Source: Algoriphagus sp.
GTDB taxonomy: Bacteria; Bacteroidota; Bacteroidia; Cytophagales; Cyclobacteriaceae
Length of the DNA: 64,000 nucleotides
Assembly: GCA_018336015.1 (NCBI GenBank)
Contig: JAGXQZ010000052.1
Coordinates: 1 to 64,000, forward strand
Direction of reading: 5' to 3'
Part shown: positions 1-64,000 of the stretch, one piece after another
Numbering within the stretch: the stretch's first letter is position 1
Layout of the letters: every line of letters starts with the position of its first letter
Notes under the pieces: model-generated
Seen by the model: the letters and a program-made list of their open reading frames with translations, nothing else
Databases searched by the model: none
What the model was told of the DNA's origin: nothing
Position numbers and translations under genes: made by a program

Positions 1-684
1 CAGGGCATCAAGTCCAAGTACTTCGAAATGCGAACCTATACCGTTCATGAAGGAAAAATGCCAGACCTGATCCAGCGTTTTCAAAATCATACCCTGAAGC
101 TTTTCAAGAAGAACGGAATTGAAAATGTGGCTTACTTCCTTTCTGAAGAACAGCCTGACAAGCAGTTGACGTTTATTTTGGGTTACCCAGATCAGGCCTC
201 AAGAGATGTTCTATGGAACAAGTTTGCCAACGATCCGGAATGGGTTGCCGCTTACAAAGCCTCAGAAGCAAATGGACCTTTGGTTCAAAAAGTAGATCAG
301 GTGTTCATGGTTTGGGCAAATAATCTGAATGATAACAAAAAGCCAAAGCCAAGCGGAATCTTTCAGTTGAGAACTTACTACTGCTTCCCTGGTAAAATCG
401 AAAATATTCAAACCCGATTCCGTGACCATACTCAGGACTTATTTGAAAAGCAGGGCTTGAAAAATTATCCATACTGGTTAACGGTAGAAAAAGACGGCAG
501 CCAGCCAAAGCTAGTTTACCTATTGGGACATGATTCCAAAGATGCTTTTAATGCCGCATTTGATCGATTCAGAGTAGATCCTGACTGGGTCAAAGCTCGA
601 GACGAGTCTGAAGCTCCAGGTAAAATCGTCGAAAAGGTGGTTGGGGTCTTCTATACCGCTCTGCCTTTTTCTCCCATGAAATAG
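1..684 (+). CDS. NIPSNAP family protein, 5' end outside window
   Basis: The frame is open from the first base, so the start codon lies upstream; the first visible ATG (28) sits inside the conserved FEMRTYT stretch and is not the true start. Two tandem NIPSNAP-like (dimeric alpha/beta-barrel) repeats are visible, roughly residues 8-105 and 115-225 of the visible part. Each opens with an xRTYxxxxGK pattern followed by RFxxHT or RFRDHT. Bacteroidota members are usually secreted proteins of about 250 residues with no established function; the missing N-terminus would carry the signal peptide. The gene ends before a strong hairpin terminator. Confidence 0.85.
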   Translation, partial: QGIKSKYFEMRTYTVHEGKMPDLIQRFQNHTLKLFKKNGIENVAYFLSEEQPDKQLTFILGYPDQASRDVLWNKFANDPEWVAAYKASEANGPLVQKVDQVFMVWANNLNDNKKPKPSGIFQLRTYYCFPGKIENIQTRFRDHTQDLFEKQGLKNYPYWLTVEKDGSQPKLVYLLGHDSKDAFNAAFDRFRVDPDWVKARDESEAPGKIVEKVVGVFYTALPFSPMK

Positions 685-695
685 AGGTTTGTGTG

Positions 696-744
696 TTCAG
701 ATTTCGACGTTCGATATTCATCAGTCGATACTCGATATTTCCAA
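696..744. repeat. Heptad-word repeat island (TTCGATA-type)
   Basis: From 696 to 737 the sequence falls into consecutive 7-base units such as TTCGACG, TTCGATA, TTCATCA, GTCGATA and CTCGATA. This is one of several intergenic islands in the window with a 7-base period but different words. Function unknown. Confidence 0.6.
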
Positions 745-777
745 AATCCATTCAAGTTATTTTCGAGAGAAACAATC

Positions 778-816
778 AAAAGAAGCCACTCTGGATCGAT
801 CAGGGTGGCTTCTTTT
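778..816 (+). terminator. Rho-independent terminator after NIPSNAP gene
   Basis: Arms AAAAGAAGCCAC and GTGGCTTCTTTT form a stem with one internal mismatch around a gatcgat loop, and the 3' arm ends in a T run. It follows the NIPSNAP stop by about 95 bases. Confidence 0.85.
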
Positions 817-879
817 GTTGCTTGGGTAGCACTTTTTTGTAATTCTTCGTTTCAATGGTAATTGGATAAATTTGACTTG

Positions 880-1230
880 ATGCAAAAAGTTTTTTTCTTA
901 ATTCTATTCTGCACCCTCTTTCTTTCCTGTCGTGAAAATGACGGGCCCACTACTTGTGCGGTGGCAGCCCCTGTAAATGACCTGGCTTGGATTCAACAGG
1001 GGATCAAGGAATTGGAAAATTCAAGCTTGATCGAATACTCGTATTTAGTACAGGCTACCTACAAAGGGGAGACCGTATTCTTCTTTGGTTCCTGTTGCCC
1101 CTTCTGCAAGTTTGCATTGGTGATTCTGGATTGCCAGGGAAAGGCAATTTCCGGTTCTATCAGTACGGCGGACCTTATCGATCAAAAAGTAATCTGGAAA
1201 CCCGCAAATTCGGTTTGTGACTTGGATTAG
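880..1230 (+). CDS. Small lipoprotein, paralog A of a tandem pair
   Basis: A protein of 116 residues if started at the ATG at 880; an in-frame TTG at 862 is less likely because the signal peptide begins at MQKVFFLILF. The lipobox LFLSC gives a lipidated Cys followed by RENDG. The body has TTCAV near the start, an ETVFFFGSCCPFC segment with clustered cysteines, and the tail QKVIWKPANSVC. I do not recognise the family. It is clearly paralogous to the next gene (same order of TTC, DLAW, TVFFFG and the identical VIWKPANSVC tail). A TAAATTTG sequence at 867-874 matches the Bacteroidota -7 element, but no good -33 partner is visible, so a promoter there is only a weak possibility. Confidence 0.75.
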   Translation: MQKVFFLILFCTLFLSCRENDGPTTCAVAAPVNDLAWIQQGIKELENSSLIEYSYLVQATYKGETVFFFGSCCPFCKFALVILDCQGKAISGSISTADLIDQKVIWKPANSVCDLD

Positions 1231-1307
1231 CCTTTTGTGACTTACTCCATGGGCTGTAGCCTTTGAATTTGAATTTTCTTTTTTCTTAAATCAAAACTTC
1301 ACTGATT

Positions 1308-1658
1308 ATGAAATCATTTCTGCTTGTTTTGCTGAGTTCGGTCTTACTTTTTGGCTGTTCAGACAGCGAAAATCCTACAACTTGTGGAGTCGAGAATCCA
1401 TTGAAGGATTTGGCTTGGCTTAAACAGGAAATCGAAAATGCCAACGGTCCCAACAGCTCAGAATATTCCTTTTTGATGCAGGCGAGCTATCAGGGTCAGA
1501 CGGTTTTTTTCTTTGGATTTTGTAATCCTCTCTGGAATTATGCCACGATATACCAAGACTGTCAGGGTAATCGGATATCCGGTGAAATAACCTTTGCTGA
1601 TTTATCCAACCAAAAAGTAATCTGGAAACCTGCCAATTCGGTTTGCACATTTTCTTAA
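1308..1658 (+). CDS. Small lipoprotein, paralog B of a tandem pair
   Basis: 116 residues. Signal peptide MKSFLLVLLSSVLLFGC with a clear lipobox; the lipidated Cys is followed by SDSEN, an acidic stretch of the kind that sends Bacteroidota lipoproteins to the cell surface. It shares TTCGV, LKDLAWLKQEIE, QTVFFFGFC and the QKVIWKPANSVC tail with the gene upstream, so the pair arose by tandem duplication. The paralogs differ in the Cys-rich middle: SCCPFC upstream, FCNPLW here. Function unknown; disulphides are plausible in the exported product. Followed by a strong bidirectional terminator. Confidence 0.78.
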   Translation: MKSFLLVLLSSVLLFGCSDSENPTTCGVENPLKDLAWLKQEIENANGPNSSEYSFLMQASYQGQTVFFFGFCNPLWNYATIYQDCQGNRISGEITFADLSNQKVIWKPANSVCTFS

Positions 1659-1676
1659 CGGATCTTCTCCAAAAGT

Positions 1677-1715
1677 AAAAAGCCAGCTTGAAATCAATCA
1701 AGCTGGCTTTTTTTA
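1677..1715. terminator. Bidirectional terminator between convergent genes
   Basis: Arms AAAAGCCAGCTTG and CAAGCTGGCTTTT around an aaatcaat loop, flanked by A and T runs on the two sides. It serves the lipoprotein gene on + and the long ThuA/dehydrogenase gene ending at 1752 on -. Confidence 0.85.
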
Positions 1716-1751
1716 TAAGTAATTGAAAAAAGACCTAAGTCAGTTTAGAGA

Positions 1752-4700
1752 TTACTTCGCGTTGAAGGTGATTCCCATCAGAATAAACGTTCCCAGTTCA
1801 GCACCTTTGGCATCACTCACAAAATAAAGTTTATGCTTCTTGCCATCGGTAGCGCCAGTCACAGGGATCATAGCTTGGTGCATTAGGATAGGCATATTTG
1901 GAGCCTTAAATCCTTCACTCGGCTGGTGGGTTCCTTTGGCTACCACTTCACCAGTCGGGCTATCCAAACGAATCTCGAAATCCACCGGCACTTTGATCGG
2001 TTCTTGAGAAGCAGTCATCAAAGTCACCGAACCAATTCCTGTCAAGTCAATGGCAGGCAGAGCAAAGGATCCGGTTTGGTTAGGGACTGTCAGCAAGGTT
2101 CTACCGTCAAATACCATTTTGGTGTAGGTAGTAAAGTCACCTGCCTGCGCCAAGTTCACACTGTTTGGGCCTAATACCAAAGAAGTGGAACCTGTCAAAG
2201 GCTTGATGTTTTCTCCTCCTTTATCAGTGTAGGTAGCGGAAATCACCAAGGATCCGGTAGGAGAAGCTGGCTTGCCCAAGGTTGGGTCAACGCTTCCTTT
2301 TGCTGCCAAGGTTGGCTTGCTTTCTTGTCTGAGCGAAAGGATATAGGTCACCAAGGCATTGACTTCGGAGGCTTTCAAGTCTGGATTGGCAGGCATTGCA
2401 GTCTCACCCCAAACACCTCCTCCGCCTTTTCTGATTTTCTCCACCAGGTAATCACGGTTTCGCTCCCTGTATTTTTTCGCCACTTCGGTATAAGCAGGTC
2501 CGATGGAAGCCTCATTTTCTTTATGACAGGTTTTACAGGTCAATGACTGCACCAAAGATTTCCCGGTCATGGCTTCGCTCATCACCTTGTGGCCCATATC
2601 GGCTTCTGCCTGATCGATTCCCTGTAAGTAATCTGCTGCTACATACAAGCTGCTGATATCGCTCGAAGCTTCCGGATGATCTTCATCGGAAACGGCTACG
2701 GAATAGCTCACTTTTTTGCCCGGGAAGTAGAAAGATTGGTTTCCATCCACTGAAATGCTCACGACTGGAGCAACATTCCCAGAATAAACGGATACCAATG
2801 GACTGGTTCCCGTCAATCCGGAAGGATCCGCTGCAGTCACCTTAATTTCAAATTCACCCACTGTAGAATAGGTATGGGAAAGCGTCGGTTCGTTCGTGGT
2901 TTTGGTTTCACCATTACCCAAGTCCCAGGTGTAAGTGAGGGCGTCTTTCTCCGGATCTGAAGCGGTTGCATTCAAGGTCACAGTCAAAGGATTTTTGCCG
3001 GAAGTTTTGTCTACAGTCAATTCTGAAACTACAGGCGCTCGGTTTCCTCCATTGTAGTCAATTCGGAATAGACCTGCGTCAGGGTTTTTGCTAAACCAGC
3101 CATTTCCATACTCGAGGATATAGATTTTTCCGTCAGGACCCATTTCCATATCCATCAAGGCGTTGAATTTGGTGCCTTTCATGAAGGGTTCCATTTTGTC
3201 AAAATCACCGTTTTCCCGCATGGTCACCACTTTGATCCAGCCTCTGATCCAGTCATAGATGAAAAGTTTTCCGTCGTAGTAATCCGGCATTCTGGTTTCT
3301 GCTGGATACATGTCAGAATAGTAAACCGGTCCAGCCATGGCATTACGTCCGCCTGTTCCCAGCTGAGGGAAGTCAGGAGATACCGCATACGGATACCAGA
3401 TAAAGGCAGGTTCTACCGGTGGCAGTTTCTTCAGACCAGTATTGTTTGGAGAGTTGTTTTCCGGTCCGGCGATATCAAATGCCTGACCGGTCTGCCCGGT
3501 TTCATAGTTGAATTCACGGTACGCGAAGTTGTTTCCGATCGTATATGGCCAGCCGAAATGTCCGGCTTTTCTTGCCTGGTTCACTTCATCGTAACCTCGA
3601 GGACCTTTTACATCAAGCGAATCATTGGCGGCATCAGGTCCCACTTCACCCCAATAGAGGAATCCGTTTTTCTGATCCACAGCGATTCGGTAAGGGTTTC
3701 TCAAGCCTTGGGCATAGATTTCAGGACGTGTTCCTTCGGTACCTTGTGGGTACAAGTTCCCTTCAGGAATGGTATAGCTTCCGTCTTCGGCTACTTTGAT
3801 TCGGAGGATTTTTCCTCTTAGGTCATTGGAGTTGCCGGAGCTTCGACGTGCATCCCACTGCTTGTTGCCATCACGGCTGTCAAGCGGTGCGTAGCCGTTG
3901 AGGGTGTATTTGCTGCCTGGTTGATTGAATGGGGTGGAGTTGTCACCCGTGGAAAGGAATAAGTTTCCGTCTTTGTCAAAGGCAATGGAGCCGCCGGTAT
4001 GGCAGCAGATGTCACGCTGAGAGTAGAGTTCGAGGATGATTTGCTCGGAAGCCATGTCCCAGACTCCATTGGCAAACTTGAATCGGGAAAGTCGGTTGAT
4101 TTCTTTGTCACCGGTAGGTGCGTAGAAGGCATAAACCCAATTGTTGGTCGCGTAATTCGGATCTTTTTGCAAGCCCATCAAGCCTTCTTCAGCATTGACA
4201 CCTTTCACCTCAGTTTTCCAATACACATCCAGTTTTACGATTTCTTTCAGTTCGCCGGTGGCATTGTTGTAGTGAAGGATTTCCCCTCTTCGCTGAGCTA
4301 CCAAAATGTCCAAATTAGGAAGAATGGTCATTTCTGTCGGTTCGGTAAACTGACCGATGGAAAGGGTAGTCTTGGTGAATCTGTTTTCTTCAGGGGCACG
4401 CTTAGACTTGGCTTTGCTGTAGTCCAGTTCTTCGTTTTCACCGATTGCATATTGAATACCTGAAAGCAAATGCTTCAAGAAATCAGCTTCTTCGTAAGAT
4501 TCTTTGGTGTGTCCACCGCCGGTGTAGTACGCTCGTCCGCCGTCAAAGTCATGGTACCAAGCAATCGGATGCTCGCCCATGTCAGCTCCTCCTTGGTAGG
4601 AAGTTTCGTCCAGCATGAGAAGTTTCTTCGTGTTTGGATTGACTTTTTTATAGCTGTACCATTCGTCGGTACGCTCCCAAGATTCAGGCAGAAAGTCTAC

Positions 4701-5195
4701 AGAAGGATGTTTTTCACCTGCTTTGGTGATCTTTCCTGGCTGTACGTTTGGATGAGGATCGTTAATGCCGGGATGGTCAGAGAAATACCCGCCTACCAGT
4801 CGGCCGTACCAGCCCCACTCGTATTCGGTATCTGCCGCAGCGTGGATTCCTACAAAGCCACCGCCTGATTGGATGTAGCGTTCAAAATCCGCCTCTTGGT
4901 AGTGATCCAAGACATCACCGGTGGTGCTCAAGAAGATCACCGCTGCATATTGAGCAAGGTTTTCTTCATTGATCAACTCGGCATTTTTGGTGGTATCTAC
5001 CGCAAAGCCGTTTTCGGCTCCCAATTTTTGGATTGCAGCGATCCCGTTTGGAATGGATTCATGATAGAATCCCGCAGTTTTGCTGAAAATCAGCACTTTC
5101 GGTTGGCCTTCCCGCTTTTTGGAGCAAGAAGCCAAACCTACTCCCAACAGCACAAGCAAAAAGAGCAGGCTACGTAGGTTTTTCGGGTAATTCAT
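1752..5195 (-). CDS. ThuA / PQQ-type sugar dehydrogenase / PKD / cytochrome c lipoprotein
   Basis: 1147 residues. Lipobox LASC places the lipidated Cys at about residue 24. Domain order: ThuA-like glutamine-amidotransferase fold (about 33-250, with the GGGFVGIHAA segment); glucose/sorbosone-dehydrogenase-type six-bladed propeller (about 275-715, with CCHTGGSIAFDKDGNLFLSTGD and the LRNPYRIAVD strand); a PKD domain (about 719-800, ending LSHTYSTVGEFEIKV); a cytochrome c with haem motif CKTCH at about 887-891 and a possible distal Met in AMPANP; and a C-terminal beta-rich carbohydrate-binding-like region. The family is common in Bacteroidota and is thought to oxidise sugars at the envelope and pass electrons to the haem; substrate unknown. 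ThuA itself is linked to disaccharide metabolism elsewhere. galK lies just upstream on the same strand. Confidence 0.88.
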   Translation of the reverse strand: MNYPKNLRSLLFLLVLLGVGLASCSKKREGQPKVLIFSKTAGFYHESIPNGIAAIQKLGAENGFAVDTTKNAELINEENLAQYAAVIFLSTTGDVLDHYQEADFERYIQSGGGFVGIHAAADTEYEWGWYGRLVGGYFSDHPGINDPHPNVQPGKITKAGEKHPSVDFLPESWERTDEWYSYKKVNPNTKKLLMLDETSYQGGADMGEHPIAWYHDFDGGRAYYTGGGHTKESYEEADFLKHLLSGIQYAIGENEELDYSKAKSKRAPEENRFTKTTLSIGQFTEPTEMTILPNLDILVAQRRGEILHYNNATGELKEIVKLDVYWKTEVKGVNAEEGLMGLQKDPNYATNNWVYAFYAPTGDKEINRLSRFKFANGVWDMASEQIILELYSQRDICCHTGGSIAFDKDGNLFLSTGDNSTPFNQPGSKYTLNGYAPLDSRDGNKQWDARRSSGNSNDLRGKILRIKVAEDGSYTIPEGNLYPQGTEGTRPEIYAQGLRNPYRIAVDQKNGFLYWGEVGPDAANDSLDVKGPRGYDEVNQARKAGHFGWPYTIGNNFAYREFNYETGQTGQAFDIAGPENNSPNNTGLKKLPPVEPAFIWYPYAVSPDFPQLGTGGRNAMAGPVYYSDMYPAETRMPDYYDGKLFIYDWIRGWIKVVTMRENGDFDKMEPFMKGTKFNALMDMEMGPDGKIYILEYGNGWFSKNPDAGLFRIDYNGGNRAPVVSELTVDKTSGKNPLTVTLNATASDPEKDALTYTWDLGNGETKTTNEPTLSHTYSTVGEFEIKVTAADPSGLTGTSPLVSVYSGNVAPVVSISVDGNQSFYFPGKKVSYSVAVSDEDHPEASSDISSLYVAADYLQGIDQAEADMGHKVMSEAMTGKSLVQSLTCKTCHKENEASIGPAYTEVAKKYRERNRDYLVEKIRKGGGGVWGETAMPANPDLKASEVNALVTYILSLRQESKPTLAAKGSVDPTLGKPASPTGSLVISATYTDKGGENIKPLTGSTSLVLGPNSVNLAQAGDFTTYTKMVFDGRTLLTVPNQTGSFALPAIDLTGIGSVTLMTASQEPIKVPVDFEIRLDSPTGEVVAKGTHQPSEGFKAPNMPILMHQAMIPVTGATDGKKHKLYFVSDAKGAELGTFILMGITFNAK

Positions 5196-5289
5196 AAGGT
5201 TTGGATTAATTTTTCGGGAAAATAGGAAAAAAGTACAAACCCTTGATTGCGAAGCGTTGTAAAGGATATTTTAAAGGATCAATCGGTAG

Positions 5290-5305
5290 TTTTTATCGAT
5301 AAAAA
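5290..5305. promoter_or_regulatory. Perfect 16-bp AT palindrome between galK and the ThuA gene
   Basis: TTTTTATCGATAAAAA is perfectly palindromic and lies 6 bases past the galK stop, upstream of the ThuA/dehydrogenase gene on the same strand. It could be an operator or a weak terminator hairpin; I cannot choose between them. Confidence 0.3.
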
Positions 5306-5311
5306 TTTGGT

Positions 5312-6457
5312 TTACAAAACCCTCGCCCCCTCGCCAATCTCCACCAAAATAAACTCAGGGGTTTTTTGGAAAGCTTGTTCGTAGGGGGATTTTAAAGCAG
5401 CTTGGAAGGCTTCCAGTTCGGAGGTTTTGACCAAGTTGAGGGTACAGCCGCCAAAGCCTCCTCCCATCATGCGTGCACCTAGGACAAAGTCAAGGGCTTG
5501 GGCTTTTTCCGTCAGGAAATCCAACTCGGCACAGCTGACTTCGAAGTCTTGGCTAAGGCTTTGGTGGGTAGCGTTGAGTAGCTTTCCGAAGGATTCCAAA
5601 TCTCCGGCTTGTAAGGCTGTTGCCGCTTCATGTACGCGGGCGCATTCGGTGATGATGTGTTTTGCCTTTGGGTAAAGTGCTTCAGGAAGGAGTATCTCTA
5701 CTTTTTCGAGGTCGGTGAAGGATAAATCTCGGAGTGTCTTTATTTGTGGAAACTCGGATTGGAGGATTCTCACGCTTTCCTCACAGGCTTCTCGGCGCTT
5801 ATTGTACGCGGTATCTGCCAAGGTGTGCTTGACCTTGGTATTGACCAGCATGAGGGAATAGTCTCCAAGGTGGACCGAGATTTCCTGATGGGTGTTGGGT
5901 CGGCAATCCAGCAAAAGTGCCTTTCCTTCGGCACCGAAAGCAGACGCATACGGATCCATGATCCCGCATTTGACTCCGGCGTAGAGGTGTTCAGACTTTT
6001 GGGCGTAGAGGACGATGTTTTTCTTGGGTATCTGAAAGTCGAACAGGCTAGAAATAGCAGTTCCAATGGATACCGATAATGCAGCCGAGGAGGAAAGCCC
6101 CGAACCCACGGGAATCGTGCCTCCGATCACCATGTCAAATCCCTGTACCTCGTAACCTGACTGCTTCATCAAGGCACACATGCCCATGACATAGGTGGCC
6201 CAATGCCCGTTTTTCGGGGAAATATAATCCAACTCGAAACTGAATTCCTGGGCAAAGTCCATGGAATATAGTCGGCATACCGTCAGTCCATTCTTTTGAA
6301 TCCCAACCCAAATCCCCTGCGCCACAGCGGCAGGAAATACAAATCCTTCCTGGTAATCCGTGTGTTCCCCGATCAGGTTGATCCTTCCTGGAGCAAAAGC
6401 GACTAGCGGAGTGGTGGCAAAATAGGATTGAAAGGTTTTGGTGAGTTGGGTGATCAT
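5312..6457 (-). CDS. galK: Galactokinase
   Basis: 381 residues, the usual length. GHMP-kinase signatures are all present: GRINLIGEHTDY near residue 24-35 (the galactokinase signature with sugar-contacting E, H and D), the glycine-rich PVGSGLSSSAALS ATP loop around 117-130, and MMGGGFGGC near the C-terminus. It phosphorylates galactose at C1 in the Leloir pathway. It lies 80 bases downstream of a LacI-type regulator on the same strand, suggesting co-transcription. No other Leloir gene is in view. Confidence 0.96.
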   Translation of the reverse strand: MITQLTKTFQSYFATTPLVAFAPGRINLIGEHTDYQEGFVFPAAVAQGIWVGIQKNGLTVCRLYSMDFAQEFSFELDYISPKNGHWATYVMGMCALMKQSGYEVQGFDMVIGGTIPVGSGLSSSAALSVSIGTAISSLFDFQIPKKNIVLYAQKSEHLYAGVKCGIMDPYASAFGAEGKALLLDCRPNTHQEISVHLGDYSLMLVNTKVKHTLADTAYNKRREACEESVRILQSEFPQIKTLRDLSFTDLEKVEILLPEALYPKAKHIITECARVHEAATALQAGDLESFGKLLNATHQSLSQDFEVSCAELDFLTEKAQALDFVLGARMMGGGFGGCTLNLVKTSELEAFQAALKSPYEQAFQKTPEFILVEIGEGARVL

Positions 6458-6464
6458 AGAAAAC

Positions 6465-6528
6465 GTTATTAAGTTATTGGTTAATAGTAAGTATCCGCCT
6501 GAGACCTATAACTAATAACTCAATAACT
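6465..6528. repeat. Heptad-word repeat island (GTTATTA-type), self-complementary
   Basis: The 80-base gap between the LacI gene and galK contains units such as GTTATTG, GTTAATA and GTAAGTA, then their rough complements CTATAAC, TAATAAC and CAATAAC. The two halves can pair as a long imperfect hairpin. Confidence 0.5.
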
Positions 6529-6537
6529 TTTTGCTGA

Positions 6538-7572
6538 TTATTTTTTCACTTCAAAATGCTGGGATGATTTCCTAGGAACGAGTGTCGTTTCCAAAACAAT
6601 GGAGATCGGATCTTCGGAGGCAATGCCATCCAATTGATCCAACAGGTGGCTGACAGCCAATTTTCCCATTTCGTAGCCAGGTTGTGCCACCGTGGTCAGT
6701 GGGGGTTCGACTACTGCGGACGTAGGATTGTTGGTGAATCCGGCCAAAGCAATGTCCTCTGGAATGCGGATGCCTTGAGATTTCCATTCGGTCAACACAT
6801 CTACAGCCACAGGGTCAATCATGCAAAAAACAGCGTCAGGCTGTGGGCGCATGTGGAGAATGTCACGGGCGACTTTGATATTTCCTGCTTCGGTCAGGTC
6901 GGTGATTTTGATCAGGGAATTGTCCTGATGGACGCCAAACTCTGCCAAGGCACGGAGATACCCTTCTTTTCGCTTTTTGGAAATGTACAAGTCCTCAGGG
7001 CCTGAGACGTAAACGATTCGTCTGGAACCATTTTCAAGCAAATGCTTGGTCACTTGATATGCACCGCCGGCATCGTTGAAGGTGACTTTGGAAACAGGGA
7101 TGTCTTCCTGCACCCGGTCAAACAACACAAAGTTGATTTCCCGGTCATAGAGGTCGTAGAGGTGGTCAAATTGGTTGGTTTCACGACTGAGCGAAATCAA
7201 CAGCCCGTCCACTTGGCTGGAAACTAAGGTTCGGATATTGGCTTTTTCCTGTTCGATCGATTCGTTGCTTTGGCAGATCATCACGTTGTAGCCACGCTTG
7301 TTGGCGGTGTCTTGGATGCCGCTAATGCAAGAGGCGAAAAAGTGAGAAGTGATCTCCGGTACGATTACCCCGAGGGTTTTGGAACGGCTGATACGAAGAC
7401 TTTGAGCCAGAAGATTGGGTTGGTAGTTCATCTCCTTGGCAGCCTCCACGATCTTTCGCTTGGTCTCAGGATGCAATTCCGGGGAGTCTTTGAGCGCCCT
7501 GGAAATGGTGGAAACCGACACGCCGAGCTTTTTGGCGATTTCCTTCATCGTGATCTGATGACCCTTTTTCAT
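6538..7572 (-). CDS. LacI family transcriptional regulator
   Basis: 344 residues. The N-terminal helix-turn-helix MKEIAKKLGVSVSTISRALK is typical of LacI/GalR, followed by the hinge region (YQPNLLAQSLR) and a periplasmic-binding-protein-like sensor domain beginning TLGVIVPEITSHFFASCISG. Its position directly upstream of galK on the same strand suggests it senses a sugar and controls galK or the sugar-oxidising gene beyond it. I could not identify a convincing operator in the 165 bases upstream of its start. Confidence 0.93.
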   Translation of the reverse strand: MKKGHQITMKEIAKKLGVSVSTISRALKDSPELHPETKRKIVEAAKEMNYQPNLLAQSLRISRSKTLGVIVPEITSHFFASCISGIQDTANKRGYNVMICQSNESIEQEKANIRTLVSSQVDGLLISLSRETNQFDHLYDLYDREINFVLFDRVQEDIPVSKVTFNDAGGAYQVTKHLLENGSRRIVYVSGPEDLYISKKRKEGYLRALAEFGVHQDNSLIKITDLTEAGNIKVARDILHMRPQPDAVFCMIDPVAVDVLTEWKSQGIRIPEDIALAGFTNNPTSAVVEPPLTTVAQPGYEMGKLAVSHLLDQLDGIASEDPISIVLETTLVPRKSSQHFEVKK

Positions 7573-7739
7573 GTGCTTTGAATTTGTTTTTCAGAGGCCA
7601 CATGGAATCTCGCATTGCTGCCAAATTTTAACTTGGTTTCGGCTGATCTAATGCTCGATTTCATAGGTAGTGCTTTCTGTTATCCTTAAAATGCAATCGT
7701 CTGCTATTACGAATAAAGCAAAGATTTGGCGAAAAAACG

Positions 7740-8723
7740 CTATTCCTGATAAACTGTAAACAAAACAGTTTCACCGACTGCTTTCAGAGTACGAGCGTCA
7801 ATCAGCTCCATGTTGTCTTGGTGGGTATGGTGGTAATGACCAAATCCAAACTCGGGTGAAAACTCAATGATATCTACCATTGGAATTCCTCCAATCGCAT
7901 TGACAAAGTAATGGTCATCCAAAATCTCCGGAGCATCCTGCTGAATGAAAAAGCCGGAGTGTCCCAACTGGGAGCCATTTCCCCAAACCTTCGACACGAT
8001 GCCGCTCGCGTATTGTCTGGAATACCCTTCTCGGTAAAATCTGGCGTTTTTGGCTCCCACTAAATCGACCAAAATCCCATAATAGGCGGAGTAATTTGGA
8101 ATATGCTTGTTTTTGGACCAATACTGCGAACCGTGGCACCACCAGATTTGGGCGTTATTGGTAACCTTCGCGTTTTCCGGTTCACCGTCATCCTCTCCAT
8201 CAAAGAAGATCAAATCAATCCCCACTTCCGGCTTCAACTCCTGCGAAGCAATCGTACGAGCGATTTCCATCAATACGCCCACTCCGGATGCACCGTCGTT
8301 GGCTCCGTCGATGGGTTCGTTGAGTCGTTCGGTATCTTTATCGGCAATTCTACGAGTATCCCAATGGGCAGCTAAAAGGATGCGCTTGGTGGCTTGAGGG
8401 TTATAGGAAGCGATGATGTTGGACAAGTTCCAAGTCAAACCGTCGTAAGTCTTGGCTTGAAAATCCTGAGACTGTACCGACCAATCGTATTTTTCCAAGG
8501 TGGAAATCATCCAAGCTTTGGTAGCTGCATGGCCTTTGGTACCCGGTACGCGGGGGCCGAAATCCACCTGCTTCTGCACAAAAGCATAGGCGGAATCTGC
8601 ATTGAATGCAGGATAAGGCTTCAGGACTACTTCGGGAGTGACGGTGGTTTCGGTAGTTTTTTCCCCCGAACACGCCCATACAAAAATCAACAGGGCAATT
8701 AGCCAAAGTTTACTATTCTTCAT
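7740..8723 (-). CDS. M28-fold lipoprotein, probable glutaminyl-peptide cyclotransferase
   Basis: 327 residues. Lipobox FVWAC anchors it to a membrane. The M28 zinc-hydrolase fold shows the expected metal-site segments: [32 protein letters not shown] and the late HTHQDN. Sequence style and length match the bacterial glutaminyl cyclases of Bacteroidota (the Porphyromonas type), which turn N-terminal Gln into pyroglutamate, rather than processive aminopeptidases. This fits the many exported proteins in the window that have Gln right after the predicted signal-peptidase site. The start overlaps the 3' end of cysS by 11 bases, so the two are probably co-transcribed. An M28 aminopeptidase activity is the alternative. 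Confidence 0.82.
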
Positions 8724-10206
8724 ACGCCCAATCGATTTTGTCTTTCATGTCTTTCACCACAAAGCCCATGGCTTTCAGACCGGCTCGGATCTCGTCTACT
8801 TTTCCATAATCCCGGGCTGTCTTCGCCTCGGTGTACAGCTTCAGCAACAGTTCCAACATGGAATCTTGTACATCACTCTTTTCTTCAACCAATCCCAAAA
8901 TGTCCACCACAAACGTGATGAAGGTTTCTTTGACTTTGGCAAAAACCTCTTCTCCCAAAGCTGCCGAAGCCAGCTGTCCGGTAAACATGGAGTTGATCTT
9001 TTTCAGCAGATTGAACAAATGACCTATCGCCTGCGCGGTATTGAAGTCGTCATCCATCGCGCGATAGGCTGCGGTGATGCTGCTTTCCACCTGTTTGATT
9101 TGTTCAGGATCCAAGGCAAGCTCAGCGTTTGGTGTGAATTCCAAAGCGCGTGCGATTCTGAGTCCGTTGATGATCTTTTTGTAGCCCTTTTGGGCAGCTT
9201 TTAAAGCATCGTTGGAGAAGTCCAAGGTGGAGCGGTAATGCGCCGTGAGCATGAAATAACGGATGGTCATCGGGCTGTAGGCTTGCTCCAACAAGCGGTG
9301 ATTGCCGGTAAACAATTCCTGTAGCGTAATGAAGTTGCCCAAGGACTTGCCCATCTTCTGCCCATTGATGGTGATCATGTTGTTGTGCATCCAATACTTG
9401 GCCGGGTCACGATGGTTGCAGGCGTTTCCCTGAGCGATTTCGCACTCGTGGTGTGGAAACATCAGGTCCATCCCGCCTCCATGAATGTCAAATTGGGTTC
9501 CTAAATATTTGGAGCTCATCGCAGTACACTCGAGGTGCCAACCCGGGAAACCGACTCCCCAAGGGGAATCCCACTTCATCAGGTGCTCTGGAGATGCATT
9601 TTTCCAAAGGGCAAAATCCACTGAGTTGCGCTTTTCACCCTGACCGTCAAGGTCTCTGCTTCCGCTGATGAGTTCGTCCAGCACGCGACCGGAGAGCTTC
9701 CCGTATTTGTAGCTGTTGTTGTATTTGAGGACATCGAAATAGACCGAGCCATTGACCTCATAGGCCAAGCCTTCCCTCAGGATGGCTTCCACCAAAGCGA
9801 TTTGCTCGGGAATATGACCTGTGGCGCGGGGCTCGATGCTCGGCTTCCAGGTATTGAGTAAAGCCATGTCCCGATGGTAGGTGTCCGTGTATTGCTGGGC
9901 CACTTCCATGGGCTCGAGCTGCTCGAGTTTCGCTTTTTTGGCGATTTTATCTTCTCCCTCGTCTGCATCGCCGGTCAGGTGACCCACATCGGTGATGTTG
10001 CGGACATAGCGTACGCGATAGCCCAAGTGGGTTAAGTAGCGATTGACGGTGTCAAAAGTGACCGCAGGACGGCCGTGACCCAGGTGTGCATCTCCGTAGA
10101 CGGTCGGTCCGCAGACATACATGCCCACGAAGGGAGCATTGATGGGTGCGAAATCTTCCTTTTGGCGGGAAAGGGTATTGTATACCTTGAGTTGATGCGA
10201 TTTCAT
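8713..10206 (-). CDS. cysS: Cysteinyl-tRNA synthetase
   Basis: 497 residues. Class I synthetase: [16 protein letters not shown] contains the zinc-ligand Cys and the HIGH-type motif (HLGHGRP), and [10 protein letters not shown] is the KMSKS loop. The zinc-site segment [10 protein letters not shown] and [11 protein letters not shown] are present. It charges tRNA-Cys in the cytoplasm. The 3' end overlaps the M28 cyclotransferase gene by 11 bases. Confidence 0.97.
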
Positions 10207-10745
10207 TTTGAGAGGCTAGAAGCGAAATTCAAGAACCAAGAACCGAAAATTCAGTTTTCGGGTTCGGGCTGCAAAATAGCGGTTTTGGCTGGGGAAATGA
10301 AAAGAAATGGATTTCAGAGGCCGTTAACTTTTCCAAAGTTCTTCACTTTGGAAAAGTTGGAGGGACAAATTCCCTTGATACGATGAGGACTTTATAAGGT
10401 ACAGGCTGGATTAATTGGTGAAAATGCGCTGAAATGCGCAACCTGTAAAAGCCCCAAATTCAATTTGGGGCTTTGAACATTTGATTTTTGATTTTGAGCC
10501 CTGAATGGGCGATCTGTAAAAATGAACAGATCGTGCCGTTGGCACTCTTAAAACTCTTTTGAAAACCTACACACCCAGAATTGAATTCTGGGCTAAGACA
10601 GGAAATGCCTTTGGCATTTAATCCTTTGGAGAGAGGGTATGGCCAACCATAAAAAAACAAAAAACCTCCGATCCTATTCGAATCGGAGGTTTTTGAGATT
10701 TTATGCAAGACCTTCGAGGTTTTTGAAACCTCAAAGGTCAGACGA
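10207..10745. repeat. Intergenic region with mosaic short palindromes
   Basis: No gene is credible in these 540 bases. From 10421 on they hold a string of small inverted repeats: the GCGCTGAAATGCGC module (10427-10439); arms AAAGCCCCAAATT/AATTTGGGGCTTT (10448-10474); GATCTGT/ACAGATC (10511-10532); GTGCCgttGGCAC (10533-10545); CCCAGAATTGAATTCTGGG (10574-10592); AAATGCCtttGGCATTT (10603-10619); ATGGccaaCCAT (10639-10650); and arms ACCTTCGAGGTTT/AAACCTCAAAGGT (10710-10738). Two modules recur near 39.75 kb. They resemble REP-type extragenic palindromes; no transposase is present nearby. Confidence 0.7.
10659..10694 (-). terminator. Terminator downstream of purH
   Basis: Arms AAACCTCCGAT and ATCGGAGGTTT around cctattcga, with T-rich tails on both strands; on the - strand it follows the purH stop by about 50 bases. 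Confidence 0.75.
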
Positions 10746-12272
10746 TCAATGCTTGAAATGTCTCACGCCGGTCATCACCATGCTCATGCCGTGTGCGTCG
10801 CAGAAGGCAATGCTGTCTTGGTCCTTGATCGATCCGCCGGGCTGAACTACCGCGGTGATTCCTGCTTCATGGGCAATCTCCACACAGTCAGGGAATGGGA
10901 AGAAGGCATCGGAAGCCATCACCGCACCTTTCAAGTCAAAGCCAAATTCTCCGGCTTTGATGATGGCTTGACGAAGGGCATCCACTCGGGAAGTTTGACC
11001 TACACCTGAAGCAAACAGTTGGGAATCGTTGCTCAATACGATGGTATTGGACTTGGTGTGCTTGCAGACTTTCGCTGCGAAGACCAAAGCATCCAGCTCT
11101 TTTTCAGTTGGTGCGACTTGAGTGACCACTTTGAAATCTGCCTTGCTCTCGGTAGCCAAATCCTTGTCCTGCTCGATCACCCCATTGAGCAGGGTTTTGA
11201 TCATCTTGGTGCCGGGCAAATCCATTTTTTGGCGAAGCAGGATGCGGTTTTTCTTTCCTTTCAAGACGGTCAAGGCCTCTTCGGTAAACTCAGGAGCGAT
11301 CAGGACTTCGAAAAACAGGGAATTCATTTCCTCTGCTGCTTCTTGGTCCACGGTCCGGTTGGTGACCAAAACTCCGCCAAAAGCGGAAGTGGTATCGGCG
11401 GCAAACGCCTTCTGATAGGCTTCTTTCACGGTGTCTGCTGTTGCGCAACCGCAGGCATTGGTGTGCTTCAGGATGGCGAAGGCCGTTTGGTCAGGGAATT
11501 CTGCGATCAGATTCACTGCCGCGTCCACGTCCACCAGGTTGTTGTAAGAGAGTTCTTTGCCGTTTAGTTGATCGAAAAGATCTTCCAAGTTGCCGTAGAA
11601 ATGAGCCGCCTGATGCGGGTTTTCTCCATAGCGAAGGGCTTTGGCTTTGCTTTCGGAGACTTTCAGTGCCGGGATGTTTTCGGCACGGTTGAAGTAGTTG
11701 AAGATATGGGTGTCGTAGTTGGAAGACACTTGGAAGGCTTGTGCCGCAAAGTAGCGACGGTCTTCGATCGTGGTGCCTCCGGCTTGCGCTTCCAGCTTGG
11801 CTTCGAGTTCGCCGTACTGATTTTTGGAAGCGATGATGATCACGTCCTTGAAGTTTTTGGCAGCGGCACGGATGAGGGAGATTCCTCCGATGTCGATTTT
11901 TTCGATGATGTCAGCTTCGGATGCACCGGAAGCCACGGTTTCTTCAAACGGATACAAATCCACAATCACCAAGTCGATGGCCGGGATGTCGTATTCCGCA
12001 GCTTGGGACACGTCGCCTTCATTTTCTCTTCGGTAGAGGATACCTCCAAAGATCTTTGGGTGGAGGGTCTTCACTCTGCCTCCGAAAATGGAAGGGTAGG
12101 AGGTCAATTCTTCAACAGGAATTACTTCTGCGCCTTGCTCTTCGATGAATTTTTGGGTGCCTCCGGTGGAGTAGATTTTCACTCCGTGCTTTTTCAGGAG
12201 GGCGATGATCGGTTCGAGATTGTCCTTGTAATAGACTGAGATGAGGGCAGATTGTATTTTTTTGGTGGCCAT
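10746..12272 (-). CDS. purH: Bifunctional AICAR transformylase / IMP cyclohydrolase
   Basis: 508 residues, standard length. The N-terminal MGS-like IMP cyclohydrolase domain (about 1-195, with STGGTQKFIEEQG and GGRVKTLHPKIFGGIL) is followed by the AICAR formyltransferase domain, starting around LRYGENPHQAAHFYG and including NIHS-like segments and KHTNACGCA. It performs the last two steps of de novo IMP synthesis. purN, another formyl-folate purine enzyme, lies 5 kb away on the same strand but is not in the same operon. Confidence 0.97.
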   Translation of the reverse strand: MATKKIQSALISVYYKDNLEPIIALLKKHGVKIYSTGGTQKFIEEQGAEVIPVEELTSYPSIFGGRVKTLHPKIFGGILYRRENEGDVSQAAEYDIPAIDLVIVDLYPFEETVASGASEADIIEKIDIGGISLIRAAAKNFKDVIIIASKNQYGELEAKLEAQAGGTTIEDRRYFAAQAFQVSSNYDTHIFNYFNRAENIPALKVSESKAKALRYGENPHQAAHFYGNLEDLFDQLNGKELSYNNLVDVDAAVNLIAEFPDQTAFAILKHTNACGCATADTVKEAYQKAFAADTTSAFGGVLVTNRTVDQEAAEEMNSLFFEVLIAPEFTEEALTVLKGKKNRILLRQKMDLPGTKMIKTLLNGVIEQDKDLATESKADFKVVTQVAPTEKELDALVFAAKVCKHTKSNTIVLSNDSQLFASGVGQTSRVDALRQAIIKAGEFGFDLKGAVMASDAFFPFPDCVEIAHEAGITAVVQPGGSIKDQDSIAFCDAHGMSMVMTGVRHFKH

Positions 12273-12407
12273 TGGGGAATGGATTGGATTGAACGCTTGG
12301 GAAAGCGCAAAGGTAGAAAAATTGGTTGGAACCGAAGGCTGAAAAATTGAAGAACTTGGACTGGAAAAACCAAATGGAAGGAGGAATCGCTTGGGGTTAG
12401 GTACTTT

Positions 12408-12543
12408 TAGTAACGGCTGCGGATATGAAATGTAGCGGATTGCGGAGATACGTCACTATCCCACGATACAAAACCTGATGCGGGACGAAACTCTCGCAAA
12501 CCCACTGAAACCGCTATATTTTATACCCGTTGTTGGCAGCTGG
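12408..12543 (-). other. attC-like site of cassette X
   Basis: Runs from CCAGCTGCCAAC (12543) to a GTTACTA end at 12414-12408. Arms GGATATGAAATGTAGCGG (12421-12438) and CCGCTATATTTTATACCC (12511-12528) pair with only one mismatch and two G-T wobbles, separated by a 70-base loop region. Length about 133 nt, like the other two sites. The last codons of gene X lie inside it. Confidence 0.6.
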
Positions 12544-13545
12544 CTTTATTTTTTTTATTTCATATATTCCATAAAATATAAATCCAACACCAACAAATAT
12601 ACATATCCAAAATAATATTGGCCCTTCATTTTTATCTCTATATGTATAGTTATTTAGTGATAGATATGTTCTTTTCAAATCACTAAGTCCGAAAACTCTA
12701 ATTCGTTCCCAACCGTAATGCTTGTCTAAGTATCCAAGCGTAGAGGTCTGAAAAAGTTTTTTCTTAGCAACAGATTCTTCAATAGTTAAAAAAATCGAAT
12801 CTCCTTTTAAAGCAAAATTTACATAATCAGAAGCATGCATTTCAGAATAAGCAACACCAGAAATCGAAAATTTAAACTCAGGGTACTCCTTTAATCTAAT
12901 TTGAACATAGCGTGAACCTTTAGAACCTCTTTCTATTTTTGGTTCATTATCAAGTATCCCAGAGATTCTTATAGTTTTCTTATCAATTTTTTCAAGCCTG
13001 TTATTTTGTAACCAATACGCCCCACAAAGTACAAGCAATCCGAATAGAATAAAAAATATTGAATATCTATAAGATACTCTATCTAACCAATTTTTTATTT
13101 CATTTTCATCTTTTCTTTTTCCTTTTGTTAAGTGATGCTTTATTTTTTCATAGTTCTTATATCCAGATGAAGATATCGTATATTTTTTTTCAGAGTAATA
13201 AATAATCAAATCCTTCCACTTAGTATGCTTTGTTTGCTTTTCAATTTCCGTCCATTTAATTATGTCCTTTAAATTGATAGTCTGTTTTTTAAAACCTAAA
13301 CCTGAAAATACAATTAATCTGTCGTTGTATATTTTAAGATTGTCAATAAAGAAAATAGAAATGAGAGCTAAAAGGCTAAATAATCCGAAGATTATACCAC
13401 CGATAAGTTCCCCAATCTGATAATACCTTGGTGATAATGAATTTTTTATCAGAAAATATGCAGCTATTCCTGCACCAATAAATCCCAATATCAGGATGAT
13501 TAGTGTTCCAAATGATTTTTTCGTTGTGATTATTGGTTTATCCAC
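12514..13545 (-). CDS. Cassette X gene: multi-pass membrane protein of unknown function
   Basis: 343 residues, GTG start. Hydrophobic segments lie at about 12-33, 46-68, 160-182 and 308-330. A charged cytoplasmic-type loop (about 70-155, rich in Lys) separates the first and second pairs, and a soluble domain of about 120 residues (190-305) precedes the last helix. No family recognised; the pairing of membrane helices with Lys-rich loops resembles DUF3592-like or PH-like membrane proteins only vaguely. The last ten residues (KPAANNGYKI) are encoded by the recombination site itself, as is common when a cassette gene stops inside its attC. Base composition is much more AT-rich than purH next door. 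Confidence 0.7.
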   Translation of the reverse strand: MDKPIITTKKSFGTLIILILGFIGAGIAAYFLIKNSLSPRYYQIGELIGGIIFGLFSLLALISIFFIDNLKIYNDRLIVFSGLGFKKQTINLKDIIKWTEIEKQTKHTKWKDLIIYYSEKKYTISSSGYKNYEKIKHHLTKGKRKDENEIKNWLDRVSYRYSIFFILFGLLVLCGAYWLQNNRLEKIDKKTIRISGILDNEPKIERGSKGSRYVQIRLKEYPEFKFSISGVAYSEMHASDYVNFALKGDSIFLTIEESVAKKKLFQTSTLGYLDKHYGWERIRVFGLSDLKRTYLSLNNYTYRDKNEGPILFWICIFVGVGFIFYGIYEIKKIKPAANNGYKI

Positions 13546-13568
13546 TATTGTGTGTTTTATAAGCTTTC

Positions 13569-13702
13569 TGCCAACGGTTTCGGGCTTTGCGTTCGGGCGG
13601 CTTTCGATTCACAAATTTTCAATTTATCACAAAAGTTCAACGATGCACAAAGCTCGAAGTTTTAACGTCAGCCCGCCTGACGCAAAATCCATGTTAGCTG
13701 CA
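13569..13702 (-). other. attC-like site of cassette Y
   Basis: Bounded by TGCAGCTAAC (cassette Y end) and GTTGGCAG (start of cassette X). Inner arms on the + strand are TTTGCGTTCGGGCGGCT (13586-13602) and AGCCCGCCTGACGCAAA (13670-13686), an imperfect hairpin with a bulge. About 133 nt. Confidence 0.6.
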
Positions 13703-13715
13703 GCAAATGTTTTCA

Positions 13716-14222
13716 TTACCTATTCATGAAGTTGATTAATTCTGCCCTGAAATCAATTAATTTCTTATCCTTCGGAGAGTGTTTTATCGCGATGTTGATA
13801 TTGTCTAAGGCCAATTGATATTGCCCCATATCAGATAAGATACCTGCTCTCTCTGTAAAACCACCAGAGTATTTTGGATATTGTTGTATCAGTATATCAA
13901 GGTAACACAGAGCTTTTTCAGTCATTCTTTGCCTTCTATAAATATTGACTATCCGAACCCCTATTTCTTGCTTTAACTCTTTCATGAAATTTGGAAAAGC
14001 ATTTTTATCTGCATTGACTAGAGCTTCCTGGAAGTCTTGGATAGCCTCATCATATAACTTTAATTGGGTCTTGCATTGTCCTCTGTAATAAAAGCTGTAA
14101 AAGTCATTAGGTGTAGACTTAATTTGAGAATTGCAAAGTTCAATACATTCATAAAAATTCCGCTCTGCGAGAAGTTTTCTAGCCTTTGTTATTGATTTGA
14201 TTTTCTTAATGACTCTTCTCAT
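13716..14222 (-). CDS. Cassette Y gene: TPR-repeat protein
   Basis: 168 residues with no signal peptide and a basic N-terminus. Three tetratricopeptide-like helical pairs are visible: about 20-50 (FYECIELCNSQIKSTPNDF), 52-75 (YRGQCKTQLKLYDEAIQDFQEAL) and 125-155 (ERAGILSDMGQYQLALDNINIAIKHSP). TPRs mediate protein contacts; no catalytic domain is visible. The ATG lies 17 bases after the cassette core GTTAGCTGCA, as expected for a cassette gene. AT-rich like its neighbours. Partner and role unknown. Confidence 0.78.
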   Translation of the reverse strand: MRRVIKKIKSITKARKLLAERNFYECIELCNSQIKSTPNDFYSFYYRGQCKTQLKLYDEAIQDFQEALVNADKNAFPNFMKELKQEIGVRIVNIYRRQRMTEKALCYLDILIQQYPKYSGGFTERAGILSDMGQYQLALDNINIAIKHSPKDKKLIDFRAELINFMNR

Positions 14223-14233
14223 TGCAAGTTGCA

Positions 14234-14366
14234 GCTAACGGGATTCAGCTTGGAGACGGCGGGCATTCGGAGCCGTTCGCTTCCAGCCTACTCCTAACTT
14301 TTTAAAGATAATAAACTTTCAATTTACTTGGAACCGCCCGCTGTATCCAAGGTGATGTTGGCACAC
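14234..14366 (-). other. attC-like site of cassette Z
   Basis: Bounded by GTGTGCCAAC (end of cassette Z) and GTTAGCTGCA (start of cassette Y). The best inner stem pairs CTTGGATACAGCGGGC with GCCCGCCGTCTCCAAG on the - strand (14 of 16 positions), separated by a 65-base AT-rich loop region. About 133 nt. Confidence 0.62.
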
Positions 14367-14368
14367 GT

Positions 14369-15319
14369 TTATCTTTTCACAAAGTAGTTAAATATCCCTT
14401 TATGATATCTGTAAACATTATCATCTCCTTTAGAGAGGATTACTATTTCTGGAAATTCTTTCTCCCCAAAATCACCTCCAACATTAAACTGAATTCTTAC
14501 GGTATCATTCTCTACAAGTAAACCTTTTGAACATCCAATTATTTTATTGTTCGTAGTATCAGCTAATGACATATCTGAAACTTCACAATCAAAACTGGCA
14601 TCTACTATTTTAAAATTAGGTTGCGATAAAAAGACCTTAACATCAATTAGTTCTCCAATTTCAACCGTGTCAGGTGATACTACTTTCAATAAAACAGGCT
14701 CCATTGCTTCTCCATTTCTATTTGTAGAATTCACATTCAATATTTGATGGCCGTTTTGATATTGAATTTTTTCAAACCTTTTTTCTGCACATGATAAAAA
14801 AATTAGAAAAGTAAAAATCATTAAATTTATTTTTTTCTTGGATGAATTATTATACCCATCTTCTACTTTTAACTGGTGCTTTGATACAATCATTATTGTG
14901 ATAAGAGCCAAAACTAGAACTGCAAAATAAATTGGTTGAGAATAAATGTATTCCCATTGTTCTTTTAAGGACATTTTTTGGCTTTCATTATTAACCATTA
15001 AGATATTTGAATAATTGAGCTTTTTGAAAATGCTAATAATCAAAAAAATTAAGGAAGTTAGTATTGGAAGAATGAGTGCATAACTTCCTATTTTCAATCC
15101 TAATTTTTTTGAAGTTAAGAACCCTAAACCTCCAATTATTACTGTAATCCAAAACAGAAACTCAACAACTATTTCCCAATATGGTCTTGCATATCCAAAA
15201 GTTCCACGATTAAGTCCCCAAGTTAATTCGTAATTCAAAAGATGATATCCTGTTTTAACAGCAAAATATCCTCCAACTAAGAGAAAAATTACTCCGATTA
15301 ACTGGATTACTTTTTTCAT
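14369..15319 (-). CDS. Cassette Z gene: membrane protein with an in-frame lipoprotein-like half
   Basis: 316 residues from the ATG at 15319; an upstream in-frame ATG (15394) would translate the attI-like DNA and is rejected. Residues 1-165 have four hydrophobic segments (about 4-25, 48-68, 74-97 and 128-148). After a short KKK-rich link, residues about 168-185 (LMIFTFLIFLSCAEKR) look exactly like a lipoprotein signal peptide with lipobox, followed by a soluble beta-rich domain to the end. This suggests two originally separate genes fused in frame, or two alternative products. No family recognised. It starts about 40 bases after the cassette core GTTGGCACAC. Confidence 0.7.
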   Translation of the reverse strand: MKKVIQLIGVIFLLVGGYFAVKTGYHLLNYELTWGLNRGTFGYARPYWEIVVEFLFWITVIIGGLGFLTSKKLGLKIGSYALILPILTSLIFLIISIFKKLNYSNILMVNNESQKMSLKEQWEYIYSQPIYFAVLVLALITIMIVSKHQLKVEDGYNNSSKKKINLMIFTFLIFLSCAEKRFEKIQYQNGHQILNVNSTNRNGEAMEPVLLKVVSPDTVEIGELIDVKVFLSQPNFKIVDASFDCEVSDMSLADTTNNKIIGCSKGLLVENDTVRIQFNVGGDFGEKEFPEIVILSKGDDNVYRYHKGIFNYFVKR

Positions 15320-15350
15320 TAGTTTTTGATTGTGGGGTTTCGTTTTGAAA

Positions 15351-15426
15351 TGTGTGCCAACGTTTGTGTTTGCGAAACCAGTTTCGTAAGGCATGCCTAT
15401 TTGGATACATTGCGAAACCAGTTTCG
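15351..15426 (-). other. attI-like site: core plus two direct repeats
   Basis: On the - strand, two exact copies of CGAAACTGGTTTCGCAA (15426-15410 and 15386-15370, 40 bases apart) precede the GTTGGCACAC core at 15361, where cassette Z begins. Each copy is itself an inverted repeat (CGAAAC/GTTTCG). Accessory direct repeats next to a simple core site are the layout of known attI sites. It lies 20 bases past the recombinase stop, so the recombinase is oriented with the array. Confidence 0.55.
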
Positions 15427-15445
15427 GGTATTTCGAAATTATTTT

Positions 15446-16705
15446 TTAGTCATCTAAGTCCAATTGGTCCAAGGGGCTTTTGATCTGATCAAATCCCTTG
15501 GTTGTAACGTGGGTATAAATCTCCGTTGTCTTGCTGCTTTCATGCCCTAAGAGACTCTGGATGTATCTCAGGTCTGTCCCGTTTTCTAGAAGATGTGTTG
15601 CAAATGAATGACGAAGGGTGTGGACGCTTATTTTTTTGCTGATTCCTGCCTTTTTCGCTGAATCCTTTAAAATTACCTGAACACTTCTCGCTGTATAGGC
15701 AATTGGATTTTCCCTTGTGCTTCCTGGTCCCTCAAACAAATAGTAATGAGGGGTATACGCTTTGATGTATGCTCGGAGTAGTTTCAGGGTTTTTGGAGAC
15801 AGCAGGGTATAGCGATCCTTTTTTCCCTTAGACTGTTCAATCCGGATTTGCATGCGATTGGAATCGATATGGGAAATTTTCAAATTAATCAGCTCACTGA
15901 TGCGAAGTCCTGCTGAGTAGATGGTCGTCAAAATGGCCCGGTGCTTAAGGTTGGAAGTGTTTTTCAATATACTAACAACTTCTTCTTCACTGCACACCTC
16001 CGGAAGATTTTTTTCACGCTGGGGGCGATCTATCGGATAAAATTTTCGCTGTCCTCCTTTTACTTTTTCGTAATAAAATTTAATCGCATTGATAGCTTGG
16101 TTTTGATAAGATGAGGATACTTTACGATTGACCACTAGGTAGGTCGAAAAATCCATAATGTCCTTTTCATTGAGCTCATCCACTTCCCGATCCGGAAAGA
16201 AATTGATAAACTCAGTAAAAAGCGCCGAATAGGTTTTCAAGGTTTGGGGACTGTATCGCCGCTCTTGAAGCTTTTGTATGTATTCAGGTGGGCAAGTCTT
16301 GGTAAACCCTTGCGTGTTTAGCTTTACCCGTTTTTCGGAGCTTGATTCGGTTTTTTTCCTGAAGATCAATTCCATGCCCAAGTCGGCGATTTTCTGCCGG
16401 ATCTCCTGTTCATACTTTGGAGAAAAGGGGAGGATCCAGTGTTTTTGAGCGGCATCCCAACGGTAAAAGGGAATTTGCTTGACTGCTTTGATCAGTTCGT
16501 CGTGGTATAGAAAATGAAGTTTTAGGCTTCCTTTTTCTTTTATGATCAAGACTTGGCCTTTTTCGGGAATATAGATTTCCTCTTTAGGAGGTTCAGGCTC
16601 TAAGGTCTCCGTCAGTTCAGAGATTCGATCTCCAAAATGACGCTTGATTTTATCCAGATTACCGGGATAGTTTGGGATTTCCGAATGGTAACTTTCCCAT
16701 TCCAA
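15446..16705 (-). CDS. Tyrosine recombinase, integron-integrase-like
   Basis: 419 residues from a TTG at 16705. The catalytic set is complete: R268 (GLRISEL), K295/K296, H362 and R365 (HTLRHS), H388 (LLGHES) and Y397 (EIYTHV). SAM-like N-terminal core-binding domain about 140-220. The end, IKSPLDQL, resembles the SPLD tail I associate with integron integrases, but the extra helix insertion of IntI between motifs II and III is absent, so it is closer to XerC/D there. Residues 50-112 form a short HARP-like repeat (HDELIKAVKQIPFYRWDAAQKHW). A first copy of that repeat is split: its beginning lies upstream in another frame (16812-16680), so the natural start is probably the ATG at 16812 with a one-base loss near 16680. 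Adjacent to the cassette array. Confidence 0.88.
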   Translation of the reverse strand: MEWESYHSEIPNYPGNLDKIKRHFGDRISELTETLEPEPPKEEIYIPEKGQVLIIKEKGSLKLHFLYHDELIKAVKQIPFYRWDAAQKHWILPFSPKYEQEIRQKIADLGMELIFRKKTESSSEKRVKLNTQGFTKTCPPEYIQKLQERRYSPQTLKTYSALFTEFINFFPDREVDELNEKDIMDFSTYLVVNRKVSSSYQNQAINAIKFYYEKVKGGQRKFYPIDRPQREKNLPEVCSEEEVVSILKNTSNLKHRAILTTIYSAGLRISELINLKISHIDSNRMQIRIEQSKGKKDRYTLLSPKTLKLLRAYIKAYTPHYYLFEGPGSTRENPIAYTARSVQVILKDSAKKAGISKKISVHTLRHSFATHLLENGTDLRYIQSLLGHESSKTTEIYTHVTTKGFDQIKSPLDQLDLDD

Positions 16706-16812
16706 CGGCTGTATCTGAGGCTGCGGACAAAATCAAGGTCAGCCTCATTTTTGGGCATTTTGAGAAAAATTTTCTTCTCGGTCACCAAAAGAGTGATGGG
16801 AAAAGGATTCAT
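16680..16812 (-). pseudogene. Frame-shifted N-terminal part of the recombinase
   Basis: From an ATG at 16812 the frame gives a HARP-like half-repeat: a beta-strand-like stretch, then ADLDFVRSLRYSRWNGK. This aligns with the in-frame second copy ELIKAVKQIPFYRWD of the recombinase. The expected continuation (EIPNYPGNLDKIKRHFGDRI) is in the recombinase frame, so a one-base deletion or an assembly error near 16675-16705 is likely. Confidence 0.6.
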
Positions 16813-17024
16813 AAAAGTATGTGCTTAAAAACGTTAGATAAGATAGGTTTTTCCTGCAAGGAGGCAAAAAGACCAGGTGGTTTTGTGCTAGTTCTCCCTT
16901 TTGGAGTATGCCATTCCGCAACCATGCTTTTCTTTCCCCGAGGATTTGATCAAGAGATTTAAAAACCTCTAAAAAGCTTCAGGATTGCAAATCGTAAAGA
17001 AAAAGTAATCTGATTTTCTAGCAC

Positions 17025-17588
17025 CTAAATAATTGAGGGAGTAACTTGGGTTTTCTGTCTCACAAATCGATTCTGGACAATCTTGTCCAGAAACAACTTG
17101 GTCTCCTTGCATTCAAAAATCAAGGGATTTTGGAAGGGACCGAATAACGGAATGCCCGAACCCAGGAGGACAGGAATCACCGTAATGATCATCTCATCGA
17201 TCAAATCCTCCTTCAAGAATCTTTGGATGGTTTTGCCTCCGTCGATGTACAGCTTAGAGTATCCTTTTCCATGGATAGTTTCCAGGATTTCAGCCAAATT
17301 TCCACTCACCAATTCCGCTTTTCCTTTGGCTTTTTCCGGCAATTCGGTCAGCGTATGGCTCAGCACAAAAACCGGCTTTTGGTAAGGCCAGTCCATGTCA
17401 AATCCGCAAACTGTTTCAAAGGTAGTTCTACCCATGACCAGCGCATCGACCTCTGCCATAAAAGCCCCATAGCCTGAGTCGATCTGATTGATCTCCGGAA
17501 AAGTGTCTAAAAAGTCAAGCTTTCCAGTTGAATCTGCGATGAATCCATCGAGGCTGGTGGCGATAAATACGCGGTTGCTGGTGTTCAT
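17025..17588 (-). CDS. Dihydrofolate reductase-like (RibD C-terminal) protein
   Basis: 187 residues. Begins RVFIATSLDGFIAD, the usual start of the small YwjB/YyaP-type DHFR-fold proteins, followed by DALVMGRTTFETV (nucleotide-binding loop), KLYIDGGKTIQRFL and IPVLLGSGIPLF. These proteins share the RibD C-terminal reductase fold and bind NADPH, but are not the essential folate enzyme; the substrate is unknown. Monocistronic by spacing. Confidence 0.88.
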   Translation of the reverse strand: MNTSNRVFIATSLDGFIADSTGKLDFLDTFPEINQIDSGYGAFMAEVDALVMGRTTFETVCGFDMDWPYQKPVFVLSHTLTELPEKAKGKAELVSGNLAEILETIHGKGYSKLYIDGGKTIQRFLKEDLIDEMIITVIPVLLGSGIPLFGPFQNPLIFECKETKLFLDKIVQNRFVRQKTQVTPSII

Positions 17589-17611
17589 ATCTTTTGCAGA
17601 GGTTCTTGTTC

Positions 17612-17695
17612 TGTTGCAGGGTTCAGAATTAAGTCGTAGTGTTCAGTGTTCAGTGTTCAGGGTTGAACTTCCCGAAATCCGAAATCCGAAATCCC
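17612..17695. repeat. Heptad-word repeat island (TGTTCAG and AAATCCG words in one phase)
   Basis: Twelve consecutive 7-base units in a single phase, including TGTTCAG three times (17640, 17647, 17654), then GGTTGAA, CTTCCCG, AAATCCG twice and AAATCCC. The word changes midway but the 7-base phase is kept. Confidence 0.7.
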
Positions 17696-17702
17696 ACTAG
17701 GT

Positions 17703-18293
17703 TCATCCTACATCTGTCACCGAGCTTGTCGAGGTGCCCACCAAACTCTCAATCACCTCTGGAAAATACCGGTGCTCGAGCGCATGCACCTTGGCAGCTA
17801 TCGTATCAGGGGTGTCTTCCGGGGTCACGGGAGTAGCCGCCTGAAAGATGATTTTTCCCTCATCGTAATGTTCGTTGACCAGGTGGATGGTAATACCTGT
17901 CTCAGTATCTCCTGCTGCTTTGACTGCCTCGTGGACATGGTGTCCGTACATGCCCTTTCCTCCATAGTTCGGGAGCAGTGCCGGATGGATATTCACCATG
18001 CGATTGGGGAAAGCACGAATGAGCGCCTCCGGGATCTTTAGTAAAAAGCCCGCCAAAATCACCCAATCGATCTGTTCTTCCTGAAGCTTGGCCAAAAGCA
18101 CTCCTGCATCCATTTCTTTTCGGGAAAAAGTGAAGGTCGGCACTCCAAACTTCTTCGCCCGCTCCAGCACAAAGGCATCAGCCTTGTTGGAGGCAATCAG
18201 CGCGATTTCTGCTTTGGTGGAACCCTGAAAATGGGCCATGATTTTTTCTGCATTGGAGCCGCTACCGGAGGCGAGAATGGCGAGTTTGATCAT
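17703..18293 (-). CDS. purN: Phosphoribosylglycinamide formyltransferase
   Basis: 196 residues. GSGSNAEKIM binds the ribose phosphate; NIHPALLP holds the catalytic Asn and His; GKGMYGHHVHEAVKAAGDTETGITIHLVNEHYDEG holds the loop and the catalytic Asp. It transfers a formyl group from 10-formyl-THF in the third step of purine synthesis. The last residues (TSTSSVTDVG) are encoded by a GCACCTCGACAAGCTCGGTG repeat element lying across the 3' end, so the C-terminal tail is probably an acquired extension. Confidence 0.95.
   Translation of the reverse strand: MIKLAILASGSGSNAEKIMAHFQGSTKAEIALIASNKADAFVLERAKKFGVPTFTFSRKEMDAGVLLAKLQEEQIDWVILAGFLLKIPEALIRAFPNRMVNIHPALLPNYGGKGMYGHHVHEAVKAAGDTETGITIHLVNEHYDEGKIIFQAATPVTPEDTPDTIAAKVHALEHRYFPEVIESLVGTSTSSVTDVG
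17714..17738. repeat. Dispersed repeat CACCGAGCTTGTCGAGGTG overlapping the purN 3' end
   Basis: This 19-mer matches, from memory, a repeat very common between genes of Bacteroidota. Here it supplies the last codons of purN. Confidence 0.5.
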
Positions 18294-18360
18294 CAGGTAT
18301 GAGTCGTTTGAGAATGCAAATAAGTGCCGATGGATTGTTGAATCAAAACAGAGAATTCAA

Positions 18361-18430
18361 TTTCGGATGTCAGATTTGGGATTTCGGAGCAGGGCTTCCG
18401 TCCGAAATCCGAAATCCGATTTCCGAAATC
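18361..18430. repeat. Heptad-word repeat island (TTTCGGA / CGAAATC), hairpin-forming
   Basis: Ten consecutive heptads in one phase: TTTCGGA-type units, then a GCAGGGC/TTCCGTC middle, then CGAAATC-type units. The two halves are inverted copies of each other (about 24 of 29 positions pair). It ends three bases from the VOC gene stop. Confidence 0.72.
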
Positions 18431-18432
18431 GC

Positions 18433-18864
18433 TTATTCTTCCCCTTCCTTCAGGTCATAATTGACCATCCAACCAATTCCGAATTGGTCTTCGAAGCTTC
18501 CAAAATAGGCTCCCCAGAAGGTTTTTTGAAAGTCCATTTCAATTTTTCCTCCTGCTGAAAGGCCTTTGAATAGGCGCTCTCCATCTTCCTTGCTGTCCGC
18601 ATTGATGGAAATGTAATTGTGGTTGCCTTTGATCCAGACATGGCCCATGCTGGGACTGGTGTCCGATGCCATGATTTTGACAGATTCACTGATTCTCAGC
18701 GAGGCGTGCATCACGCGGGTCTTTTCTTCTTCGGGGAGTTCCATGCCTGGGATTTCTCCGAAATAGCCGATACCGCCTTCAAATTCTCCGCCTAGAATGG
18801 ACTGGTAAAACAACATGGCTTCTTCGGCCTTGCCGTCAAAATTGAGGTAGGGATAGAGATTCAT
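18433..18864 (-). CDS. PhnB-like VOC (glyoxalase-fold) protein
   Basis: 143 residues from the ATG at 18864, which overlaps the upstream stop as ATGA; a longer in-frame start (18957) lies inside the neighbour and is not used. The protein starts MNLYPYLNFDGKAEEAMLFYQSILGGEF and ends with the GAYFGSFEDQFGIGWMVNYD strand typical of PhnB/YjdN proteins, which have a beta-alpha-beta vicinal-oxygen-chelate fold. No known substrate. Last gene of a three-gene operon. Confidence 0.88.
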   Translation of the reverse strand: MNLYPYLNFDGKAEEAMLFYQSILGGEFEGGIGYFGEIPGMELPEEEKTRVMHASLRISESVKIMASDTSPSMGHVWIKGNHNYISINADSKEDGERLFKGLSAGGKIEMDFQKTFWGAYFGSFEDQFGIGWMVNYDLKEGEE

Positions 18865-19523
18865 CGTGTGGGTGTGCTGGGTTTTGAGGTGTATTTTTTG
18901 GAATGGTAGGAAATCAAGGGAGAAAGCAATACCGTAGGCAAAAGCCAAAGGGTCCAAACAGGCATCCAGTCCGGGAGTTCTCGAAAATTGACCACCAGAA
19001 AGGCCGTCGCTGAGGCGATAAATCCTCCTCCAAGGCGCTGGAGATGCTTTCGGATATAGGCTTTTTTGTCATGGGGAATAGCTGTGGATCGAATGTCCTG
19101 TAGCGCCATCAGGAGCCCAATTCCGGCAAAAACCACAAATACAATCCCAAACAGATCCCCAACCCAGAGTTTTTTTATCCCCAAATAAACCAAGCTCAAG
19201 CCAGCGATGACCATCCCAAACTGTAGAAAACGGTCAATGGAATGCTGGGCTCGGAAGCTTTTGCTGTAAATCGCCCTTGCGCCGGTTCCCACTTGGTAAA
19301 TCGTAAATACGCCCACCATAAACAGGAAGGCATTGGGCCGGATGAAAGCCATGAGTTGGGCAGTGATCCCGGTCAGGAGCATTCCCAGGATAAACAACCT
19401 GCCTAGGTTAGCATGTCGGGAAGTTCCTTTTTTCAGGATAAAGACCAGCAAACCACACAGCAATCCGATCGAACCGCCGAGGATGTGTAGAAAAAGTAAA
19501 AGACTGAAAAATTTTTCGTTCAT
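18861..19523 (-). CDS. DUF2306-like multi-pass membrane protein
   Basis: 220 residues with seven hydrophobic segments. It begins LLLFLHILGGSIGLLCGLLVFILKKGTSRHANLGRLFI, with a His in the first helix and an HANLGR motif before the second, the pattern of DUF2306 and related haem-or-quinone-like membrane proteins of unknown role. It overlaps its neighbours on both sides by four bases (ATGA), so it is translationally coupled to the DoxX-like gene before it and the VOC gene after it. Confidence 0.75.
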   Translation of the reverse strand: MNEKFFSLLLFLHILGGSIGLLCGLLVFILKKGTSRHANLGRLFILGMLLTGITAQLMAFIRPNAFLFMVGVFTIYQVGTGARAIYSKSFRAQHSIDRFLQFGMVIAGLSLVYLGIKKLWVGDLFGIVFVVFAGIGLLMALQDIRSTAIPHDKKAYIRKHLQRLGGGFIASATAFLVVNFRELPDWMPVWTLWLLPTVLLSPLISYHSKKYTSKPSTPTR

Positions 19524-20125
19524 GTTTGAGATGGGGGATTGCTTTTGAATGGAAGGGAATAGCGATCTACGCTGAAAGCCAAAATGCCTAACATAACACC
19601 GATCCCGGCCAAAGCGAATGCCAGATAAAGATGGCTAAAGGATACGGCAATGGAAAGTAAATTGAGACCAAGTCCGGCTGTCCACACGGCATGCCCCGGC
19701 AGACTGCGGATTGATTTGGTCCGCTGCGGTGCTTGTGCAAAAGCCTCATCCACCAAGGGCTTGAAGTAGTCTCTGTACTGCCAGAGTAAACATGCATTCA
19801 TCAGCAGTAATACCGCAAGTACATAGGGGGTACCCGTCCAATTTTGCGAGATGGTGACCATCAGAATATTGACCAGCATGGGCACCAGCATGATACCGCC
19901 AATCAGCTTGAATCGGGTAGTGAGCAGCATAAATCCAATCACAATCTGACTGATTGCGATGAATTGGGCATAGAGGCCAAGGTCGTATTCGGCGAGTCTT
20001 TCCACGAGCCATCGGGGGCCGATCCATCCGATAAACTGATAGCCTGCATAAAGTTTGGACATGCCGGCACCCCAAAAGGTGAATCCTAGAAAGGCTGAAA
20101 GGAGGTTGGGAAAAATGGTTTTCAT
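19520..20125 (-). CDS. DoxX-like membrane protein
   Basis: 201 residues, six hydrophobic segments. N-terminal FTFWGAGMSKLYAGYQFIGWIG and the later AQFIAISQIVIGFMLLTTRFKLIGGIML follow the DoxX/MauE pattern: a helix with a small-residue motif, then a conserved helix preceding a basic loop. First gene of a three-gene, four-base-overlapping operon with the DUF2306-like and VOC proteins. Function unknown; DoxX proteins are linked to quinone or sulphur redox in a few organisms. Confidence 0.65.
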   Translation of the reverse strand: MKTIFPNLLSAFLGFTFWGAGMSKLYAGYQFIGWIGPRWLVERLAEYDLGLYAQFIAISQIVIGFMLLTTRFKLIGGIMLVPMLVNILMVTISQNWTGTPYVLAVLLLMNACLLWQYRDYFKPLVDEAFAQAPQRTKSIRSLPGHAVWTAGLGLNLLSIAVSFSHLYLAFALAGIGVMLGILAFSVDRYSLPFKSNPPSQT

Positions 20126-20435
20126 CGGCTTTGAGAGAGGTTTACAAAGAAAAGTTGATCGATTAGCAGAGTTGAATAATGAGGGAAGCAGATTTGAAAC
20201 TCAAAATAATGATTTATCTGAGGAGCAAATCACTTTATTCTTATTTTCGATATGGGATAGGTAGAATTCTGCCAGTAGTATTTCTAAAGGTCAAAAGAAT
20301 ACATTAGTGCTTGAATTTTGGACATCTTCGGTCTTCGGTCATCGGTCTTCCAGCCCACTATCAGAGTACTATCATCCAACTGGCTAAATAGCGTATATTC
20401 TTATTTTCGAAATCCAACTTTATCCATCACATACC
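20126..20435. other. Intergenic region between divergent genes with a short heptad island
   Basis: No gene is supported. It contains heptads TCTTCGG (20325, 20332), TCATCGG (20339) and TCTTCCA (20346). The 16-mer TCTTCGGTCTTCGGTC recurs exactly at 25070. Confidence 0.6.
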
Positions 20436-20975
20436 ATGTCAGCAAGTGAACTAGCGGTAGGAAGCCGCATATCCCATCCCAAATTTGGTTCAGGAGTGAT
20501 CGTCTCTGTGGATGCCACCTATTACAAGATTTATTTTTCTTCGACAGAGGAGGTAAAGACCCTAGCCAGAGATTATGAAGGCTTTACGGTGGAAGAGGCC
20601 AAAGTGCCTGATTTCCCGATGCTCACCCTAAAAGATGTCGAAAAAGCCATCCGAGAGGCACTTCAAGCCACTTCCGAACGAGCGCCTTTGGTGCCTCTGG
20701 GCGGAAAATGGATGGGTGGTACCGTCGTGATCGAACCTTATGATAAAAGCCTACAGCCAAAAGAAATCCCGATTGAAACCTTCTTTCACAAGATTGTGAT
20801 GGTACGGGAAAAGCTTCGCGTGTTGGAACAAAATATCAACAATCACCCCAAACTCGACGATGAGGACCGGGTAGGTTTACAGCAATACATTACCCGCTGC
20901 TACGGTTCCCTGACCACCTTCAATGTCCTGTTTGCCTACAAAGAGGATCAGTTTAAGGGAAGCGGGAAAGATTGA
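20436..20975 (+). CDS. Conserved hypothetical with N-terminal Tudor-like domain
   Basis: 179 residues, cytoplasmic. Residues 6-40 (VGSRISHPKFGSGVIVSVDATYYKIYF) match the short SH3/Tudor-like module found at the C-terminus of UvrD/PcrA helicases, which contacts RNA polymerase. The rest (about 60-175) is a soluble helical region with no motif I recognise. Bacteroidota carry stand-alone proteins of this shape with unknown function. A terminator follows. Confidence 0.72.
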   Translation: MSASELAVGSRISHPKFGSGVIVSVDATYYKIYFSSTEEVKTLARDYEGFTVEEAKVPDFPMLTLKDVEKAIREALQATSERAPLVPLGGKWMGGTVVIEPYDKSLQPKEIPIETFFHKIVMVREKLRVLEQNINNHPKLDDEDRVGLQQYITRCYGSLTTFNVLFAYKEDQFKGSGKD

Positions 20976-21083
20976 TTATCTGGCTTTCCTAGATCGATTT
21001 GAAAATGGAGTAGGGCCGGGATTTGGATTTGAATGACGGATTTTTGCCCGATAATTTATCCAGCGGTCTATTGCTCATGTGAA

Positions 21084-21119
21084 CAACCCTCCTAGAACCA
21101 GGAGGGTTGATTATTTTTA
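21084..21119 (+). terminator. Terminator before the xylanase gene
   Basis: Arms CAACCCTCCT and AGGAGGGTTG with an agaacc loop, followed by ATTATTTTT. It ends only a few bases before the xylanase ATG at 21123, so that gene's 5' leader must overlap it or begin inside it. Confidence 0.75.
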
Positions 21120-21122
21120 GGA

Positions 21123-22217
21123 ATGACTAAAGCACTTTCTACACTCGCCTGCCTGATTTTCCTTTTAGTTTTCCAAGATCTCCCCCAAAAGGGGTTGAAG
21201 GACAAGTTCAAGGATGATTTTTTTCTCGGCACTGCGGTCAACTTGGCTCAGGTGACGGGTAAAGAGCCCGGGGCAGATTCGTTGTTGAACCTGCATTTCA
21301 ACTCCATTACTGCCGAAAACGGATTAAAATGGGGTCCGGTCCATCCCAATCCCGGAGAATACCGATTTGAATTTGGAGATGCTTTTGTGGCGTTGGGCGA
21401 GCGAATGGGGGCTTTTATTGTCGGGCATACTTTGGTTTGGCATCAGCAGACTCCTGCTTGGGTATTCAAAAATGAGGAGGGACAGCTCCTTAGCGGGAAA
21501 GAACTCACGCTACGAATGGAAGACCATATTGAGCAGGTAGTGGGAAGGTACAAAGGCAGAATTGATGGTTGGGATGTAGTCAACGAGGCTTTTGAAGACG
21601 ATGGTACTTGGCGGAAAACGCATTGGTACAACCAGATAGGGGAAGATTTTATCAAAAAAGCCTTTGAAAAAGCCCATCAGGTAGATCCTGAAGCTGCACT
21701 GTATTACAATGACTACAATGTCTGGAAGCCGGCTAAGCGAAAGGCCATTTTGGAAATGGCTACCAAACTCAAAAATCAGGGGGTACGAATCGATGGCATA
21801 GGGATGCAGGGTCATTACCGGCTCGACTCACCCTCGCTGGATCAGATTGAGCAGGCGATTTTGGATATCCATGCCGCGGGATTTGAGGTACATGTGACCG
21901 AGTTGGATGTGGAGGTTTTACCCCGACCGGGAGATATAGATGGGGCAGATCTGAATGTGAACTTTGGAGAATCAGAACAATGGAATCCGTATAAAAATGG
22001 ACTTCCTCAAGAGATCGAACAAAAACTGGTGGATAGGTATGTTGGGATTTTCAAGCTTTTTAAGAAGCATTCGGATAAAATTTCCCGGGTGACTTTCTGG
22101 GGATTGCATGATGGAAGAAGCTGGCTAAACAACTGGCCTGCACGCGGACGAACTAATTATCCTCTGCTCTTTGATCGTGAAAAGGCATTAAAAAAGGGCT
22201 TTTTGGAAGCTTTTTAA
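21123..22217 (+). CDS. GH10 endo-1,4-beta-xylanase
   Basis: 364 residues. GH10 signatures: FNSITAENGLKWGPVHP, VGHTLVWHQQTPAW, acid/base Glu at about 155 in GWDVVNEAF, YYNDYNVW, and the nucleophile Glu at about 260 in VHVTELDV. The N-terminus LACLIFLLVFQDLPQ is a short hydrophobic signal-like segment, suggesting export. It cleaves xylan backbones internally. No other xylan gene is adjacent, but a GH3 and an acetylesterase-like hydrolase lie 10-13 kb away. Confidence 0.94.
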   Translation: MTKALSTLACLIFLLVFQDLPQKGLKDKFKDDFFLGTAVNLAQVTGKEPGADSLLNLHFNSITAENGLKWGPVHPNPGEYRFEFGDAFVALGERMGAFIVGHTLVWHQQTPAWVFKNEEGQLLSGKELTLRMEDHIEQVVGRYKGRIDGWDVVNEAFEDDGTWRKTHWYNQIGEDFIKKAFEKAHQVDPEAALYYNDYNVWKPAKRKAILEMATKLKNQGVRIDGIGMQGHYRLDSPSLDQIEQAILDIHAAGFEVHVTELDVEVLPRPGDIDGADLNVNFGESEQWNPYKNGLPQEIEQKLVDRYVGIFKLFKKHSDKISRVTFWGLHDGRSWLNNWPARGRTNYPLLFDREKALKKGFLEAF

Positions 22218-22508
22218 GAATACTGGTGAATACATTTCATTTCAATAATTCCACTTTTCTTTGGTTTGTTCTGATTTTTGAGGGTAAAGACAGTTGTTGT
22301 GTTTGAAAAATATAAATTTATAGAATAATATTCTGTAAATAATTGAATTACTAATTCTATGTATTGATATATTATAAAAAAAAGATATAAACAGTATAAA
22401 ATTCCATTAAGTCATTTTTCTGTCTGCCATCAATCATGGGATTAACTGACTTTTGTCAGCTATTTAGCAGCAGTTCATTCGGAGTTTAGCATCATCAAAT
22501 CAAGCCTA

Positions 22509-23090
22509 ATGATGATGAATATTTTCAAGCACAACCCTTTAATCGTATTGATCGCCTTGCTATTGCTGGGATCAGTAAACGGATTCTCCCAAACCAAATA
22601 TGTCATGGCTGCCTCACCTGAATTTAAGGTGGATGGTGGGTCTACGCTTCATGATTGGCACATGGTCTCTACGACAGCCAAGGGAGAAGGTCTTTTTGTA
22701 GTGGAAGGCGGGCAATTCAAAACAGCCAAAAGCCTTAGCATTTCCCTACAAGCCGAAACACTCAAAAGCGGAACCAAAGGACTGGATACCAATGCCTACA
22801 AAGCACTAAACACGGAGAAGAATAAGGAAATCCGATTTGTGCTCAAAGAATTGACCGGAGCTGGCGCTTCCATGGTTGCCAAAGGTGACCTGACCATCGC
22901 AGGGGTGACTAAGCCTGTAAGCTTCCCGGTGAAAATGACTGCCAGTGCCGGCAAGTTCACCTTTGAAGGAAGCTTTGCGACTAAGCTCACCACCTTTAAC
23001 GTGACTCCGCCTACCGCGCTGATGGGCACTGTCAAAACCGAAGACGATATCAAACTATCTTTTAAATCAACATTTCAACCCACCATTTAA
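22509..23090 (+). CDS. YceI family protein
   Basis: 193 residues. Signal peptide ending NGFSQ, with Gln as the likely first mature residue. The YceI lipocalin-like fold shows in FKVDGGSTLHDWHMVS, LNTEKNKEIRFVLKEL and GDLTIAGVTKPVSFPVKMT. YceI proteins bind isoprenoid or polar lipids in the periplasm. First gene of a three-gene operon (YceI, outer-membrane barrel, YceI-like), 11 bases before the next start. The 290 bases upstream are AT-rich and contain a small CTGACttttGTCAG inverted repeat at 22446. Confidence 0.9.
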   Translation: MMMNIFKHNPLIVLIALLLLGSVNGFSQTKYVMAASPEFKVDGGSTLHDWHMVSTTAKGEGLFVVEGGQFKTAKSLSISLQAETLKSGTKGLDTNAYKALNTEKNKEIRFVLKELTGAGASMVAKGDLTIAGVTKPVSFPVKMTASAGKFTFEGSFATKLTTFNVTPPTALMGTVKTEDDIKLSFKSTFQPTI

Positions 23091-23101
23091 TCCAAATAAT
23101 T

Positions 23102-24388
23102 ATGAAGAAGTATCTATTTTCCGCAATTCTCGCCGCCGGCATTTCTGCCGTAGGTTTGGCTCAAGGGCTGCAAAGAGACGTCCAATATTGGAGACCGTAT
23201 GACCAAAGAGGTACAAACATCTTCGAAACAGGCAAGCAGGATACTGTAGCCTTTGAAGGTGTCAAAGTAAGAGTAGGGGGACACTTTGCTCAGCAGCTTC
23301 AAAACCTCAGTCACGAGAATAAAGCAACACCGGTGATTTCAAACGGGGTTAATGTGAACCAACTGATCGAAATCGGTGCAGGTAGCAACTTGGCTACTGC
23401 AAACTTGAACATTGACGTAGAAGTAATGGACGGGGTAAGATTGAATCTGATCACTTACCTGTCTTCCAGACACCACCAAGAAACATGGGTAAAAGGCGGT
23501 TACCTACAATTTGACAAACTGCCATTCTTGGGCAATCCGGAGTGGTTCTCCAAATACTTGACTCTTAGAGTGGGTCACATGGAGATCAATTACGGTGATG
23601 CTCACTTCAGAAGAACAGACAATGGTAACGCGATGTACAACCCATTCGTCGGTAACTACATCATGGATGCCTTTACTACCGAAGTGGGGGGTGACTTGAC
23701 TTTCCAAAACAACGGATTTATCCTCGTAGCCGGTGTGACCGGTGGTGAAATCCAAGGTGGTATCACCAGACCCAAAGACAGAGCTTTGTCTTGGATCGGT
23801 AAAGTGGGTTACGACAAGCAGCTTTCTGATGATTTGAGATTGAGAGTGACCGGGTCTATCTACACTACTTCAAGCTCTGCCAGAAATACCCTTTACGGTG
23901 GTGACCGTGCAGGTTCCAGATACTACCTAGTGATGGAAAATACCCTTGCTACTACCAATGCTCAGTTTACCTCAGGTCGAATCAATCCAGGTCAGACTGA
24001 CAACATCACCGCTACTGTAATCAACCCATTCTTGAAGTTCAAAGGATTGGAGCTCTTCGGTAATTTCGAAACTTCCAAAGGCCGTGCTTCCAACGAGACC
24101 AAAGACAGAACTTGGAACCAATTCGGTGCGGATTTGGTCTACAGATTTGGAATGAATGAAAACTTCTACGTAGCCGGCAGATACAACCAAGTAAAAGGTA
24201 AATTGGCTGGAAGCGGATTGGATGTGACTCTAGACCGTACTCAGATCGGCGGTGGTTGGTTTATCTCCAAAAACATCCTGGCTAAAGTCGAATATGTAGT
24301 TCAAAACTACGATGGATTTGCAGCCAACGATATCCGAAATGGTGGTAAATTCAACGGCTTGATGATCGAAGGTGTGATCGGATTCTAA
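23102..24388 (+). CDS. Outer-membrane beta-barrel (porin-like) protein
   Basis: 428 residues. Signal peptide ending VGLAQ, again with Gln at the mature N-terminus. The body is alternating strands rich in aromatic and Gly residues (VRVGGHFAQQLQN, YLTLRVGHMEINYGDAHFRR, FYVAGRYNQVKG) and ends in GVIGF, the terminal aromatic that BAM recognises. I infer a barrel of roughly 16-18 strands. Sandwiched between two YceI-type genes, so it may work in moving or sensing the lipid they bind. Codon use is strongly biased to common codons, suggesting high expression. Confidence 0.78.
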   Translation: MKKYLFSAILAAGISAVGLAQGLQRDVQYWRPYDQRGTNIFETGKQDTVAFEGVKVRVGGHFAQQLQNLSHENKATPVISNGVNVNQLIEIGAGSNLATANLNIDVEVMDGVRLNLITYLSSRHHQETWVKGGYLQFDKLPFLGNPEWFSKYLTLRVGHMEINYGDAHFRRTDNGNAMYNPFVGNYIMDAFTTEVGGDLTFQNNGFILVAGVTGGEIQGGITRPKDRALSWIGKVGYDKQLSDDLRLRVTGSIYTTSSSARNTLYGGDRAGSRYYLVMENTLATTNAQFTSGRINPGQTDNITATVINPFLKFKGLELFGNFETSKGRASNETKDRTWNQFGADLVYRFGMNENFYVAGRYNQVKGKLAGSGLDVTLDRTQIGGGWFISKNILAKVEYVVQNYDGFAANDIRNGGKFNGLMIEGVIGF

Positions 24389-24411
24389 TCGAAAATAAAG
24401 AATATAAACCC

Positions 24412-24936
24412 ATGCGTTTGCTCGCTCTTTTGGCCCTGCTTCTTTTCTCTTCTGGAATCCAGGAGAGAAAAGAACTGGTCATCACCCAGCAGAAAATACA
24501 GGTCAGTGGATATACTTCAGTAGGTAAATTCAACTGTGATTTTTCCAGGGCCGGAATGGCGGATACGCTTCGAATAAATTCCACCGAGGTCAGAAAGGGC
24601 CTTGAGTTTAAAATCCCGGTTAAAAGTTTTTCCTGCGGTAATTTCCTGCTCAACAGTGATTTCAGGTCTACCCTCAAAGCAGATGATTATCCATTTGCTT
24701 ATGTCAAAGTGGCCAATTTCAGGGAAAAGTCAGGCAAGATTTTCTGCCACTTAAGTTTGAATCTGGTAGGAAGAAAGCTGGAGTTTCCTGATCTGATGCT
24801 GGAGCGAAATCCAAAGGGGCTAAACGGGAAATTGATTCTCAACTTTGATCTGCTTCATCTCACACCTCCAAGTAAGTTTGGAGGACTGGTCAAAGTCGAA
24901 GACCAACTCGATCTTGAAATCCTCCTCGGTGCCTAA
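24412..24936 (+). CDS. YceI-like secreted protein
   Basis: 174 residues. A short signal peptide (MRLLALLALLLFSSGIQ) precedes a YceI-like domain: VSGYTSVGKFNCDFS, FKIPVKSFSCGNFLLNSDFRSTLKADDYPFAYVKV, and LDLEILL at the end. It has two extra Cys (FNCDF and SCGNF) that could form a disulphide. It follows the barrel gene by 23 bases and is followed by a terminator, so it closes the operon. More divergent than the first YceI gene. Confidence 0.78.
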   Translation: MRLLALLALLLFSSGIQERKELVITQQKIQVSGYTSVGKFNCDFSRAGMADTLRINSTEVRKGLEFKIPVKSFSCGNFLLNSDFRSTLKADDYPFAYVKVANFREKSGKIFCHLSLNLVGRKLEFPDLMLERNPKGLNGKLILNFDLLHLTPPSKFGGLVKVEDQLDLEILLGA

Positions 24937-24938
24937 GT

Positions 24939-24978
24939 AAGAAAGCCTCTCGAATCTCGGGAGGCTTTCTCTTTTTTG
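24939..24978 (+). terminator. Terminator after the YceI-barrel-YceI operon
   Basis: Arms AGAAAGCCTC and GAGGCTTTCT with tcgaatctcgg between, followed by CTTTTTT. Confidence 0.85.
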
Positions 24979-25069
24979 GTGGTTTCGCTTTTTAAAACAT
25001 GAATTTACGGAATCCTGAGCGAGGCATTTTAGAATGTCAGATGACCATGTAAAGCCATATTTGTGAAAA

Positions 25070-25120
25070 TCTTCGGTCTTCGGTCCCCGTAATTCTTCGG
25101 GGCAGGTTACCTGTCTTCCA
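25070..25120. repeat. Heptad island with inserted hairpin
   Basis: TCTTCGG twice (25070, 25077), as at 20325, then a CCCCG/CGGGG hairpin (25085-25102) replacing the rest of that repeat, then TGTCTTCCA. It looks like the 20325 element with an insertion. Confidence 0.45.
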
Positions 25121-25123
25121 TCA

Positions 25124-25684
25124 TTACCTGTACTTGTCATTCAATCCTTTTCCTTCCAAAATCATGGGAATGATTTTTTCCATTCGACTGATTTGGGTGG
25201 CTTCGCGCTTGGCGGTGATGAGATACTCTAAGTATTCTTTCCGTTTGAATGAACTCAGGGATTCAAAAGATGACTTTAGCTGGGAGTCTTTGTTGAGCTT
25301 TTCCTGGAAAAGAGCAGGAATCTCTATTTCTGATGTCTTTTCAGGTTTCCAAACCCTGCCTTCTTCTTCATTTTGAATGGCTTCGCGGACATATTCCAGT
25401 ATTTTGATCTCATCGATTTCCTCTGCTGACTGAAATCTCCATTGCCTCATGGCCTTGGTTTTTCCTTCTTGGGCATTTTGCAAGACCTTATACGGATCGG
25501 AAAGAAATACGCCATTGTAAAACCAAAGCACAAAATGGTTTTTGAAACCCAGGCAGCCTACCACGTTTCTGCCCTTATAGGTGAAGGACTTTTCTCCCCA
25601 TTTGATGGTTTCTTCCAAGCCGGTTTTTCGGATGATTTCGAGCAGTCGCTGTACTTCATTGGGCCAGTTTTGGGATCGATCCAT
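25124..25684 (-). CDS. DUF1801 / YdeI-like protein
   Basis: 186 residues, cytoplasmic. The N-terminal half (ETIKWGEKSFTYKGRNVVGCLGFKNHFVLWFYNG) is a DUF1801-type alpha/beta domain; the C-terminal half (about 115-180, FESLSSFKRKEYLEYLITAKREATQISRMEKIIPMI) is the YdeI/OmpD-associated helical tail. These fused proteins are widespread and of unknown function, sometimes called bacteriocin-protection proteins. It ends 15 bases from the start side of the next rightward block and is not clearly in an operon. Confidence 0.85.
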   Translation of the reverse strand: MDRSQNWPNEVQRLLEIIRKTGLEETIKWGEKSFTYKGRNVVGCLGFKNHFVLWFYNGVFLSDPYKVLQNAQEGKTKAMRQWRFQSAEEIDEIKILEYVREAIQNEEEGRVWKPEKTSEIEIPALFQEKLNKDSQLKSSFESLSSFKRKEYLEYLITAKREATQISRMEKIIPMILEGKGLNDKYR

Positions 25685-25698
25685 GATAGGTAGAAGGT

Positions 25699-26772
25699 TT
25701 ATTTTTTAAAACGGAATGCTTCTACCATTTTATGGAAAATGGAGTTGTTTTCATAGATGCCGGCAAATTTTTCTGATCCGGGACCATAAGCAAACACAGG
25801 AATCATCACGCCGGTGTGGCTTCCGGTGGTGAATTTGCCCTCGACCATCCCGGTCTTGGTGTCGCCCTTGTTCACTGAAAATCCGCCTGTCTCATGATCA
25901 GCCGTGATGATCACGAGGGTGTTCCCATCCTTTTCTGCAAAATCCAATACTTTGCCAATCGCTTGGTCAAAATCGATCATTTCTTCCACGATGTATTGGG
26001 TGTCATTGCCATGGCCGCCCCAGTCGATCTGCGAACCTTCAATCATCAAAAACATGCCTTTTTTGTTGGTTTTAAGCAATTCAAGACCTGTCTCGGTAGA
26101 TTTGACAAGTTGGTCGCCACGCCCTGCTGAATATCTGGGCTGCTGTTCATCGGCAAGGAATGCTGCGAGTTTACCGCTTTTTACTTGCTGAACTTCCTCG
26201 ATGGAGTGGGCGATTTGGTAATTTCTGGATTTAAGGGAGTCGACCAGGTTTAATCCGTCTTTTCGGTCAGCAAAAAACTTTCTTCCTCCCCCGATAAATA
26301 CATCGATATCTGTAGCGAGAAAGTCCTTGGCTATGTCTTCATCCAGTGATCGGGAAGGCTGATGAGAGATAAAGCTTGCCGGCGTGGCATGCGTGATCGA
26401 GCAGGTGGCAATGAGTCCGGTAGCAAGTCCGTTTTCTTCGGCCATTTCCAGGATGGTGGGCAGCGGATTGCCTGCAGCATCGACTCCAATGGCGCCGTTG
26501 TAGGTTTTTACCCCACAGGAAAAAGCCGTGGCGCCGGCTGCCGAATCCGTCACAAAGGCATTGCTTGCCTGATTTTTATGAAAACCGACCACAGGCATCC
26601 GCTCTAAGTTGAGCTGTCCAAAATTGCCGGTCATTCCTGCATAAATCTGCGAAACTCCCATGCCGTCCCCGATCATCAGGATGATGTTTTTGGGGTGTTT
26701 GACTTTTTTCTGAGCCCAAGTGGGGCTGCTGCAAAGAGAAAGCGCGAGTAGGATTAGGTATCTTTTCTTCAT
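25699..26772 (-). CDS. Alkaline phosphatase
   Basis: 357 residues from the ATG at 26772 (MKKRYLILLALSL), where the signal peptide begins; a longer in-frame start at 26820 is rejected. The cleavage region PTWAQ leaves Gln first. Metal and nucleophile segments of the PhoA family are present: MIGDGMG, the Ser nucleophile in VTDSAAGATAFSCG, GSQIDWGGHGND and ITADHETGG, with the last His ligand in TTGSHTG. It releases phosphate from monoesters in the periplasm. Monocistronic. Confidence 0.95.
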   Translation of the reverse strand: MKKRYLILLALSLCSSPTWAQKKVKHPKNIILMIGDGMGVSQIYAGMTGNFGQLNLERMPVVGFHKNQASNAFVTDSAAGATAFSCGVKTYNGAIGVDAAGNPLPTILEMAEENGLATGLIATCSITHATPASFISHQPSRSLDEDIAKDFLATDIDVFIGGGRKFFADRKDGLNLVDSLKSRNYQIAHSIEEVQQVKSGKLAAFLADEQQPRYSAGRGDQLVKSTETGLELLKTNKKGMFLMIEGSQIDWGGHGNDTQYIVEEMIDFDQAIGKVLDFAEKDGNTLVIITADHETGGFSVNKGDTKTGMVEGKFTTGSHTGVMIPVFAYGPGSEKFAGIYENNSIFHKMVEAFRFKK

Positions 26773-26803
26773 AGAGCTTGGTTTTTTGGGTAAAATAGGG
26801 GGC

Positions 26804-26970
26804 AAATAATCAATGACCAATTTTCAATGACCAATTCACAATTTTCAATTACCAATGGCAAATGACCAATTTTCAATTGCAAGGTTGGTGTTACTTTTGA
26901 GCCTTGAATTTGTTCATTGTTCATTGAGTTTGCTCATTGAGCTTGTTCTTTGTCCATTGAATTTGATCAT
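26804..26970. repeat. Largest heptad-word repeat island (CAATnnn)
   Basis: Ten heptads in exact phase from 26811 to 26880: CAATGAC, CAATTTT, CAATGAC, CAATTCA, CAATTTT, CAATTAC, CAATGGC, AAATGAC, CAATTTT, CAATTGC. A second part (26907-26970) uses TTCATTG-type words in units of mostly 7 and 6 bases and runs into the 3' end of the neighbouring gene, supplying its last residues. Confidence 0.75.
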
Positions 26971-27156
26971 TTTCCTTAGTCTCCTCCTTTGATTAAAATG
27001 CAACAAGGCAGTCCCAAAAATCAAGGTAGGGTAGCCAATGATGAATAGTATAAAATTGATCTCATAGTAAGACAGATTCAGGATATTGGCCAAGTTGATC
27101 ACAAAGTCGGTGCAGTAATTATATGCCCAGTAGGCAGTTTGGAGGATTTCTTTCAT
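26914..27156 (-). CDS. Small membrane protein, partner of the next gene
   Basis: 80 residues with one or two hydrophobic segments (about 15-27 and 33-52, NFILFIIGYPTLIFGTALLHF), then a basic RRRLRK stop-transfer. It overlaps the upstream gene by four bases (ATGA), so the two are translationally coupled. The last 17 or so residues (NGQRTSSMSKLNEQ) are encoded by a short-word repeat island and are probably not part of the original protein. No family recognised. Confidence 0.62.
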   Translation of the reverse strand: MKEILQTAYWAYNYCTDFVINLANILNLSYYEINFILFIIGYPTLIFGTALLHFNQRRRLRKMIKFNGQRTSSMSKLNEQ

Positions 27157-27548
27157 GGTTTTCGAAGTCGGTTGATTTGATCTTGGATGTGAAGTGACTT
27201 GATCAAAAGGAAAAACATCAAAAGAGGTACGAAAAGGACCAGAATCAAAATATTGGCTAGGCCATAATTACCAAATCCTTTTAACAAAGTGATCATGCCG
27301 AAATAGAGTGGATCCGTAAAAGCAAAATAAGAGGAATCGAATTTCACATGATGGGCTTTGCAATAGCCTGTATCGTTGTGACAAGCCCAAGTGCATTTTT
27401 CGGGATCCAGACTTGCAGGATTGAGTGTAGCCTGACCTCTGCTTTGGTATGCTGTCGGTTCGAGTTGAAGCCTCGAATACTCATTGACCGACACGATGAA
27501 AACAAGAGGGAACAGGAAAATCAGAAGATTTCGAATTAATGGCTTCAT
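27153..27548 (-). CDS. Hypothetical membrane protein with Cys/His-rich loop
   Basis: 131 residues. Two hydrophobic helices (about 6-20 and 95-115) flank an external segment CTWACHNDTGYCKAHH with three Cys and three His, suggesting a metal or haem site or disulphides outside the membrane. It is followed with a four-base overlap by a second small membrane protein. I do not recognise the family. Confidence 0.65.
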   Translation of the reverse strand: MKPLIRNLLIFLFPLVFIVSVNEYSRLQLEPTAYQSRGQATLNPASLDPEKCTWACHNDTGYCKAHHVKFDSSYFAFTDPLYFGMITLLKGFGNYGLANILILVLFVPLLMFFLLIKSLHIQDQINRLRKP

Positions 27549-27624
27549 GCTTTTTTACATTATATAAATATCCGCAATCTTACCACCAAGTAGGTCATCG
27601 GCTTTAAAGACTGCGGATATTCAT

Positions 27625-27652
27625 CGACTGACCACAGACGACAGTCCACAGC
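27625..27652. repeat. Heptad-word repeat (CGACTGA-type)
   Basis: Four heptads in phase: CGACTGA, CCACAGA, CGACAGT, CCACAGC. Confidence 0.5.
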
Positions 27653-27734
27653 ACCTCCAGCAGAATTTCAAACCTTGTCTTATTTGGTTAATGGTAGAAA
27701 AGCGGATAATCTGATTACATTAATACACAAAACG

Positions 27735-27768
27735 AAAAAGGGTAACCATTTCTGATTTACCCTTTTTG
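27735..27768 (-). terminator. Terminator after the haem-binding gene pair
   Basis: Arms AAAAGGGTAA and TTACCCTTTT around ccatttctgat, with A/T-rich flanks; on the - strand it follows the stop at 27795. Confidence 0.8.
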
Positions 27769-27794
27769 TGCTTTCTAAATTGAGTAGGTAAGAA

Positions 27795-28271
27795 TTATTC
27801 TGTGCTTTCCTCTTCTTCGGCTACCACATCCATCAGCGCTTCCGCCCATTCGATGAGTTTTTTGCGATCCAAGTCTTTGAGTTTAGCCTCCGCATGGACA
27901 TAGGTGTAGATTTTCATCGGCATTTCGCCTTCACCTACTTCGATAGCGATGTCATCGAGTTTCCCCAGCTTTTCCATCATGTCATAATTCGTCCAATTGG
28001 AAAAATTGAGTTCTTCGCGTCCTTCTCGGGTATCTTTGGCTACTAGCCAAGAGATCGGCGCCACATGGGAATACCAGGGATATTTGGTCTCATTGCTGTG
28101 GCAATCGTAGCAGGCACTCTTTAGAATTCCTGCCACTTCTCCATCTACTACCCCTGTTCCGATGAGGTCTCCGGGATTATCGGTGGTTACTTCGGGCAGT
28201 TCATTGGGCACCAATTGAATAGCCACACCAATTAATGCCAGCCCTCCGATCAGGTATTGCCAGACTTTCAT
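27795..28271 (-). CDS. Haem-binding domain protein (cytochrome c-like)
   Basis: 158 residues. An N-terminal hydrophobic anchor (WQYLIGGLALIGVAIQLVP) is followed by the Haem_bd-type site CYDCHSNETKYPWYSHVAPISW, with a CxxCH haem attachment motif, and EMPMKIYTYVH, which may supply the distal Met. A periplasmic electron carrier is likely. It starts three bases after the preceding gene (another CxxCH protein), so the two form an operon. Acidic C-terminal tail. Confidence 0.85.
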   Translation of the reverse strand: MKVWQYLIGGLALIGVAIQLVPNELPEVTTDNPGDLIGTGVVDGEVAGILKSACYDCHSNETKYPWYSHVAPISWLVAKDTREGREELNFSNWTNYDMMEKLGKLDDIAIEVGEGEMPMKIYTYVHAEAKLKDLDRKKLIEWAEALMDVVAEEEESTE

Positions 28272-28274
28272 GGT

Positions 28275-28661
28275 TTATTTCTTTTTACCGGTGGTCCATT
28301 GCAGGAGGGTAGCTGCTTCTTCTGCGGTCAGTTTTTTGTCCGGATTGGACTCCAAAAATCTCGCTGGCGGCATGGTGCCTTCTTCGAGGGTTTCCTTGAT
28401 TTTGCCCATGGTAGCGAGGGATTTGGACTTTTTGGCAGCTTCCAAAGCATCCCAATCCAACTTGGCTTTGCCTTTTTCATTCTTGGATTGAGGGTTGTGA
28501 CAGCCATAGCATTTTTGCTGCACGATGGCTTTCACGTCAGCGGGCAAAGCCGGTGCTTCGGGTTGCATGGCGTGAAAGGTGTCTGCTTCAGGTTTTGGAT
28601 TGGCTTGGAGAAAAAGAATCCCAACCAAGGCAGCAACGGGGAGAAAGGCTAATTTTTTCAT
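28275..28661 (-). CDS. Secreted cytochrome c-like haem-binding protein
   Basis: 128 residues. A signal peptide (MKKLAFLPVAALVGILFLQANP) is followed by CYGCHNPQSKNEKGKAKLDWD, a CxxCH haem site, and GTMPPARFLESNPDKKLTAEEAATLLQWT, with the Met-Pro-Pro that often serves as the sixth ligand. It is three bases upstream of a second haem-binding protein on the same strand. The pair probably passes electrons in the periplasm; no oxidase or dehydrogenase is adjacent. Confidence 0.85.
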   Translation of the reverse strand: MKKLAFLPVAALVGILFLQANPKPEADTFHAMQPEAPALPADVKAIVQQKCYGCHNPQSKNEKGKAKLDWDALEAAKKSKSLATMGKIKETLEEGTMPPARFLESNPDKKLTAEEAATLLQWTTGKKK

Positions 28662-28947
28662 AGTGAGATAAAAGGGTTAAAAAGGAATTTCTGTAAGAAT
28701 TTTAAACGATGCAATTTTATTTGGTAAAAACTCATTTCAATATACTGAATGATTGAGTAATTGGTTGTTTTCAAGGTGTTTTCAAAAAGTAGCAATAGAC
28801 TAAATGCTCGAAATACAGGGATAAATGACTCGATTATGTCGACAAAATGTTGAGCCTTCACTTGAGAAGCAGTAATTACCAGAGGGCAAAGAATTGGATT
28901 TCAAACACCCAGATTCCGAAAAGGGTTGTCATTCAAAAAGAGCAAAG

Positions 28948-29670
28948 ATGAAAAAACGAATCATAGGGATAATCGCGGGAGTGATGCTGATGGTTTCAGG
29001 GGAAGTGCTAGCCCAAAAAGGAAATGCCCCTGTCTATACTTACAAAACCCCAAGCTATGATGGTATAGGGAAGGTCTATATGGGAAGAGAGATTTCTTTT
29101 GTGATGGGCTTCGAAGGCATGTCATGGCTCGAGCGTCGGAGTCGCGAACAAGAGGAAAGTGTATCGTTGGCCATCAAGAATCTACCCGTGACCGAATCCA
29201 GCGTGGTCGCGGATATCGGTGCGGGATCGGGCCATTACACCTTTAAAATTGCCCCCAAAGTACCCAAAGGCAAGGTCTATGCGGTGGAAATCCAAGATCA
29301 GGCTATCAATTACCTCAAGGCTAAATCCAAAGAACTCGGGTTTTCCAATGTGATTCCGGTGATGGGCACCGAGCAAAGTCCAAACCTGCCTGCCGCCTCT
29401 GTGGATTTGGCCATCATGGTGGATGTGTACCATGAGCTTGAATTTCCGGTGGAAATGCTCGCAGCCATCCGGCAATCCCTGAAACCCGGAGGGAAACTTT
29501 TATTGATTGAATTTCGGGGAGAAGATCCCGAAGTGGCCATCAAGCCACTTCACAAAATGACTGTCAAGCAGTCCGAAAAAGAACTGACTGCCAATGGATT
29601 CAAACTCGTCCAAAACGGTCAGTTTATGAAAATTCAGCACTTTTTGGTGTTTGAGAAGGTGGGTAATTGA
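28948..29670 (+). CDS. Class I SAM-dependent methyltransferase with a signal peptide
   Basis: 240 residues from the ATG at 28948. The N-terminus MKKRIIGIIAGVMLMVSGEVLAQ is a clear signal peptide with Gln first in the mature chain. The rest is a Rossmann methyltransferase: motif I VVADIGAGSGHYTFKIAPKV, acidic residue in AVEIQDQA, motif VDLAIMVDVYHEL, then LKPGGKLLLIEFRG. Export is odd because SAM is made in the cytoplasm. Similar signal-bearing methyltransferases exist in Bacteroidota and Planctomycetes, but their substrate is unknown. Confidence 0.85.
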   Translation: MKKRIIGIIAGVMLMVSGEVLAQKGNAPVYTYKTPSYDGIGKVYMGREISFVMGFEGMSWLERRSREQEESVSLAIKNLPVTESSVVADIGAGSGHYTFKIAPKVPKGKVYAVEIQDQAINYLKAKSKELGFSNVIPVMGTEQSPNLPAASVDLAIMVDVYHELEFPVEMLAAIRQSLKPGGKLLLIEFRGEDPEVAIKPLHKMTVKQSEKELTANGFKLVQNGQFMKIQHFLVFEKVGN

Positions 29671-29697
29671 TGTTGAAAATTTCAAGTTGGATTATTT

Positions 29698-30864
29698 TCA
29701 AAGCGGAATCGAAAAGCTAAACTGACTTCCTTTTCCTATTTCACTGTTCACCCAGATCTTTCCTCTGTGTTTTTCAATAAACTCCTTGCAAAGTACCAAT
29801 CCTAAACCGGTTCCTTTTTCATCTTCCGTACCTTTTGTAGTAAAGCCATCTACGATGTGAAAAAGTTTTGCTTGGTCTTCTTTACTCATTCCTATTCCAG
29901 TGTCGGAGACGGAAAGGACTGCTGATTCATGCTGAAGGAAAGCTTCTACTATGATCGAACCGTCTTTTTTTGTGAATTTGATTGCGTTGGAAATTAAGTT
30001 TCGGATCACTGTTCCGATCATTTTCCTATCCGCAGTCACCACAATCTGATCTACTGTGGCATCTACCAGTTTTATGTTTTTATGATCAGCTATAGGTCTG
30101 AGTATGTTGATTTCCTCTGTGATCAGATCATTGATTGCTCCTTCATCGGGCGAGAAAGGGAAGCTGTTTTGCTGGGTTTTAGCCCATTCGAGCAGATTTT
30201 CCAACAATTCGGCGGTATGTTTTGCAGAGGAATAAAGGATGTTTGCGTAAGAACTGATGGATTTATTTTCCACTTCTTTTGCATCTTCTTTCAGGAGTTC
30301 ACTGAATCCAAGGATTGATTTTATCGGATTTTTAAGGTCATGGGCGATGATGGAAAAAAACTTGTCCTTGGTCGCATTAAGTTCATTTAGAATTTGGGCT
30401 TGCTCTAACAGTCTGAATTCAAATTGCTTTCGTTCGGTAATATCACGAGTGACTCCTAGGATGAGTGTAGAGTCGAAATCTTCCCCTAAGATGGGATAGG
30501 TAAGTACTTCGGTGTGGAGGATCGAACCGTCTTTTCGATAGTAATCTACTTCTCCTTTGAAGCTGCTCAAGGGCATCCCCCTCGTGTAAGCAAAGTATTG
30601 CTCTTGCATGTAAGTGCCTACTTTGAGAGCTGATTCTGGCGTAAGTATCTCGTGGATGGCTTGGTTTTTTGCTTCTTCTACCATAAGTCCCCTGACAGCT
30701 TCTATCGCAGGGCTGATGTAAGTGATGCTCCCGTCTAGCTTCATGGTCCAGATCACATCCCGCACATGCTCAGCGATAAGTCGATAGCGTTCCTCGCTTA
30801 GTTGAAGATCTTGATAGGCTTTTTTGAGATCATCGAGGTTATCATACTGGAGTTCTTCAGGCAT
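29698..30864 (-). CDS. PAS-domain sensor histidine kinase
   Basis: 388 residues, no membrane segment. PAS domain about 22-145 (YRLIAEHVRDVIWTMKLDGSITYISPA, ending ITERK with a PAC motif). HisKA with phospho-acceptor His at about 175 (FFSIIAHDLKNPIKSILGFSELL). HATPase_c with N box (NLISNAIKFTKK), G1 (VSDTGIGM) and G2 (KGTGLGLVLCK). It is a soluble kinase; no response regulator is adjacent, so its partner is elsewhere. Confidence 0.93.
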   Translation of the reverse strand: MPEELQYDNLDDLKKAYQDLQLSEERYRLIAEHVRDVIWTMKLDGSITYISPAIEAVRGLMVEEAKNQAIHEILTPESALKVGTYMQEQYFAYTRGMPLSSFKGEVDYYRKDGSILHTEVLTYPILGEDFDSTLILGVTRDITERKQFEFRLLEQAQILNELNATKDKFFSIIAHDLKNPIKSILGFSELLKEDAKEVENKSISSYANILYSSAKHTAELLENLLEWAKTQQNSFPFSPDEGAINDLITEEINILRPIADHKNIKLVDATVDQIVVTADRKMIGTVIRNLISNAIKFTKKDGSIIVEAFLQHESAVLSVSDTGIGMSKEDQAKLFHIVDGFTTKGTEDEKGTGLGLVLCKEFIEKHRGKIWVNSEIGKGSQFSFSIPL

Positions 30865-31158
30865 GGATTCAGGCTAGGTGGGGGGGTGAAAATGGAAGGA
30901 TCAAGGAAATCCGTTTGGCATAGTGAAGATGGCCTTTCTTTTTGAAAGCCAACTGGTTTTTAGGTTAATTATTTATGAAAAACTGCTATTCATTAGGTGA
31001 TTATTAGCCTGTAGATCTAGATTGGTTTCACTTTCTTACTTTTTATTCAAAGCTCTAAATCCCTGAATAAATATATCATTCACCTAAGCGCATTCCTCTT
31101 TGGGCCTAGAAATACCTATCCTTACTTCCAAACGGAGTTCTTTGACCAGATCCAAATC

Positions 31159-32097
31159 TTATCCCTTCACCAAAAACTTATTCACATCCAGCCAATGCAT
31201 AAAGGCATCAAACCATCGGTTGCTCGTGCGGTTGGGATTACCTAGACCAAAGCCATGTCCGCCGTTTTGGTAAAGGTGAAATTCAACAGGACGACCTGCC
31301 TTGTGCCAAGATTCGATGATGCCTGTTTGACCTTGAAAAAGGAAGTCATCTGTTGCAATCACATTAAACATGGGAGGAGCATCTTTTGGAACTTCCACCG
31401 GACCCATGCCACCATAGATCGGGCCGATAAAGGCCAGTTTCATGGTTTTGGAATTTAGCGTGGCATGCATGGTCAGTCCTGCGCCTGCGGAGAAACCGAT
31501 CATTCCTATCCGGTTGATGTCCACTCCCCATTCCTTGGCTCGGCTGACAATCATCGCATACGCTGCCTCGGCATCTTCCAATTGATTGGAAAGGTCTCGC
31601 TGTGGAGGTCGAGGTGCGGGAGTAGCCGAAGCTGAGGTACCTGTGGCTGGTGGTGCAGGAGCAGCAGGTCGGGGTCGGTTCATCCAAGCAGAAAAGTCCT
31701 CGAGTGAGGGTGGTGTAGGATTCAATCGGTATTTCAATACAAAAGCAGCGATTCCCTGCTTGGCAAGCGCTTCTGCCACTTCCCAACCTTCATTGCCCAT
31801 AGACAGCCAGCTGAAGCCACCTCCCGGTGCCACAATCACAGCGGCGCCATTTGCTTTGCCGGGTTCGGGTAGGAAAGGAGTCAAGGTAGCTGTAGAAATA
31901 TTCCGTGCCATGGGATCACCCCACTGTCGAAACCAAGTCTCCGGAGCTGGCTGATTTTCCACTCCGCCAGTGCCGAGTAGGATTGCGTTGGGTTCCTTGG
32001 GATTTTCGAGCGGGTAGATGGTGCCGTCTTGGGCAAAGGCTTGAATAGAAAATCCAAGCGATAAGGCGATAAAGCCTGATTTAATCAGATTGTTCAT
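31159..32097 (-). CDS. Secreted alpha/beta hydrolase, acetylesterase-like
   Basis: 312 residues from the ATG at 32097; the signal peptide (MNNLIKSGFIALSLGFSIQAFAQ) leaves Gln first. The catalytic triad is visible: Ser in IGFSAGAG, Asp in IATDDFLF, His in GGHGFG. The oxyanion region AAVIVAPGGGFSWLSMGNEG is of the BD-FAE/axe-type esterases that remove acetyl groups from xylan. An unusual Pro/Ala-rich insert (about residues 150-178, PAAPAPPATGTS) interrupts the cap region. Fits with the xylanase and GH3 genes nearby. Confidence 0.85.
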   Translation of the reverse strand: MNNLIKSGFIALSLGFSIQAFAQDGTIYPLENPKEPNAILLGTGGVENQPAPETWFRQWGDPMARNISTATLTPFLPEPGKANGAAVIVAPGGGFSWLSMGNEGWEVAEALAKQGIAAFVLKYRLNPTPPSLEDFSAWMNRPRPAAPAPPATGTSASATPAPRPPQRDLSNQLEDAEAAYAMIVSRAKEWGVDINRIGMIGFSAGAGLTMHATLNSKTMKLAFIGPIYGGMGPVEVPKDAPPMFNVIATDDFLFQGQTGIIESWHKAGRPVEFHLYQNGGHGFGLGNPNRTSNRWFDAFMHWLDVNKFLVKG

Positions 32098-32736
32098 GGG
32101 TTTAGGTTTTTTGGGTTTGAATGGAGTAAGATATTGGTTTTCTGTGGGAAAATCAGGGGACTTTTGATTTTGGAAAGTTGAAGTGGGTAGTTTTTCAAAA
32201 AAGAAAAAGGTGAAAGTGCTTTTTGCAGAAAGCAAAAACTGTTTTTGGTGAATTAGTTTATGATTTAAATAATAGTGATTGAAATCATATCGTCCGTCCC
32301 GATGGGACTTTGGTCAAATTTGGTGGTAACCTTTAAAACCAGAGGTTAAAACCTCTAGCTAGTAGGTGGATCGTCCCTATGGGAGGGGAGAGCGTTTAGG
32401 ATTTGTCCACTGGACAAATCCAGCGAGCAGCCAGGTTGCAGGGAGGGAGAAAATGCCTAAACTGGATTGAATGTCTTGAATTGTTGGTTTCTGATTGTCC
32501 CTTTGGAAATAATGCCGTAGGCATGACAGATCATCTAGCCAGCCATTTCAATGGCTGGAAAAAAATGATTAACGATTCCGGAAAATGCCGTAGGCATGGC
32601 CGATAATATTCGGAAACCATGTTAGAAAACAGTGGTTAAGGATTTTAATTTCAGTGATTTACAAACTCATTTGATAAAAATGAATAGCTGCTTCCTGTTA
32701 GTTTCAGGCAAAGGCCAGTTTTAATTAAACCGCTTT
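32098..32736. repeat. Intergenic region packed with short palindromes
   Basis: 640 bases without a credible gene. Inverted repeats: GTCCCgatGGGAC (32296-32308); AGAGGTTAAAACCTCT (32341-32356); TCCCtatGGGA (32374-32384); 10-base arms GGATTTGTCC/GGACAAATCC (32399-32421); ATGCCGTAGGCAT twice (32512-32524 and 32585-32597); and CCAGCCATT/AATGGCTGG (32539-32558). Different words from the 10.4-kb cluster except for the shared xTGCCnnnGGCAx pattern. Confidence 0.7.
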
Positions 32737-33153
32737 TTAAAGTGAATCCAGAGGTATCCGTACTCTGAATTGATGCACTTTTCCGGGAAGGAAGGAACTG
32801 CAATCATAAGGAGAGCAATCTTTCCCCTTGGCAAATTCATAGGTGCCTGTGGCTACCTCTTTCAAAATAGTTACTGTAAAACGGGAAACCTGTTCGTTGT
32901 AAGGCGCCACGAGACGAAATTTTCCCTGGCTATCCGAGATAAGGGTGTCTTCTCTGATAATACTAGGAAGTGTAAGGAATGGAGCTTTCTCATAAGCACT
33001 AATTAACACGGTGACCCCGGGAATTCCAGCATCAGTCTTCGTATCCACTACCTTTCCGGAAAGTATGGTCGGATCCTCGGATATACAGCTCTGCGTCAAT
33101 AGTAGACAGATTAGCTGCAAAATCCTTTTGACTGATTTGTAATTCTGCTTCAT
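32737..33153 (-). CDS. Lipoprotein with carboxypeptidase-regulatory-like domain
   Basis: 138 residues from the ATG at 33153; a longer in-frame start at 33195 is less likely. Signal sequence with lipobox LLTQSC. The mature part begins as a CarboxypepD_reg-like beta-sandwich (SGKVVDTKTDAGIPGVTVLI...DSQGKFRLVAPY) and has CSPYDC near the end. Such domains often form the N-terminal plug-side part of TonB receptors, but here it stands alone. Function unknown. Confidence 0.72.
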   Translation of the reverse strand: MKQNYKSVKRILQLICLLLTQSCISEDPTILSGKVVDTKTDAGIPGVTVLISAYEKAPFLTLPSIIREDTLISDSQGKFRLVAPYNEQVSRFTVTILKEVATGTYEFAKGKDCSPYDCSSFLPGKVHQFRVRIPLDSL

Positions 33154-33219
33154 CAGCTGATGCTTTATTTGGTTAGGATTTCTTGAATCAGACACTGATG
33201 AATGTAGTCAAAATCCTAA

Positions 33220-33252
33220 AAAGAAAAGGGTGGAAATTGGAATTCCACCCTT
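33220..33252 (-). terminator. Terminator after the GH3 gene
   Basis: Arms AAGGGTGGAA and TTCCACCCTT around ttggaa, with an A-rich left flank that reads as T-rich on the - strand. Confidence 0.78.
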
Positions 33253-33298
33253 CTATCGAGATTCAATAATTATCTTTCCAACCTAAATTTTCTGAGTT

Positions 33299-35341
33299 TT
33301 ATTCCTTGTAATTCAGCCCAAATCCAAATGGAAATAGGGTGTCTTTTTCGGGATAACCCGGTGCATCGGGGTCTTGTGCTATGACAGCTGCGCTGGTTTT
33401 GGCCAGTGCATAAGGAAGCTTTCCGGTAGGATTAAACTTACCCATAATGATGTCCATCAGGGCCGCATCACTCACCCCAAAAGTAGCCAATAGACCACCC
33501 GCATTGAGTACGCCGCTCCCTTCATCTAAGACATAGGGCTGACGGAAGTCAATGGCCAAAATGGTCTTTTCGGGCCCTAGTGTTTCCATCACGGACTGGA
33601 TATCCTCCAAAGACGGTGAGATTTTCCAAGACTTGGATTTTGCCATTTCGGAAAGGGCTAAAAAGTTGAGCTCCTCGGGAAGTGCTCCACCAAACCGTCG
33701 ATCCGTTCCCGGGTCATTCGTGATCTGAACTCTAAGAATTGCGAAGTCTGTATCCTTCGAAATGGACGGTAATTTTTCACCTTTGGATTTGTTGTATTCT
33801 CCTGTGGTCACCTTGTAATTTGCCCAAGCACGATCTTTAAAAAAGGCTGCATTCATCCCCATGGTGAAAATTTGAAGCGTGTCCTGACCCTTGGGCTGGG
33901 CAAGTGGGAGGACGGATTTGTTCTGCAGAAGTACGATGGATTTCCGTTGAGCCAGGTCAGCCTTTCGTTGAAAAGAGGCATTCCCCACGATATAAGCGGC
34001 CCGGTTGGGATCGACGTAAGGATTTTCAAATAGACCTAGTTCAAATTGTTCTTTCAGCAACCTCGTCACGGATAGATCCACTCGGCTTTCGGCGAGTTTG
34101 CCAGATTCCACCAAGGCTAAGAGTTGTTTGTTGTTGCTAAATCCGGAAAGGACATCGGTGCCAGCTTCCAAGGCGATGAGGATTTGTTCTTCCACGGTTT
34201 TATCCTCCAATCCCCAGGCTCTGTCCCCGATAATCCCCGTGTCGGAGTTCACATAACCTTTAAACCCGAGTTTGTTGCGCAAAAGATCTGTCAGGATTCC
34301 TTTTGAAAATGCCATACCCACATTATTTGGGAGGTAAGGCTGTCCCACAGGAATGCCATAATACGCCATAATCGAGGAAGCCCCTGCATCTACCGCCGCC
34401 CGGAAAGGGGCCAAGTGGTACTCGAACTTGCCTGCGGGATAGATTTGGTTTTTTCCATAATCGTAATGCGGATCTCCGCCCCCTTCCTGAGGGCCTCCGC
34501 CCGGAAAGTGTTTGATGGTCAAGGCGATGCTTTTCGAATTCAGACGCTCTCCCTGCAGATTTTTGATCAATGTGGTGATGATTTCGGAGGCCAATTGGCT
34601 GTCTTCCGTGAATGTTTCGTGCACCCGATACCATCTTGGCTCGGTGGACAAGTCTGCCATATAGCCATACATGCCGCGCAGGCCGATGGCTCGCCATTCC
34701 TCGGCCATGATCTTTGCAAAGTCGGCAATCAGCTCCATGTCTCGGGTTGCCGCCAGTCCGCTTTCTTTTGGCCAAGCTGAAAACGAACCGGATTCCTCAT
34801 TGATCCCCGCCCGGGCGTCGATTTCCATGTGGTTTCTAGAGTTGGATTTGAATAGTGCAGGAATGCCCAATCGGGTGCTTTCAGAAAGTTCCTGCACCGC
34901 ATTCATAAATTGTGCAGCTTCATAAGGGCTGATTTGAGTGCCGGCGAATCCATTTCCAGGTCCGGTACTTACGGGATTATTTTTGACCGTATTTCTGAAT
35001 ATGAATCGGGTCATTTTCTGATTTTCGATCAGGTCCACCGCACCCTCGGTCATTTTTCCCTTTTCTCCTGCATTGAGCGTGTTGATCAGTAGCATCCCAA
35101 CTTTTTCTTCCAGTGTCATCTGACTCACCAGATCTGCTACACGCTTGTCCAGCGGCTGCCGCCAATCTTCATAACTATCCAGTTTTTGATTTTTGTTGAG
35201 ATCCTTGAAAAGGAGTTGATTTTGATGCAGCAGGTCTACAGCTCGGGCTTCAATCGGTGGCTGATGGGTATAAGTTCCCTGAGCGAAAGCAGGACTTGCG
35301 CCTAAAAAAAGCAGCGCAATTCCAGTAAGGGTATGTTTCAT
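33299..35341 (-). CDS. GH3 beta-glucosidase family protein
   Basis: 680 residues. The signal peptide ends PAFAQ, with Gln first. A DLNKNQKLDSYED calcium-loop-like segment (about 47-59) sits before the (beta/alpha)8 domain, which contains the sugar-binding KHFPGGG (about 277) and the nucleophile Asp at about 367 in GYVNSDTG. The C-terminal alpha/beta sandwich follows (KSIVLLQNKSVLPL), ending FPFGFGLNY. It hydrolyses beta-linked glucose or xylose oligomers in the periplasm; exact substrate unclear. It does not show an obvious fibronectin-III tail. Confidence 0.93.
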   Translation of the reverse strand: MKHTLTGIALLFLGASPAFAQGTYTHQPPIEARAVDLLHQNQLLFKDLNKNQKLDSYEDWRQPLDKRVADLVSQMTLEEKVGMLLINTLNAGEKGKMTEGAVDLIENQKMTRFIFRNTVKNNPVSTGPGNGFAGTQISPYEAAQFMNAVQELSESTRLGIPALFKSNSRNHMEIDARAGINEESGSFSAWPKESGLAATRDMELIADFAKIMAEEWRAIGLRGMYGYMADLSTEPRWYRVHETFTEDSQLASEIITTLIKNLQGERLNSKSIALTIKHFPGGGPQEGGGDPHYDYGKNQIYPAGKFEYHLAPFRAAVDAGASSIMAYYGIPVGQPYLPNNVGMAFSKGILTDLLRNKLGFKGYVNSDTGIIGDRAWGLEDKTVEEQILIALEAGTDVLSGFSNNKQLLALVESGKLAESRVDLSVTRLLKEQFELGLFENPYVDPNRAAYIVGNASFQRKADLAQRKSIVLLQNKSVLPLAQPKGQDTLQIFTMGMNAAFFKDRAWANYKVTTGEYNKSKGEKLPSISKDTDFAILRVQITNDPGTDRRFGGALPEELNFLALSEMAKSKSWKISPSLEDIQSVMETLGPEKTILAIDFRQPYVLDEGSGVLNAGGLLATFGVSDAALMDIIMGKFNPTGKLPYALAKTSAAVIAQDPDAPGYPEKDTLFPFGFGLNYKE

Positions 35342-35567
35342 GAATTGGGTTTGGGTTGATTGTCAAGTGATCGGAATACCGTTTTCAATATAGGGATTAT
35401 CGCAAACGAGTCAATAAGCGCTTAACTAGGAAATGTTAAGAGTTTGAGGAGGTTGATGGAAAACCTTCTGCTAAAAAATTGTGAAGCGGAGTCGCAGAAT
35501 AACAAGTGTAGTAGCCCCATGTTGGCAATTGATGTTTTTTTGCTAAAAATTTAAGAATAGAGCATCC

Positions 35568-36005
35568 TTAAATAAGGTTATTGATGTCGTCAATATCTCT
35601 CAGACGGCCTGATTCTTTTTTGTTTTTCAACAGGTCCTGATACCCTATGAAGTTGACTACAAGTCCTTCGATCTCGACTTCCTTTTTATTTTTAAAGCAC
35701 TCCTCGAATGTCACTCCATCAATCTGGGTCAGTAAATCAATTCGCAGAGGAGGACAACCAAGCTGTACGATATTGCCTTCTTTGGTGAAATCCTGTAGGC
35801 TGAGACCAAAAGATGAAAAGCTAAATTCATTCACACAATCCAAAACTCGTTGAGCGTTTTCGGTTGTTGGATTCAGCCAGATTTCCAAATCACCAGTATA
35901 TCTAGGATGTCCGTGAATACCCACGGCATATCCTCCAACCACCAGGTATTCCGCTTTATGATTGTTTTATAACTCTACAAACTCTTTGAAGTCTTGGATG
36001 AACAT
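35568..36005 (-). pseudogene. Nucleotidyltransferase gene interrupted by a stop codon
   Basis: From an ATG at 36005 the frame reads MFIQDFKEFVEL, then TAA at 35969-35967, then NNHKAEYLVVGGYAVGIHGHPRYTGDLEIWLNP. The part after the stop is a MNT-type nucleotidyltransferase with the GGYAVG and D-x-E metal-site segments, and it has no good start: only GTG at 35942, inside the conserved VVGGYAV strand. A TTA (Leu) changed to TAA is the simplest explanation, so the gene is probably broken. The 5' part overlaps the end of the small gene upstream by 50 bases. Confidence 0.75.
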
Positions 36006-36138
36006 CTTTGTTGAGGCTAAAATACTGCTGCCGAAGTAGCTCTATAGCTTCCAGGCGTTCGATGGGACTTTTGGTAGACCAGAAGGCAAAGTCAGTGGCG
36101 GTATCATTTAAAGTAGTAATCTTTAGTACCTTTTCCAT
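35956..36138 (-). CDS. Small conserved hypothetical upstream of the nucleotidyltransferase
   Basis: 60 residues from the ATG at 36138 (MEKVLKITTLND); an upstream in-frame start at 36210 gives a less family-like N-terminus. The pattern DFAFWSTKSPIERLEAIELLRQQYF is, from memory, a Bacteroidota protein regularly paired with a nucleotidyltransferase, possibly as a toxin-antitoxin-like module. It overlaps that gene by 50 bases, in another frame. The role is not established, and the partner here looks inactivated. Confidence 0.68.
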   Translation of the reverse strand: MEKVLKITTLNDTATDFAFWSTKSPIERLEAIELLRQQYFSLNKDVHPRLQRVCRVIKQS

Positions 36139-36284
36139 GACATGAATATACGTCTTTTTGGTGACTGCGAAACCTTGCCTATGATCTTGGTGGGTTTGTT
36201 TGGTGTCCAATTAAATCCCGACAGCTGTACTGGATTGTTTGGATAGAAATTTGATTTATTACTTCTCAACCCGAATAGTGTCAA

Positions 36285-36415
36285 GGGAATTGCAAATTCC
36301 CAAAAATAGAAGAGCGGAGTTGCAAACTCCGCTCAGTCAACCGCTAATTCTACGCTCAGAATGGGGGTAACTCTGAAGTTCAAAATGACGCTGGGTGAAG
36401 TATGAAACTTCACCC
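36285..36415. repeat. Three hairpins centred on TTGCAAA-type loops
   Basis: GGGAATTgcAAATTCCC (36285-36301), arms GAGCGGAGTT/AACTCCGCTC around GCA (36312-36334), and arms GGGTGAAGT/AACTTCACCC around ATGA (36393-36415). They share the layout arm + TTGCAAA (or TATGAAA) + arm but have unrelated arms. A fragment GCGGAGTCGCAG recurs at about 35474. Confidence 0.65.
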
Positions 36416-36488
36416 CTATATCCAACCAATTTGTAATTGTTTTTTGGTGATCTCATTCCAGTTTCAACTACCAATTTTCTTAATTCTT

Positions 36489-39400
36489 TTACCTCAACCC
36501 CTCCAAATAACTCACCAAATCCACCAATTCTTGTTCGGTCAGCGGGAAGGCGGGCATCAGGGATTCGGAGAGTTGGGTGATGGAGGCGATGTCGGCCAGC
36601 TTGTAGATGGTTTGTTCGCCGCTGCCGACGAGCTTTACGATCAGGTCGTTTTCGGTCTTGGAGTTGACGATGCAGCGGATTTCTTTGCCGTCTTTGAATT
36701 TGACGAGTTGGGTTTCGTAGCCGAAGCCCATGCCTTCGGATGGATTGATGATGGCATTGATGAGTCCTTCTCGACTGAGTTTGCCTCCGATTTGGGAAAG
36801 GGCAGGACCAAAGTCCACACCTTCGTTTCCGATCTTATGACAGGCCACGCAATAGGTGGAAGCCAAAGTTTTTCCCTTTTCCACTTCACCTTTGGCAGAG
36901 AGCATCTTCACCAAGTCATAGCCTTGGGTAATGCTGTCTCCGTACTTTTCAAGAGCGAGAACACGAATATTCCCATTCCAGCTGCCCATCAGGATCTTTT
37001 GGGCGATTGGGAGCAGGTCTGCAGGAATCTGATCTGATTTGGCCATTTCCCAGAGTACTGCCTCGGACTGATAGCCCTTAGCTTCTTCCATGGCAGCTGT
37101 TCGGATAGCTGAGGAGGCTTGGTCATTTTTCCAGAATTTAGCCAGTAGTTTAGCCATATCCGGGGTATCCACTGAACCAAACTTGCGGATGGCGGCGATG
37201 GCCTTGGTTTCATCCGAGTTCTTCATAGCCTGTTCGATTTCGCTCATGCCGTAGAGGGAAGCGAAAAGTCCGGCAGACTGATTGGCCAAGCCCCGGTTTT
37301 CCTCCTGATATACTAAACCAAGTAGGCGTTCCTTCTGGTCTTTCAACTGGTATTTGCGGACGATCTCGAGGAAATCCCTGTCATCTGCAATTTCTCCTGC
37401 CTTGGCTTTGGCCAGGTTGAGGAGTTGGGTATCCGGTTTTTTGGGATCAAAAGCCACCTGTCTCAGGATGATCACCTGATCTTCGTTTTGGCCCTTGGCC
37501 AGGATGTTTTTGAGGGTTTGGTTTTTCAAATCAGCGGTTTGGAAGTCTAAAGCCCGGTAGTAGCGATGATCTGCAGGGCTGTTTTCTGCTAGGATCAGTT
37601 CTTCCAAAAGCGCCGGAGTCCCTGCTGATCTCGACCTCCAAATCAGGTCTTTTGCCTCAGGCGAATTGCTCCATCCCTGACCCAGTTTGGCCAGATAGGC
37701 CGGCAAATAGCTATCCCAGCGGTATTCCGCCGCAATACCCAAAGCTTCCAAGTACCAGCGATCTCCGCTGCGATAGCCTTCGGCCAGCTTCAGCCACACA
37801 TCGGGGGCGTCTTCGTATCGGATCGCCACAGCCACTTCCCGACGAACCTGATCCGATGGATCGGCAGCGAGTCCAAGCAGGAACGCATTGTCTTTCATAT
37901 CGTTGATTCGGGAGGCGCGGATAGCGGCCACTCGGATATTTTCATCGGCATCGGCTGCGGCTTTTCGGATATATTCTTCCCCATTGGGCAACTTGCTCAG
38001 TAACCAAAACGCACGGGCTTTCATGCGGGAGTCTTCCGACTCATACAGGTTTTCCAAAGCTTCTTTTGCTTCAGATCCTTTTTCCTTCAAGGCCATAAAG
38101 GCTTTGAAATGGATCGCTCGGTTAGGGTTTTGTACCAGCTCGATCAGGGATTCAACAGATGAGTAATCCGGTGCTTCCACTTTGTATTTGGACTTTTTCG
38201 GAGCAAGGCGATAGACTCGGCCTTTTTCCAAATCACCCACGGCATGGCCGCCCACGCCCGGATCGTACCAGTCGGAGATGAAGATCGAGCCGTCAGGTGC
38301 TACGGTCACATCGGATGGACGAAACCAGTTATCCCGCTTGTTGCCATCCAGAATAGGTTTGACTTCTCCGGTAAAGCCCGCTCCGGAAGCCTGCACGGGA
38401 TACATGCGGATCACATTGGGGCCGGCATCGGCGTGGATGACCTGATTTTGGTATTCAGCGGGGAGGAGTTTGCCTTCGTAGACGAGGATTCCAGTCGGCG
38501 AACCCGCATAATTTTGCACCAAGTTGGGCACTACGCCGGGATCGTTGAGGTGCCAGTGTTGACGCCAAACGGAATCTTCCATATTCACACGGCGGGTTCT
38601 CCAGTCGGCTTTGGTCATTTCGTCCTTGAAACCGTAGTTGCCGTAGTCCATCACGAAGTTGATACGCGTGGAGCGGTTGCCGTCGTCGTCGTTGTCACTC
38701 TGCCACATGCGTCCGTAGCTGTCCACGGCGAGTTCGTAGTTGTTTCGAAAATTCCAGGCTAGAATTTCCGGATTACTGCCATCCGGATCACAGCGGAAGA
38801 CCATACCTTCCTGATACGGAGCTGTTTCAGAAGTGACGGGGCGACCCAATGGATCCAAAATAGGAGTTCCATCGGCATAATGCAGTCCTTTGCCTTCGTT
38901 GCCGTAGTTGAAATAGAGCTTTCCGTCTGGTCCAAACGTGAAGGCATGCATGCCGTGATCGTGCTGCACGCCACCCACTCCCGTGAAAAGCACTTCTTTT
39001 TTATCAGGCACATCATCCCCGTTTTCATCGGTGAAGACAAAGACATTCGGGCTGACGGAGACGAATACTTTATTGCCGAATACCGCAATTCCCAAAGCGG
39101 CATTGATGTCGGTTCCCTGGTAGAAGACCATGGATTTGTCCGCTTGTCCATCTCCGTCGGTGTCTTCAAGGATCAGGATTCGGTCGCCTTCGGCTTTGGT
39201 GGGATTCTTGGGATTGAGTTGGATGCGGTAGTTGTAAGCTTCGGTGATCCAAACCCGACCCCGATCATCAATGTCCATATTGGTGGGATTCATTAACATG
39301 GGTTCGGAGGCAAAAAGCGTCAATTGCAGTCGGTCGTCCAGCACCTCAATCCCATCCAGCGCAAATTCCACGGAGCGCTTTTGCTCATCTGTGAGCGCAT

Positions 39401-39491
39401 CGTACTGTTGTTGGGTGAGTTGGGGCTTGGTGGTATCGCAGGAAAAAGTGAGTAGACCGAAAGCGGCCAAGGCTAGAATAGGTTTTCGCAT
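36489..39491 (-). CDS. Sugar-dehydrogenase-like / HEAT / cytochrome c lipoprotein
   Basis: 1000 residues. Lipobox LLTFSC with the lipidated Cys near residue 18. N-terminal six-bladed propeller of the PVC-type/GSDH kind (about 45-430, MDIDDRGRVWITEAYNYR... and QHDHGMHAFTFGPDGKLYFNYGNEG); a long alpha-helical HEAT-repeat region (about 440-860); then a C-terminal cytochrome c with haem motif CVACH at 881-885 and a possible distal Met in SLMPAF (979). This architecture is typical of Bacteroidota and Planctomycetes and suggests envelope oxidation of a sugar or alcohol coupled to a haem carrier. Substrate unknown. It differs from the ThuA protein at 1752 in lacking ThuA and PKD domains. Confidence 0.88.
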   Translation of the reverse strand: MRKPILALAAFGLLTFSCDTTKPQLTQQQYDALTDEQKRSVEFALDGIEVLDDRLQLTLFASEPMLMNPTNMDIDDRGRVWITEAYNYRIQLNPKNPTKAEGDRILILEDTDGDGQADKSMVFYQGTDINAALGIAVFGNKVFVSVSPNVFVFTDENGDDVPDKKEVLFTGVGGVQHDHGMHAFTFGPDGKLYFNYGNEGKGLHYADGTPILDPLGRPVTSETAPYQEGMVFRCDPDGSNPEILAWNFRNNYELAVDSYGRMWQSDNDDDGNRSTRINFVMDYGNYGFKDEMTKADWRTRRVNMEDSVWRQHWHLNDPGVVPNLVQNYAGSPTGILVYEGKLLPAEYQNQVIHADAGPNVIRMYPVQASGAGFTGEVKPILDGNKRDNWFRPSDVTVAPDGSIFISDWYDPGVGGHAVGDLEKGRVYRLAPKKSKYKVEAPDYSSVESLIELVQNPNRAIHFKAFMALKEKGSEAKEALENLYESEDSRMKARAFWLLSKLPNGEEYIRKAAADADENIRVAAIRASRINDMKDNAFLLGLAADPSDQVRREVAVAIRYEDAPDVWLKLAEGYRSGDRWYLEALGIAAEYRWDSYLPAYLAKLGQGWSNSPEAKDLIWRSRSAGTPALLEELILAENSPADHRYYRALDFQTADLKNQTLKNILAKGQNEDQVIILRQVAFDPKKPDTQLLNLAKAKAGEIADDRDFLEIVRKYQLKDQKERLLGLVYQEENRGLANQSAGLFASLYGMSEIEQAMKNSDETKAIAAIRKFGSVDTPDMAKLLAKFWKNDQASSAIRTAAMEEAKGYQSEAVLWEMAKSDQIPADLLPIAQKILMGSWNGNIRVLALEKYGDSITQGYDLVKMLSAKGEVEKGKTLASTYCVACHKIGNEGVDFGPALSQIGGKLSREGLINAIINPSEGMGFGYETQLVKFKDGKEIRCIVNSKTENDLIVKLVGSGEQTIYKLADIASITQLSESLMPAFPLTEQELVDLVSYLEGLR

Positions 39492-39936
39492 AGGTTTTTG
39501 GGGTTATTGGATTGATTTATTTCGAAAATCAATTGATTTACAAAATAGAAGGAATGCGTTTGAGATCAAAGAAAATTAAATGCAAGGGGTTTTAACCACG
39601 GAGGTCGCAGAAGATAAAAGGAGGTCGCCAAGCGATGATTTGCTGTTCTTCCTGGTTTGCTTTGAGTTCAATCATTTCAGAAAAGCAAAGAAAAACTGAC
39701 GCTTTTTGGGGGAACGAGTGACTTTTGACTCATTCTAAGGCCGGTGATTGAAAAGGCGCTGAAGGCGCATCCTGTATAAACCCAGAATTCAATTCTGGGT
39801 ATTAGATGAAAGGCTTTCCAAGAGCGACAAAGGCGCGATCTGTAATGAGCCAAAAGAATAATTCTAATTCTCTAATTTCAGATTTTTGCAAGGCAGGAAT
39901 TGAACTAGAAAACGACTTAATTCCCTCAATTTCTTA
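39492..39936. repeat. Intergenic region with REP-like modules
   Basis: No gene is supported. At 39755-39769 the GGCGCTGAAGGCGC module, then CCTGTATAAA, then the perfect palindrome CCCAGAATTCAATTCTGGG (39781-39799) repeat the order of modules seen at 10427-10474, and a GCGATCTGTAA module (39835-39845) matches 10510. At 39597 a GGAGGTCGC word occurs twice. Confidence 0.65.
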
Positions 39937-40914
39937 CTATTTCAAAAAAATCACTAGCTCCTGCAAAGTGCAAAATTCCTTGTCTTTATATCGAATCAAA
40001 AATGGTTCCTTCGAAACCGAAACTACCGAATCCATGCCCTGAAAGCCCGCTTTAACCAGTGCCTTTTTCACCCAAAAAACCAATTCTTGAGGTCCTTCAA
40101 TCTTAAAATTTAAGTCTGGTTCCTCAGCCTCCATTCTTCCCCGAGTTAGGCTAAATCGATACCTATTACTTGGAAGCAACTGGTTGATCTGACTGGAAAG
40201 AATCAGGTCTTCTGGCTTACCAGAGATGAGTGGGGTACCACAGTTAAGCAACCAAAATCGATCAGCTGTCTCAATCGCAATGTCCAAATCATGGGTTACG
40301 ACCAAAATTGCTTTTTGCTGGGAATGAGCGATTTCTCGCAATAAACTCATGATCTCAAATCTGTTGACCAAGTCCAGATGGGCTGTGGGTTCGTCGAGAA
40401 TCATCACCTGTCCATCTTGTGCCAATGCCCGCGCGATCATCGCTTTTTGGCGTTGACCATCGCTGATTTCACTGAGTCGCTCCTCGCGGAGGTAGGTGAT
40501 TTTGGTATCGGAAAGGGCTTTTTCGACGATATCGCGGTCAGCTGGATTCAACTTCCCCGACCAACCCGTATGGGGCGTTCGGCCCAAAGCCACGAGTTGC
40601 CCCACGGTCATATTTCCCGGGAAAACCGGATCGGTCAGCACCACCGCGATCCGCTTGGCAAGTTCTTGGACAGAATAGTCTGTAATGGATCGCTGATCGA
40701 GTTGGATGCTTCCCTTCCAGGGATGGATTTGCCCTAAAATGGCTTTGATCAGCGTAGATTTTCCTACACCATTGGGTCCGAGCAAACAGGTGAGTTCGCC
40801 TGAGAAAAGGGTAAAATCCAATTCTGATAGAATCTCTTTTTTGACTTTTTGGTGAGTGTAGCCAAGGGAAAGGCTGTTACCGGAAAGAGCGATGGATTGG
40901 GAATATTGCTTCAT
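39937..40914 (-). CDS. btuD: Cobalamin ABC transporter ATP-binding protein
   Basis: 325 residues. Walker A GPNGVGKST, signature motif ISDGQRQKAMIARAL (a variant of LSGGQ) and Walker B VMILDEPTAHLDL, with the switch His in THDLD. This is the FecE/BtuD branch. The protein is about 70 residues longer than the usual 255, with a C-terminal extension of unknown role. It starts four bases after the permease gene, third in the order btuF-btuC-btuD. It powers cobalamin (or siderophore) import; the cobalamin assignment rests on the divergent riboswitch-btuB-btuG genes. Confidence 0.85.
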   Translation of the reverse strand: MKQYSQSIALSGNSLSLGYTHQKVKKEILSELDFTLFSGELTCLLGPNGVGKSTLIKAILGQIHPWKGSIQLDQRSITDYSVQELAKRIAVVLTDPVFPGNMTVGQLVALGRTPHTGWSGKLNPADRDIVEKALSDTKITYLREERLSEISDGQRQKAMIARALAQDGQVMILDEPTAHLDLVNRFEIMSLLREIAHSQQKAILVVTHDLDIAIETADRFWLLNCGTPLISGKPEDLILSSQINQLLPSNRYRFSLTRGRMEAEEPDLNFKIEGPQELVFWVKKALVKAGFQGMDSVVSVSKEPFLIRYKDKEFCTLQELVIFLK

Positions 40915-40918
40915 CGGA

Positions 40919-41938
40919 TCAAAAGTCTTTGCTGAAGTTTTTTCTCAAAATCAGGGTAATCACGATGGGCGCTCCGACCAGCGAAGTCACCGCATTGATG
41001 GGCAAGGTACTCGCCAAACCGGGCAATTGCCCCACCGCATCGCAGAGCAACAGCAAAATCGCTCCGATCAGTGCCGAACCCGGAAACAACACCCGATGAT
41101 CCGAACTTTTCCAAACCATCCTCGCCAAATGAGGCACCGCAATGCCCAAAAAGGCAATCGGTCCGCAAAATGCCGTGATTCCACCTGCCAAAATCCCCGT
41201 GCTTACGATCATCACCCACCGCATTTGTCCGGTGCGGATACCCATGCTTCGGGCGTAGTTTTCTCCCAGTAGCAGGGCATTGTAGGTCTTGATGGAAAGA
41301 AAAACGGGTAAACTTCCTACAGCAATCAGGAGTCCCAAAATCGAAACCTGGGTCCATCCCAATGCACCCAAGCTACCCATCGACCAAACGGTGTAGAGCT
41401 TTAGTGCTTCAGCGCCTGAGAAAAAGGATAGTACAGAAACTACCGCCGAAACTGCACTGCCAAACATTAATCCGACGATCAGCAAGGTCATGCTGTCTTT
41501 GACCCGCCAAGCCACCAAACTCACCCCCGAAAGCACCAATCCTGCTCCTAAAATCCCGGCCGTGGCAATGGCCCAAGCGTTAATTCCACTTAAGGCAAAA
41601 CCCAATGCTGAACCTGCCAACATCAAGATGGCCACTCCCAATCCTGCACCCGAACTGATTCCCAACACAAAAGGTCCCGCAAGGGGATTTCGAAAAAAGG
41701 TCTGCATCTGCAGGCCACTTAAGCTCAATCCGATTCCGGCAAAAATGGCTACCAAAGCCTTGGGGAGGCGATAGTTGAGGATGATTTGCTCCCATGATGT
41801 TTTTGCCCAATCTCCTGAAAATAATCCGTTCACAATCTCTCCAAAGGGAATCCAAACTGAACCCAAGCTCAGATTGAGCAAGAAGCTCAGGCCGAGGAGA
41901 AGGGTGGCGATGGGAAAGAGGTAAGAGCGGATAGGCAT
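40919..41938 (-). CDS. btuC: Cobalamin ABC transporter permease (FecCD/BtuC family)
   Basis: 339 residues with about ten hydrophobic segments. FecCD features: PLAGPFVLGISSGAGLGVA and GPIAFLGIAVPHLARM, the helix and loop that contact the ATPase. It forms the inner-membrane channel with BtuD. It lies between the binding protein and ATPase genes on the same strand (53-base and 4-base gaps). Confidence 0.9.
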   Translation of the reverse strand: MPIRSYLFPIATLLLGLSFLLNLSLGSVWIPFGEIVNGLFSGDWAKTSWEQIILNYRLPKALVAIFAGIGLSLSGLQMQTFFRNPLAGPFVLGISSGAGLGVAILMLAGSALGFALSGINAWAIATAGILGAGLVLSGVSLVAWRVKDSMTLLIVGLMFGSAVSAVVSVLSFFSGAEALKLYTVWSMGSLGALGWTQVSILGLLIAVGSLPVFLSIKTYNALLLGENYARSMGIRTGQMRWVMIVSTGILAGGITAFCGPIAFLGIAVPHLARMVWKSSDHRVLFPGSALIGAILLLLCDAVGQLPGLASTLPINAVTSLVGAPIVITLILRKNFSKDF

Positions 41939-41991
41939 TTATTTTTTCAAAAGAGGTTTGTGGAGACACAAACCTCGGCGATCATTTCCGA

Positions 41992-43158
41992 TTAATTTAA
42001 TTTCTGATAAAAATATAACTCATACTCGGGTAAAAGTGCTGGATGGAGGATTTTGATCAGGTCTTTGAGAATCAAATCGGGGCGCACATAGCCGAGCTCG
42101 AAGTATTCCAAGCCTCCGGTTGGTCCTTTTTTTGCGGTGTAGGTATAAATCTGACCTGTTTTCCAAGACTTAAAATTCCGGTATCTCGGCTCGTTGCTTC
42201 CCATGGTTTTGACATCGGGAAAATCAGCCGAACCGATCCAAACCTCCGCTTCAGCAGCCCGATCGAGGACGAATTCATAGTTGAGTTGCAAGCTGCCAGA
42301 GCCTGTTTGGTCAGAGAATACATAATCTCCGCCTGCATTTTGGAGGATTTGCGCTCCCCAGCTTTCGGCTCCCGGAGCATACCAAATGTCCTGATACATG
42401 ACCCCGCTGAGTACCTTGGGACGATTGTCTGATGGGAGTTGAGAAGCAAGTTTTTCTGCTTCCTGATAGGCCATTCTTATCTTCTCAAATTCCGCAACTG
42501 CCTCCTCGTATTTCCCGAGTAAAATCCCTGTAAACTTGATCCATTCGGCTCTTCCGAGCGGATTTTGCTCCACGTATTCTCCATTAATCAGTGCAGGTAC
42601 ATTCGCTTGCGCAAAAAGATCCAGATACCGCAGATCTTCCCCTAAGGTCGAAATCATGATCCAGTCCGGTTGCAGGTCAATCACCAGCTCAGGATTGGCC
42701 GCAGGTCCGCTGCCCAGATCGGCTACTTTGCCATCATCTATCCGAGCACGAGTGGCAGGAGAAGAGATCAAATCGGTCTGAGGGAACCCAATCAATTTAT
42801 CCGTTTCACCCAGCATATCGAGGTGGGGAACTTGCGTGGTCGAGGTCAAAATCACCTTGGAAATCGGGAGCTGAACCACTGCATCAAAGCCGGTTTTTTC
42901 GAGTTCGGCTCCTTCTTCCAGGACGAGGTAGCGATAGGTTTTTTCCGCTCCTGTATAGCCTTGGGTCACGTGGATTTCCCAGAAATTTTCTCCTTGAAAA
43001 AGTTGAAAGCCTTGGGCAAACTCCAAAGGAATCGGAGTTTTTATGCTGGTCGTTTCACTTTTTTTTTCGCAGGAAAAAATCAAGAACACCCACCCGGTGA
43101 GTAGGAGATAAGGTGCTGAAAAATAGGAGGAATTGAATGTTGAAAAAGGGTTTTTCAT
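41992..43158 (-). CDS. btuF: Cobalamin-binding lipoprotein (BtuF-like)
   Basis: 388 residues. Lipobox LIFSC, so a periplasm-facing lipoprotein. The two-lobed TroA/BtuF fold is seen in LPISKVILTSTTQVPHLDMLGETDKLIGFPQ, NPELVIDLQPDWIMIS, GRAEWIKFTGILLGK and VYQ-type gate residues; the ends of the lobes are joined by a long helix (about 210-240). It delivers the ligand to BtuCD. It is the first gene of the leftward operon. No B12-box sequence is visible in the 100 bases upstream on its strand, unlike the divergent btuB. Confidence 0.82.
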   Translation of the reverse strand: MKNPFSTFNSSYFSAPYLLLTGWVFLIFSCEKKSETTSIKTPIPLEFAQGFQLFQGENFWEIHVTQGYTGAEKTYRYLVLEEGAELEKTGFDAVVQLPISKVILTSTTQVPHLDMLGETDKLIGFPQTDLISSPATRARIDDGKVADLGSGPAANPELVIDLQPDWIMISTLGEDLRYLDLFAQANVPALINGEYVEQNPLGRAEWIKFTGILLGKYEEAVAEFEKIRMAYQEAEKLASQLPSDNRPKVLSGVMYQDIWYAPGAESWGAQILQNAGGDYVFSDQTGSGSLQLNYEFVLDRAAEAEVWIGSADFPDVKTMGSNEPRYRNFKSWKTGQIYTYTAKKGPTGGLEYFELGYVRPDLILKDLIKILHPALLPEYELYFYQKLN

Positions 43159-43279
43159 CTAGAAATAGGAGAGAAATTTTCTACCAAGGTAACCGTGATT
43201 TTCCCTGCTTTCCAAAATTTTTAACATTCCTCCATTTTTCTGCCGGATAAAAATCACGTTACTTTGAATCGATTTTGGT

Positions 43280-43500
43280 TCTCAAACCATCCCGATTGCT
43301 ATCGGGATTGGAGCTTGAGATTAAAAGGGAATCCGGTGCGAAACCGGAGCTGTCCCCGCAACTGTAAGTCTGCCCTGATTATCCTCGGGGAAGTACTTTT
43401 GCACCACTACGCCATTGTCCGGATCCGAAAGGAAAAGGGTGAGAAGGCCGGCAAAAGTCAGACAAGCCAGGAGACCTGCCTAGATCAGCTGATTCTGTGC
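43280..43500 (+). ncRNA. Cobalamin (B12) riboswitch
   Basis: Conserved elements on the + strand: GGGAATCCGGTGCGAAACCGG (43328 on), CTGTCCCCGCAACTGTAA, and the B12 box AGCCAGGAGACCTGCC at 43465-43480. Downstream, a small CCGAC/GTCGG hairpin (43541-43553) precedes the btuB start at 43627 and may be part of the expression platform. Its place upstream of btuB, with btuG following, fits cobalamin-repressed expression. Exact ends are estimated. Confidence 0.93.
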
Positions 43501-43626
43501 TTTCGGAGGAAAAGCGAAGAAGACTTGTCGATTTCTCAGCCGACCTGTGTCGGATGAGTATGTTTTCATTTCTTTCTTAATTTCTCTCAAGGCCGAATCG
43601 ATTGGACTAAACCTTTTCGATCGGAC

Positions 43627-45471
43627 ATGACCTTGGTATTTTGGATGTTTTCCCTGTTAGGCTTTTCTGCCTCACAGGACACAGTGGCTTTGGCTGAGGT
43701 GGCGGTATATGCGCCCGCCTTGGATCGTTTTGCCCAAGGGCAAAAGCTGGTTTCCTTTGAAAAAAAGGAATTGGAAGCCTATGCTGCTCGATCACTAGGT
43801 GACTTGCTCCAGGAAAAATCTCCCGTTTTTGTGCGGCAATACGGAGCTGGAATGCTCGCTTCTCCTTCTTTTCGCGGAACATCGGCAGGCCACACGGCAG
43901 TTTTTTGGAATGGATTACCCATCAATAGCATTTCTCTCGGACAAAGTGATTTAAGTATTTTGCCGATCCAGGCTATCGATCAGGCAGAAGTTCATTTTGG
44001 GAGTTCGGGAGCAATTTTCGGCAATGAGGCGATCGGAGGTAGTGTTCATTTGGTTACCAAAGCCCAGTTTGGCCAAGGCTTCAATGGGCGATTGAGTCAA
44101 GTATTTGGCAGTTTTGGTTTAAGTAATTCGGCCTTTTCGGCTGGATTTTCGGGCAAAAGCTCTAACTCCCAAACCAAGATTTACCGACAGTTTGCAGTCA
44201 ATGATTTTCCTTTCCGAGACCTTTCCAAACCAGGAACTCCAGAAGTCCTAGCACAAAATGCCCAAACCGAGCAGGTCGGATGGGTCCAGGATGCCGCTTG
44301 GAATCTTTCAGACAAAAGTCAGCTGAAAGCCTCATTTTGGTGGAATCGGGCAAACCGACAAATTCAGCCGGTGATGGGTTCTGTGACCCGTGATGTACAG
44401 CAAGATGAAAGTTGGCGGGCAGTGCTGGACTATTTCCGTTTTGGAAAAAGTTCCGTTTGGAATGTCAAAGCGGGTTGGGTTTCTGATCAACTCATCTTCA
44501 ATGCCAGTGAAAACCGCACCCGTCAATTCCTGCTGGCCACCGATTGGGATGTACAGAAATTCGAAAACTGGACCTTCAAAATTGGAACTCGAGGTACTGC
44601 TGGCCAAGGTGATCTGAGCACCTATTCGGCCACTGATCAGCGGATTGAGTTGTATCAAAGTGCCAAGTGGGAGGCAAATGAGCGCTTGTCTTTTTCAGCG
44701 AATTTCAGACAGCTCGCTTATCAGAATCAGTTGGAGCCTTTTCTTCCGGGCGTTGGGATGGATTTTTTGATTTGGGAAAAAGGCAATCGTCAACTTTTGC
44801 TCAAAACCTCTGCGGGGAAAGGCCTCAAAGTACCCACACTCAACGACCGCTTTTGGGTTCCGGGAGGAAATCCCGATTTGCTTCCCGAGAAAAGTATGAA
44901 TGGGGAAATCGGTCTTCATTGGACTCGAAAAGGCAATTTCTCTTGGGAGCAAAGCCTGACTTACTACCGCATGCAGGTGGACAATTGGATCATTTGGCTG
45001 CCTCAAGGAGCTAGTTGGAGTCCGCAGAATATCCGTGAAGTGCAAAATCAAGGCTTGGAATATCAGGGGAAAGTGACTTGGAAAATAGGTTTTTGGAACT
45101 GGGAAGCTCGAGGAAGCTATACGTTTTCCCAAGCTTTGGACTTGACCTCAGCTACTCAAAATCCCCAGCAACTCCCCTACACTCCCAAGCATCAGGCGAA
45201 TGGGAGTTTGGAAACGGAGCGAAATGGATTTTCAATGAATCTTTCCACTTTCTATGTGGGGCCCCGCTCCATCGGCACCGGCAATGCCCGCGTCTTGGGT
45301 GGCTATCAACTCTGGAATGCGCGCCTTTCTTTTTCCCAACTCCGATGGAAAAAACTTCAACTCCCGATCAGCTTTCAGGTACTCAACCTGCTCGATCGGG
45401 ATTACCAAGTGCTTTACTTGCGGGCGATGCCCGGTCGATCTTATCAATTTAATCTAACTCTTTTACTATGA
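43627..45471 (+). CDS. btuB: TonB-dependent cobalamin receptor (BtuB-type)
   Basis: 614 residues. Signal peptide MTLVFWMFSLLGFSAS. The plug domain runs to about 150 (LGDLLQEKSPVFVRQYGAGMLASPSFRGTSAGHTAVFWNGLPINS, with NEAIGGSVHLVT), then a long barrel ending in LTLLL. The size and the upstream B12 riboswitch identify it as the outer-membrane cobalamin receptor. Its stop overlaps the start of the propeller lipoprotein gene by four bases, so both depend on the riboswitch. Confidence 0.88.
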   Translation: MTLVFWMFSLLGFSASQDTVALAEVAVYAPALDRFAQGQKLVSFEKKELEAYAARSLGDLLQEKSPVFVRQYGAGMLASPSFRGTSAGHTAVFWNGLPINSISLGQSDLSILPIQAIDQAEVHFGSSGAIFGNEAIGGSVHLVTKAQFGQGFNGRLSQVFGSFGLSNSAFSAGFSGKSSNSQTKIYRQFAVNDFPFRDLSKPGTPEVLAQNAQTEQVGWVQDAAWNLSDKSQLKASFWWNRANRQIQPVMGSVTRDVQQDESWRAVLDYFRFGKSSVWNVKAGWVSDQLIFNASENRTRQFLLATDWDVQKFENWTFKIGTRGTAGQGDLSTYSATDQRIELYQSAKWEANERLSFSANFRQLAYQNQLEPFLPGVGMDFLIWEKGNRQLLLKTSAGKGLKVPTLNDRFWVPGGNPDLLPEKSMNGEIGLHWTRKGNFSWEQSLTYYRMQVDNWIIWLPQGASWSPQNIREVQNQGLEYQGKVTWKIGFWNWEARGSYTFSQALDLTSATQNPQQLPYTPKHQANGSLETERNGFSMNLSTFYVGPRSIGTGNARVLGGYQLWNARLSFSQLRWKKLQLPISFQVLNLLDRDYQVLYLRAMPGRSYQFNLTLLL

Positions 45472-46520
45472 AGTATTTGTTTAAAAACCAACTGTGGGCT
45501 TTGGCCCTGATCGCCCTTCTTTTCTCTTGTGAGCCTCGTGGGAATGAGCGTCCTCGTGGCAAGTATGATTCGGGAATTTTATTAATGAACGAAGGTGCCT
45601 TTGGTGCCAATGATGGGGAAGTTTTTCACTATGATCCTTCTTCGGGGACATTATCCCAAAATATTTTTGAACTGGAAAATGGACGTCCATTTGCGGGATT
45701 GCTGGAAGATTTGGTATTGGAAGAAGACCGCTTGTATCTGGTGGCCAATACCGGAAAGGTAGAAATCGTGAATCCAGGAACCTTCAAATCAATCGGCGCC
45801 GTGGTGGGTGATTTGGATCAGCCGAGGTCTGTTGCCACGTCTCGCGAGAAGCTGTTTATATCCGATTATGGACCTTATGATGCGAGCTACAACACCCCCG
45901 ATTCCTATGTCGCCGTGGTTTCAGGCGAACTTGGAGGTACTGTCAAAAAGAAAATAGAGGTTTCGAATAAGCCCGAAGACCTGTATGTCTTTGGTAAGTA
46001 CGTGTTTGTGGCTGGTTCGGAAGAAGGGAAAATTGAAATCATCGATGCGGATACCGAGACGGTGACAAAAACCCTGGAAGTGACTGGAACTCCTGTTCAA
46101 TTTTTTGAGCAGCGGGGTGATCTGTGGTTGTATTCTTACGATTCCCAAAAGGTTTACTTCCAGTCAATTAATCCTACTAATCTGACTAAAAAGGAGTTGC
46201 GACAGTTCTCGGTCGCCAATGCCACCAGCCGAATTACTTTTGGAGAAGATGACCGGATTTACCTTTTGACGAGTTCAGGCTGGCCAAATTACAATGATGG
46301 GATCGCGGTGCTTTCACTTTTTGATTCCACCTTGATTCCAAGTTGGAAAACAGGCAGTGGGTTTTACGGGATTGGCTTTGATAAAGATCGAAAGGAAATC
46401 TATGTGGCCAATGCCAAGGGATTCCAAGGAAATGGAGAAATCACGGTTTATCGAAAAGATGGTTCGGTAGTCAAAACCATGGAAGTGGGAAGAGGGCCTT
46501 CCGGATTTTTGGTAAGGTGA
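45468..46520 (+). CDS. btuG: Surface cobalamin-binding beta-propeller lipoprotein (BtuG-like)
   Basis: 350 residues. Lipobox LLFSC, then a seven-bladed YncE-type propeller (repeats such as DLVLEEDRLYLVANTGKVEIVNPGTFKSIG and EDLYVFGKYVFVAGSEEGKIEIIDADTE). It overlaps btuB by four bases, exactly the arrangement of BtuB-BtuG in Bacteroides, where BtuG is the exposed lipoprotein that captures cobalamin and feeds the receptor. Similar propellers also bind other ligands, so the name depends on this context. The cell-surface sorting signal after the Cys (EPRGNE) is only weakly acidic. Confidence 0.8.
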   Translation: MKYLFKNQLWALALIALLFSCEPRGNERPRGKYDSGILLMNEGAFGANDGEVFHYDPSSGTLSQNIFELENGRPFAGLLEDLVLEEDRLYLVANTGKVEIVNPGTFKSIGAVVGDLDQPRSVATSREKLFISDYGPYDASYNTPDSYVAVVSGELGGTVKKKIEVSNKPEDLYVFGKYVFVAGSEEGKIEIIDADTETVTKTLEVTGTPVQFFEQRGDLWLYSYDSQKVYFQSINPTNLTKKELRQFSVANATSRITFGEDDRIYLLTSSGWPNYNDGIAVLSLFDSTLIPSWKTGSGFYGIGFDKDRKEIYVANAKGFQGNGEITVYRKDGSVVKTMEVGRGPSGFLVR

Positions 46521-46683
46521 GGAAGGATGGTAGTTTGGAGGCATGGAAGTTTGGAAGAAGTAAGCAGTCTCAGTGGTCAGTCTCAGGATTAAATGGCTTC
46601 TGCGTTGACCTTCAATATTTTCTGCGAGACTTGCATGTTGCAAGCAGGTCTGCAGGCAAAAGAGGTGGTGTGGAATCTATGGA

Positions 46684-46766
46684 AGTAAAGCTTTTTGTGG
46701 ATCGTATTCCATAAAAGTAATGCTTTTTATGGATTGTGTTCCATAAAAGTTATTACTTTTGTAGAG
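46684..46766. repeat. Tandem repeat with a 32-base period upstream of the ATPase gene
   Basis: Two full units and one partial unit start at 46684, 46716 and 46748 (AGTAAAGC, AGTAATGC, AGTTATTA), each with a TTCCATAAA end. The last unit overlaps the promoter-like sequence. Confidence 0.7.
46733..46761 (+). promoter_or_regulatory. Bacteroidota-type promoter of the AAA/DUF4143 gene
   Basis: ATTG at 46733-46736, a 17-base spacer and TACTTTTG at 46754-46761, matching the -33 TTG and -7 TAnnTTTG consensus, 33 bases before the ATG at 46795. Confidence 0.55.
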
Positions 46767-46794
46767 TTAATTCGAAAATCCAACCATTGAGCTG

Positions 46795-47925
46795 ATGAAT
46801 TTCTCCAGAAATCTAATGCAAATTATCTCTGAATCCTTTGATCGGGATAAGGTGATTTTATTGATTGGGCCCCGGCAAGTGGGGAAAACTACACTTATTC
46901 TGGCGCTTCTTGAAGGTAAAAATGCCCTTTTTCTTAATGGGGATGATCCCACAGTGAGGACACTTTTGGATACCCCAAACACTGCACAACTTCAATCCCT
47001 CATCGGCGGGCATACCTATGTCTTCATCGATGAAGCTCAACGAATACCAAATATTGGATTGACAGCAAAGCTGATACATGACCAAATGAAGCAAGTCCAC
47101 TTAATCATGAGTGGTTCCTCTTCTTTTGAACTTTCGGGATTGTCTCAAGAACCTCTGACAGGAAGGAAACTTACTTTTCATCTCTATCCTTTGAGTTGGG
47201 AGGAGTATGAGAATAAGGTCGGATATCTGACGGCCGAGCAGGATTTGCCAAACCGGTTGGTTTATGGTTTTTATCCGGAAATCGTCAAAAATCCTATTCA
47301 TCAAGAGGAACTCCTTTATGAATTGGTGGAAAGCTACCTCTACAAGGATATTCTAGCACTTGGCATTTTAAAAAAGCCGGATGTCATTTACCGATTGCTT
47401 CAGTTGTTGGCTTTTCAGGTAGGAAATGAAGTTTCTTACAATGAATTGGGAAGAAATCTTCAAATAGATACCAAGACAGTGATCAGTTACATCGATCTGT
47501 TAGAACAGGCCTATGTAATTTATCGATTGGGTACCTTTAGTAGAAATCTTCGGAATGAAATCAAGACCAACAAAAAGATCTATTTCTATGACAATGGAGT
47601 GAGAAATACCTTGATCAGAAATTTGCAACCCATCAGCCTAAGAAATGATATCGGAGCACTTTGGGAAAATTTCCTGATGGCAGAGCGGATGAAAATGATG
47701 GAATACAGTAGGAAAAAGTACAACAGGTACTTTTGGCGGACTAAAACTCAGCAAGAGATCGATTATCTCGAAGAGTATGACGGTGGAATCCATGCCTACG
47801 AGTTTAAATGGAATCCAACAAAAAAAGCATCTTTGCCAAGTTCGTTTGAAGAAGAATATAAGCCGATTTTTCAGGTGATCACTCGGTCAAATTTTAGGGA
47901 ATTCATTTTGAAAAAAAAGGACTGA
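46795..47925 (+). CDS. AAA ATPase with DUF4143 domain
   Basis: 376 residues. P-loop LLIGPRQVGKTTLI, Walker B YVFIDEAQRI, and HLIMSGSSSFEL in the first 120 residues; C-terminal DUF4143 region (about 180-370, RLGTFSRNLRNEIKTNKKIYFYDNGVRNTLI and a final EYKPIFQVITRSN). These ATPases are common, often strain-specific genes of unclear function; some act near mobile or addiction elements. The upstream tandem repeat may be an operator. Standing alone. Confidence 0.9.
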   Translation: MNFSRNLMQIISESFDRDKVILLIGPRQVGKTTLILALLEGKNALFLNGDDPTVRTLLDTPNTAQLQSLIGGHTYVFIDEAQRIPNIGLTAKLIHDQMKQVHLIMSGSSSFELSGLSQEPLTGRKLTFHLYPLSWEEYENKVGYLTAEQDLPNRLVYGFYPEIVKNPIHQEELLYELVESYLYKDILALGILKKPDVIYRLLQLLAFQVGNEVSYNELGRNLQIDTKTVISYIDLLEQAYVIYRLGTFSRNLRNEIKTNKKIYFYDNGVRNTLIRNLQPISLRNDIGALWENFLMAERMKMMEYSRKKYNRYFWRTKTQQEIDYLEEYDGGIHAYEFKWNPTKKASLPSSFEEEYKPIFQVITRSNFREFILKKKD

Positions 47926-47943
47926 ATCATCTGCAATAAAACC

Positions 47944-47975
47944 AAAAAGAGCTGCTTCAACAGAAGCAACTCTTT
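47944..47975. terminator. Convergent terminator
   Basis: Arms AAAGAGCTGCTT and AAGCAACTCTTT around caacag, between the stops of the ATPase gene and the - strand NTase-partner gene. Confidence 0.8.
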
Positions 47976-47977
47976 GG

Positions 47978-48391
47978 TTATTCATCCAGCTTTTTTGTCA
48001 TGGTGTCCTCAAACTTCTCCAGCATCGGGATGTAGATCTTGAGGACTCTTTCTACAAAATCATGTTGAGAATCCATCTCATAGACCGGATTGTATTTGAT
48101 CCGGTCGATCACGATATCCAGCCATGCTTTGCCGTCATGGATTAATTCAGCATGAAAAGCCTCTACCGTCAAATCCCTGCTTCCAGAAAAAGGTCCTTTT
48201 CCCATTTTCTCAAAGTATTTTCCCATCAACTTGAGTGCGAGTTCGTGCGTGATTTCAAAATTGATGATGAGTTCCCGATTGGCTTCGGAGGTTTTGAGTT
48301 TTTTGGCACGTGCCGCATATAGCTCTAAGTCATCCAATGCTTTGGAGTAGATTTCCAAGCATTGTTCGCAGGATTGGGGAAGGGTTTTCAT
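47978..48391 (-). CDS. Nucleotidyltransferase substrate-binding (HI0074-like) protein
   Basis: 137 residues, mostly helical. The pattern FEITHELALKLMGKYFE, DLTVEAFHAELI and AWLDIVIDRIKYNP resembles the HI0074/TIGR01987 family, whose members pair with a minimal nucleotidyltransferase (MNT) encoded next door in a HEPN-MNT-type unit. No MNT gene is adjacent here, so it may be an orphan, and the assignment has moderate certainty. Also has an odd N-terminal CEQC pair. Confidence 0.65.
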   Translation of the reverse strand: MKTLPQSCEQCLEIYSKALDDLELYAARAKKLKTSEANRELIINFEITHELALKLMGKYFEKMGKGPFSGSRDLTVEAFHAELIHDGKAWLDIVIDRIKYNPVYEMDSQHDFVERVLKIYIPMLEKFEDTMTKKLDE

Positions 48392-48456
48392 GACGATTCT
48401 TTTGTAGGAAAGATAGGTAAATTACCAGATTTCATTTTTTAAATGAAGGAGACAAT

Positions 48457-49905
48457 CTACTGTACATTGTAACTCTGCATAAAGGGTTGCCCATTCGGGG
48501 AGACGCCCTCCAATTTGAGTCGGCCGCTGAATTTTTCCAGGTATTCTCCTAAGGCTTTGGGGTCTTTGGCGGGCATCTCATTGACATGGGTGATGACAAA
48601 ACCATCTCTGAAGCCCAGGTCTCTGAGGTATCCGCGTGTCAGCGAACTGATCTTGACTCCGTAAGGAATTTTAAGTCGGTCTTTTTCAATGGTATTCACA
48701 GCCTCCAATCTTGCACCGATCAGCGCGGATGAATAATATTCCCGTTTGACTACCCCGGTTCCGCCTTCCAGATTTTGAAGGGTGAGCGTGGCAGATTTCA
48801 ATTCTCCGTTTCGCTGGAATTCGATGGTAAGCTTGTCCCCAGGGTAATAATAAGAAAGTGCTTCTTCAAAGCTGCCTTTACCGGTGATTTTCCAATCTCC
48901 GATCCGTGTAATCACATCGTTTTTCTGGAGTCCGGCATTTTGAGCGGCTCCATTTCTGAGGGTGTGAGTGACGATGACCCCGTCCAAGTTTTTGAGTTTC
49001 ATCTCTTCCGCCAATTCTGGAGTCACTTCCACTATGTCGACTCCCGGAATGGCTTTTTGAACCTCACCGTATTTGATCAGGTCATTGGCGATTTTCATCG
49101 CTACATCCACTGGAACTGCAAAGCCATAGCCCGTGTAGGAGCCTGTTCGTGAAAGGATGGCTGTATTGATTCCCACCAATTCTCCTCTGACATTGACCAA
49201 GGCACCACCTGAGTTTCCAGGATTGATCGGTGCGTCGGTTTGGATAAAGCTTTCCAAAGGAAAATCACCTCCAAGGATATTGATTTGCCGTTCTTTGGCA
49301 GATACGATCCCAGCAGTCACGGTAGAGGTCAGGTTGAAAGGATTGCCGACTGCAAGGACCCACTCCCCAATCTGAAGTGTTCGGCTGGATCCACGTTTGA
49401 TTTCTGGCAGGTTGACTGCTTCAATCTTGAGCACCGCGATGTCAGAATTCTTGTCCGTTCCGACCAATTTCGCCTGATAGGTTCGCTTTTGGTGGACCAC
49501 TTCGATGGTTTCGGCCCGATCGATGACGTGGTTGTTGGTGATGATGTAGCCGTCTTTGGAGATGATTACTCCCGAGCCCGTGCTCACCTGCTGTGCAGGA
49601 CCGGTGCCAAAGAAGTAATCAAACATGCTGTACCGTCGGTAGTCTGACCCGCTGAAGTTTTTGATGAAAACGACCGATTCGGTGCTGTTTTGCGAAGCTT
49701 CAACAAATGAAATTGGAGCATCAGTTGCAAAGGTTCTTGGTGCAGGCTCAGAAGCAAACTGGCTGGAATAAGAATTTGGGGAATTAGTAAAACTAGCCGT
49801 TTCCTCTTGCGATTGGGCTGAAATGCCAGTCCAAAGGGCTGCTCCGGCCAATCCGGCCAGAAAAGGGATTCCGAAAGATTTGACCAATGTGTTCATAAGA
49901 TCCAT
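48457..49905 (-). CDS. Do/HtrA-type serine protease
   Basis: 482 residues. N-terminal hydrophobic segment (about 8-28) as anchor or signal peptide. The trypsin-like domain has His in ITNNHVID, Asp in NSDIAVLK and Ser in NPGNSGGAL, then two PDZ domains (about 290-375, DGVIVTHTLRNGAAQNAGLQKNDVITRIG, and a more divergent one at the end). Periplasmic quality-control protease and chaperone of the DegP/DegQ group. An in-frame ATG three codons later is equally possible as the start. It is next to rseP and dxr but on the other strand. Confidence 0.92.
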   Translation of the reverse strand: MDLMNTLVKSFGIPFLAGLAGAALWTGISAQSQEETASFTNSPNSYSSQFASEPAPRTFATDAPISFVEASQNSTESVVFIKNFSGSDYRRYSMFDYFFGTGPAQQVSTGSGVIISKDGYIITNNHVIDRAETIEVVHQKRTYQAKLVGTDKNSDIAVLKIEAVNLPEIKRGSSRTLQIGEWVLAVGNPFNLTSTVTAGIVSAKERQINILGGDFPLESFIQTDAPINPGNSGGALVNVRGELVGINTAILSRTGSYTGYGFAVPVDVAMKIANDLIKYGEVQKAIPGVDIVEVTPELAEEMKLKNLDGVIVTHTLRNGAAQNAGLQKNDVITRIGDWKITGKGSFEEALSYYYPGDKLTIEFQRNGELKSATLTLQNLEGGTGVVKREYYSSALIGARLEAVNTIEKDRLKIPYGVKISSLTRGYLRDLGFRDGFVITHVNEMPAKDPKALGEYLEKFSGRLKLEGVSPNGQPFMQSYNVQ

Positions 49906-50111
49906 TTACTGAAAGGGAAAGAGGAGAGTTTTAATCTCTGCCTCGATTCACATAGTTTAAGGAAAATTCTACTCTCGAAAATCAAAAACTATCCCAAGAC
50001 TTAAAATCTGACGAACTGTACCCATAAATTCAGTCCAATTGGTAATTTTGTCAGCATCGATCGCAACCTTCCTGATGAGGGAAGGTTTTTATTTGATCAA
50101 ATTTACCTTTC

Positions 50112-51278
50112 ATGACAGAAACCAAGCGCGTAGCTATTTTGGGGAGTACCGGAAGCATCGGGACGCAAACACTCGATGTGATCCGACAGCATTCAGATCG
50201 ATTTACCGTAGAGGTCCTTACCGCACAAAACAATTGTGACCTGCTCATCGCCCAAGCCTTGGAGTTCAAGCCAAATGCTGTGGTAATTGGTAATGAAGCC
50301 AACTACCTGAAAGTTAAGGAGGCCTTGATTCCTCATGACATCAAAGTATTTGCCGGGCAAAAGGCCATCGCTCAAGTGGTGGAAATGGAAACCATCGATG
50401 TGGTCTTGACCGCTTTGGTGGGTTATTCCGGCTTGATTCCGACCGTACATGCGATCAAGGCAGGCAAACAAATTGCCTTGGCCAATAAGGAAACACTCGT
50501 AGTCGCCGGTGAAATCATTACTGCACTTGCCCGGGAAAATGGGGTGAATATTTACCCTGTGGATTCGGAGCACTCTGCGATTTTCCAATGTTTAGTCGGA
50601 GAATTTCACAATCCTATCGAAAAGATCATCCTGACTGCCTCTGGAGGTCCATTCCGTGGAAAAGACCGAGCTTTTCTCCAAACAGTCACCCGAGAGCAAG
50701 CACTCAAGCATCCCAATTGGGATATGGGAGCCAAAATCACCATCGATTCCGCATCTCTAATGAACAAAGGTTTGGAAGTCATCGAGGCCAAGTGGCTTTT
50801 TGGATTGAAAACCGAGCAAATCGAAGTGGTGGTGCATCCGCAAAGTATCATCCATTCATTGGTGCAGTTTGAGGACGGTTCCATTAAGGCACAACTCGGC
50901 CTCCCTGATATGCGTATTCCCATTCAATTTGCGTTGAGCTATCCCGATCGGTTGAAAAGCGATTTTGAGCGATTTAATTTTGCGAACTTTCCCAATTTGA
51001 CCTTTGAGCAACCGGATAGCAAAACTTTCCGGAACCTTCAGCTAGCGTTTGATGCTTTAGCAACAGGTGGAAATGCTCCTTGCGTGCTCAATGCTGCCAA
51101 TGAGATTGCAGTGGCAGCATTTCTGAATCGACAGGTGGGATTCCTTGAAATGTCGGATTTGATCGAGGAAACATTGGCAAAGGCAACTTTCAAATCGCAT
51201 CCAAGCCTGGAGGATTATGTAGCGAGTGACGCCGAGGCAAGAACAATTACTGAAAATTTAATTAAGTCAAAAGTATAA
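50112..51278 (+). CDS. dxr: 1-deoxy-D-xylulose-5-phosphate reductoisomerase
   Basis: 388 residues. NADPH-binding GSTGSIGTQTLDVI at the N-terminus, then metal and substrate sites VDSEHSAIFQCL and LTASGGPFRG, the flexible catalytic loop HPNWDMGAKITIDSASLMNKGLEVIEAKWLF, and IHSLVQFEDGSIKAQLGLPDMR. It commits carbon to the MEP isoprenoid pathway. It ends at 51278, with the next gene (rseP) starting directly after it at 51279, so the pair is one transcript. Confidence 0.97.
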   Translation: MTETKRVAILGSTGSIGTQTLDVIRQHSDRFTVEVLTAQNNCDLLIAQALEFKPNAVVIGNEANYLKVKEALIPHDIKVFAGQKAIAQVVEMETIDVVLTALVGYSGLIPTVHAIKAGKQIALANKETLVVAGEIITALARENGVNIYPVDSEHSAIFQCLVGEFHNPIEKIILTASGGPFRGKDRAFLQTVTREQALKHPNWDMGAKITIDSASLMNKGLEVIEAKWLFGLKTEQIEVVVHPQSIIHSLVQFEDGSIKAQLGLPDMRIPIQFALSYPDRLKSDFERFNFANFPNLTFEQPDSKTFRNLQLAFDALATGGNAPCVLNAANEIAVAAFLNRQVGFLEMSDLIEETLAKATFKSHPSLEDYVASDAEARTITENLIKSKV

Positions 51279-52592
51279 ATGGAAACTTTAATTATGGTGG
51301 GTCAGCTGCTCCTGGGATTGTCAATCCTGGTGGGCCTTCACGAGCTGGGTCACTTACTTACCGCCAAGATGTTTGGCATGAGAGTGGAAAAATTCTCCAT
51401 CGGATTTCCTCCAAAAATCGCTGGATTCCAGTGGGGAGAAACCGAATATTCGATTGGAGCGATCCCTTTGGGAGGTTTTGTGAAAATCTCCGGCATGGTC
51501 GATGAGTCGATGGATACTGCCCAGATGGCCTCTGAGCCTCAACCATGGGAATTCCGATCCAAGCCAGCTTGGCAGCGATTGATTGTGATGCTTGGCGGGA
51601 TCATAGTCAATGTAATCACGGGTATTATCATTTTCGTGGTGCTGGTGTACAACAATGGCGAGACCTATTTCTCCAGAGACCAAGTCATTCAAAATGGGAT
51701 CGTCGCTTATGAATACGGCGAATCAATCGGGTTAAAGACAGGCGATAAGATACTGGATATCAATGGGCAGCCCTACCAAAGCATCACAGAGCTGACTAGT
51801 GGGTCAGCGCTTTTGAGTGAAAACGGATATTATACCGTGGATCGAAATGGAGAGCAAGTCAAAGTGGAAATTCCAAGAGGCTTTATCAATACCTTTAATT
51901 CCGAAGAGGCATTCAGCAAATTTGTCGCTATTCGTTTTCCATTTGAAGTGGGAGAAGTCGAAAAAGGAAGCGGTGCTGAATCAGCGGGGATTGTTGCCGG
52001 CGATAAGATTTTGGCAGTAAATGGTCAGTCGATTCAGTATTTTGATGAGATGCAAGCTGCCTTGCAGCCACTGAAAGGTCAATCTGCTCAGGTAGTAAGA
52101 CAGAGAGGTACTGTAACCGATACGTTGTCTATTCCAGTCACCGAGGAAGCCAGAATTGGAATTGCCATCAATCCCCTCATTGAACCTGTCAGAAGAGAAT
52201 ATGGAATCGGAGAGGCGATCTCCAAAGGAACTTCTAGGGCTTTCGGTGTTGTAATCGTCAATGCCAAAGCACTTGGAAAAATGTTTACCGGTGAAGTATC
52301 AGCCAAGAATGTCAGTGGTCCGATCGGCATGGCAAAAATCTATGGTGCCTCTTGGGATTGGGTGAAGTTTTGGAGTATTACCGGATTGATTTCTATGATT
52401 TTGGCTTTCATGAACTTGCTGCCAATTCCGGCATTGGACGGGGGGCACGTGATGTTTTTGCTATATGAAATGGTATCAGGAAGAGCTCCTTCAGATAAAT
52501 TTCTGGAAAATGCCCAAAAAGTAGGGATGGTGATTTTATTGGCTTTGATGGTCTTTGCCATTGGAAATGATATTTTGAAATTATTCAATTAA
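51279..52592 (+). CDS. rseP: RIP metalloprotease RseP
   Basis: 437 residues. Zinc site HELGH (residues 21-25) in the first helix, FGMRVEKFSIGFPPKI, PDZ domains (about 100-230 and 215-300), and the second-site NLLPIPALDGGHVM near the C-terminus. It cuts membrane-buried anti-sigma or signal-peptide fragments. The start follows dxr without a gap. A clean terminator follows. Confidence 0.95.
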   Translation: METLIMVGQLLLGLSILVGLHELGHLLTAKMFGMRVEKFSIGFPPKIAGFQWGETEYSIGAIPLGGFVKISGMVDESMDTAQMASEPQPWEFRSKPAWQRLIVMLGGIIVNVITGIIIFVVLVYNNGETYFSRDQVIQNGIVAYEYGESIGLKTGDKILDINGQPYQSITELTSGSALLSENGYYTVDRNGEQVKVEIPRGFINTFNSEEAFSKFVAIRFPFEVGEVEKGSGAESAGIVAGDKILAVNGQSIQYFDEMQAALQPLKGQSAQVVRQRGTVTDTLSIPVTEEARIGIAINPLIEPVRREYGIGEAISKGTSRAFGVVIVNAKALGKMFTGEVSAKNVSGPIGMAKIYGASWDWVKFWSITGLISMILAFMNLLPIPALDGGHVMFLLYEMVSGRAPSDKFLENAQKVGMVILLALMVFAIGNDILKLFN

Positions 52593-52709
52593 ACACACAT
52601 TTAATTATTAAAATATTTCATTTAATTAATGTTTGTAAATAATTTATTATTAAAGTGTATTAATAAATATTGATATTATAATTTATCTTAAGCTTATCTA
52701 ATCAATGCT

Positions 52710-52747
52710 AAATCCCAGGGAAATACTTTTTCTGGGATTCTTTTTTG
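52710..52747 (+). terminator. Terminator after dxr-rseP
   Basis: Arms AATCCCAG and CTGGGATT around gaaatactttt, then cTTTTTT. Confidence 0.8.
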
Positions 52748-52827
52748 GACTTGGTTTACATTAAAACGCCACTCATCTAAATTTAATGTTTTAATAATTC
52801 AGGTTAAATTAGTATTACTTACCTTTC

Positions 52828-55161
52828 GTGATTAAATTCCTTAATTCTGAGAAATACCTAAGAGTTTATACTTTCCTGATGAAATTGCTTTACGAAAATT
52901 TTTCTTTTTTAAAAAATCCTTTTGCGATCCTCCTTTTCGGATTGTTCTTCTCCTTTTTCATTGTTCTACTTAACTATGACCGGATTGAAAAACAAGTTGG
53001 AGGCCCTTCAGAAAAGGAGATGAAGCAATTAGATTCTCTTTCCATAAAGGCGAGGGATTTGTCCAGAATTGATCCTCAAAAGTCTTTGGCTCTGACCTTG
53101 GAACTATTGGCGAAATCCCAAGAATACGACTATCAAAAAGGACTTGGAAATAGCTACCGATTATTGGCCTTGGCCTCAGTGCAGGCTCGTAATTTTGTGC
53201 TTACCAAGGATTATATTCAAAAAGCGAAAGAGATTTACCTTGATTTGGGGGATGATTCAGGCCTAGCGGACATAGAAAATACCAACGGTAGTCTTTATAT
53301 CTACATGGGAGATACCGTAAAGGCTATTGGCCCGTACAGAAGGGCTTACGAGATTTATTCTCAGCTTAATAAGTACGATCGAGTGAGAGTGGCTGCTTTT
53401 AATTTGGCTTTTTCCTATTCGGCCATACCCAATCTAGATTCATCCAGGTACTTTTTGGAAATCGCAGAGCAATTAAAAACCAAAAAGGAAGATGTACCTG
53501 GGTTTGGAGTCACTCAAGGTTTGAGGGGTAAGATAGCCTATCTGGAAGGCGACTATACCCAAGCAAAGCAATATTTTCAAGAGTCTTTGGATTATTACTA
53601 TTCCAATAAGGCGCAAGAAAGCTTTGTAGCCTTCTTTGAGTCTACTTTGTTTTTGGCAAAAATGTATGAGGCAGATGGTAAACTTGATGAAGCAATCAAT
53701 ATCCTAAAGCAGGGGCTTTCTTCTGAAGCTATTTTTCTTTCTGAATCTCTAACTCGGCAGATTTATATTGATTTAATCAATCTACACGAAACTCGAGGTG
53801 ACTTTACCAATTCAAGTAAGATTTTTTGGGAAAAAGAAAGATTCGAAGCTGAGCTAGAAAGAAGAAAAGTAGAGCAGTCAAAAAATTTCTCAGCTGAACT
53901 TACGCTCTACAAGGGATTCCAACTGGAAAATGAACAGCTGAATTCAAGACTTTCTACCGTAATGCTTTTAAGTATCCTTGGTGGGGTATTTACGTTTTTT
54001 ATCCTCATCCTTTTTCTTCGGGTGATTTATCTAAATAGAAAGAATAAGGAGCTTAAAATACTGGTAGACAAATCTTTTCAGATCGCCCAAATTGGCACAT
54101 TTGAGGTGGGGATTAAATCTGATGGAAAAATTGAACTGCTCGAGATCTCTGACATTATTTTCAAACTTCTAGCCGTAAATCCAAGCCAAGGCGGTTCGTC
54201 CAATCTTTCCCTTGAAAGTCTCATTGACAAGTCGCAGCAAGAAAAACTCCAAGGCATCATTTTGACCTATTCGAGTTCCAATGATTTCTTCAAAGAGGAA
54301 TTTGACATTACTAACCTAGATGGTGATCGCAGAATAGTGCGAGTCATCGCAAGAGTGATTCCTGATAAAAAGGGTCAGGTTATTCTTAAAGGAATTCTTC
54401 TTGATATTACCAGTGAATACCAAGTACTGGAGCAGACCAGAGAAAACTTGGATAAAGAGAAGAACTTGAAAGAGTTGCGAGAGCAGTTGATGCACATGAC
54501 CTCCCATGAATTCAGAACTCCGCTATCCAATATTTCAAGTTCCATTGAACTGATCTCCCTGCTTTATTCCCGAATTACTCAGGAGGATTTGCAGTTTAGG
54601 TTTAAAACAATCGTCCAAAATGCAAGAGGCAACATTACCCGATTGGTCGGTATGTTGGATGACTTGCTACTTTATGAGAGGGTACAAAGTGATGAGTATG
54701 AGGTCAAGTCTGAACCTTTTAACCTTAAACCCTATCTGGAGGACTTGATTGCAGAAGTTAAAGAATCAAAAAATTCAGATACCAATGTCCTCCTGATGAT
54801 CCCGGATGAAGGGGTGATCATCGATTCTGACAAAGATCTGCTTCATCATATTTTCACCAATCTTTTGGGGAACTCGATTAAGTATTTGGACAAAAAGCTT
54901 CCCGTAGAATTTGAGGTGAATTCAGCCGGAAATCTGGTTCATTTCAGACTTAAAGATTATGGAATAGGAATTCCTGAGAAGGACATGGAAAAACTGTTTA
55001 CGCCTTTTAAGCGAGCATCCAATGTGACTGGTCGACCTGGAACCGGTCTCGGGTTGTCAATTGTAAAGCGAATGATTACAAAATTGGGTGGTGAAATCAA
55101 GGTTTCATCCAAAGAAGGAGAGTTTTCAGAATTTAGTATTACGCTTCCTAAGTCCAAGTGA
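52828..55161 (+). CDS. TPR-containing sensor histidine kinase
   Basis: 777 residues from a GTG at 52828; the ATG at 52879 (MKLLYENF) is an equally good start, and a TACCTTTC promoter-like sequence at 52820 would favour it. Membrane segments about 34-48 and 377-401. Between them, TPR-like repeats (about 60-340, including DYIQKAKEIYLDLGD and DTVKAIGPYRRAYEIYSQLN). The cytoplasmic part has a PAS-like domain (about 412-530), HisKA with phospho-His near residue 560 (HMTSHEFRTPLSNISS), and HATPase_c with VHFRLKDYGIGIPEKD and GTGLGLSIVKR. No response regulator nearby. Confidence 0.92.
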   Translation: MIKFLNSEKYLRVYTFLMKLLYENFSFLKNPFAILLFGLFFSFFIVLLNYDRIEKQVGGPSEKEMKQLDSLSIKARDLSRIDPQKSLALTLELLAKSQEYDYQKGLGNSYRLLALASVQARNFVLTKDYIQKAKEIYLDLGDDSGLADIENTNGSLYIYMGDTVKAIGPYRRAYEIYSQLNKYDRVRVAAFNLAFSYSAIPNLDSSRYFLEIAEQLKTKKEDVPGFGVTQGLRGKIAYLEGDYTQAKQYFQESLDYYYSNKAQESFVAFFESTLFLAKMYEADGKLDEAINILKQGLSSEAIFLSESLTRQIYIDLINLHETRGDFTNSSKIFWEKERFEAELERRKVEQSKNFSAELTLYKGFQLENEQLNSRLSTVMLLSILGGVFTFFILILFLRVIYLNRKNKELKILVDKSFQIAQIGTFEVGIKSDGKIELLEISDIIFKLLAVNPSQGGSSNLSLESLIDKSQQEKLQGIILTYSSSNDFFKEEFDITNLDGDRRIVRVIARVIPDKKGQVILKGILLDITSEYQVLEQTRENLDKEKNLKELREQLMHMTSHEFRTPLSNISSSIELISLLYSRITQEDLQFRFKTIVQNARGNITRLVGMLDDLLLYERVQSDEYEVKSEPFNLKPYLEDLIAEVKESKNSDTNVLLMIPDEGVIIDSDKDLLHHIFTNLLGNSIKYLDKKLPVEFEVNSAGNLVHFRLKDYGIGIPEKDMEKLFTPFKRASNVTGRPGTGLGLSIVKRMITKLGGEIKVSSKEGEFSEFSITLPKSK

Positions 55162-55568
55162 TGGATTTTACCCAGCTATTTTGGGAATTCTTTTGAGTTT
55201 TTAGATGTATTTTTTTCAAACTGAATCAAACAGATCATTCAATCTGAATATTTCCTGACCAGTCACCCCAAATGCAAATCGTCTTTGGATCATCCCTTCA
55301 ATGAAAAAGTTTTCCTGCGATTGTAAAAATTAATCTTTTGGTTTTCAATTTTTTAGGTTTAGGTCAATTAAAAAACGCGTAAAAGAAAGTGTTTTATTTG
55401 TTCAAACGTATATATTCGGTCTTAATGTTTTTTGGTTGTTTTCTCATTTTTTGAGTGGGGAATTCATGATCAAAAACGAAGATAACGTAAGGATTGCCTT
55501 CATGTCAGTAACTCCACTTTTCATTAGAAACACCACCTTCGGCGAATGCCGGATAAGTCATCTTTCCA
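55162..55568. other. Intergenic region, nothing recognised
   Basis: About 400 bases between the kinase and a secreted-protein gene. I see no gene, hairpin, RNA or repeat worth naming; it is AT-rich and presumably holds the promoter of the next gene. Confidence 0.5.
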
Positions 55569-56831
55569 ATGCCTAAATCATTCCTTTCCATTATTCTGCT
55601 TTTCCTGCTTTCAACCCATGTTTTTAGCCAGGTCTCCAAAGATCGTCTAGTATCCAATTGGGCTTTAGCTAATTCAAGCAAGGAAAAAATGCAGGACTTC
55701 ATTGTGCTTCCATCGGGTCAGCAGGTTTTTGGCACAGTGGTAAGAAATTACAATTATGCTGACTTTGAGGAGCTCGTCTTTTCAAAAGATGGAGTCGTTT
55801 CCACGTATTTACCCCAGCAGATTCAGGGTTTTGGATTGGACAACGGCCAGATTTTTCTTTCAAAACCACTTCCTGGAAACTCGGAACCTGTATTTCTTCA
55901 GATTCTTGTTTCTGGACCTATTCAATTGGGAGAGTATAAGGGTGGATATTTTTTGGACAATGGCAAAGAATACATGAAGCTTGAAGCCTATTATGGAGAG
56001 GTTGAAAAAAATGGTCCGCTATACAAAAAGTACATCAGGCCGTTTAGAGGAACTTTGAAACAATTTCTGGTCGGTGATTGTGGGGTGGCATTATTTACGG
56101 ATATAGATCGTGCTCCATACAATGATCAGGCCTTGATCAACCTCATGAAATCTTATTTTGATTGCGCTCAAGTAAGGTATCAAGTACATATAGAGAAAGT
56201 TCCTTTGATTCTGATTTCTCCTCTGGCTGGTATTGGTCTTAGTCAACATATTTTGGTAAAACCTATTAAGGAAAATGCTAGAGCTGATCAGTTCAATAGT
56301 CCGTTTGGTTTCACGGGATTTGTAGGAGTGAGAGCACACGATGCTCGTCGTGTCCCAAGGCTTAGCACTGACCTCAGGGTGGTATTTTCAGTTTTCCAAA
56401 CCGAGCTTTTATCCAGTTTTGGTGGTACTCAAGCTATTCGTACAGGTTCTGAGGATATTTCGGAAACTAGTATTTCCATTCCATTTGCGTTGAATTACAG
56501 TCTGTTGAAAAGAGTTAATTCTGAAATCTATTTGGGTGGTTTTTTGGGCTTATGGAGACCAAGTATCAAGCAGAGTAATGGGAAAGTGGATGAAAGGATT
56601 GTTGCGAGAAATGAGGTTTATCTCTACGAGACCCCCATAATGCTTTATCAGGGTACTAATTTTTACTCAGGAGGGAGATTGGGAGGATCTAAAGTGTTCA
56701 AAGATAATCTCAAACTTTTTGCAGAGCTGGAAGTCGCTGTGCAGCCAGAGTATTACAAATTTTCATTGCTCCAAAACGATGCTTTTTACAACAGAAGCAG
56801 AATGGCGTTTCACCTAGGAATTGAATTTTAA
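55569..56831 (+). CDS. Secreted, probably outer-membrane beta-barrel protein
   Basis: 420 residues. Signal peptide LLFLLSTHVFSQ, with Gln first in the mature chain. The N-terminal half is a beta-rich soluble region (TGQQVFGTVVRNYNYADFEELVF style); the C-terminal half (about 235-420) has barrel-like strands (GFTGFVGVRAHDARRVPRLSTDLRVVFSVF, ALNYSLLKRVNSEIYLGGFLGL) and ends HLGIEF with a terminal aromatic. No family recognised. Followed, with a short gap, by a lipoprotein gene, so the two may be co-transcribed and act together. Confidence 0.7.
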   Translation: MPKSFLSIILLFLLSTHVFSQVSKDRLVSNWALANSSKEKMQDFIVLPSGQQVFGTVVRNYNYADFEELVFSKDGVVSTYLPQQIQGFGLDNGQIFLSKPLPGNSEPVFLQILVSGPIQLGEYKGGYFLDNGKEYMKLEAYYGEVEKNGPLYKKYIRPFRGTLKQFLVGDCGVALFTDIDRAPYNDQALINLMKSYFDCAQVRYQVHIEKVPLILISPLAGIGLSQHILVKPIKENARADQFNSPFGFTGFVGVRAHDARRVPRLSTDLRVVFSVFQTELLSSFGGTQAIRTGSEDISETSISIPFALNYSLLKRVNSEIYLGGFLGLWRPSIKQSNGKVDERIVARNEVYLYETPIMLYQGTNFYSGGRLGGSKVFKDNLKLFAELEVAVQPEYYKFSLLQNDAFYNRSRMAFHLGIEF

Positions 56832-56835
56832 AATA

Positions 56836-58896
56836 ATGGCAAGGAAATTAGTTTTAGCGTTCTTATTCTTGGGAGGTTTGGCTTCATGCTCTGAGGATGA
56901 GGTTATTCCGAGGACCAACCCGAGGTTTAGTGTAGCTTTTGTTCAGATGATTGATCGGAGTGGAGCTGAGTTTGCAGCCAATGTTTTTGATTTGGGTTCG
57001 GAGGAGATTTTGGAATATGGGTTTGTATATGGATTAAATACCGGTCTATCGATTGAGACAGGCAATTTTGTTAGCGAAAAGGGAATTCCTGGGAAAGAGT
57101 TTCGTCTCAAATCGACGCATTCCATGCCTTTAGGGGCTAGTATTTACGTTTCAGCATTTATCAAAACAAACCAGGGGGTGGTTTATTCTTTACCTTATCG
57201 TTTTGTAAGTCAAGGATCGGATGGATTCCTTTTTGATCGGATAGAAATACCCCAGGAAGTATATTTTGGAGATACGTTGATCGTCTACGGTAGTAAGCTT
57301 TCCAGAGTGCCGACGGATTACAGTGCCTCCATTCAGAGGGTGCCAGCAATTGTGACCAAGATTAAAGATGGTTCTTTTGGGATTGTGATTCCAAGATCAG
57401 TGACTTTTCAGGAGGGAGTAGGTCAAATCCAAGATTTTGAATTTGAATTCAAAGTTTCGGATAAGGTGTTGAAGGTAAACAAGCCTGTTAAATTTAAAAG
57501 TCCTGAATTCACGATCAGCACTCCGAGTGAACTTTCCTATACGGAAGATTTGGTCATCCGAGGGAAATACCTTCATGATGATAATCTGCGAGTACGATAT
57601 ATCAACTCGGAAGGAAATAATTTTTTGCTTAAGGTGACTGAACCCTCTGACGGGTCAGTTAAAATTGGTTTGAATGCTTTATTCACCGAACCTAACCCAA
57701 AACTGGAGGTAACTATCCGAGGTCAAGTCTATCCCCTAGAAGGATTTTTGAAGCTAAAAGAGACCAAGATTAATCCGGGACAAGTGGTTCAATTCCGAGG
57801 ATACGGTGGGACTGCTACGATTAAAGGAGAAAACTTTAATCCTTTCCTTTTGGATTACAATGAATTCAAGCTTAGTCCTGAAATATTTAAGGTGGATATA
57901 TTATCTATCAGCCCTTCCGAAATGGAAATCTCTTTCGAATATAAATTTGAAAAAGGTCCAGGCTCTAGAATCACAGAATTGAGAATGACCAATGCCGGTA
58001 TTACGTCCACGAATTCATTAAAATTGGAATGGACTAATCCAGGGATCCCTTATGTATTGACAGGGGATTATAATTTCACTTTGGGTGAAGGTAAAACCGT
58101 AGGCCTTGGCGAAAAAGGATATATGATCAACTCCTTAGGCATCTATGAGATTGATCCCAGATCTAGATCTTTCAATCGAATAGCCAATAGTCCTACACCG
58201 GGGATGAATCCCGCCAGTATTTTTGCCATTCCAGCAGAGGGTAAGATTTACTTTGGCGCCTATTCCAATCAAGAAATTCGCATTGCTGAAAAATTATTTT
58301 TCGTGTTTGATCCTGTGACTAGGACTGTTAAGTCCTTACCTAAAATTCCAAGTTCGGACAATAGCTTCCAATCCGCAGTGTTTTACCAGGGGAGCATTTA
58401 TTACCAGGGAGATGAAATTGATCCGATGACCGGAATGGATGGAAATATCAAGCGCTATCGCTTTAATCTAGCAGCTCAAACATGGGAAAAACTACCGGAC
58501 CTTTACCAGCCGGACGAAATAAATAACAGCTTTACGAGTTTTGAGTATAAAGGAAAAATTTATTCCACGGGTATTTATCAGCCAAATCCCTTCTCCGTGT
58601 TTAATGGGCTTTATGAGTTCAACACAGCCACCTATTCTTGGGATTTGTTAGGGCCAATAAGAGGTACAGAATCTTTAGCCATTCAAAAATTTTTCATTAT
58701 CGATGAGGTCATTTATGGTCTGGGAAACAACAGACTTTTTATTCTAGACCTTGAAAAAGGTGAGATCCAAGCTCCCGAATATTTGGAGGCGCACAATGGT
58801 TTTGCTCAAAGCCCAAATAGTTTTCAGCTAGGAAACAGGTTTTATCTCTATACGGGCATTGCATTCTGGCAATACGATCCCAACTATTTCTATTGA
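56836..58896 (+). CDS. IPT/TIG and kelch-like surface lipoprotein
   Basis: 686 residues from the ATG at 56836. Lipobox LASC, then SEDEV, an acidic start after the lipidated Cys that favours surface export. The middle resembles IPT/TIG-type immunoglobulin-like repeats (about 130-400, GDTLIVYGSKLSRVP, PGQVVQFRGYGGTATIKGENFNP). The C-terminus (about 410-685) is kelch-propeller-like (FVFDPVTRTVKSLPKIP, AAQTWEKLPDL, TATYSWDLLGP). No enzymatic residues seen; a binding or structural surface role is likely. Its start is 4 bases past the upstream stop. Confidence 0.75.
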   Translation: MARKLVLAFLFLGGLASCSEDEVIPRTNPRFSVAFVQMIDRSGAEFAANVFDLGSEEILEYGFVYGLNTGLSIETGNFVSEKGIPGKEFRLKSTHSMPLGASIYVSAFIKTNQGVVYSLPYRFVSQGSDGFLFDRIEIPQEVYFGDTLIVYGSKLSRVPTDYSASIQRVPAIVTKIKDGSFGIVIPRSVTFQEGVGQIQDFEFEFKVSDKVLKVNKPVKFKSPEFTISTPSELSYTEDLVIRGKYLHDDNLRVRYINSEGNNFLLKVTEPSDGSVKIGLNALFTEPNPKLEVTIRGQVYPLEGFLKLKETKINPGQVVQFRGYGGTATIKGENFNPFLLDYNEFKLSPEIFKVDILSISPSEMEISFEYKFEKGPGSRITELRMTNAGITSTNSLKLEWTNPGIPYVLTGDYNFTLGEGKTVGLGEKGYMINSLGIYEIDPRSRSFNRIANSPTPGMNPASIFAIPAEGKIYFGAYSNQEIRIAEKLFFVFDPVTRTVKSLPKIPSSDNSFQSAVFYQGSIYYQGDEIDPMTGMDGNIKRYRFNLAAQTWEKLPDLYQPDEINNSFTSFEYKGKIYSTGIYQPNPFSVFNGLYEFNTATYSWDLLGPIRGTESLAIQKFFIIDEVIYGLGNNRLFILDLEKGEIQAPEYLEAHNGFAQSPNSFQLGNRFYLYTGIAFWQYDPNYFY

Positions 58897-58992
58897 GATT
58901 AAGATGGATTTTAGAGATAAATACGATGAACTAAGCCTTTGAAGCCTGCCAAATTGGCTAGCTTTCCTTTTGGCATCTCTCTTGAACCTTTT

Positions 58993-59030
58993 AGAAGAAC
59001 CTTCGGAAATTGAAGGTTCTTCTTTTATTT
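58993..59030 (+). terminator. Terminator before lon
   Basis: Arms AGAAGAACCTTC and GAAGGTTCTTCT around ggaaatt, followed by TTTATTT. Confidence 0.85.
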
Positions 59031-59041
59031 TAGCTATTTCC

Positions 59042-59058
59042 TGACAGCGCTGCTGTCA
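59042..59058. promoter_or_regulatory. Perfect palindrome 11 bases before lon
   Basis: TGACAGCgctGCTGTCA, with 7-base arms, ends at 59058 and the lon ATG is at 69. Could be an operator or a 5'-UTR hairpin controlling translation. Confidence 0.4.
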
Positions 59059-59068
59059 ATCTGTCTAT

Positions 59069-61546
59069 ATGAGCCAATTCGAAAATTCATTATTCCAAAA
59101 TCTTATGCACGGTGACTACACCGGTGAGGGAGATCTGATCCAGTTGATTACCGATGAGGAAGAGGATGAGCCCGGTAAAGAAGAGTTTGGTGAAGAAATT
59201 CCGATTCTTTCAGTCCGCAATACCGTTTTGTTTCCCGGAGTAGTTATTCCTATCACAGTAGGAAGGCAACGCTCTATCCGCTTGGTAAAAAAGGCCCAAA
59301 AAGGGAATAAGCTCATAGGAGTTTGTGCTCAGATCAATCCCAACCATGATGATCCTTCTTGGGAAGATATTTATCATGTGGGTACCCTGGCCAAGATTAT
59401 CAAAATGATCGTACTTCCTGATGGCAATACCACCATCATCATTCAGGGCAAAAAGCGATTTAAGATCCGTGAACAGGTCACTGATGATCCTTACTTTATT
59501 GCCAAAGTGGATTTTCTGGAGGAAAACTTTCCCAAAAATTCCAAAAAAATCAAAGCCCTCGAAGAGTCACTCAAGGATGCAGCGACCAAAATCCTACACT
59601 TGAATCCCGAAATTCCGAGGGAAGCTCAAGTGGCCTTGGATAATATTGACAATACCCCATTTCTTACCCATTTCCTCTCTTCCAACATCAATGCGCCTGT
59701 AGAAGCCAAGCAGCGTCTGCTCGAAATCAATGATGGGGTAGAGCGTGCCACGCTCCTCCTTGAATTTATGATGAAGGACATCCAGATGCTGGAGCTGAAA
59801 TCGGAGATACAGAAGAAAGTCCACACGGATATCGATCAGCAGCAGCGGGATTATTTCCTTCGTCAGCAGATGAAAGTCCTTCAGACCGAACTTGGTGAAG
59901 AAGGCCCCGAGAAGGAGGTGGAAGATCTGCGTGCAAGAGGCGAAAAGAAAAACTGGCCGGCCGAGGTTAAGAAGCATTTTGAAAAAGAACTGGATAAAAT
60001 CCTTCGTATCAATCCTTCAGCCGCAGAGTATCCCATCGCACTCAACTATGCGGAAACGATGGTGGAGTTGCCTTGGAACGAATTTACTCAGGACAACTTT
60101 GACTTGAAGCATGCCAGGTCGATTTTGGATTCAGATCATTTTGGTTTGGAAAAAGTAAAGGATAGAATCATCGAATACCTTGCTGTTTTAAAACTTAAGA
60201 ATGATCTAAAGGGTCCTATCCTTTGCCTCTACGGCCCTCCGGGTGTGGGGAAAACTTCCCTAGGGAAATCCATTGCTTCCGCTTTGGGTAGAAAATACAT
60301 CCGCATGTCTTTGGGAGGTCTTCATGACGAAGCCGAAATCCGGGGCCATCGTAAAACCTATGTGGGTGCGATGCCAGGCAAGATCATCCAAAACATGAAA
60401 AAGGTGAAAATCTCCAATCCGGTCTATGTATTGGATGAGATTGATAAGCTGTCTTCGGATTTCCGCGGAGATCCTTCTTCCGCATTTTTGGAGGTGCTCG
60501 ACCCCGAGCAAAACAGCACCTTTTTGGACAACTACCTTGAGGTGGAGTATGACCTCAGCAAGGTGTTATTTATTGCTACTGCTAACTCACTCGATACCAT
60601 CCAGCCTGCACTTCGCGACCGTATGGAAATCATCGAAGTGACAGGCTATACCCAGGAAGAAAAGCTGGAAATCGCTAAAAAGCACTTGGTGCCCAAGCAA
60701 CGAAAGGAGCATGGCTTAAAGAACAAAGACGTCTCTTTTGATAAGGCTGCGTTGATCAAGATCATTGAAGATTATACCCGAGAGTCAGGGGTGAGAAGCT
60801 TGGAGCGCGCAATCGGAAAAGTCATTCGAAACATCGCCAAGTCCATCGCTATGGAGGAAGAATACGACCATAAGATCTCTCCAGAAGCGGTGCGAAAGAT
60901 TTTGGGCTCAGAGATCTTTGACAAGGAAATTTACCAAGACAACAGTGTTGCTGGTGTGGTTACCGGACTTGCTTGGACGAGTGTAGGGGGAGAAATTCTC
61001 TTCATCGAATCCAGCTTGAGCAAGGGAAGGGGCAAACTTACCCTTTCCGGTCAGCTAGGAGATGTCATGAAAGAATCTGCCATGACTGCTCTTTCTTACC
61101 TCAAATCCAAAGCTGAAAAGCTCGGTATCGACCATCGGGTATTTGATCAATACGACCTCCATATTCACGTACCTGCAGGTGCAGTTCCTAAAGATGGTCC
61201 ATCAGCGGGGATTACCATGCTTACAGCCATGGCCTCGGTCTACACGCAACGAAAGGTAAAGGCGAAAGTGGCCATGACCGGCGAAATCAGCCTGATCGGG
61301 AAGGTTATGCCGGTAGGTGGGATCAAGGAAAAGATTCTTGCTGCCAAGCGAGCCGGTATCAAAGAGATTATCCTTTGTAAGAAAAACCAACGGGATATCG
61401 AGGAGATTGATGCACAATACATCAAAGGAATGGAATTTCATTTTGTAGACAAAGTCGATGAAGTTTTGGAGATCGCCTTGACTAAAACCAAAGTGGAGGA
61501 TCCTTTGAAGTTTACCTTCACCTCTGAAACCAAGCCTACTGATTAA
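59069..61546 (+). CDS. lon: ATP-dependent protease Lon
   Basis: 825 residues. N-terminal substrate domain from LSVRNTVLFPGVVIPITVGR, AAA domain with P-loop LYGPPGVGKTSLGKS (about 390) and Walker B VYVLDEIDKL, then the protease domain with catalytic Ser at about 712 in KDGPSAGIT and Lys at about 755 in GGIKEKILAAK. Degrades misfolded and regulatory proteins. Preceded by a perfect palindrome and followed by its own terminator, so monocistronic. Confidence 0.97.
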   Translation: MSQFENSLFQNLMHGDYTGEGDLIQLITDEEEDEPGKEEFGEEIPILSVRNTVLFPGVVIPITVGRQRSIRLVKKAQKGNKLIGVCAQINPNHDDPSWEDIYHVGTLAKIIKMIVLPDGNTTIIIQGKKRFKIREQVTDDPYFIAKVDFLEENFPKNSKKIKALEESLKDAATKILHLNPEIPREAQVALDNIDNTPFLTHFLSSNINAPVEAKQRLLEINDGVERATLLLEFMMKDIQMLELKSEIQKKVHTDIDQQQRDYFLRQQMKVLQTELGEEGPEKEVEDLRARGEKKNWPAEVKKHFEKELDKILRINPSAAEYPIALNYAETMVELPWNEFTQDNFDLKHARSILDSDHFGLEKVKDRIIEYLAVLKLKNDLKGPILCLYGPPGVGKTSLGKSIASALGRKYIRMSLGGLHDEAEIRGHRKTYVGAMPGKIIQNMKKVKISNPVYVLDEIDKLSSDFRGDPSSAFLEVLDPEQNSTFLDNYLEVEYDLSKVLFIATANSLDTIQPALRDRMEIIEVTGYTQEEKLEIAKKHLVPKQRKEHGLKNKDVSFDKAALIKIIEDYTRESGVRSLERAIGKVIRNIAKSIAMEEEYDHKISPEAVRKILGSEIFDKEIYQDNSVAGVVTGLAWTSVGGEILFIESSLSKGRGKLTLSGQLGDVMKESAMTALSYLKSKAEKLGIDHRVFDQYDLHIHVPAGAVPKDGPSAGITMLTAMASVYTQRKVKAKVAMTGEISLIGKVMPVGGIKEKILAAKRAGIKEIILCKKNQRDIEEIDAQYIKGMEFHFVDKVDEVLEIALTKTKVEDPLKFTFTSETKPTD

Positions 61547-61562
61547 TTTATTCACTGAACAA

Positions 61563-61596
61563 GGTTTCCTCCATTAGGGGGAAACCGCTTTTTCTT
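61563..61596 (+). terminator. Terminator after lon
   Basis: Arms GGTTTCCTCC and GGGGGAAACC around atta, followed by gcTTTTTC. Confidence 0.8.
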
Positions 61597-61641
61597 TCAC
61601 CCAAAGACCAGCTCAGGTTTATCCTACCTAACCACTACAAC

Positions 61642-63039
61642 ATGAACTCCATACATTCCCTCACTCCAAGACAGATCGTTGAGGAGCTAGATAAATATAT
61701 TATCGGTCAAAAAGATGCTAAGCGAAATGTGGCTATCGCCCTTCGTAACAGGATTCGCAGGATGATGGTGAAGTCTGATATTCAAAAAGACATCGTGCCA
61801 AACAACATCCTGATGATCGGAAGCACAGGTGTCGGAAAAACTGAAATTGCCCGACGCCTTGCTAAGATTGCTCAGGCTCCATTTACCAAAGTGGAGGCTT
61901 CGAAATTTACGGAGGTAGGCTACGTGGGTCGGGATGTGGAAAGTATGGTCAGAGATCTGGTAGAGCAGAGTGTCCATTTGGTAAGAGATGTGAAAAAAGA
62001 AGAAGTCAAAATCAAAGCTGCCGAAGCAGTGGAGGAAGTGATCTTGGATATTTTGATCCCTCCGGTAAAAAGTGCGGGTTTTACCAGGCCAATGTCCATC
62101 AGTTCGGAATTGGATTCTGAACCTAATTCTGATTCAGAGCTGAATGAACGTACACGTGAGCGCTTCCGAGAAAAACTCCGAAATGGAGAACTGGACGACC
62201 GGAAAATTGAAATCAATGTCAAAGCATCGGCTCCTGTAGGCATCGGAATGATCGGAAATGGAATGATGGATGATGCCAGCATGGCTGGACTTCAGGATAT
62301 GATCTCGGGCATGATGCCTAAAAAGACCAAGAAAAGAAAACTCTCTATAGCTGAAGCCCGCAAAGTGCTCCTGGAAGACGAGATGTCCAAGCTGATTGAT
62401 TTTGATGAAGTAAAGGAAGAGGCGATTCGGTTGGCGGAAAATAACGGGATCATCTTCATCGATGAGATCGATAAAATTGCCTCCAAATCCGGTAAGAATG
62501 GAGGAGGTCCTGATGTCAGCCGAGAGGGTGTTCAGCGGGATTTGCTTCCGATTGTCGAGGGCTCTAGCGTGAATACCAAATATGGGGTGATCAATACAGA
62601 CCATATTCTATTCATCGCAGCGGGAGCTTTTCACGTGAGTAAACCTTCTGACTTGATACCGGAGCTTCAGGGAAGATTTCCGATCAGAGTAGAACTCCAA
62701 AGCTTGACGCAAGAGGACTTTATGCGCATCCTTAAAGAACCGAAAAATGCACTTACGAAGCAGTACGAGGCCCTTTTTGAAGCTGAGGAGGTGTCTCTGG
62801 CCTTCACAGACGAGGCCATAGATGAGATTGCCAACCTTGCTTTCCTGATCAATCAGGAGGTAGAAAATATCGGCGCCCGTCGTCTTCATACCGTGATGAG
62901 TCATTTGCTGAATGATTTTCTGTTCGAAGTGCCTGATTTGATCGAACCCAATTCCAAAATCATGGTGACCAAAGAGATGGTTCAAGAGCGATTGAGTACG
63001 TTGGTGAAAAACCGAGACTTGTCCCAGTACATTTTATAA
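61642..63039 (+). CDS. hslU: HslU ATPase subunit of HslUV protease
   Basis: 465 residues. N-terminal LTPRQIVEELDKYIIGQKDAKRNVAIALRNR, P-loop MIGSTGVGKTE (about 58-68), the HslU-specific I domain (about 120-235, less conserved), Walker B IIFIDEIDKIA and the C-terminal DLSQYIL, which docks into HslV. It unfolds substrates for the HslV peptidase. hslV is not adjacent in this window. Short intergenic gap before the next gene, no visible terminator. Confidence 0.95.
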   Translation: MNSIHSLTPRQIVEELDKYIIGQKDAKRNVAIALRNRIRRMMVKSDIQKDIVPNNILMIGSTGVGKTEIARRLAKIAQAPFTKVEASKFTEVGYVGRDVESMVRDLVEQSVHLVRDVKKEEVKIKAAEAVEEVILDILIPPVKSAGFTRPMSISSELDSEPNSDSELNERTRERFREKLRNGELDDRKIEINVKASAPVGIGMIGNGMMDDASMAGLQDMISGMMPKKTKKRKLSIAEARKVLLEDEMSKLIDFDEVKEEAIRLAENNGIIFIDEIDKIASKSGKNGGGPDVSREGVQRDLLPIVEGSSVNTKYGVINTDHILFIAAGAFHVSKPSDLIPELQGRFPIRVELQSLTQEDFMRILKEPKNALTKQYEALFEAEEVSLAFTDEAIDEIANLAFLINQEVENIGARRLHTVMSHLLNDFLFEVPDLIEPNSKIMVTKEMVQERLSTLVKNRDLSQYIL

Positions 63040-63075
63040 AGAGATGGGTTGCAAGTTGAAATTCCCATTTAGACA

Positions 63076-63798
63076 ATGAAAACTCTCCTGATTCTCACCG
63101 GACATACCAAAGGGCTGGGACATGCCATTTTAGAAAAGTTCTGTGAATTTTTGGATACTCATATCGTAGCTCTTTCGAGAGGAAGTCTGGAAATCAATCA
63201 TCCTAGGATAACAGAGGTGCCACTTGATCTCAGTGATTTGGATGCTTTGGAAACCCAGTTACCTAAAGTATTTCCCAAAGAGGCTTTTGATCGCTATGTA
63301 TTGATCAATAATGCCGGCTGGATAGGGGAAGTGAAACCTGTCGGAAAACTTAATCCCAAAGGGATTCAAAGGGCGCTAAACTTAAATCTTGTTGCTCCAA
63401 TGATCCTGATGGATGCTTTTGTGAAAGCTTATGGTCCATCCGAAGGTCAAAAAGTAATCTGTAACATCAGTTCGGGTGCGGCACATCGGCCTCTGTCAGG
63501 ATGGGGAGAGTATTGTGCCAGCAAAGCCGGATTGGCCATGTTTTCTCAGGTGGCAAATGAAGAATTGAAGGAATTGGGCTTTAGAGTATTTTCTCTTGCC
63601 CCAGGAATAGTCGATACAGCGATGCAATCCGAAATCAGGCAAGCGGAACTAAATGATTTTCCGGCATTGGGTCGCTTTATGGAATACAAATCGGAAGGTC
63701 TCCTGAGTACACCCGAAGAAGTAGCGGCAAAAATTTTTTATCTTATTCAGCATCCTGGTTTATTTACCGAGGTGGTACAGGATGTGAGGAGGTTTTAA
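63076..63798 (+). CDS. Short-chain dehydrogenase/reductase
   Basis: 240 residues. The Rossmann start LILTGHTKGLGHAI has a TGHxxGLG variant of TGxxxGxG; VLINNAGW, the Ser of CNISSGAAHRP, and the active-site YCASK (Tyr and Lys) are in place. Sepiapterin-reductase-like sequence style, but the substrate is unknown. It ends convergently with the SixA-like gene: the two stop codons overlap by two bases inside a palindrome. Confidence 0.88.
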   Translation: MKTLLILTGHTKGLGHAILEKFCEFLDTHIVALSRGSLEINHPRITEVPLDLSDLDALETQLPKVFPKEAFDRYVLINNAGWIGEVKPVGKLNPKGIQRALNLNLVAPMILMDAFVKAYGPSEGQKVICNISSGAAHRPLSGWGEYCASKAGLAMFSQVANEELKELGFRVFSLAPGIVDTAMQSEIRQAELNDFPALGRFMEYKSEGLLSTPEEVAAKIFYLIQHPGLFTEVVQDVRRF

Positions 63799-63804
63799 AA
63801 CCTC
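63788..63804. terminator. Palindrome over two convergent stop codons
   Basis: GAGGTTTTAAAACCTC is perfectly palindromic and contains the ends of both genes. Followed by TTTTTT on + and preceded by few A on -. Likely acts as a terminator on the + side. Confidence 0.4.
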
Positions 63805-64000
63805 TTTTTTGGAAAATCAACGAACCAAACTTCTGCTGTTTTTGGTCCAAATTCACTCCATCGATCTATTTTTGCCAGAAATCCAAATTGCCCAGAAGTT
63901 GGAAGATTGTCCAGTTTTCCTCCTAAGTGTTCGATAAGTTCGTTTAAGCCAGGATTATGTCCTACTATAAACAAGATGTCTTTCGAGTCTTTTTGAAGAT
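63795..64000 (-). CDS. SixA-like histidine phosphatase, 5' end outside window
   Basis: Read on the - strand from 64000, the third frame is open: LFIVGHNPGLNELIEHLGG, then PTSGQFGFLAKI and DRWSEFGPKTAEVWFVDFPKKRF. VGHNPGL with its His is the second half of the phosphohistidine-phosphatase (RHG) active site of SixA-type proteins; the first RHG motif lies outside. It probably acts on phosphohistidine. Stop codon on the - strand at 63797-63795. Confidence 0.85.
   Translation of the reverse strand, partial: LQKDSKDILFIVGHNPGLNELIEHLGGKLDNLPTSGQFGFLAKIDRWSEFGPKTAEVWFVDFPKKRF

Follow-up and report, generated by a model that had tools for sequence, protein, structure and literature searches.

Three genes follow a tyrosine recombinase gene on the same strand of this window (the whole stretch of 64,000 nt that was analysed), and the question is whether they are exchangeable gene cassettes, as in an integron, and which enzyme would then move them.

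Three cassettes downstream of a recombinase gene

The first-pass annotation had read an integron-like array of three cassettes with GTTRGC/GCYAAC cores. The cores were found where it had placed them, namely GTTRGC at 12532, 13693 and 14357, and GCYAAC at 13570, 14234 and 15356. The cassettes are named here from the integrase, X being integrase-proximal and Z the last (in the annotation X and Z were merely reversed), and the end matches of 10, 10 and 8 nt were borne out: on the minus strand, the two ends agree over 10 nt in X (GTTGGCACAC), 10 nt in Y (GTTAGCTGCA) and 8 nt in Z (GTTGGCAG). Between 12380 and 15446, exactly three pairs of at least 8 nt with GTTR/YAAC ends are present and all of them chain, supporting the three-cassette interpretation; among 2,000 dinucleotide-based shuffles of this segment, a chain of three arose in none and a chain of two in 30 (shuffle controls were first-order Markov or plain shuffles). 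Chance as the source of the array was ruled out by these shuffles and by the site counts downstream of related integrases relative to shuffles (given below).

Cassette X with its attC, a TT...G unit, occupies 14238..15360 and, like all features of the array, lies on the minus strand. Its ORF (14369-15319; 316 aa from ATG, from the ORF list) looks membrane-like by eye and has no Pfam or NCBIfam match at E ≤ 1, and its attC (14230..14366) is matched by the covariance model R1 at E 6.3e-21. Cassette Y (13574..14237 with its attC) encodes a TPR protein of 168 aa (13716-14222; TPR_9, E 1e-10) and ends in an attC at 13566..13702 (R1, E 1.1e-14). Cassette Z (12414..13573 with its attC) carries an ORF, also membrane-like by eye, that begins with GTG and stops within the attC (12514-13545, from the ORF list); this attC, the array's last site, lies at 12405..12541 (R1, E 8.9e-18). 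R1 was trained on the 23 sites of alignment A6, which include the attC of X and of Z (that of Y being outside the training set) and several sites from other scanned loci, and over the 64-kb window it matched nothing beyond the three attC at E ≤ 1. The only match to a known RNA or riboswitch was a sub-threshold 2dG-I on the attC of X, and this candidate was rejected; a search of a phage collection gave one weak match only.

The cassettes are AT-rich, as had been noted, with a GC content of 29-35% against 44.6% for the whole window. Each spacer measures 117 nt from AAC to GTT (the third being 12415-12531) and 137 nt with its arms, so that the annotated length of about 133 nt holds roughly with the arms and fails for the AAC-to-GTT distance. 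All three spacers fold, in agreement with the proposed hairpins and with the R1 match on each.

Among 64 neighbouring stem-defined sites, 50 agree in 5-6 of the six bases beyond the core when compared across the gene, versus 4 of 94 when compared across the same attC. The terminal matches are therefore better than chance, whereas matches no better than chance were what the annotation had named as fatal to its reading. The cassettes thus have GTT/AAC ends with R boxes that pair across the excised cassette, and plain inverted repeats around single genes were rejected, since the flanks agree across the gene and not across the spacer. One emphasis of the annotation was misplaced: the non-canonical core is not notable, because attC conservation is limited to AAC/GTT anyway, with pairing that usually reaches 9-11 nt, according to the accessible part of PMC2727003.

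Cassette exchange at a chromosomal attI

The attI (15360..15445, minus strand) adjoins the integrase gene as the insertion point of cassettes, with 84 nt from the integrase stop to the first GTT and the G|TT crossover at 15361/15360. Two copies of a perfect palindrome, CGAAACCAGTTTCG, were read from its sequence (15373-15386 and 15413-15426) and are possible integrase sites. Of 21 loci, 16 have their first cassette 46-122 nt past the integrase.

To the left, the element is flanked by purH (10746..12272, minus strand; AICARFT/IMPCHase) and to the right by a RibD/DHFR-like gene (17025-17588; RibD_C, E 1.5e-14) and a gene that is presumably purN-like (17703-18293), both on the minus strand and collinear (17025..18293) in the sister genome G226. 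That genome carries an integrase 90% identical to the window's at the same chromosomal site, and its DNA homology to the window runs from 18284 down to 15359, which is the attI crossover; beyond it G226 carries other cassettes. Cassettes have thus been exchanged at one chromosomal locus, a fixed operon was rejected, and the other outcome against which the annotation had warned, the same genes in all relatives, did not occur. Among 29 purH loci of relatives, 11 have the two flanks merely 61-942 bp apart and so lack the integron.

Cassette X recurs in G085, a genome of another genus, as one GTT-to-GTT unit that corresponds to 14238-15360 of the window and is 92.7% identical over 1125 columns; the comparison shows both the cassette unit with its boundaries and the transfer of X between genera. 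Duplicated cassettes are also present within arrays, and together with G226 and G085 they depict a variable array of exchangeable cassettes. The neighbouring genes that the G082 integron has in common with the window are only recombinase genes and one weak match. The integron reading was supported, and the element looks like a genuine integron that captures genes. In common with classical integrons, it has an attI adjoining the integrase, a G|TT crossover, complementary cassette ends of 8-10 nt, hairpin-forming attC, single-ORF cassettes and exchangeable arrays.

An Xer-like integrase with HARP domains

The integrase, a 419-aa ORF from TTG (15446..16705, minus strand), was typed by NF040815 and by alignment with IntI rows. 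It scores 233 bits with NF040815 (XerA), above the cut-off of 220, and 214 bits with TIGR02249 (integron integrase), below the cut-off of 265 and with the match split in two stretches. The IntI-specific insertion of about 40 residues (I2, or patch III) is absent in the alignment, and the R-to-H distance is 89-94 in 27 HARP rows, as opposed to 130-132 in 12 of the canonical IntI rows and 112 in a further one (all taken from best-guess ORFs). The catalytic columns R, K, H, R, H and Y are invariant across 16 members.

The fold of the window protein alone was uninformative (pLDDT 50). The best Foldseek match of the catalytic part is 2a3v, VchIntI4 (Z 20.4, rmsd 3.5, 256 aligned), and by Z the archaeal Xer structures rank slightly above IntI (4a8e, 23.1; 5hxy, 22.1). 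The enzyme therefore shares with XerA and archaeal Xer the catalytic core, an NF040815 score over the cut-off and a close fold; XerA acts at the dif site, whereas the gene here heads cassette arrays. In the tree, canonical IntI forms a single clade (17 rows, support 100). HARP integrases and IntI as one clade were not rejected by the AU test (p 0.351), and an independent origin of the HARP integrons, which was considered, is thus no more than possible. The first tree included the badly cut rows L209, L054 and L003; the second, used for the AU test, omitted these as well as L004, L122 and L069; and both omitted L051, L078, L097, L111, L113, L114, L118, L125, L128 and L130.

Integrases of this type carry one to three N-terminal HARP repeats. 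The window protein alone matches Pfam HARP (PF07443) at E 0.009, too weak by itself, so the identity was accepted on a profile search: profile A5, made of 18 N-terminal segments, found 4o66 (SMARCAL1 HARP) in the PDB at E 8e-7, with the next match at 0.078. PF07443 matches 13 of 16 members at E ≤ 0.1, and in two proteins its scores of 15.9 and 18.1 bits are under the gathering cut-off of 25. Repeat 2 of the window protein covers residues 57-113 of the 419-aa ORF (16367..16537, minus strand) on a profile built partly from this protein; that profile, our own, derives from 16 proteins, which match by construction, as does L060, and with it HARP was undetectable in the gut relatives L076, L083 and L087. 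In the structural model two small alpha/beta units lie at about residues 6-70 and 88-155, and the structure lists cover residues 174-446 only; the assignment to 4o66 is a match of sequence. SMARCAL1 HARP domains bind strand junctions and are fused to a helicase, whereas HARP is fused here to a tyrosine recombinase. Judging from these alignments, the novelty rests with the enzyme and not with the core: HARP domains are found instead of the IntI insertion.

Very probably, then, the locus is a chromosomal integron whose lineage is common in the class of the window and whose integrase is a HARP-bearing recombinase of the Xer/XerA type. Whether the window's copy still works is a separate matter. 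The ATG at 16812 lies in another frame than the 419-aa ORF, and the 5′ part of the gene (16698..16812, minus strand), with the start of HARP repeat 1, is out of frame with the rest; DNA comparison with G226 and G082 places the frameshift in HARP repeat 1. Because of it, the window's integrase may be impaired, unless the shift stems from faulty sequencing or a shorter version is functional. An extension of this thought, that the element is the dead relic of a once-active integron with a pseudogene integrase, would also fit the second recombinase of the same genome (48% identical, C27), which has an in-frame stop. The remainder of the enzyme is nevertheless open and 90% identical to that of G226, where the homologue is an intact 455 aa (L173:3726-5093), the attC and attI are well formed, and a base error is possible in this draft genome, which has 5% contamination; the relic state is thus a serious but lesser possibility.

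Foldable attC sites and their spread

Downstream of 46 HARP integrases, 87 stem-defined sites were counted in 270 kb, as against one in 298 kb upstream, two in shuffles and one in 198 kb around 32 short recombinases that lack HARP. Among loci with at least 3 kb downstream, such sites are missing from 4 of 29 HARP loci and from 19 of 20 HARP-less short recombinase loci, the sole exception among the latter being a weak HARP case; these groups omit seven rows without an R-to-H value, L060 (the sequence of L040) and L051 (a fragment without HARP), and count the truncated L078 and the weak-HARP L075 as HARP-less. The arrays are thus associated with HARP recombinases, and behind related integrases the arrays reach as many as 19 cassettes. 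On 16 class-level loci outside its training, R1 gave 39 matches, which are spread over 13 loci and without exception lie downstream on the strand of the integrase, and none in L253, L256 and L259; this independent test comprised 16 of the 20 class-level loci (the other four having <1 kb downstream) plus five other loci. In end-matched chains only 8 of 16 class-level loci exceed shuffles, and one R1 site was found at a locus without HARP (L088). Both sets of loci were non-random draws, the 20 family-level ones from the high-ranked integrase matches and the class-level ones from high-ranked matches not visibly at a contig end.

For 70 sites picked by cassette ends alone, the site's own arms score 10.1 and arms of different loci 4.9; on this test the attC are foldable as imperfect hairpins, with arms that pair within a site and not between sites. 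Covariation was seen in 12 of 13 pairs in 23 stem-chosen sites and in 10 of 10 in all 39 (consensus energy only −0.3), counts that are partly built in because the sites were first chosen for a stem and 23 were selected from 39 (alignment A6 being the author's choice, with 16 mostly divergent sites omitted). An alignment of 24 sites taken without the stem criterion gave no consensus structure.

Own-arm pairing over such unlike sequences argues for pairing as a single strand, since a fixed double-stranded site would conserve its sequence, and beside the core the unpaired stretch differs between the two sides (median 3 nt on the left, 5 nt on the right), as in a folded attC. For these reasons we consider it unlikely that the recombinase acts on attC and attI as double strands, in the manner of Xer at dif, with the hairpin potential a by-product of paired binding sites, even though the enzyme is Xer-like, without the I2 helix and near archaeal Xer in fold. 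The stems also speak for that alternative, as they differ from those of classical integrons in having no consistent R′′-L′′ bulge: at least one is present in that arm in 33 of 82 sites (35 of 82 in the other arm) versus 8 of 9 canonical sites (p 0.0097, with sites within one array not independent and the canonical sample small). By analogy with classical integrons, we infer that the attC acts as a folded single strand. The HARP-bearing recombinase, encoded upstream of attI in the array's orientation, would insert circular cassettes at the attI G|TT and excise or shuffle them between attC sites; the two ends of a cassette would pair as the R box once it is circular, and the L part of the hairpin would come from an inner stem, roughly 15-20 bp long. 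The HARP domains would then recognise the folded attC in place of the absent I2 helix.

That the HARP recombinase catalyses the exchange is likewise the probable reading of its place at the arrays. An ordinary IntI, acting in trans or recently lost, might instead have built them with the HARP recombinase as a bystander, for R1 sites (E ≤ 0.01 in 95 of 108 family genomes) are more widespread than integrase matches (E ≤ 1e-60 in 125 of 196), and are in part located on contigs that do not carry the integrase, in the window's own genome as well. Yet a canonical IntI passing the cut-off occurs in just 2 of 196 family genomes and in 1 of 295 class genomes (GTDB Bacteroidia), with none found in the window's own draft genome, and R1 gave nothing under E 0.05 in 183 kb beside 18 canonical IntI loci. 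With arrays starting so close past the HARP gene, and with L035 and L036 differing in their first cassette despite a near-identical attI and almost the same enzyme, a bystander role is highly improbable.

The enzyme profile matches 145 of 295 genomes of the class, a count that does not single out HARP, and seven R1 matches follow a HARP integrase on a plasmid of Chryseobacterium. In the available part of PMC7790495, the I2 helix is held to be necessary for cassette capture and present in no other protein, its acquisition being the step that made integrons; with an integron lineage that lacks I2, this claim can be put directly to the test, and nature supplies another design for the recombination of folded DNA. 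A large pool of cassettes may also have escaped notice, given the R1 matches across the family and the plasmid array, because two surveys select integrases by the IntI-specific domain (PMC2426708 and PMC9668308, as far as their accessible text goes); the accessible portion of the IntegronFinder 2.0 report lists one complete integron in Bacteroidetes proper, in Salinibacter ruber, and earlier only In0 elements (PMC9024848). Going by the accessible text of PMC9668308, a program for which the IntI domain is mandatory would presumably label such arrays CALIN (attC clusters without an integron integrase) or nothing, whereas here the integrase is present and adjacent, only unrecognised. In the literature covered (most subscription journals and all preprints being outside it), no report was found of HARP with an integron integrase or tyrosine recombinase, nor of an integron-like system in Bacteroidetes. 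We lean slightly towards a broader view, in which cassette capture has been solved a second way in this class: an Xer-like recombinase would have gained HARP and would recognise the folded attC through it rather than through the I2 helix and extrahelical bases, and the HARP integron, occurring in as many as half of the class's species and on plasmids, would be a store of mobile cassettes that has largely gone uncounted, missed because surveys demand the IntI domain. A 2026 report on Riemerella describes, in its accessible part, how a resistance gene that ends in an attC-like tail is taken up independently of homology, and names no recombinase (PMC13148043); a link to the HARP integron would be our guess.

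Cassettes behind the integrase and their replacement at one locus

On the minus strand of the window, the tyrosine recombinase with N-terminal HARP domains (the HARP integrase) is followed by 84 nt (attI) and then by cassettes X, Y and Z, whose ends match over 10, 10 and 8 nt, respectively, and whose spacers are 117 nt in all three. Counted from the first base of the GTT, ORF X starts 42 nt in, and it stops 12 nt ahead of the AAC end; the corresponding distances for ORF Y are 17 and 23 nt, and ORF Z has a GTG start 30 nt in, with a reading frame that extends into its own attC. Within 12380-15446, these are the only three end-matched pairs of at least 8 nt, and all three chain, a length reached in 0 of 2000 shuffles. 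The three cassettes with ends matching across the gene that the first-pass annotation had described were thus confirmed, and the arrangement is that of gene cassettes.

The integron is flanked by purH on the left (10746-12272) and a RibD/DHFR-like gene on the right (17025-17588). In 11 of 29 purH loci of relatives, both flanks lie within the fetched 4.5 kb and only 61-942 bp apart, thus no integron is present there. The sister genome G226, of the same genus, carries an integron at the identical chromosomal place: its DNA matches the window at 82.5% over 2929 columns (18284 to 15359; right flank, integrase, up to the attI crossover), and homology starts again at purH. Between these points, likeness is limited to 49 and 52 nt within attC_Y, which match an attC of G226, and the cassette genes of G226 are unlike those of the window; the same genes in the same order in all relatives, which the annotation had named as evidence against its reading, were therefore not what this locus holds. 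At the same purH junction of another relative (G230), a different attC is present, and no integrase match at E <= 1e-20 was found within the 19 kb fetched. This attC is accompanied (L170:6149-7173) by an SRPBCC-like gene and one further gene, which we take to resemble an Arr-type ADP-ribosyltransferase.

A copy of cassette X was found in another genus (G085; 92.7% over 1125 columns). It corresponds to window 14238-15360, a TT...G unit as excision at G|TT predicts, and points to a mobile cassette. The copy has group II introns on either side. Such introns (RF00029, RF01999) lie where cassettes meet in the G085 array (L041:9136-10935, 15966-17765; L175:1690-1765, 2958-3074, 4682-4757), those beside the X copy among them, and may target attI/attC crossovers.

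Cassette ends and arm pairing of attC across relatives

Within the GTDB family, 125 of 196 genomes have an integrase match at E <= 1e-60, and downstream DNA was fetched for 20 high-ranked relatives. Five of them have end-matched chains of 19, 15, 10, 10 and 8 cassettes at the longest, shuffles (five per locus) giving at most 3; the other 15 have chains of 0-4, mostly no better than shuffles by end-matched chains alone, with some contigs stopping there and introns interrupting the chain in G085. Among further class-level loci, end-matched chains exceed their own shuffles in 8 of 16. In 16 of 21 loci (window counted), the first cassette lies 46-122 nt past the integrase, and attI is near-identical within L035/L036 and within L037/L038/L039, the first cassettes being different.

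A further set of 94 sites from 26 loci was selected by YAAC...GTTR, spacing and inner stem without using cassette ends. Here, the bases beyond the shared core agree at 5-6 of 6 positions in 50 of 64 neighbouring sites across a gene, yet in only 4 of 94 across one attC (random pairs, ~3%); some of the 14 low-agreement cases reach over a site that was missed, which also happened in the window. Terminal matches no better than chance across genomes, the other result that the annotation had held to speak against it, were accordingly not observed.

Pairing of the attC arms was examined in 70 sites from 15 loci that were picked by cassette ends alone and thus form an unbiased test: own arms pair at 10.1, and arms taken from different loci at 4.9. 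Compensatory change was found in 12 of 13 predicted pairs (23 aligned sites) and in 10 of 10 (all 39 candidate sites), both sets having been chosen for the stem so that the count is partly built in, which slightly lowers our confidence in the integron reading. For 24 sites chosen without a stem criterion (MAFFT alignment), no consensus structure was obtained.

The attC covariance model R1, trained on 23 sites, matched the three array sites and nothing else in the 64-kb window, and seven sites in the whole genome (the other four being two on C49 and one each on C70 and C107). Within the family, R1 has matches at E <= 0.01 in 95 of 108 genomes. In 16 class-level loci outside training, 39 sites were found in 13 loci, all downstream and all on the integrase strand, and none in L253, L256 and L259. 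Beside 18 canonical IntI genes, none was below E 0.05 in 183 kb, and 32 other HARP-less loci gave one site in 484 kb (L088). A second spacer size class of ~49-56 nt, a possible short attC type that R1 catches weakly, occurs in L044, L045, L075 and L281 (some family members and Rufibacter).

The annotation had put its emphasis on a non-canonical core. As described in PMC2727003, pairing of 9-11 nt is usual for attC and conservation is confined to AAC/GTT, therefore the core is not what sets the system apart. A bulge on the R''-L'' arm is present in 33 of 82 HARP-type stems and in 8 of 9 canonical sites (p 0.0097, with few canonical sites compared and sites within an array being non-independent), a lack of consistency that hints at a link with the missing I2 helix, which docks such bases.

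An integrase with HARP repeats in place of the IntI insertion

The integrase scores over the NF040815 cut-off (233 bits vs 220) but below that of TIGR02249 (214 vs 265), to which its match is split at the expected place of the IntI insertion; ~40 residues are absent in alignment with real IntI genes. The first catalytic arginine and the histidine of HxxR are 89-94 residues apart in 27 HARP rows, whereas canonical IntI have 130-132 (12 rows) or 112 (one). The catalytic residues are all invariant among 16 members.

One to three N-terminal repeats are found in these integrases. A profile of 18 repeats, run against 177,635 PDB sequences, gave 4o66, the HARP domain of SMARCAL1, as the sole significant entry (E 8e-7; next, 0.078). 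Pfam HARP was matched at E <= 0.1 in 13 of 16 members (best 2.2e-5), the two members with scores given being below its gathering score. Among 73 scanned proteins from 80 named loci, a HARP repeat was found at E < 1e-3 in 27, all short-spaced, and in none of the 13 IntI-type rows.

The AlphaFold model of an Aquiflexum homologue (pLDDT 87) has VchIntI4 (2a3v) as its first Foldseek match, yet in VIA-align archaeal Xer (Z 23.1 and 22.1) stand slightly above 2a3v (Z 20.4, rmsd 3.5, 256 aligned). In the tree, canonical IntI separate as one clade, but uniting them with the HARP integrases is not rejected, thus I2 may have been lost or the HARP integrases may be of independent origin.

A classical integron, by formal definition, includes the IntI domain, which the window integrase is without, so the system is not a classical integron; Messier and Roy 2001 is said to be the source for the necessity of that domain. 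From sequence comparison, the window system would nevertheless work like an integron, and we class it as a new integron variant, the HARP integron. In the best-supported mechanism, the HARP integrase would insert cassettes at attI and exchange them between attC, cutting at G|TT, with attC acting as a single strand folded on itself. The sequences show where cassettes begin and end, that they move, that the arms of a site pair and that arrays go with HARP integrases; the catalytic step, which strand is used and what HARP does are here what we infer.

Relative to G226 and G082, the reading frame of the window integrase is shifted within HARP repeat 1, which may be a draft error or may leave this copy inactive. 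The integrase of G226 is intact, as is that of Aquiflexum sp. TKW24L (456 aa; L060:9884-11251). A second related recombinase in the same genome (C27; L002:1501-2427) is 48% identical and has an in-frame TGA; no attC match was found around it in 3.9 kb.

Association with HARP and distribution of the arrays

Downstream of 46 HARP integrases, 87 stem-defined sites were found in 270 kb, as compared with 1 in 298 kb upstream and 2 in shuffles, and of the 29 followed by at least 3 kb of sequence, 25 have one or more sites and 18 two or more. The 32 HARP-less short recombinases gave 1 site in 198 kb, in L075, where a HARP repeat is weakly matched (E 0.0025), and the 14 long-spaced rows gave 1 downstream and 3 upstream. 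The arrays are thus associated with HARP.

Integrons have been surveyed by picking IntI through its additional domain (PMC2426708, PMC9668308), with finds in the Bacteroidetes/Chlorobi group in the former, and a review counts Bacteroidota among phyla with integrons (PMC8618304). As reported with IntegronFinder 2.0, a complete Bacteroidetes integron is that of Salinibacter ruber, earlier finds there being In0 elements only (PMC9024848), and the eleven taxon-specific attC models presented in PMC8352920 include none for Bacteroidota. In our searches, canonical IntI was over the cut-off in 105 of 395 genomes of the whole phylum and in 1 of 295 of the class; among the 107 phylum genomes listed with a canonical IntI match, one is from the class of the window. 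The integrase profile A2 was matched at E <= 1e-80 in 145 of the 295 class genomes, HARP not being counted separately. In some class matches (for example, G648:C132, G650:C24 and G707:C19), the integrase 3' end is ~100 bp from where the contig stops; repeated attI/attC would interrupt assemblies in this way, and drafts may thus undercount arrays.

Related integrases are also carried on Bacteroidota plasmids (L278:14968-29921; L279; L280; L281). On that of Chryseobacterium sp. SNU WT5, a HARP integrase is followed by 7 R1 matches downstream; the Persicobacter integrase has HARP and 2 R1 matches, and that of Rufibacter tibetensis weak HARP and 2 short R1 matches. The Pontibacter kalidii plasmid locus gave neither a HARP nor an R1 match, and has small same-strand genes near tra genes. 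HARP-type integrases were further seen in L080, L085 and L090, which are labelled as archaeal, Firmicutes and Spirochaetota MAGs; transfer or mis-binning may account for these.
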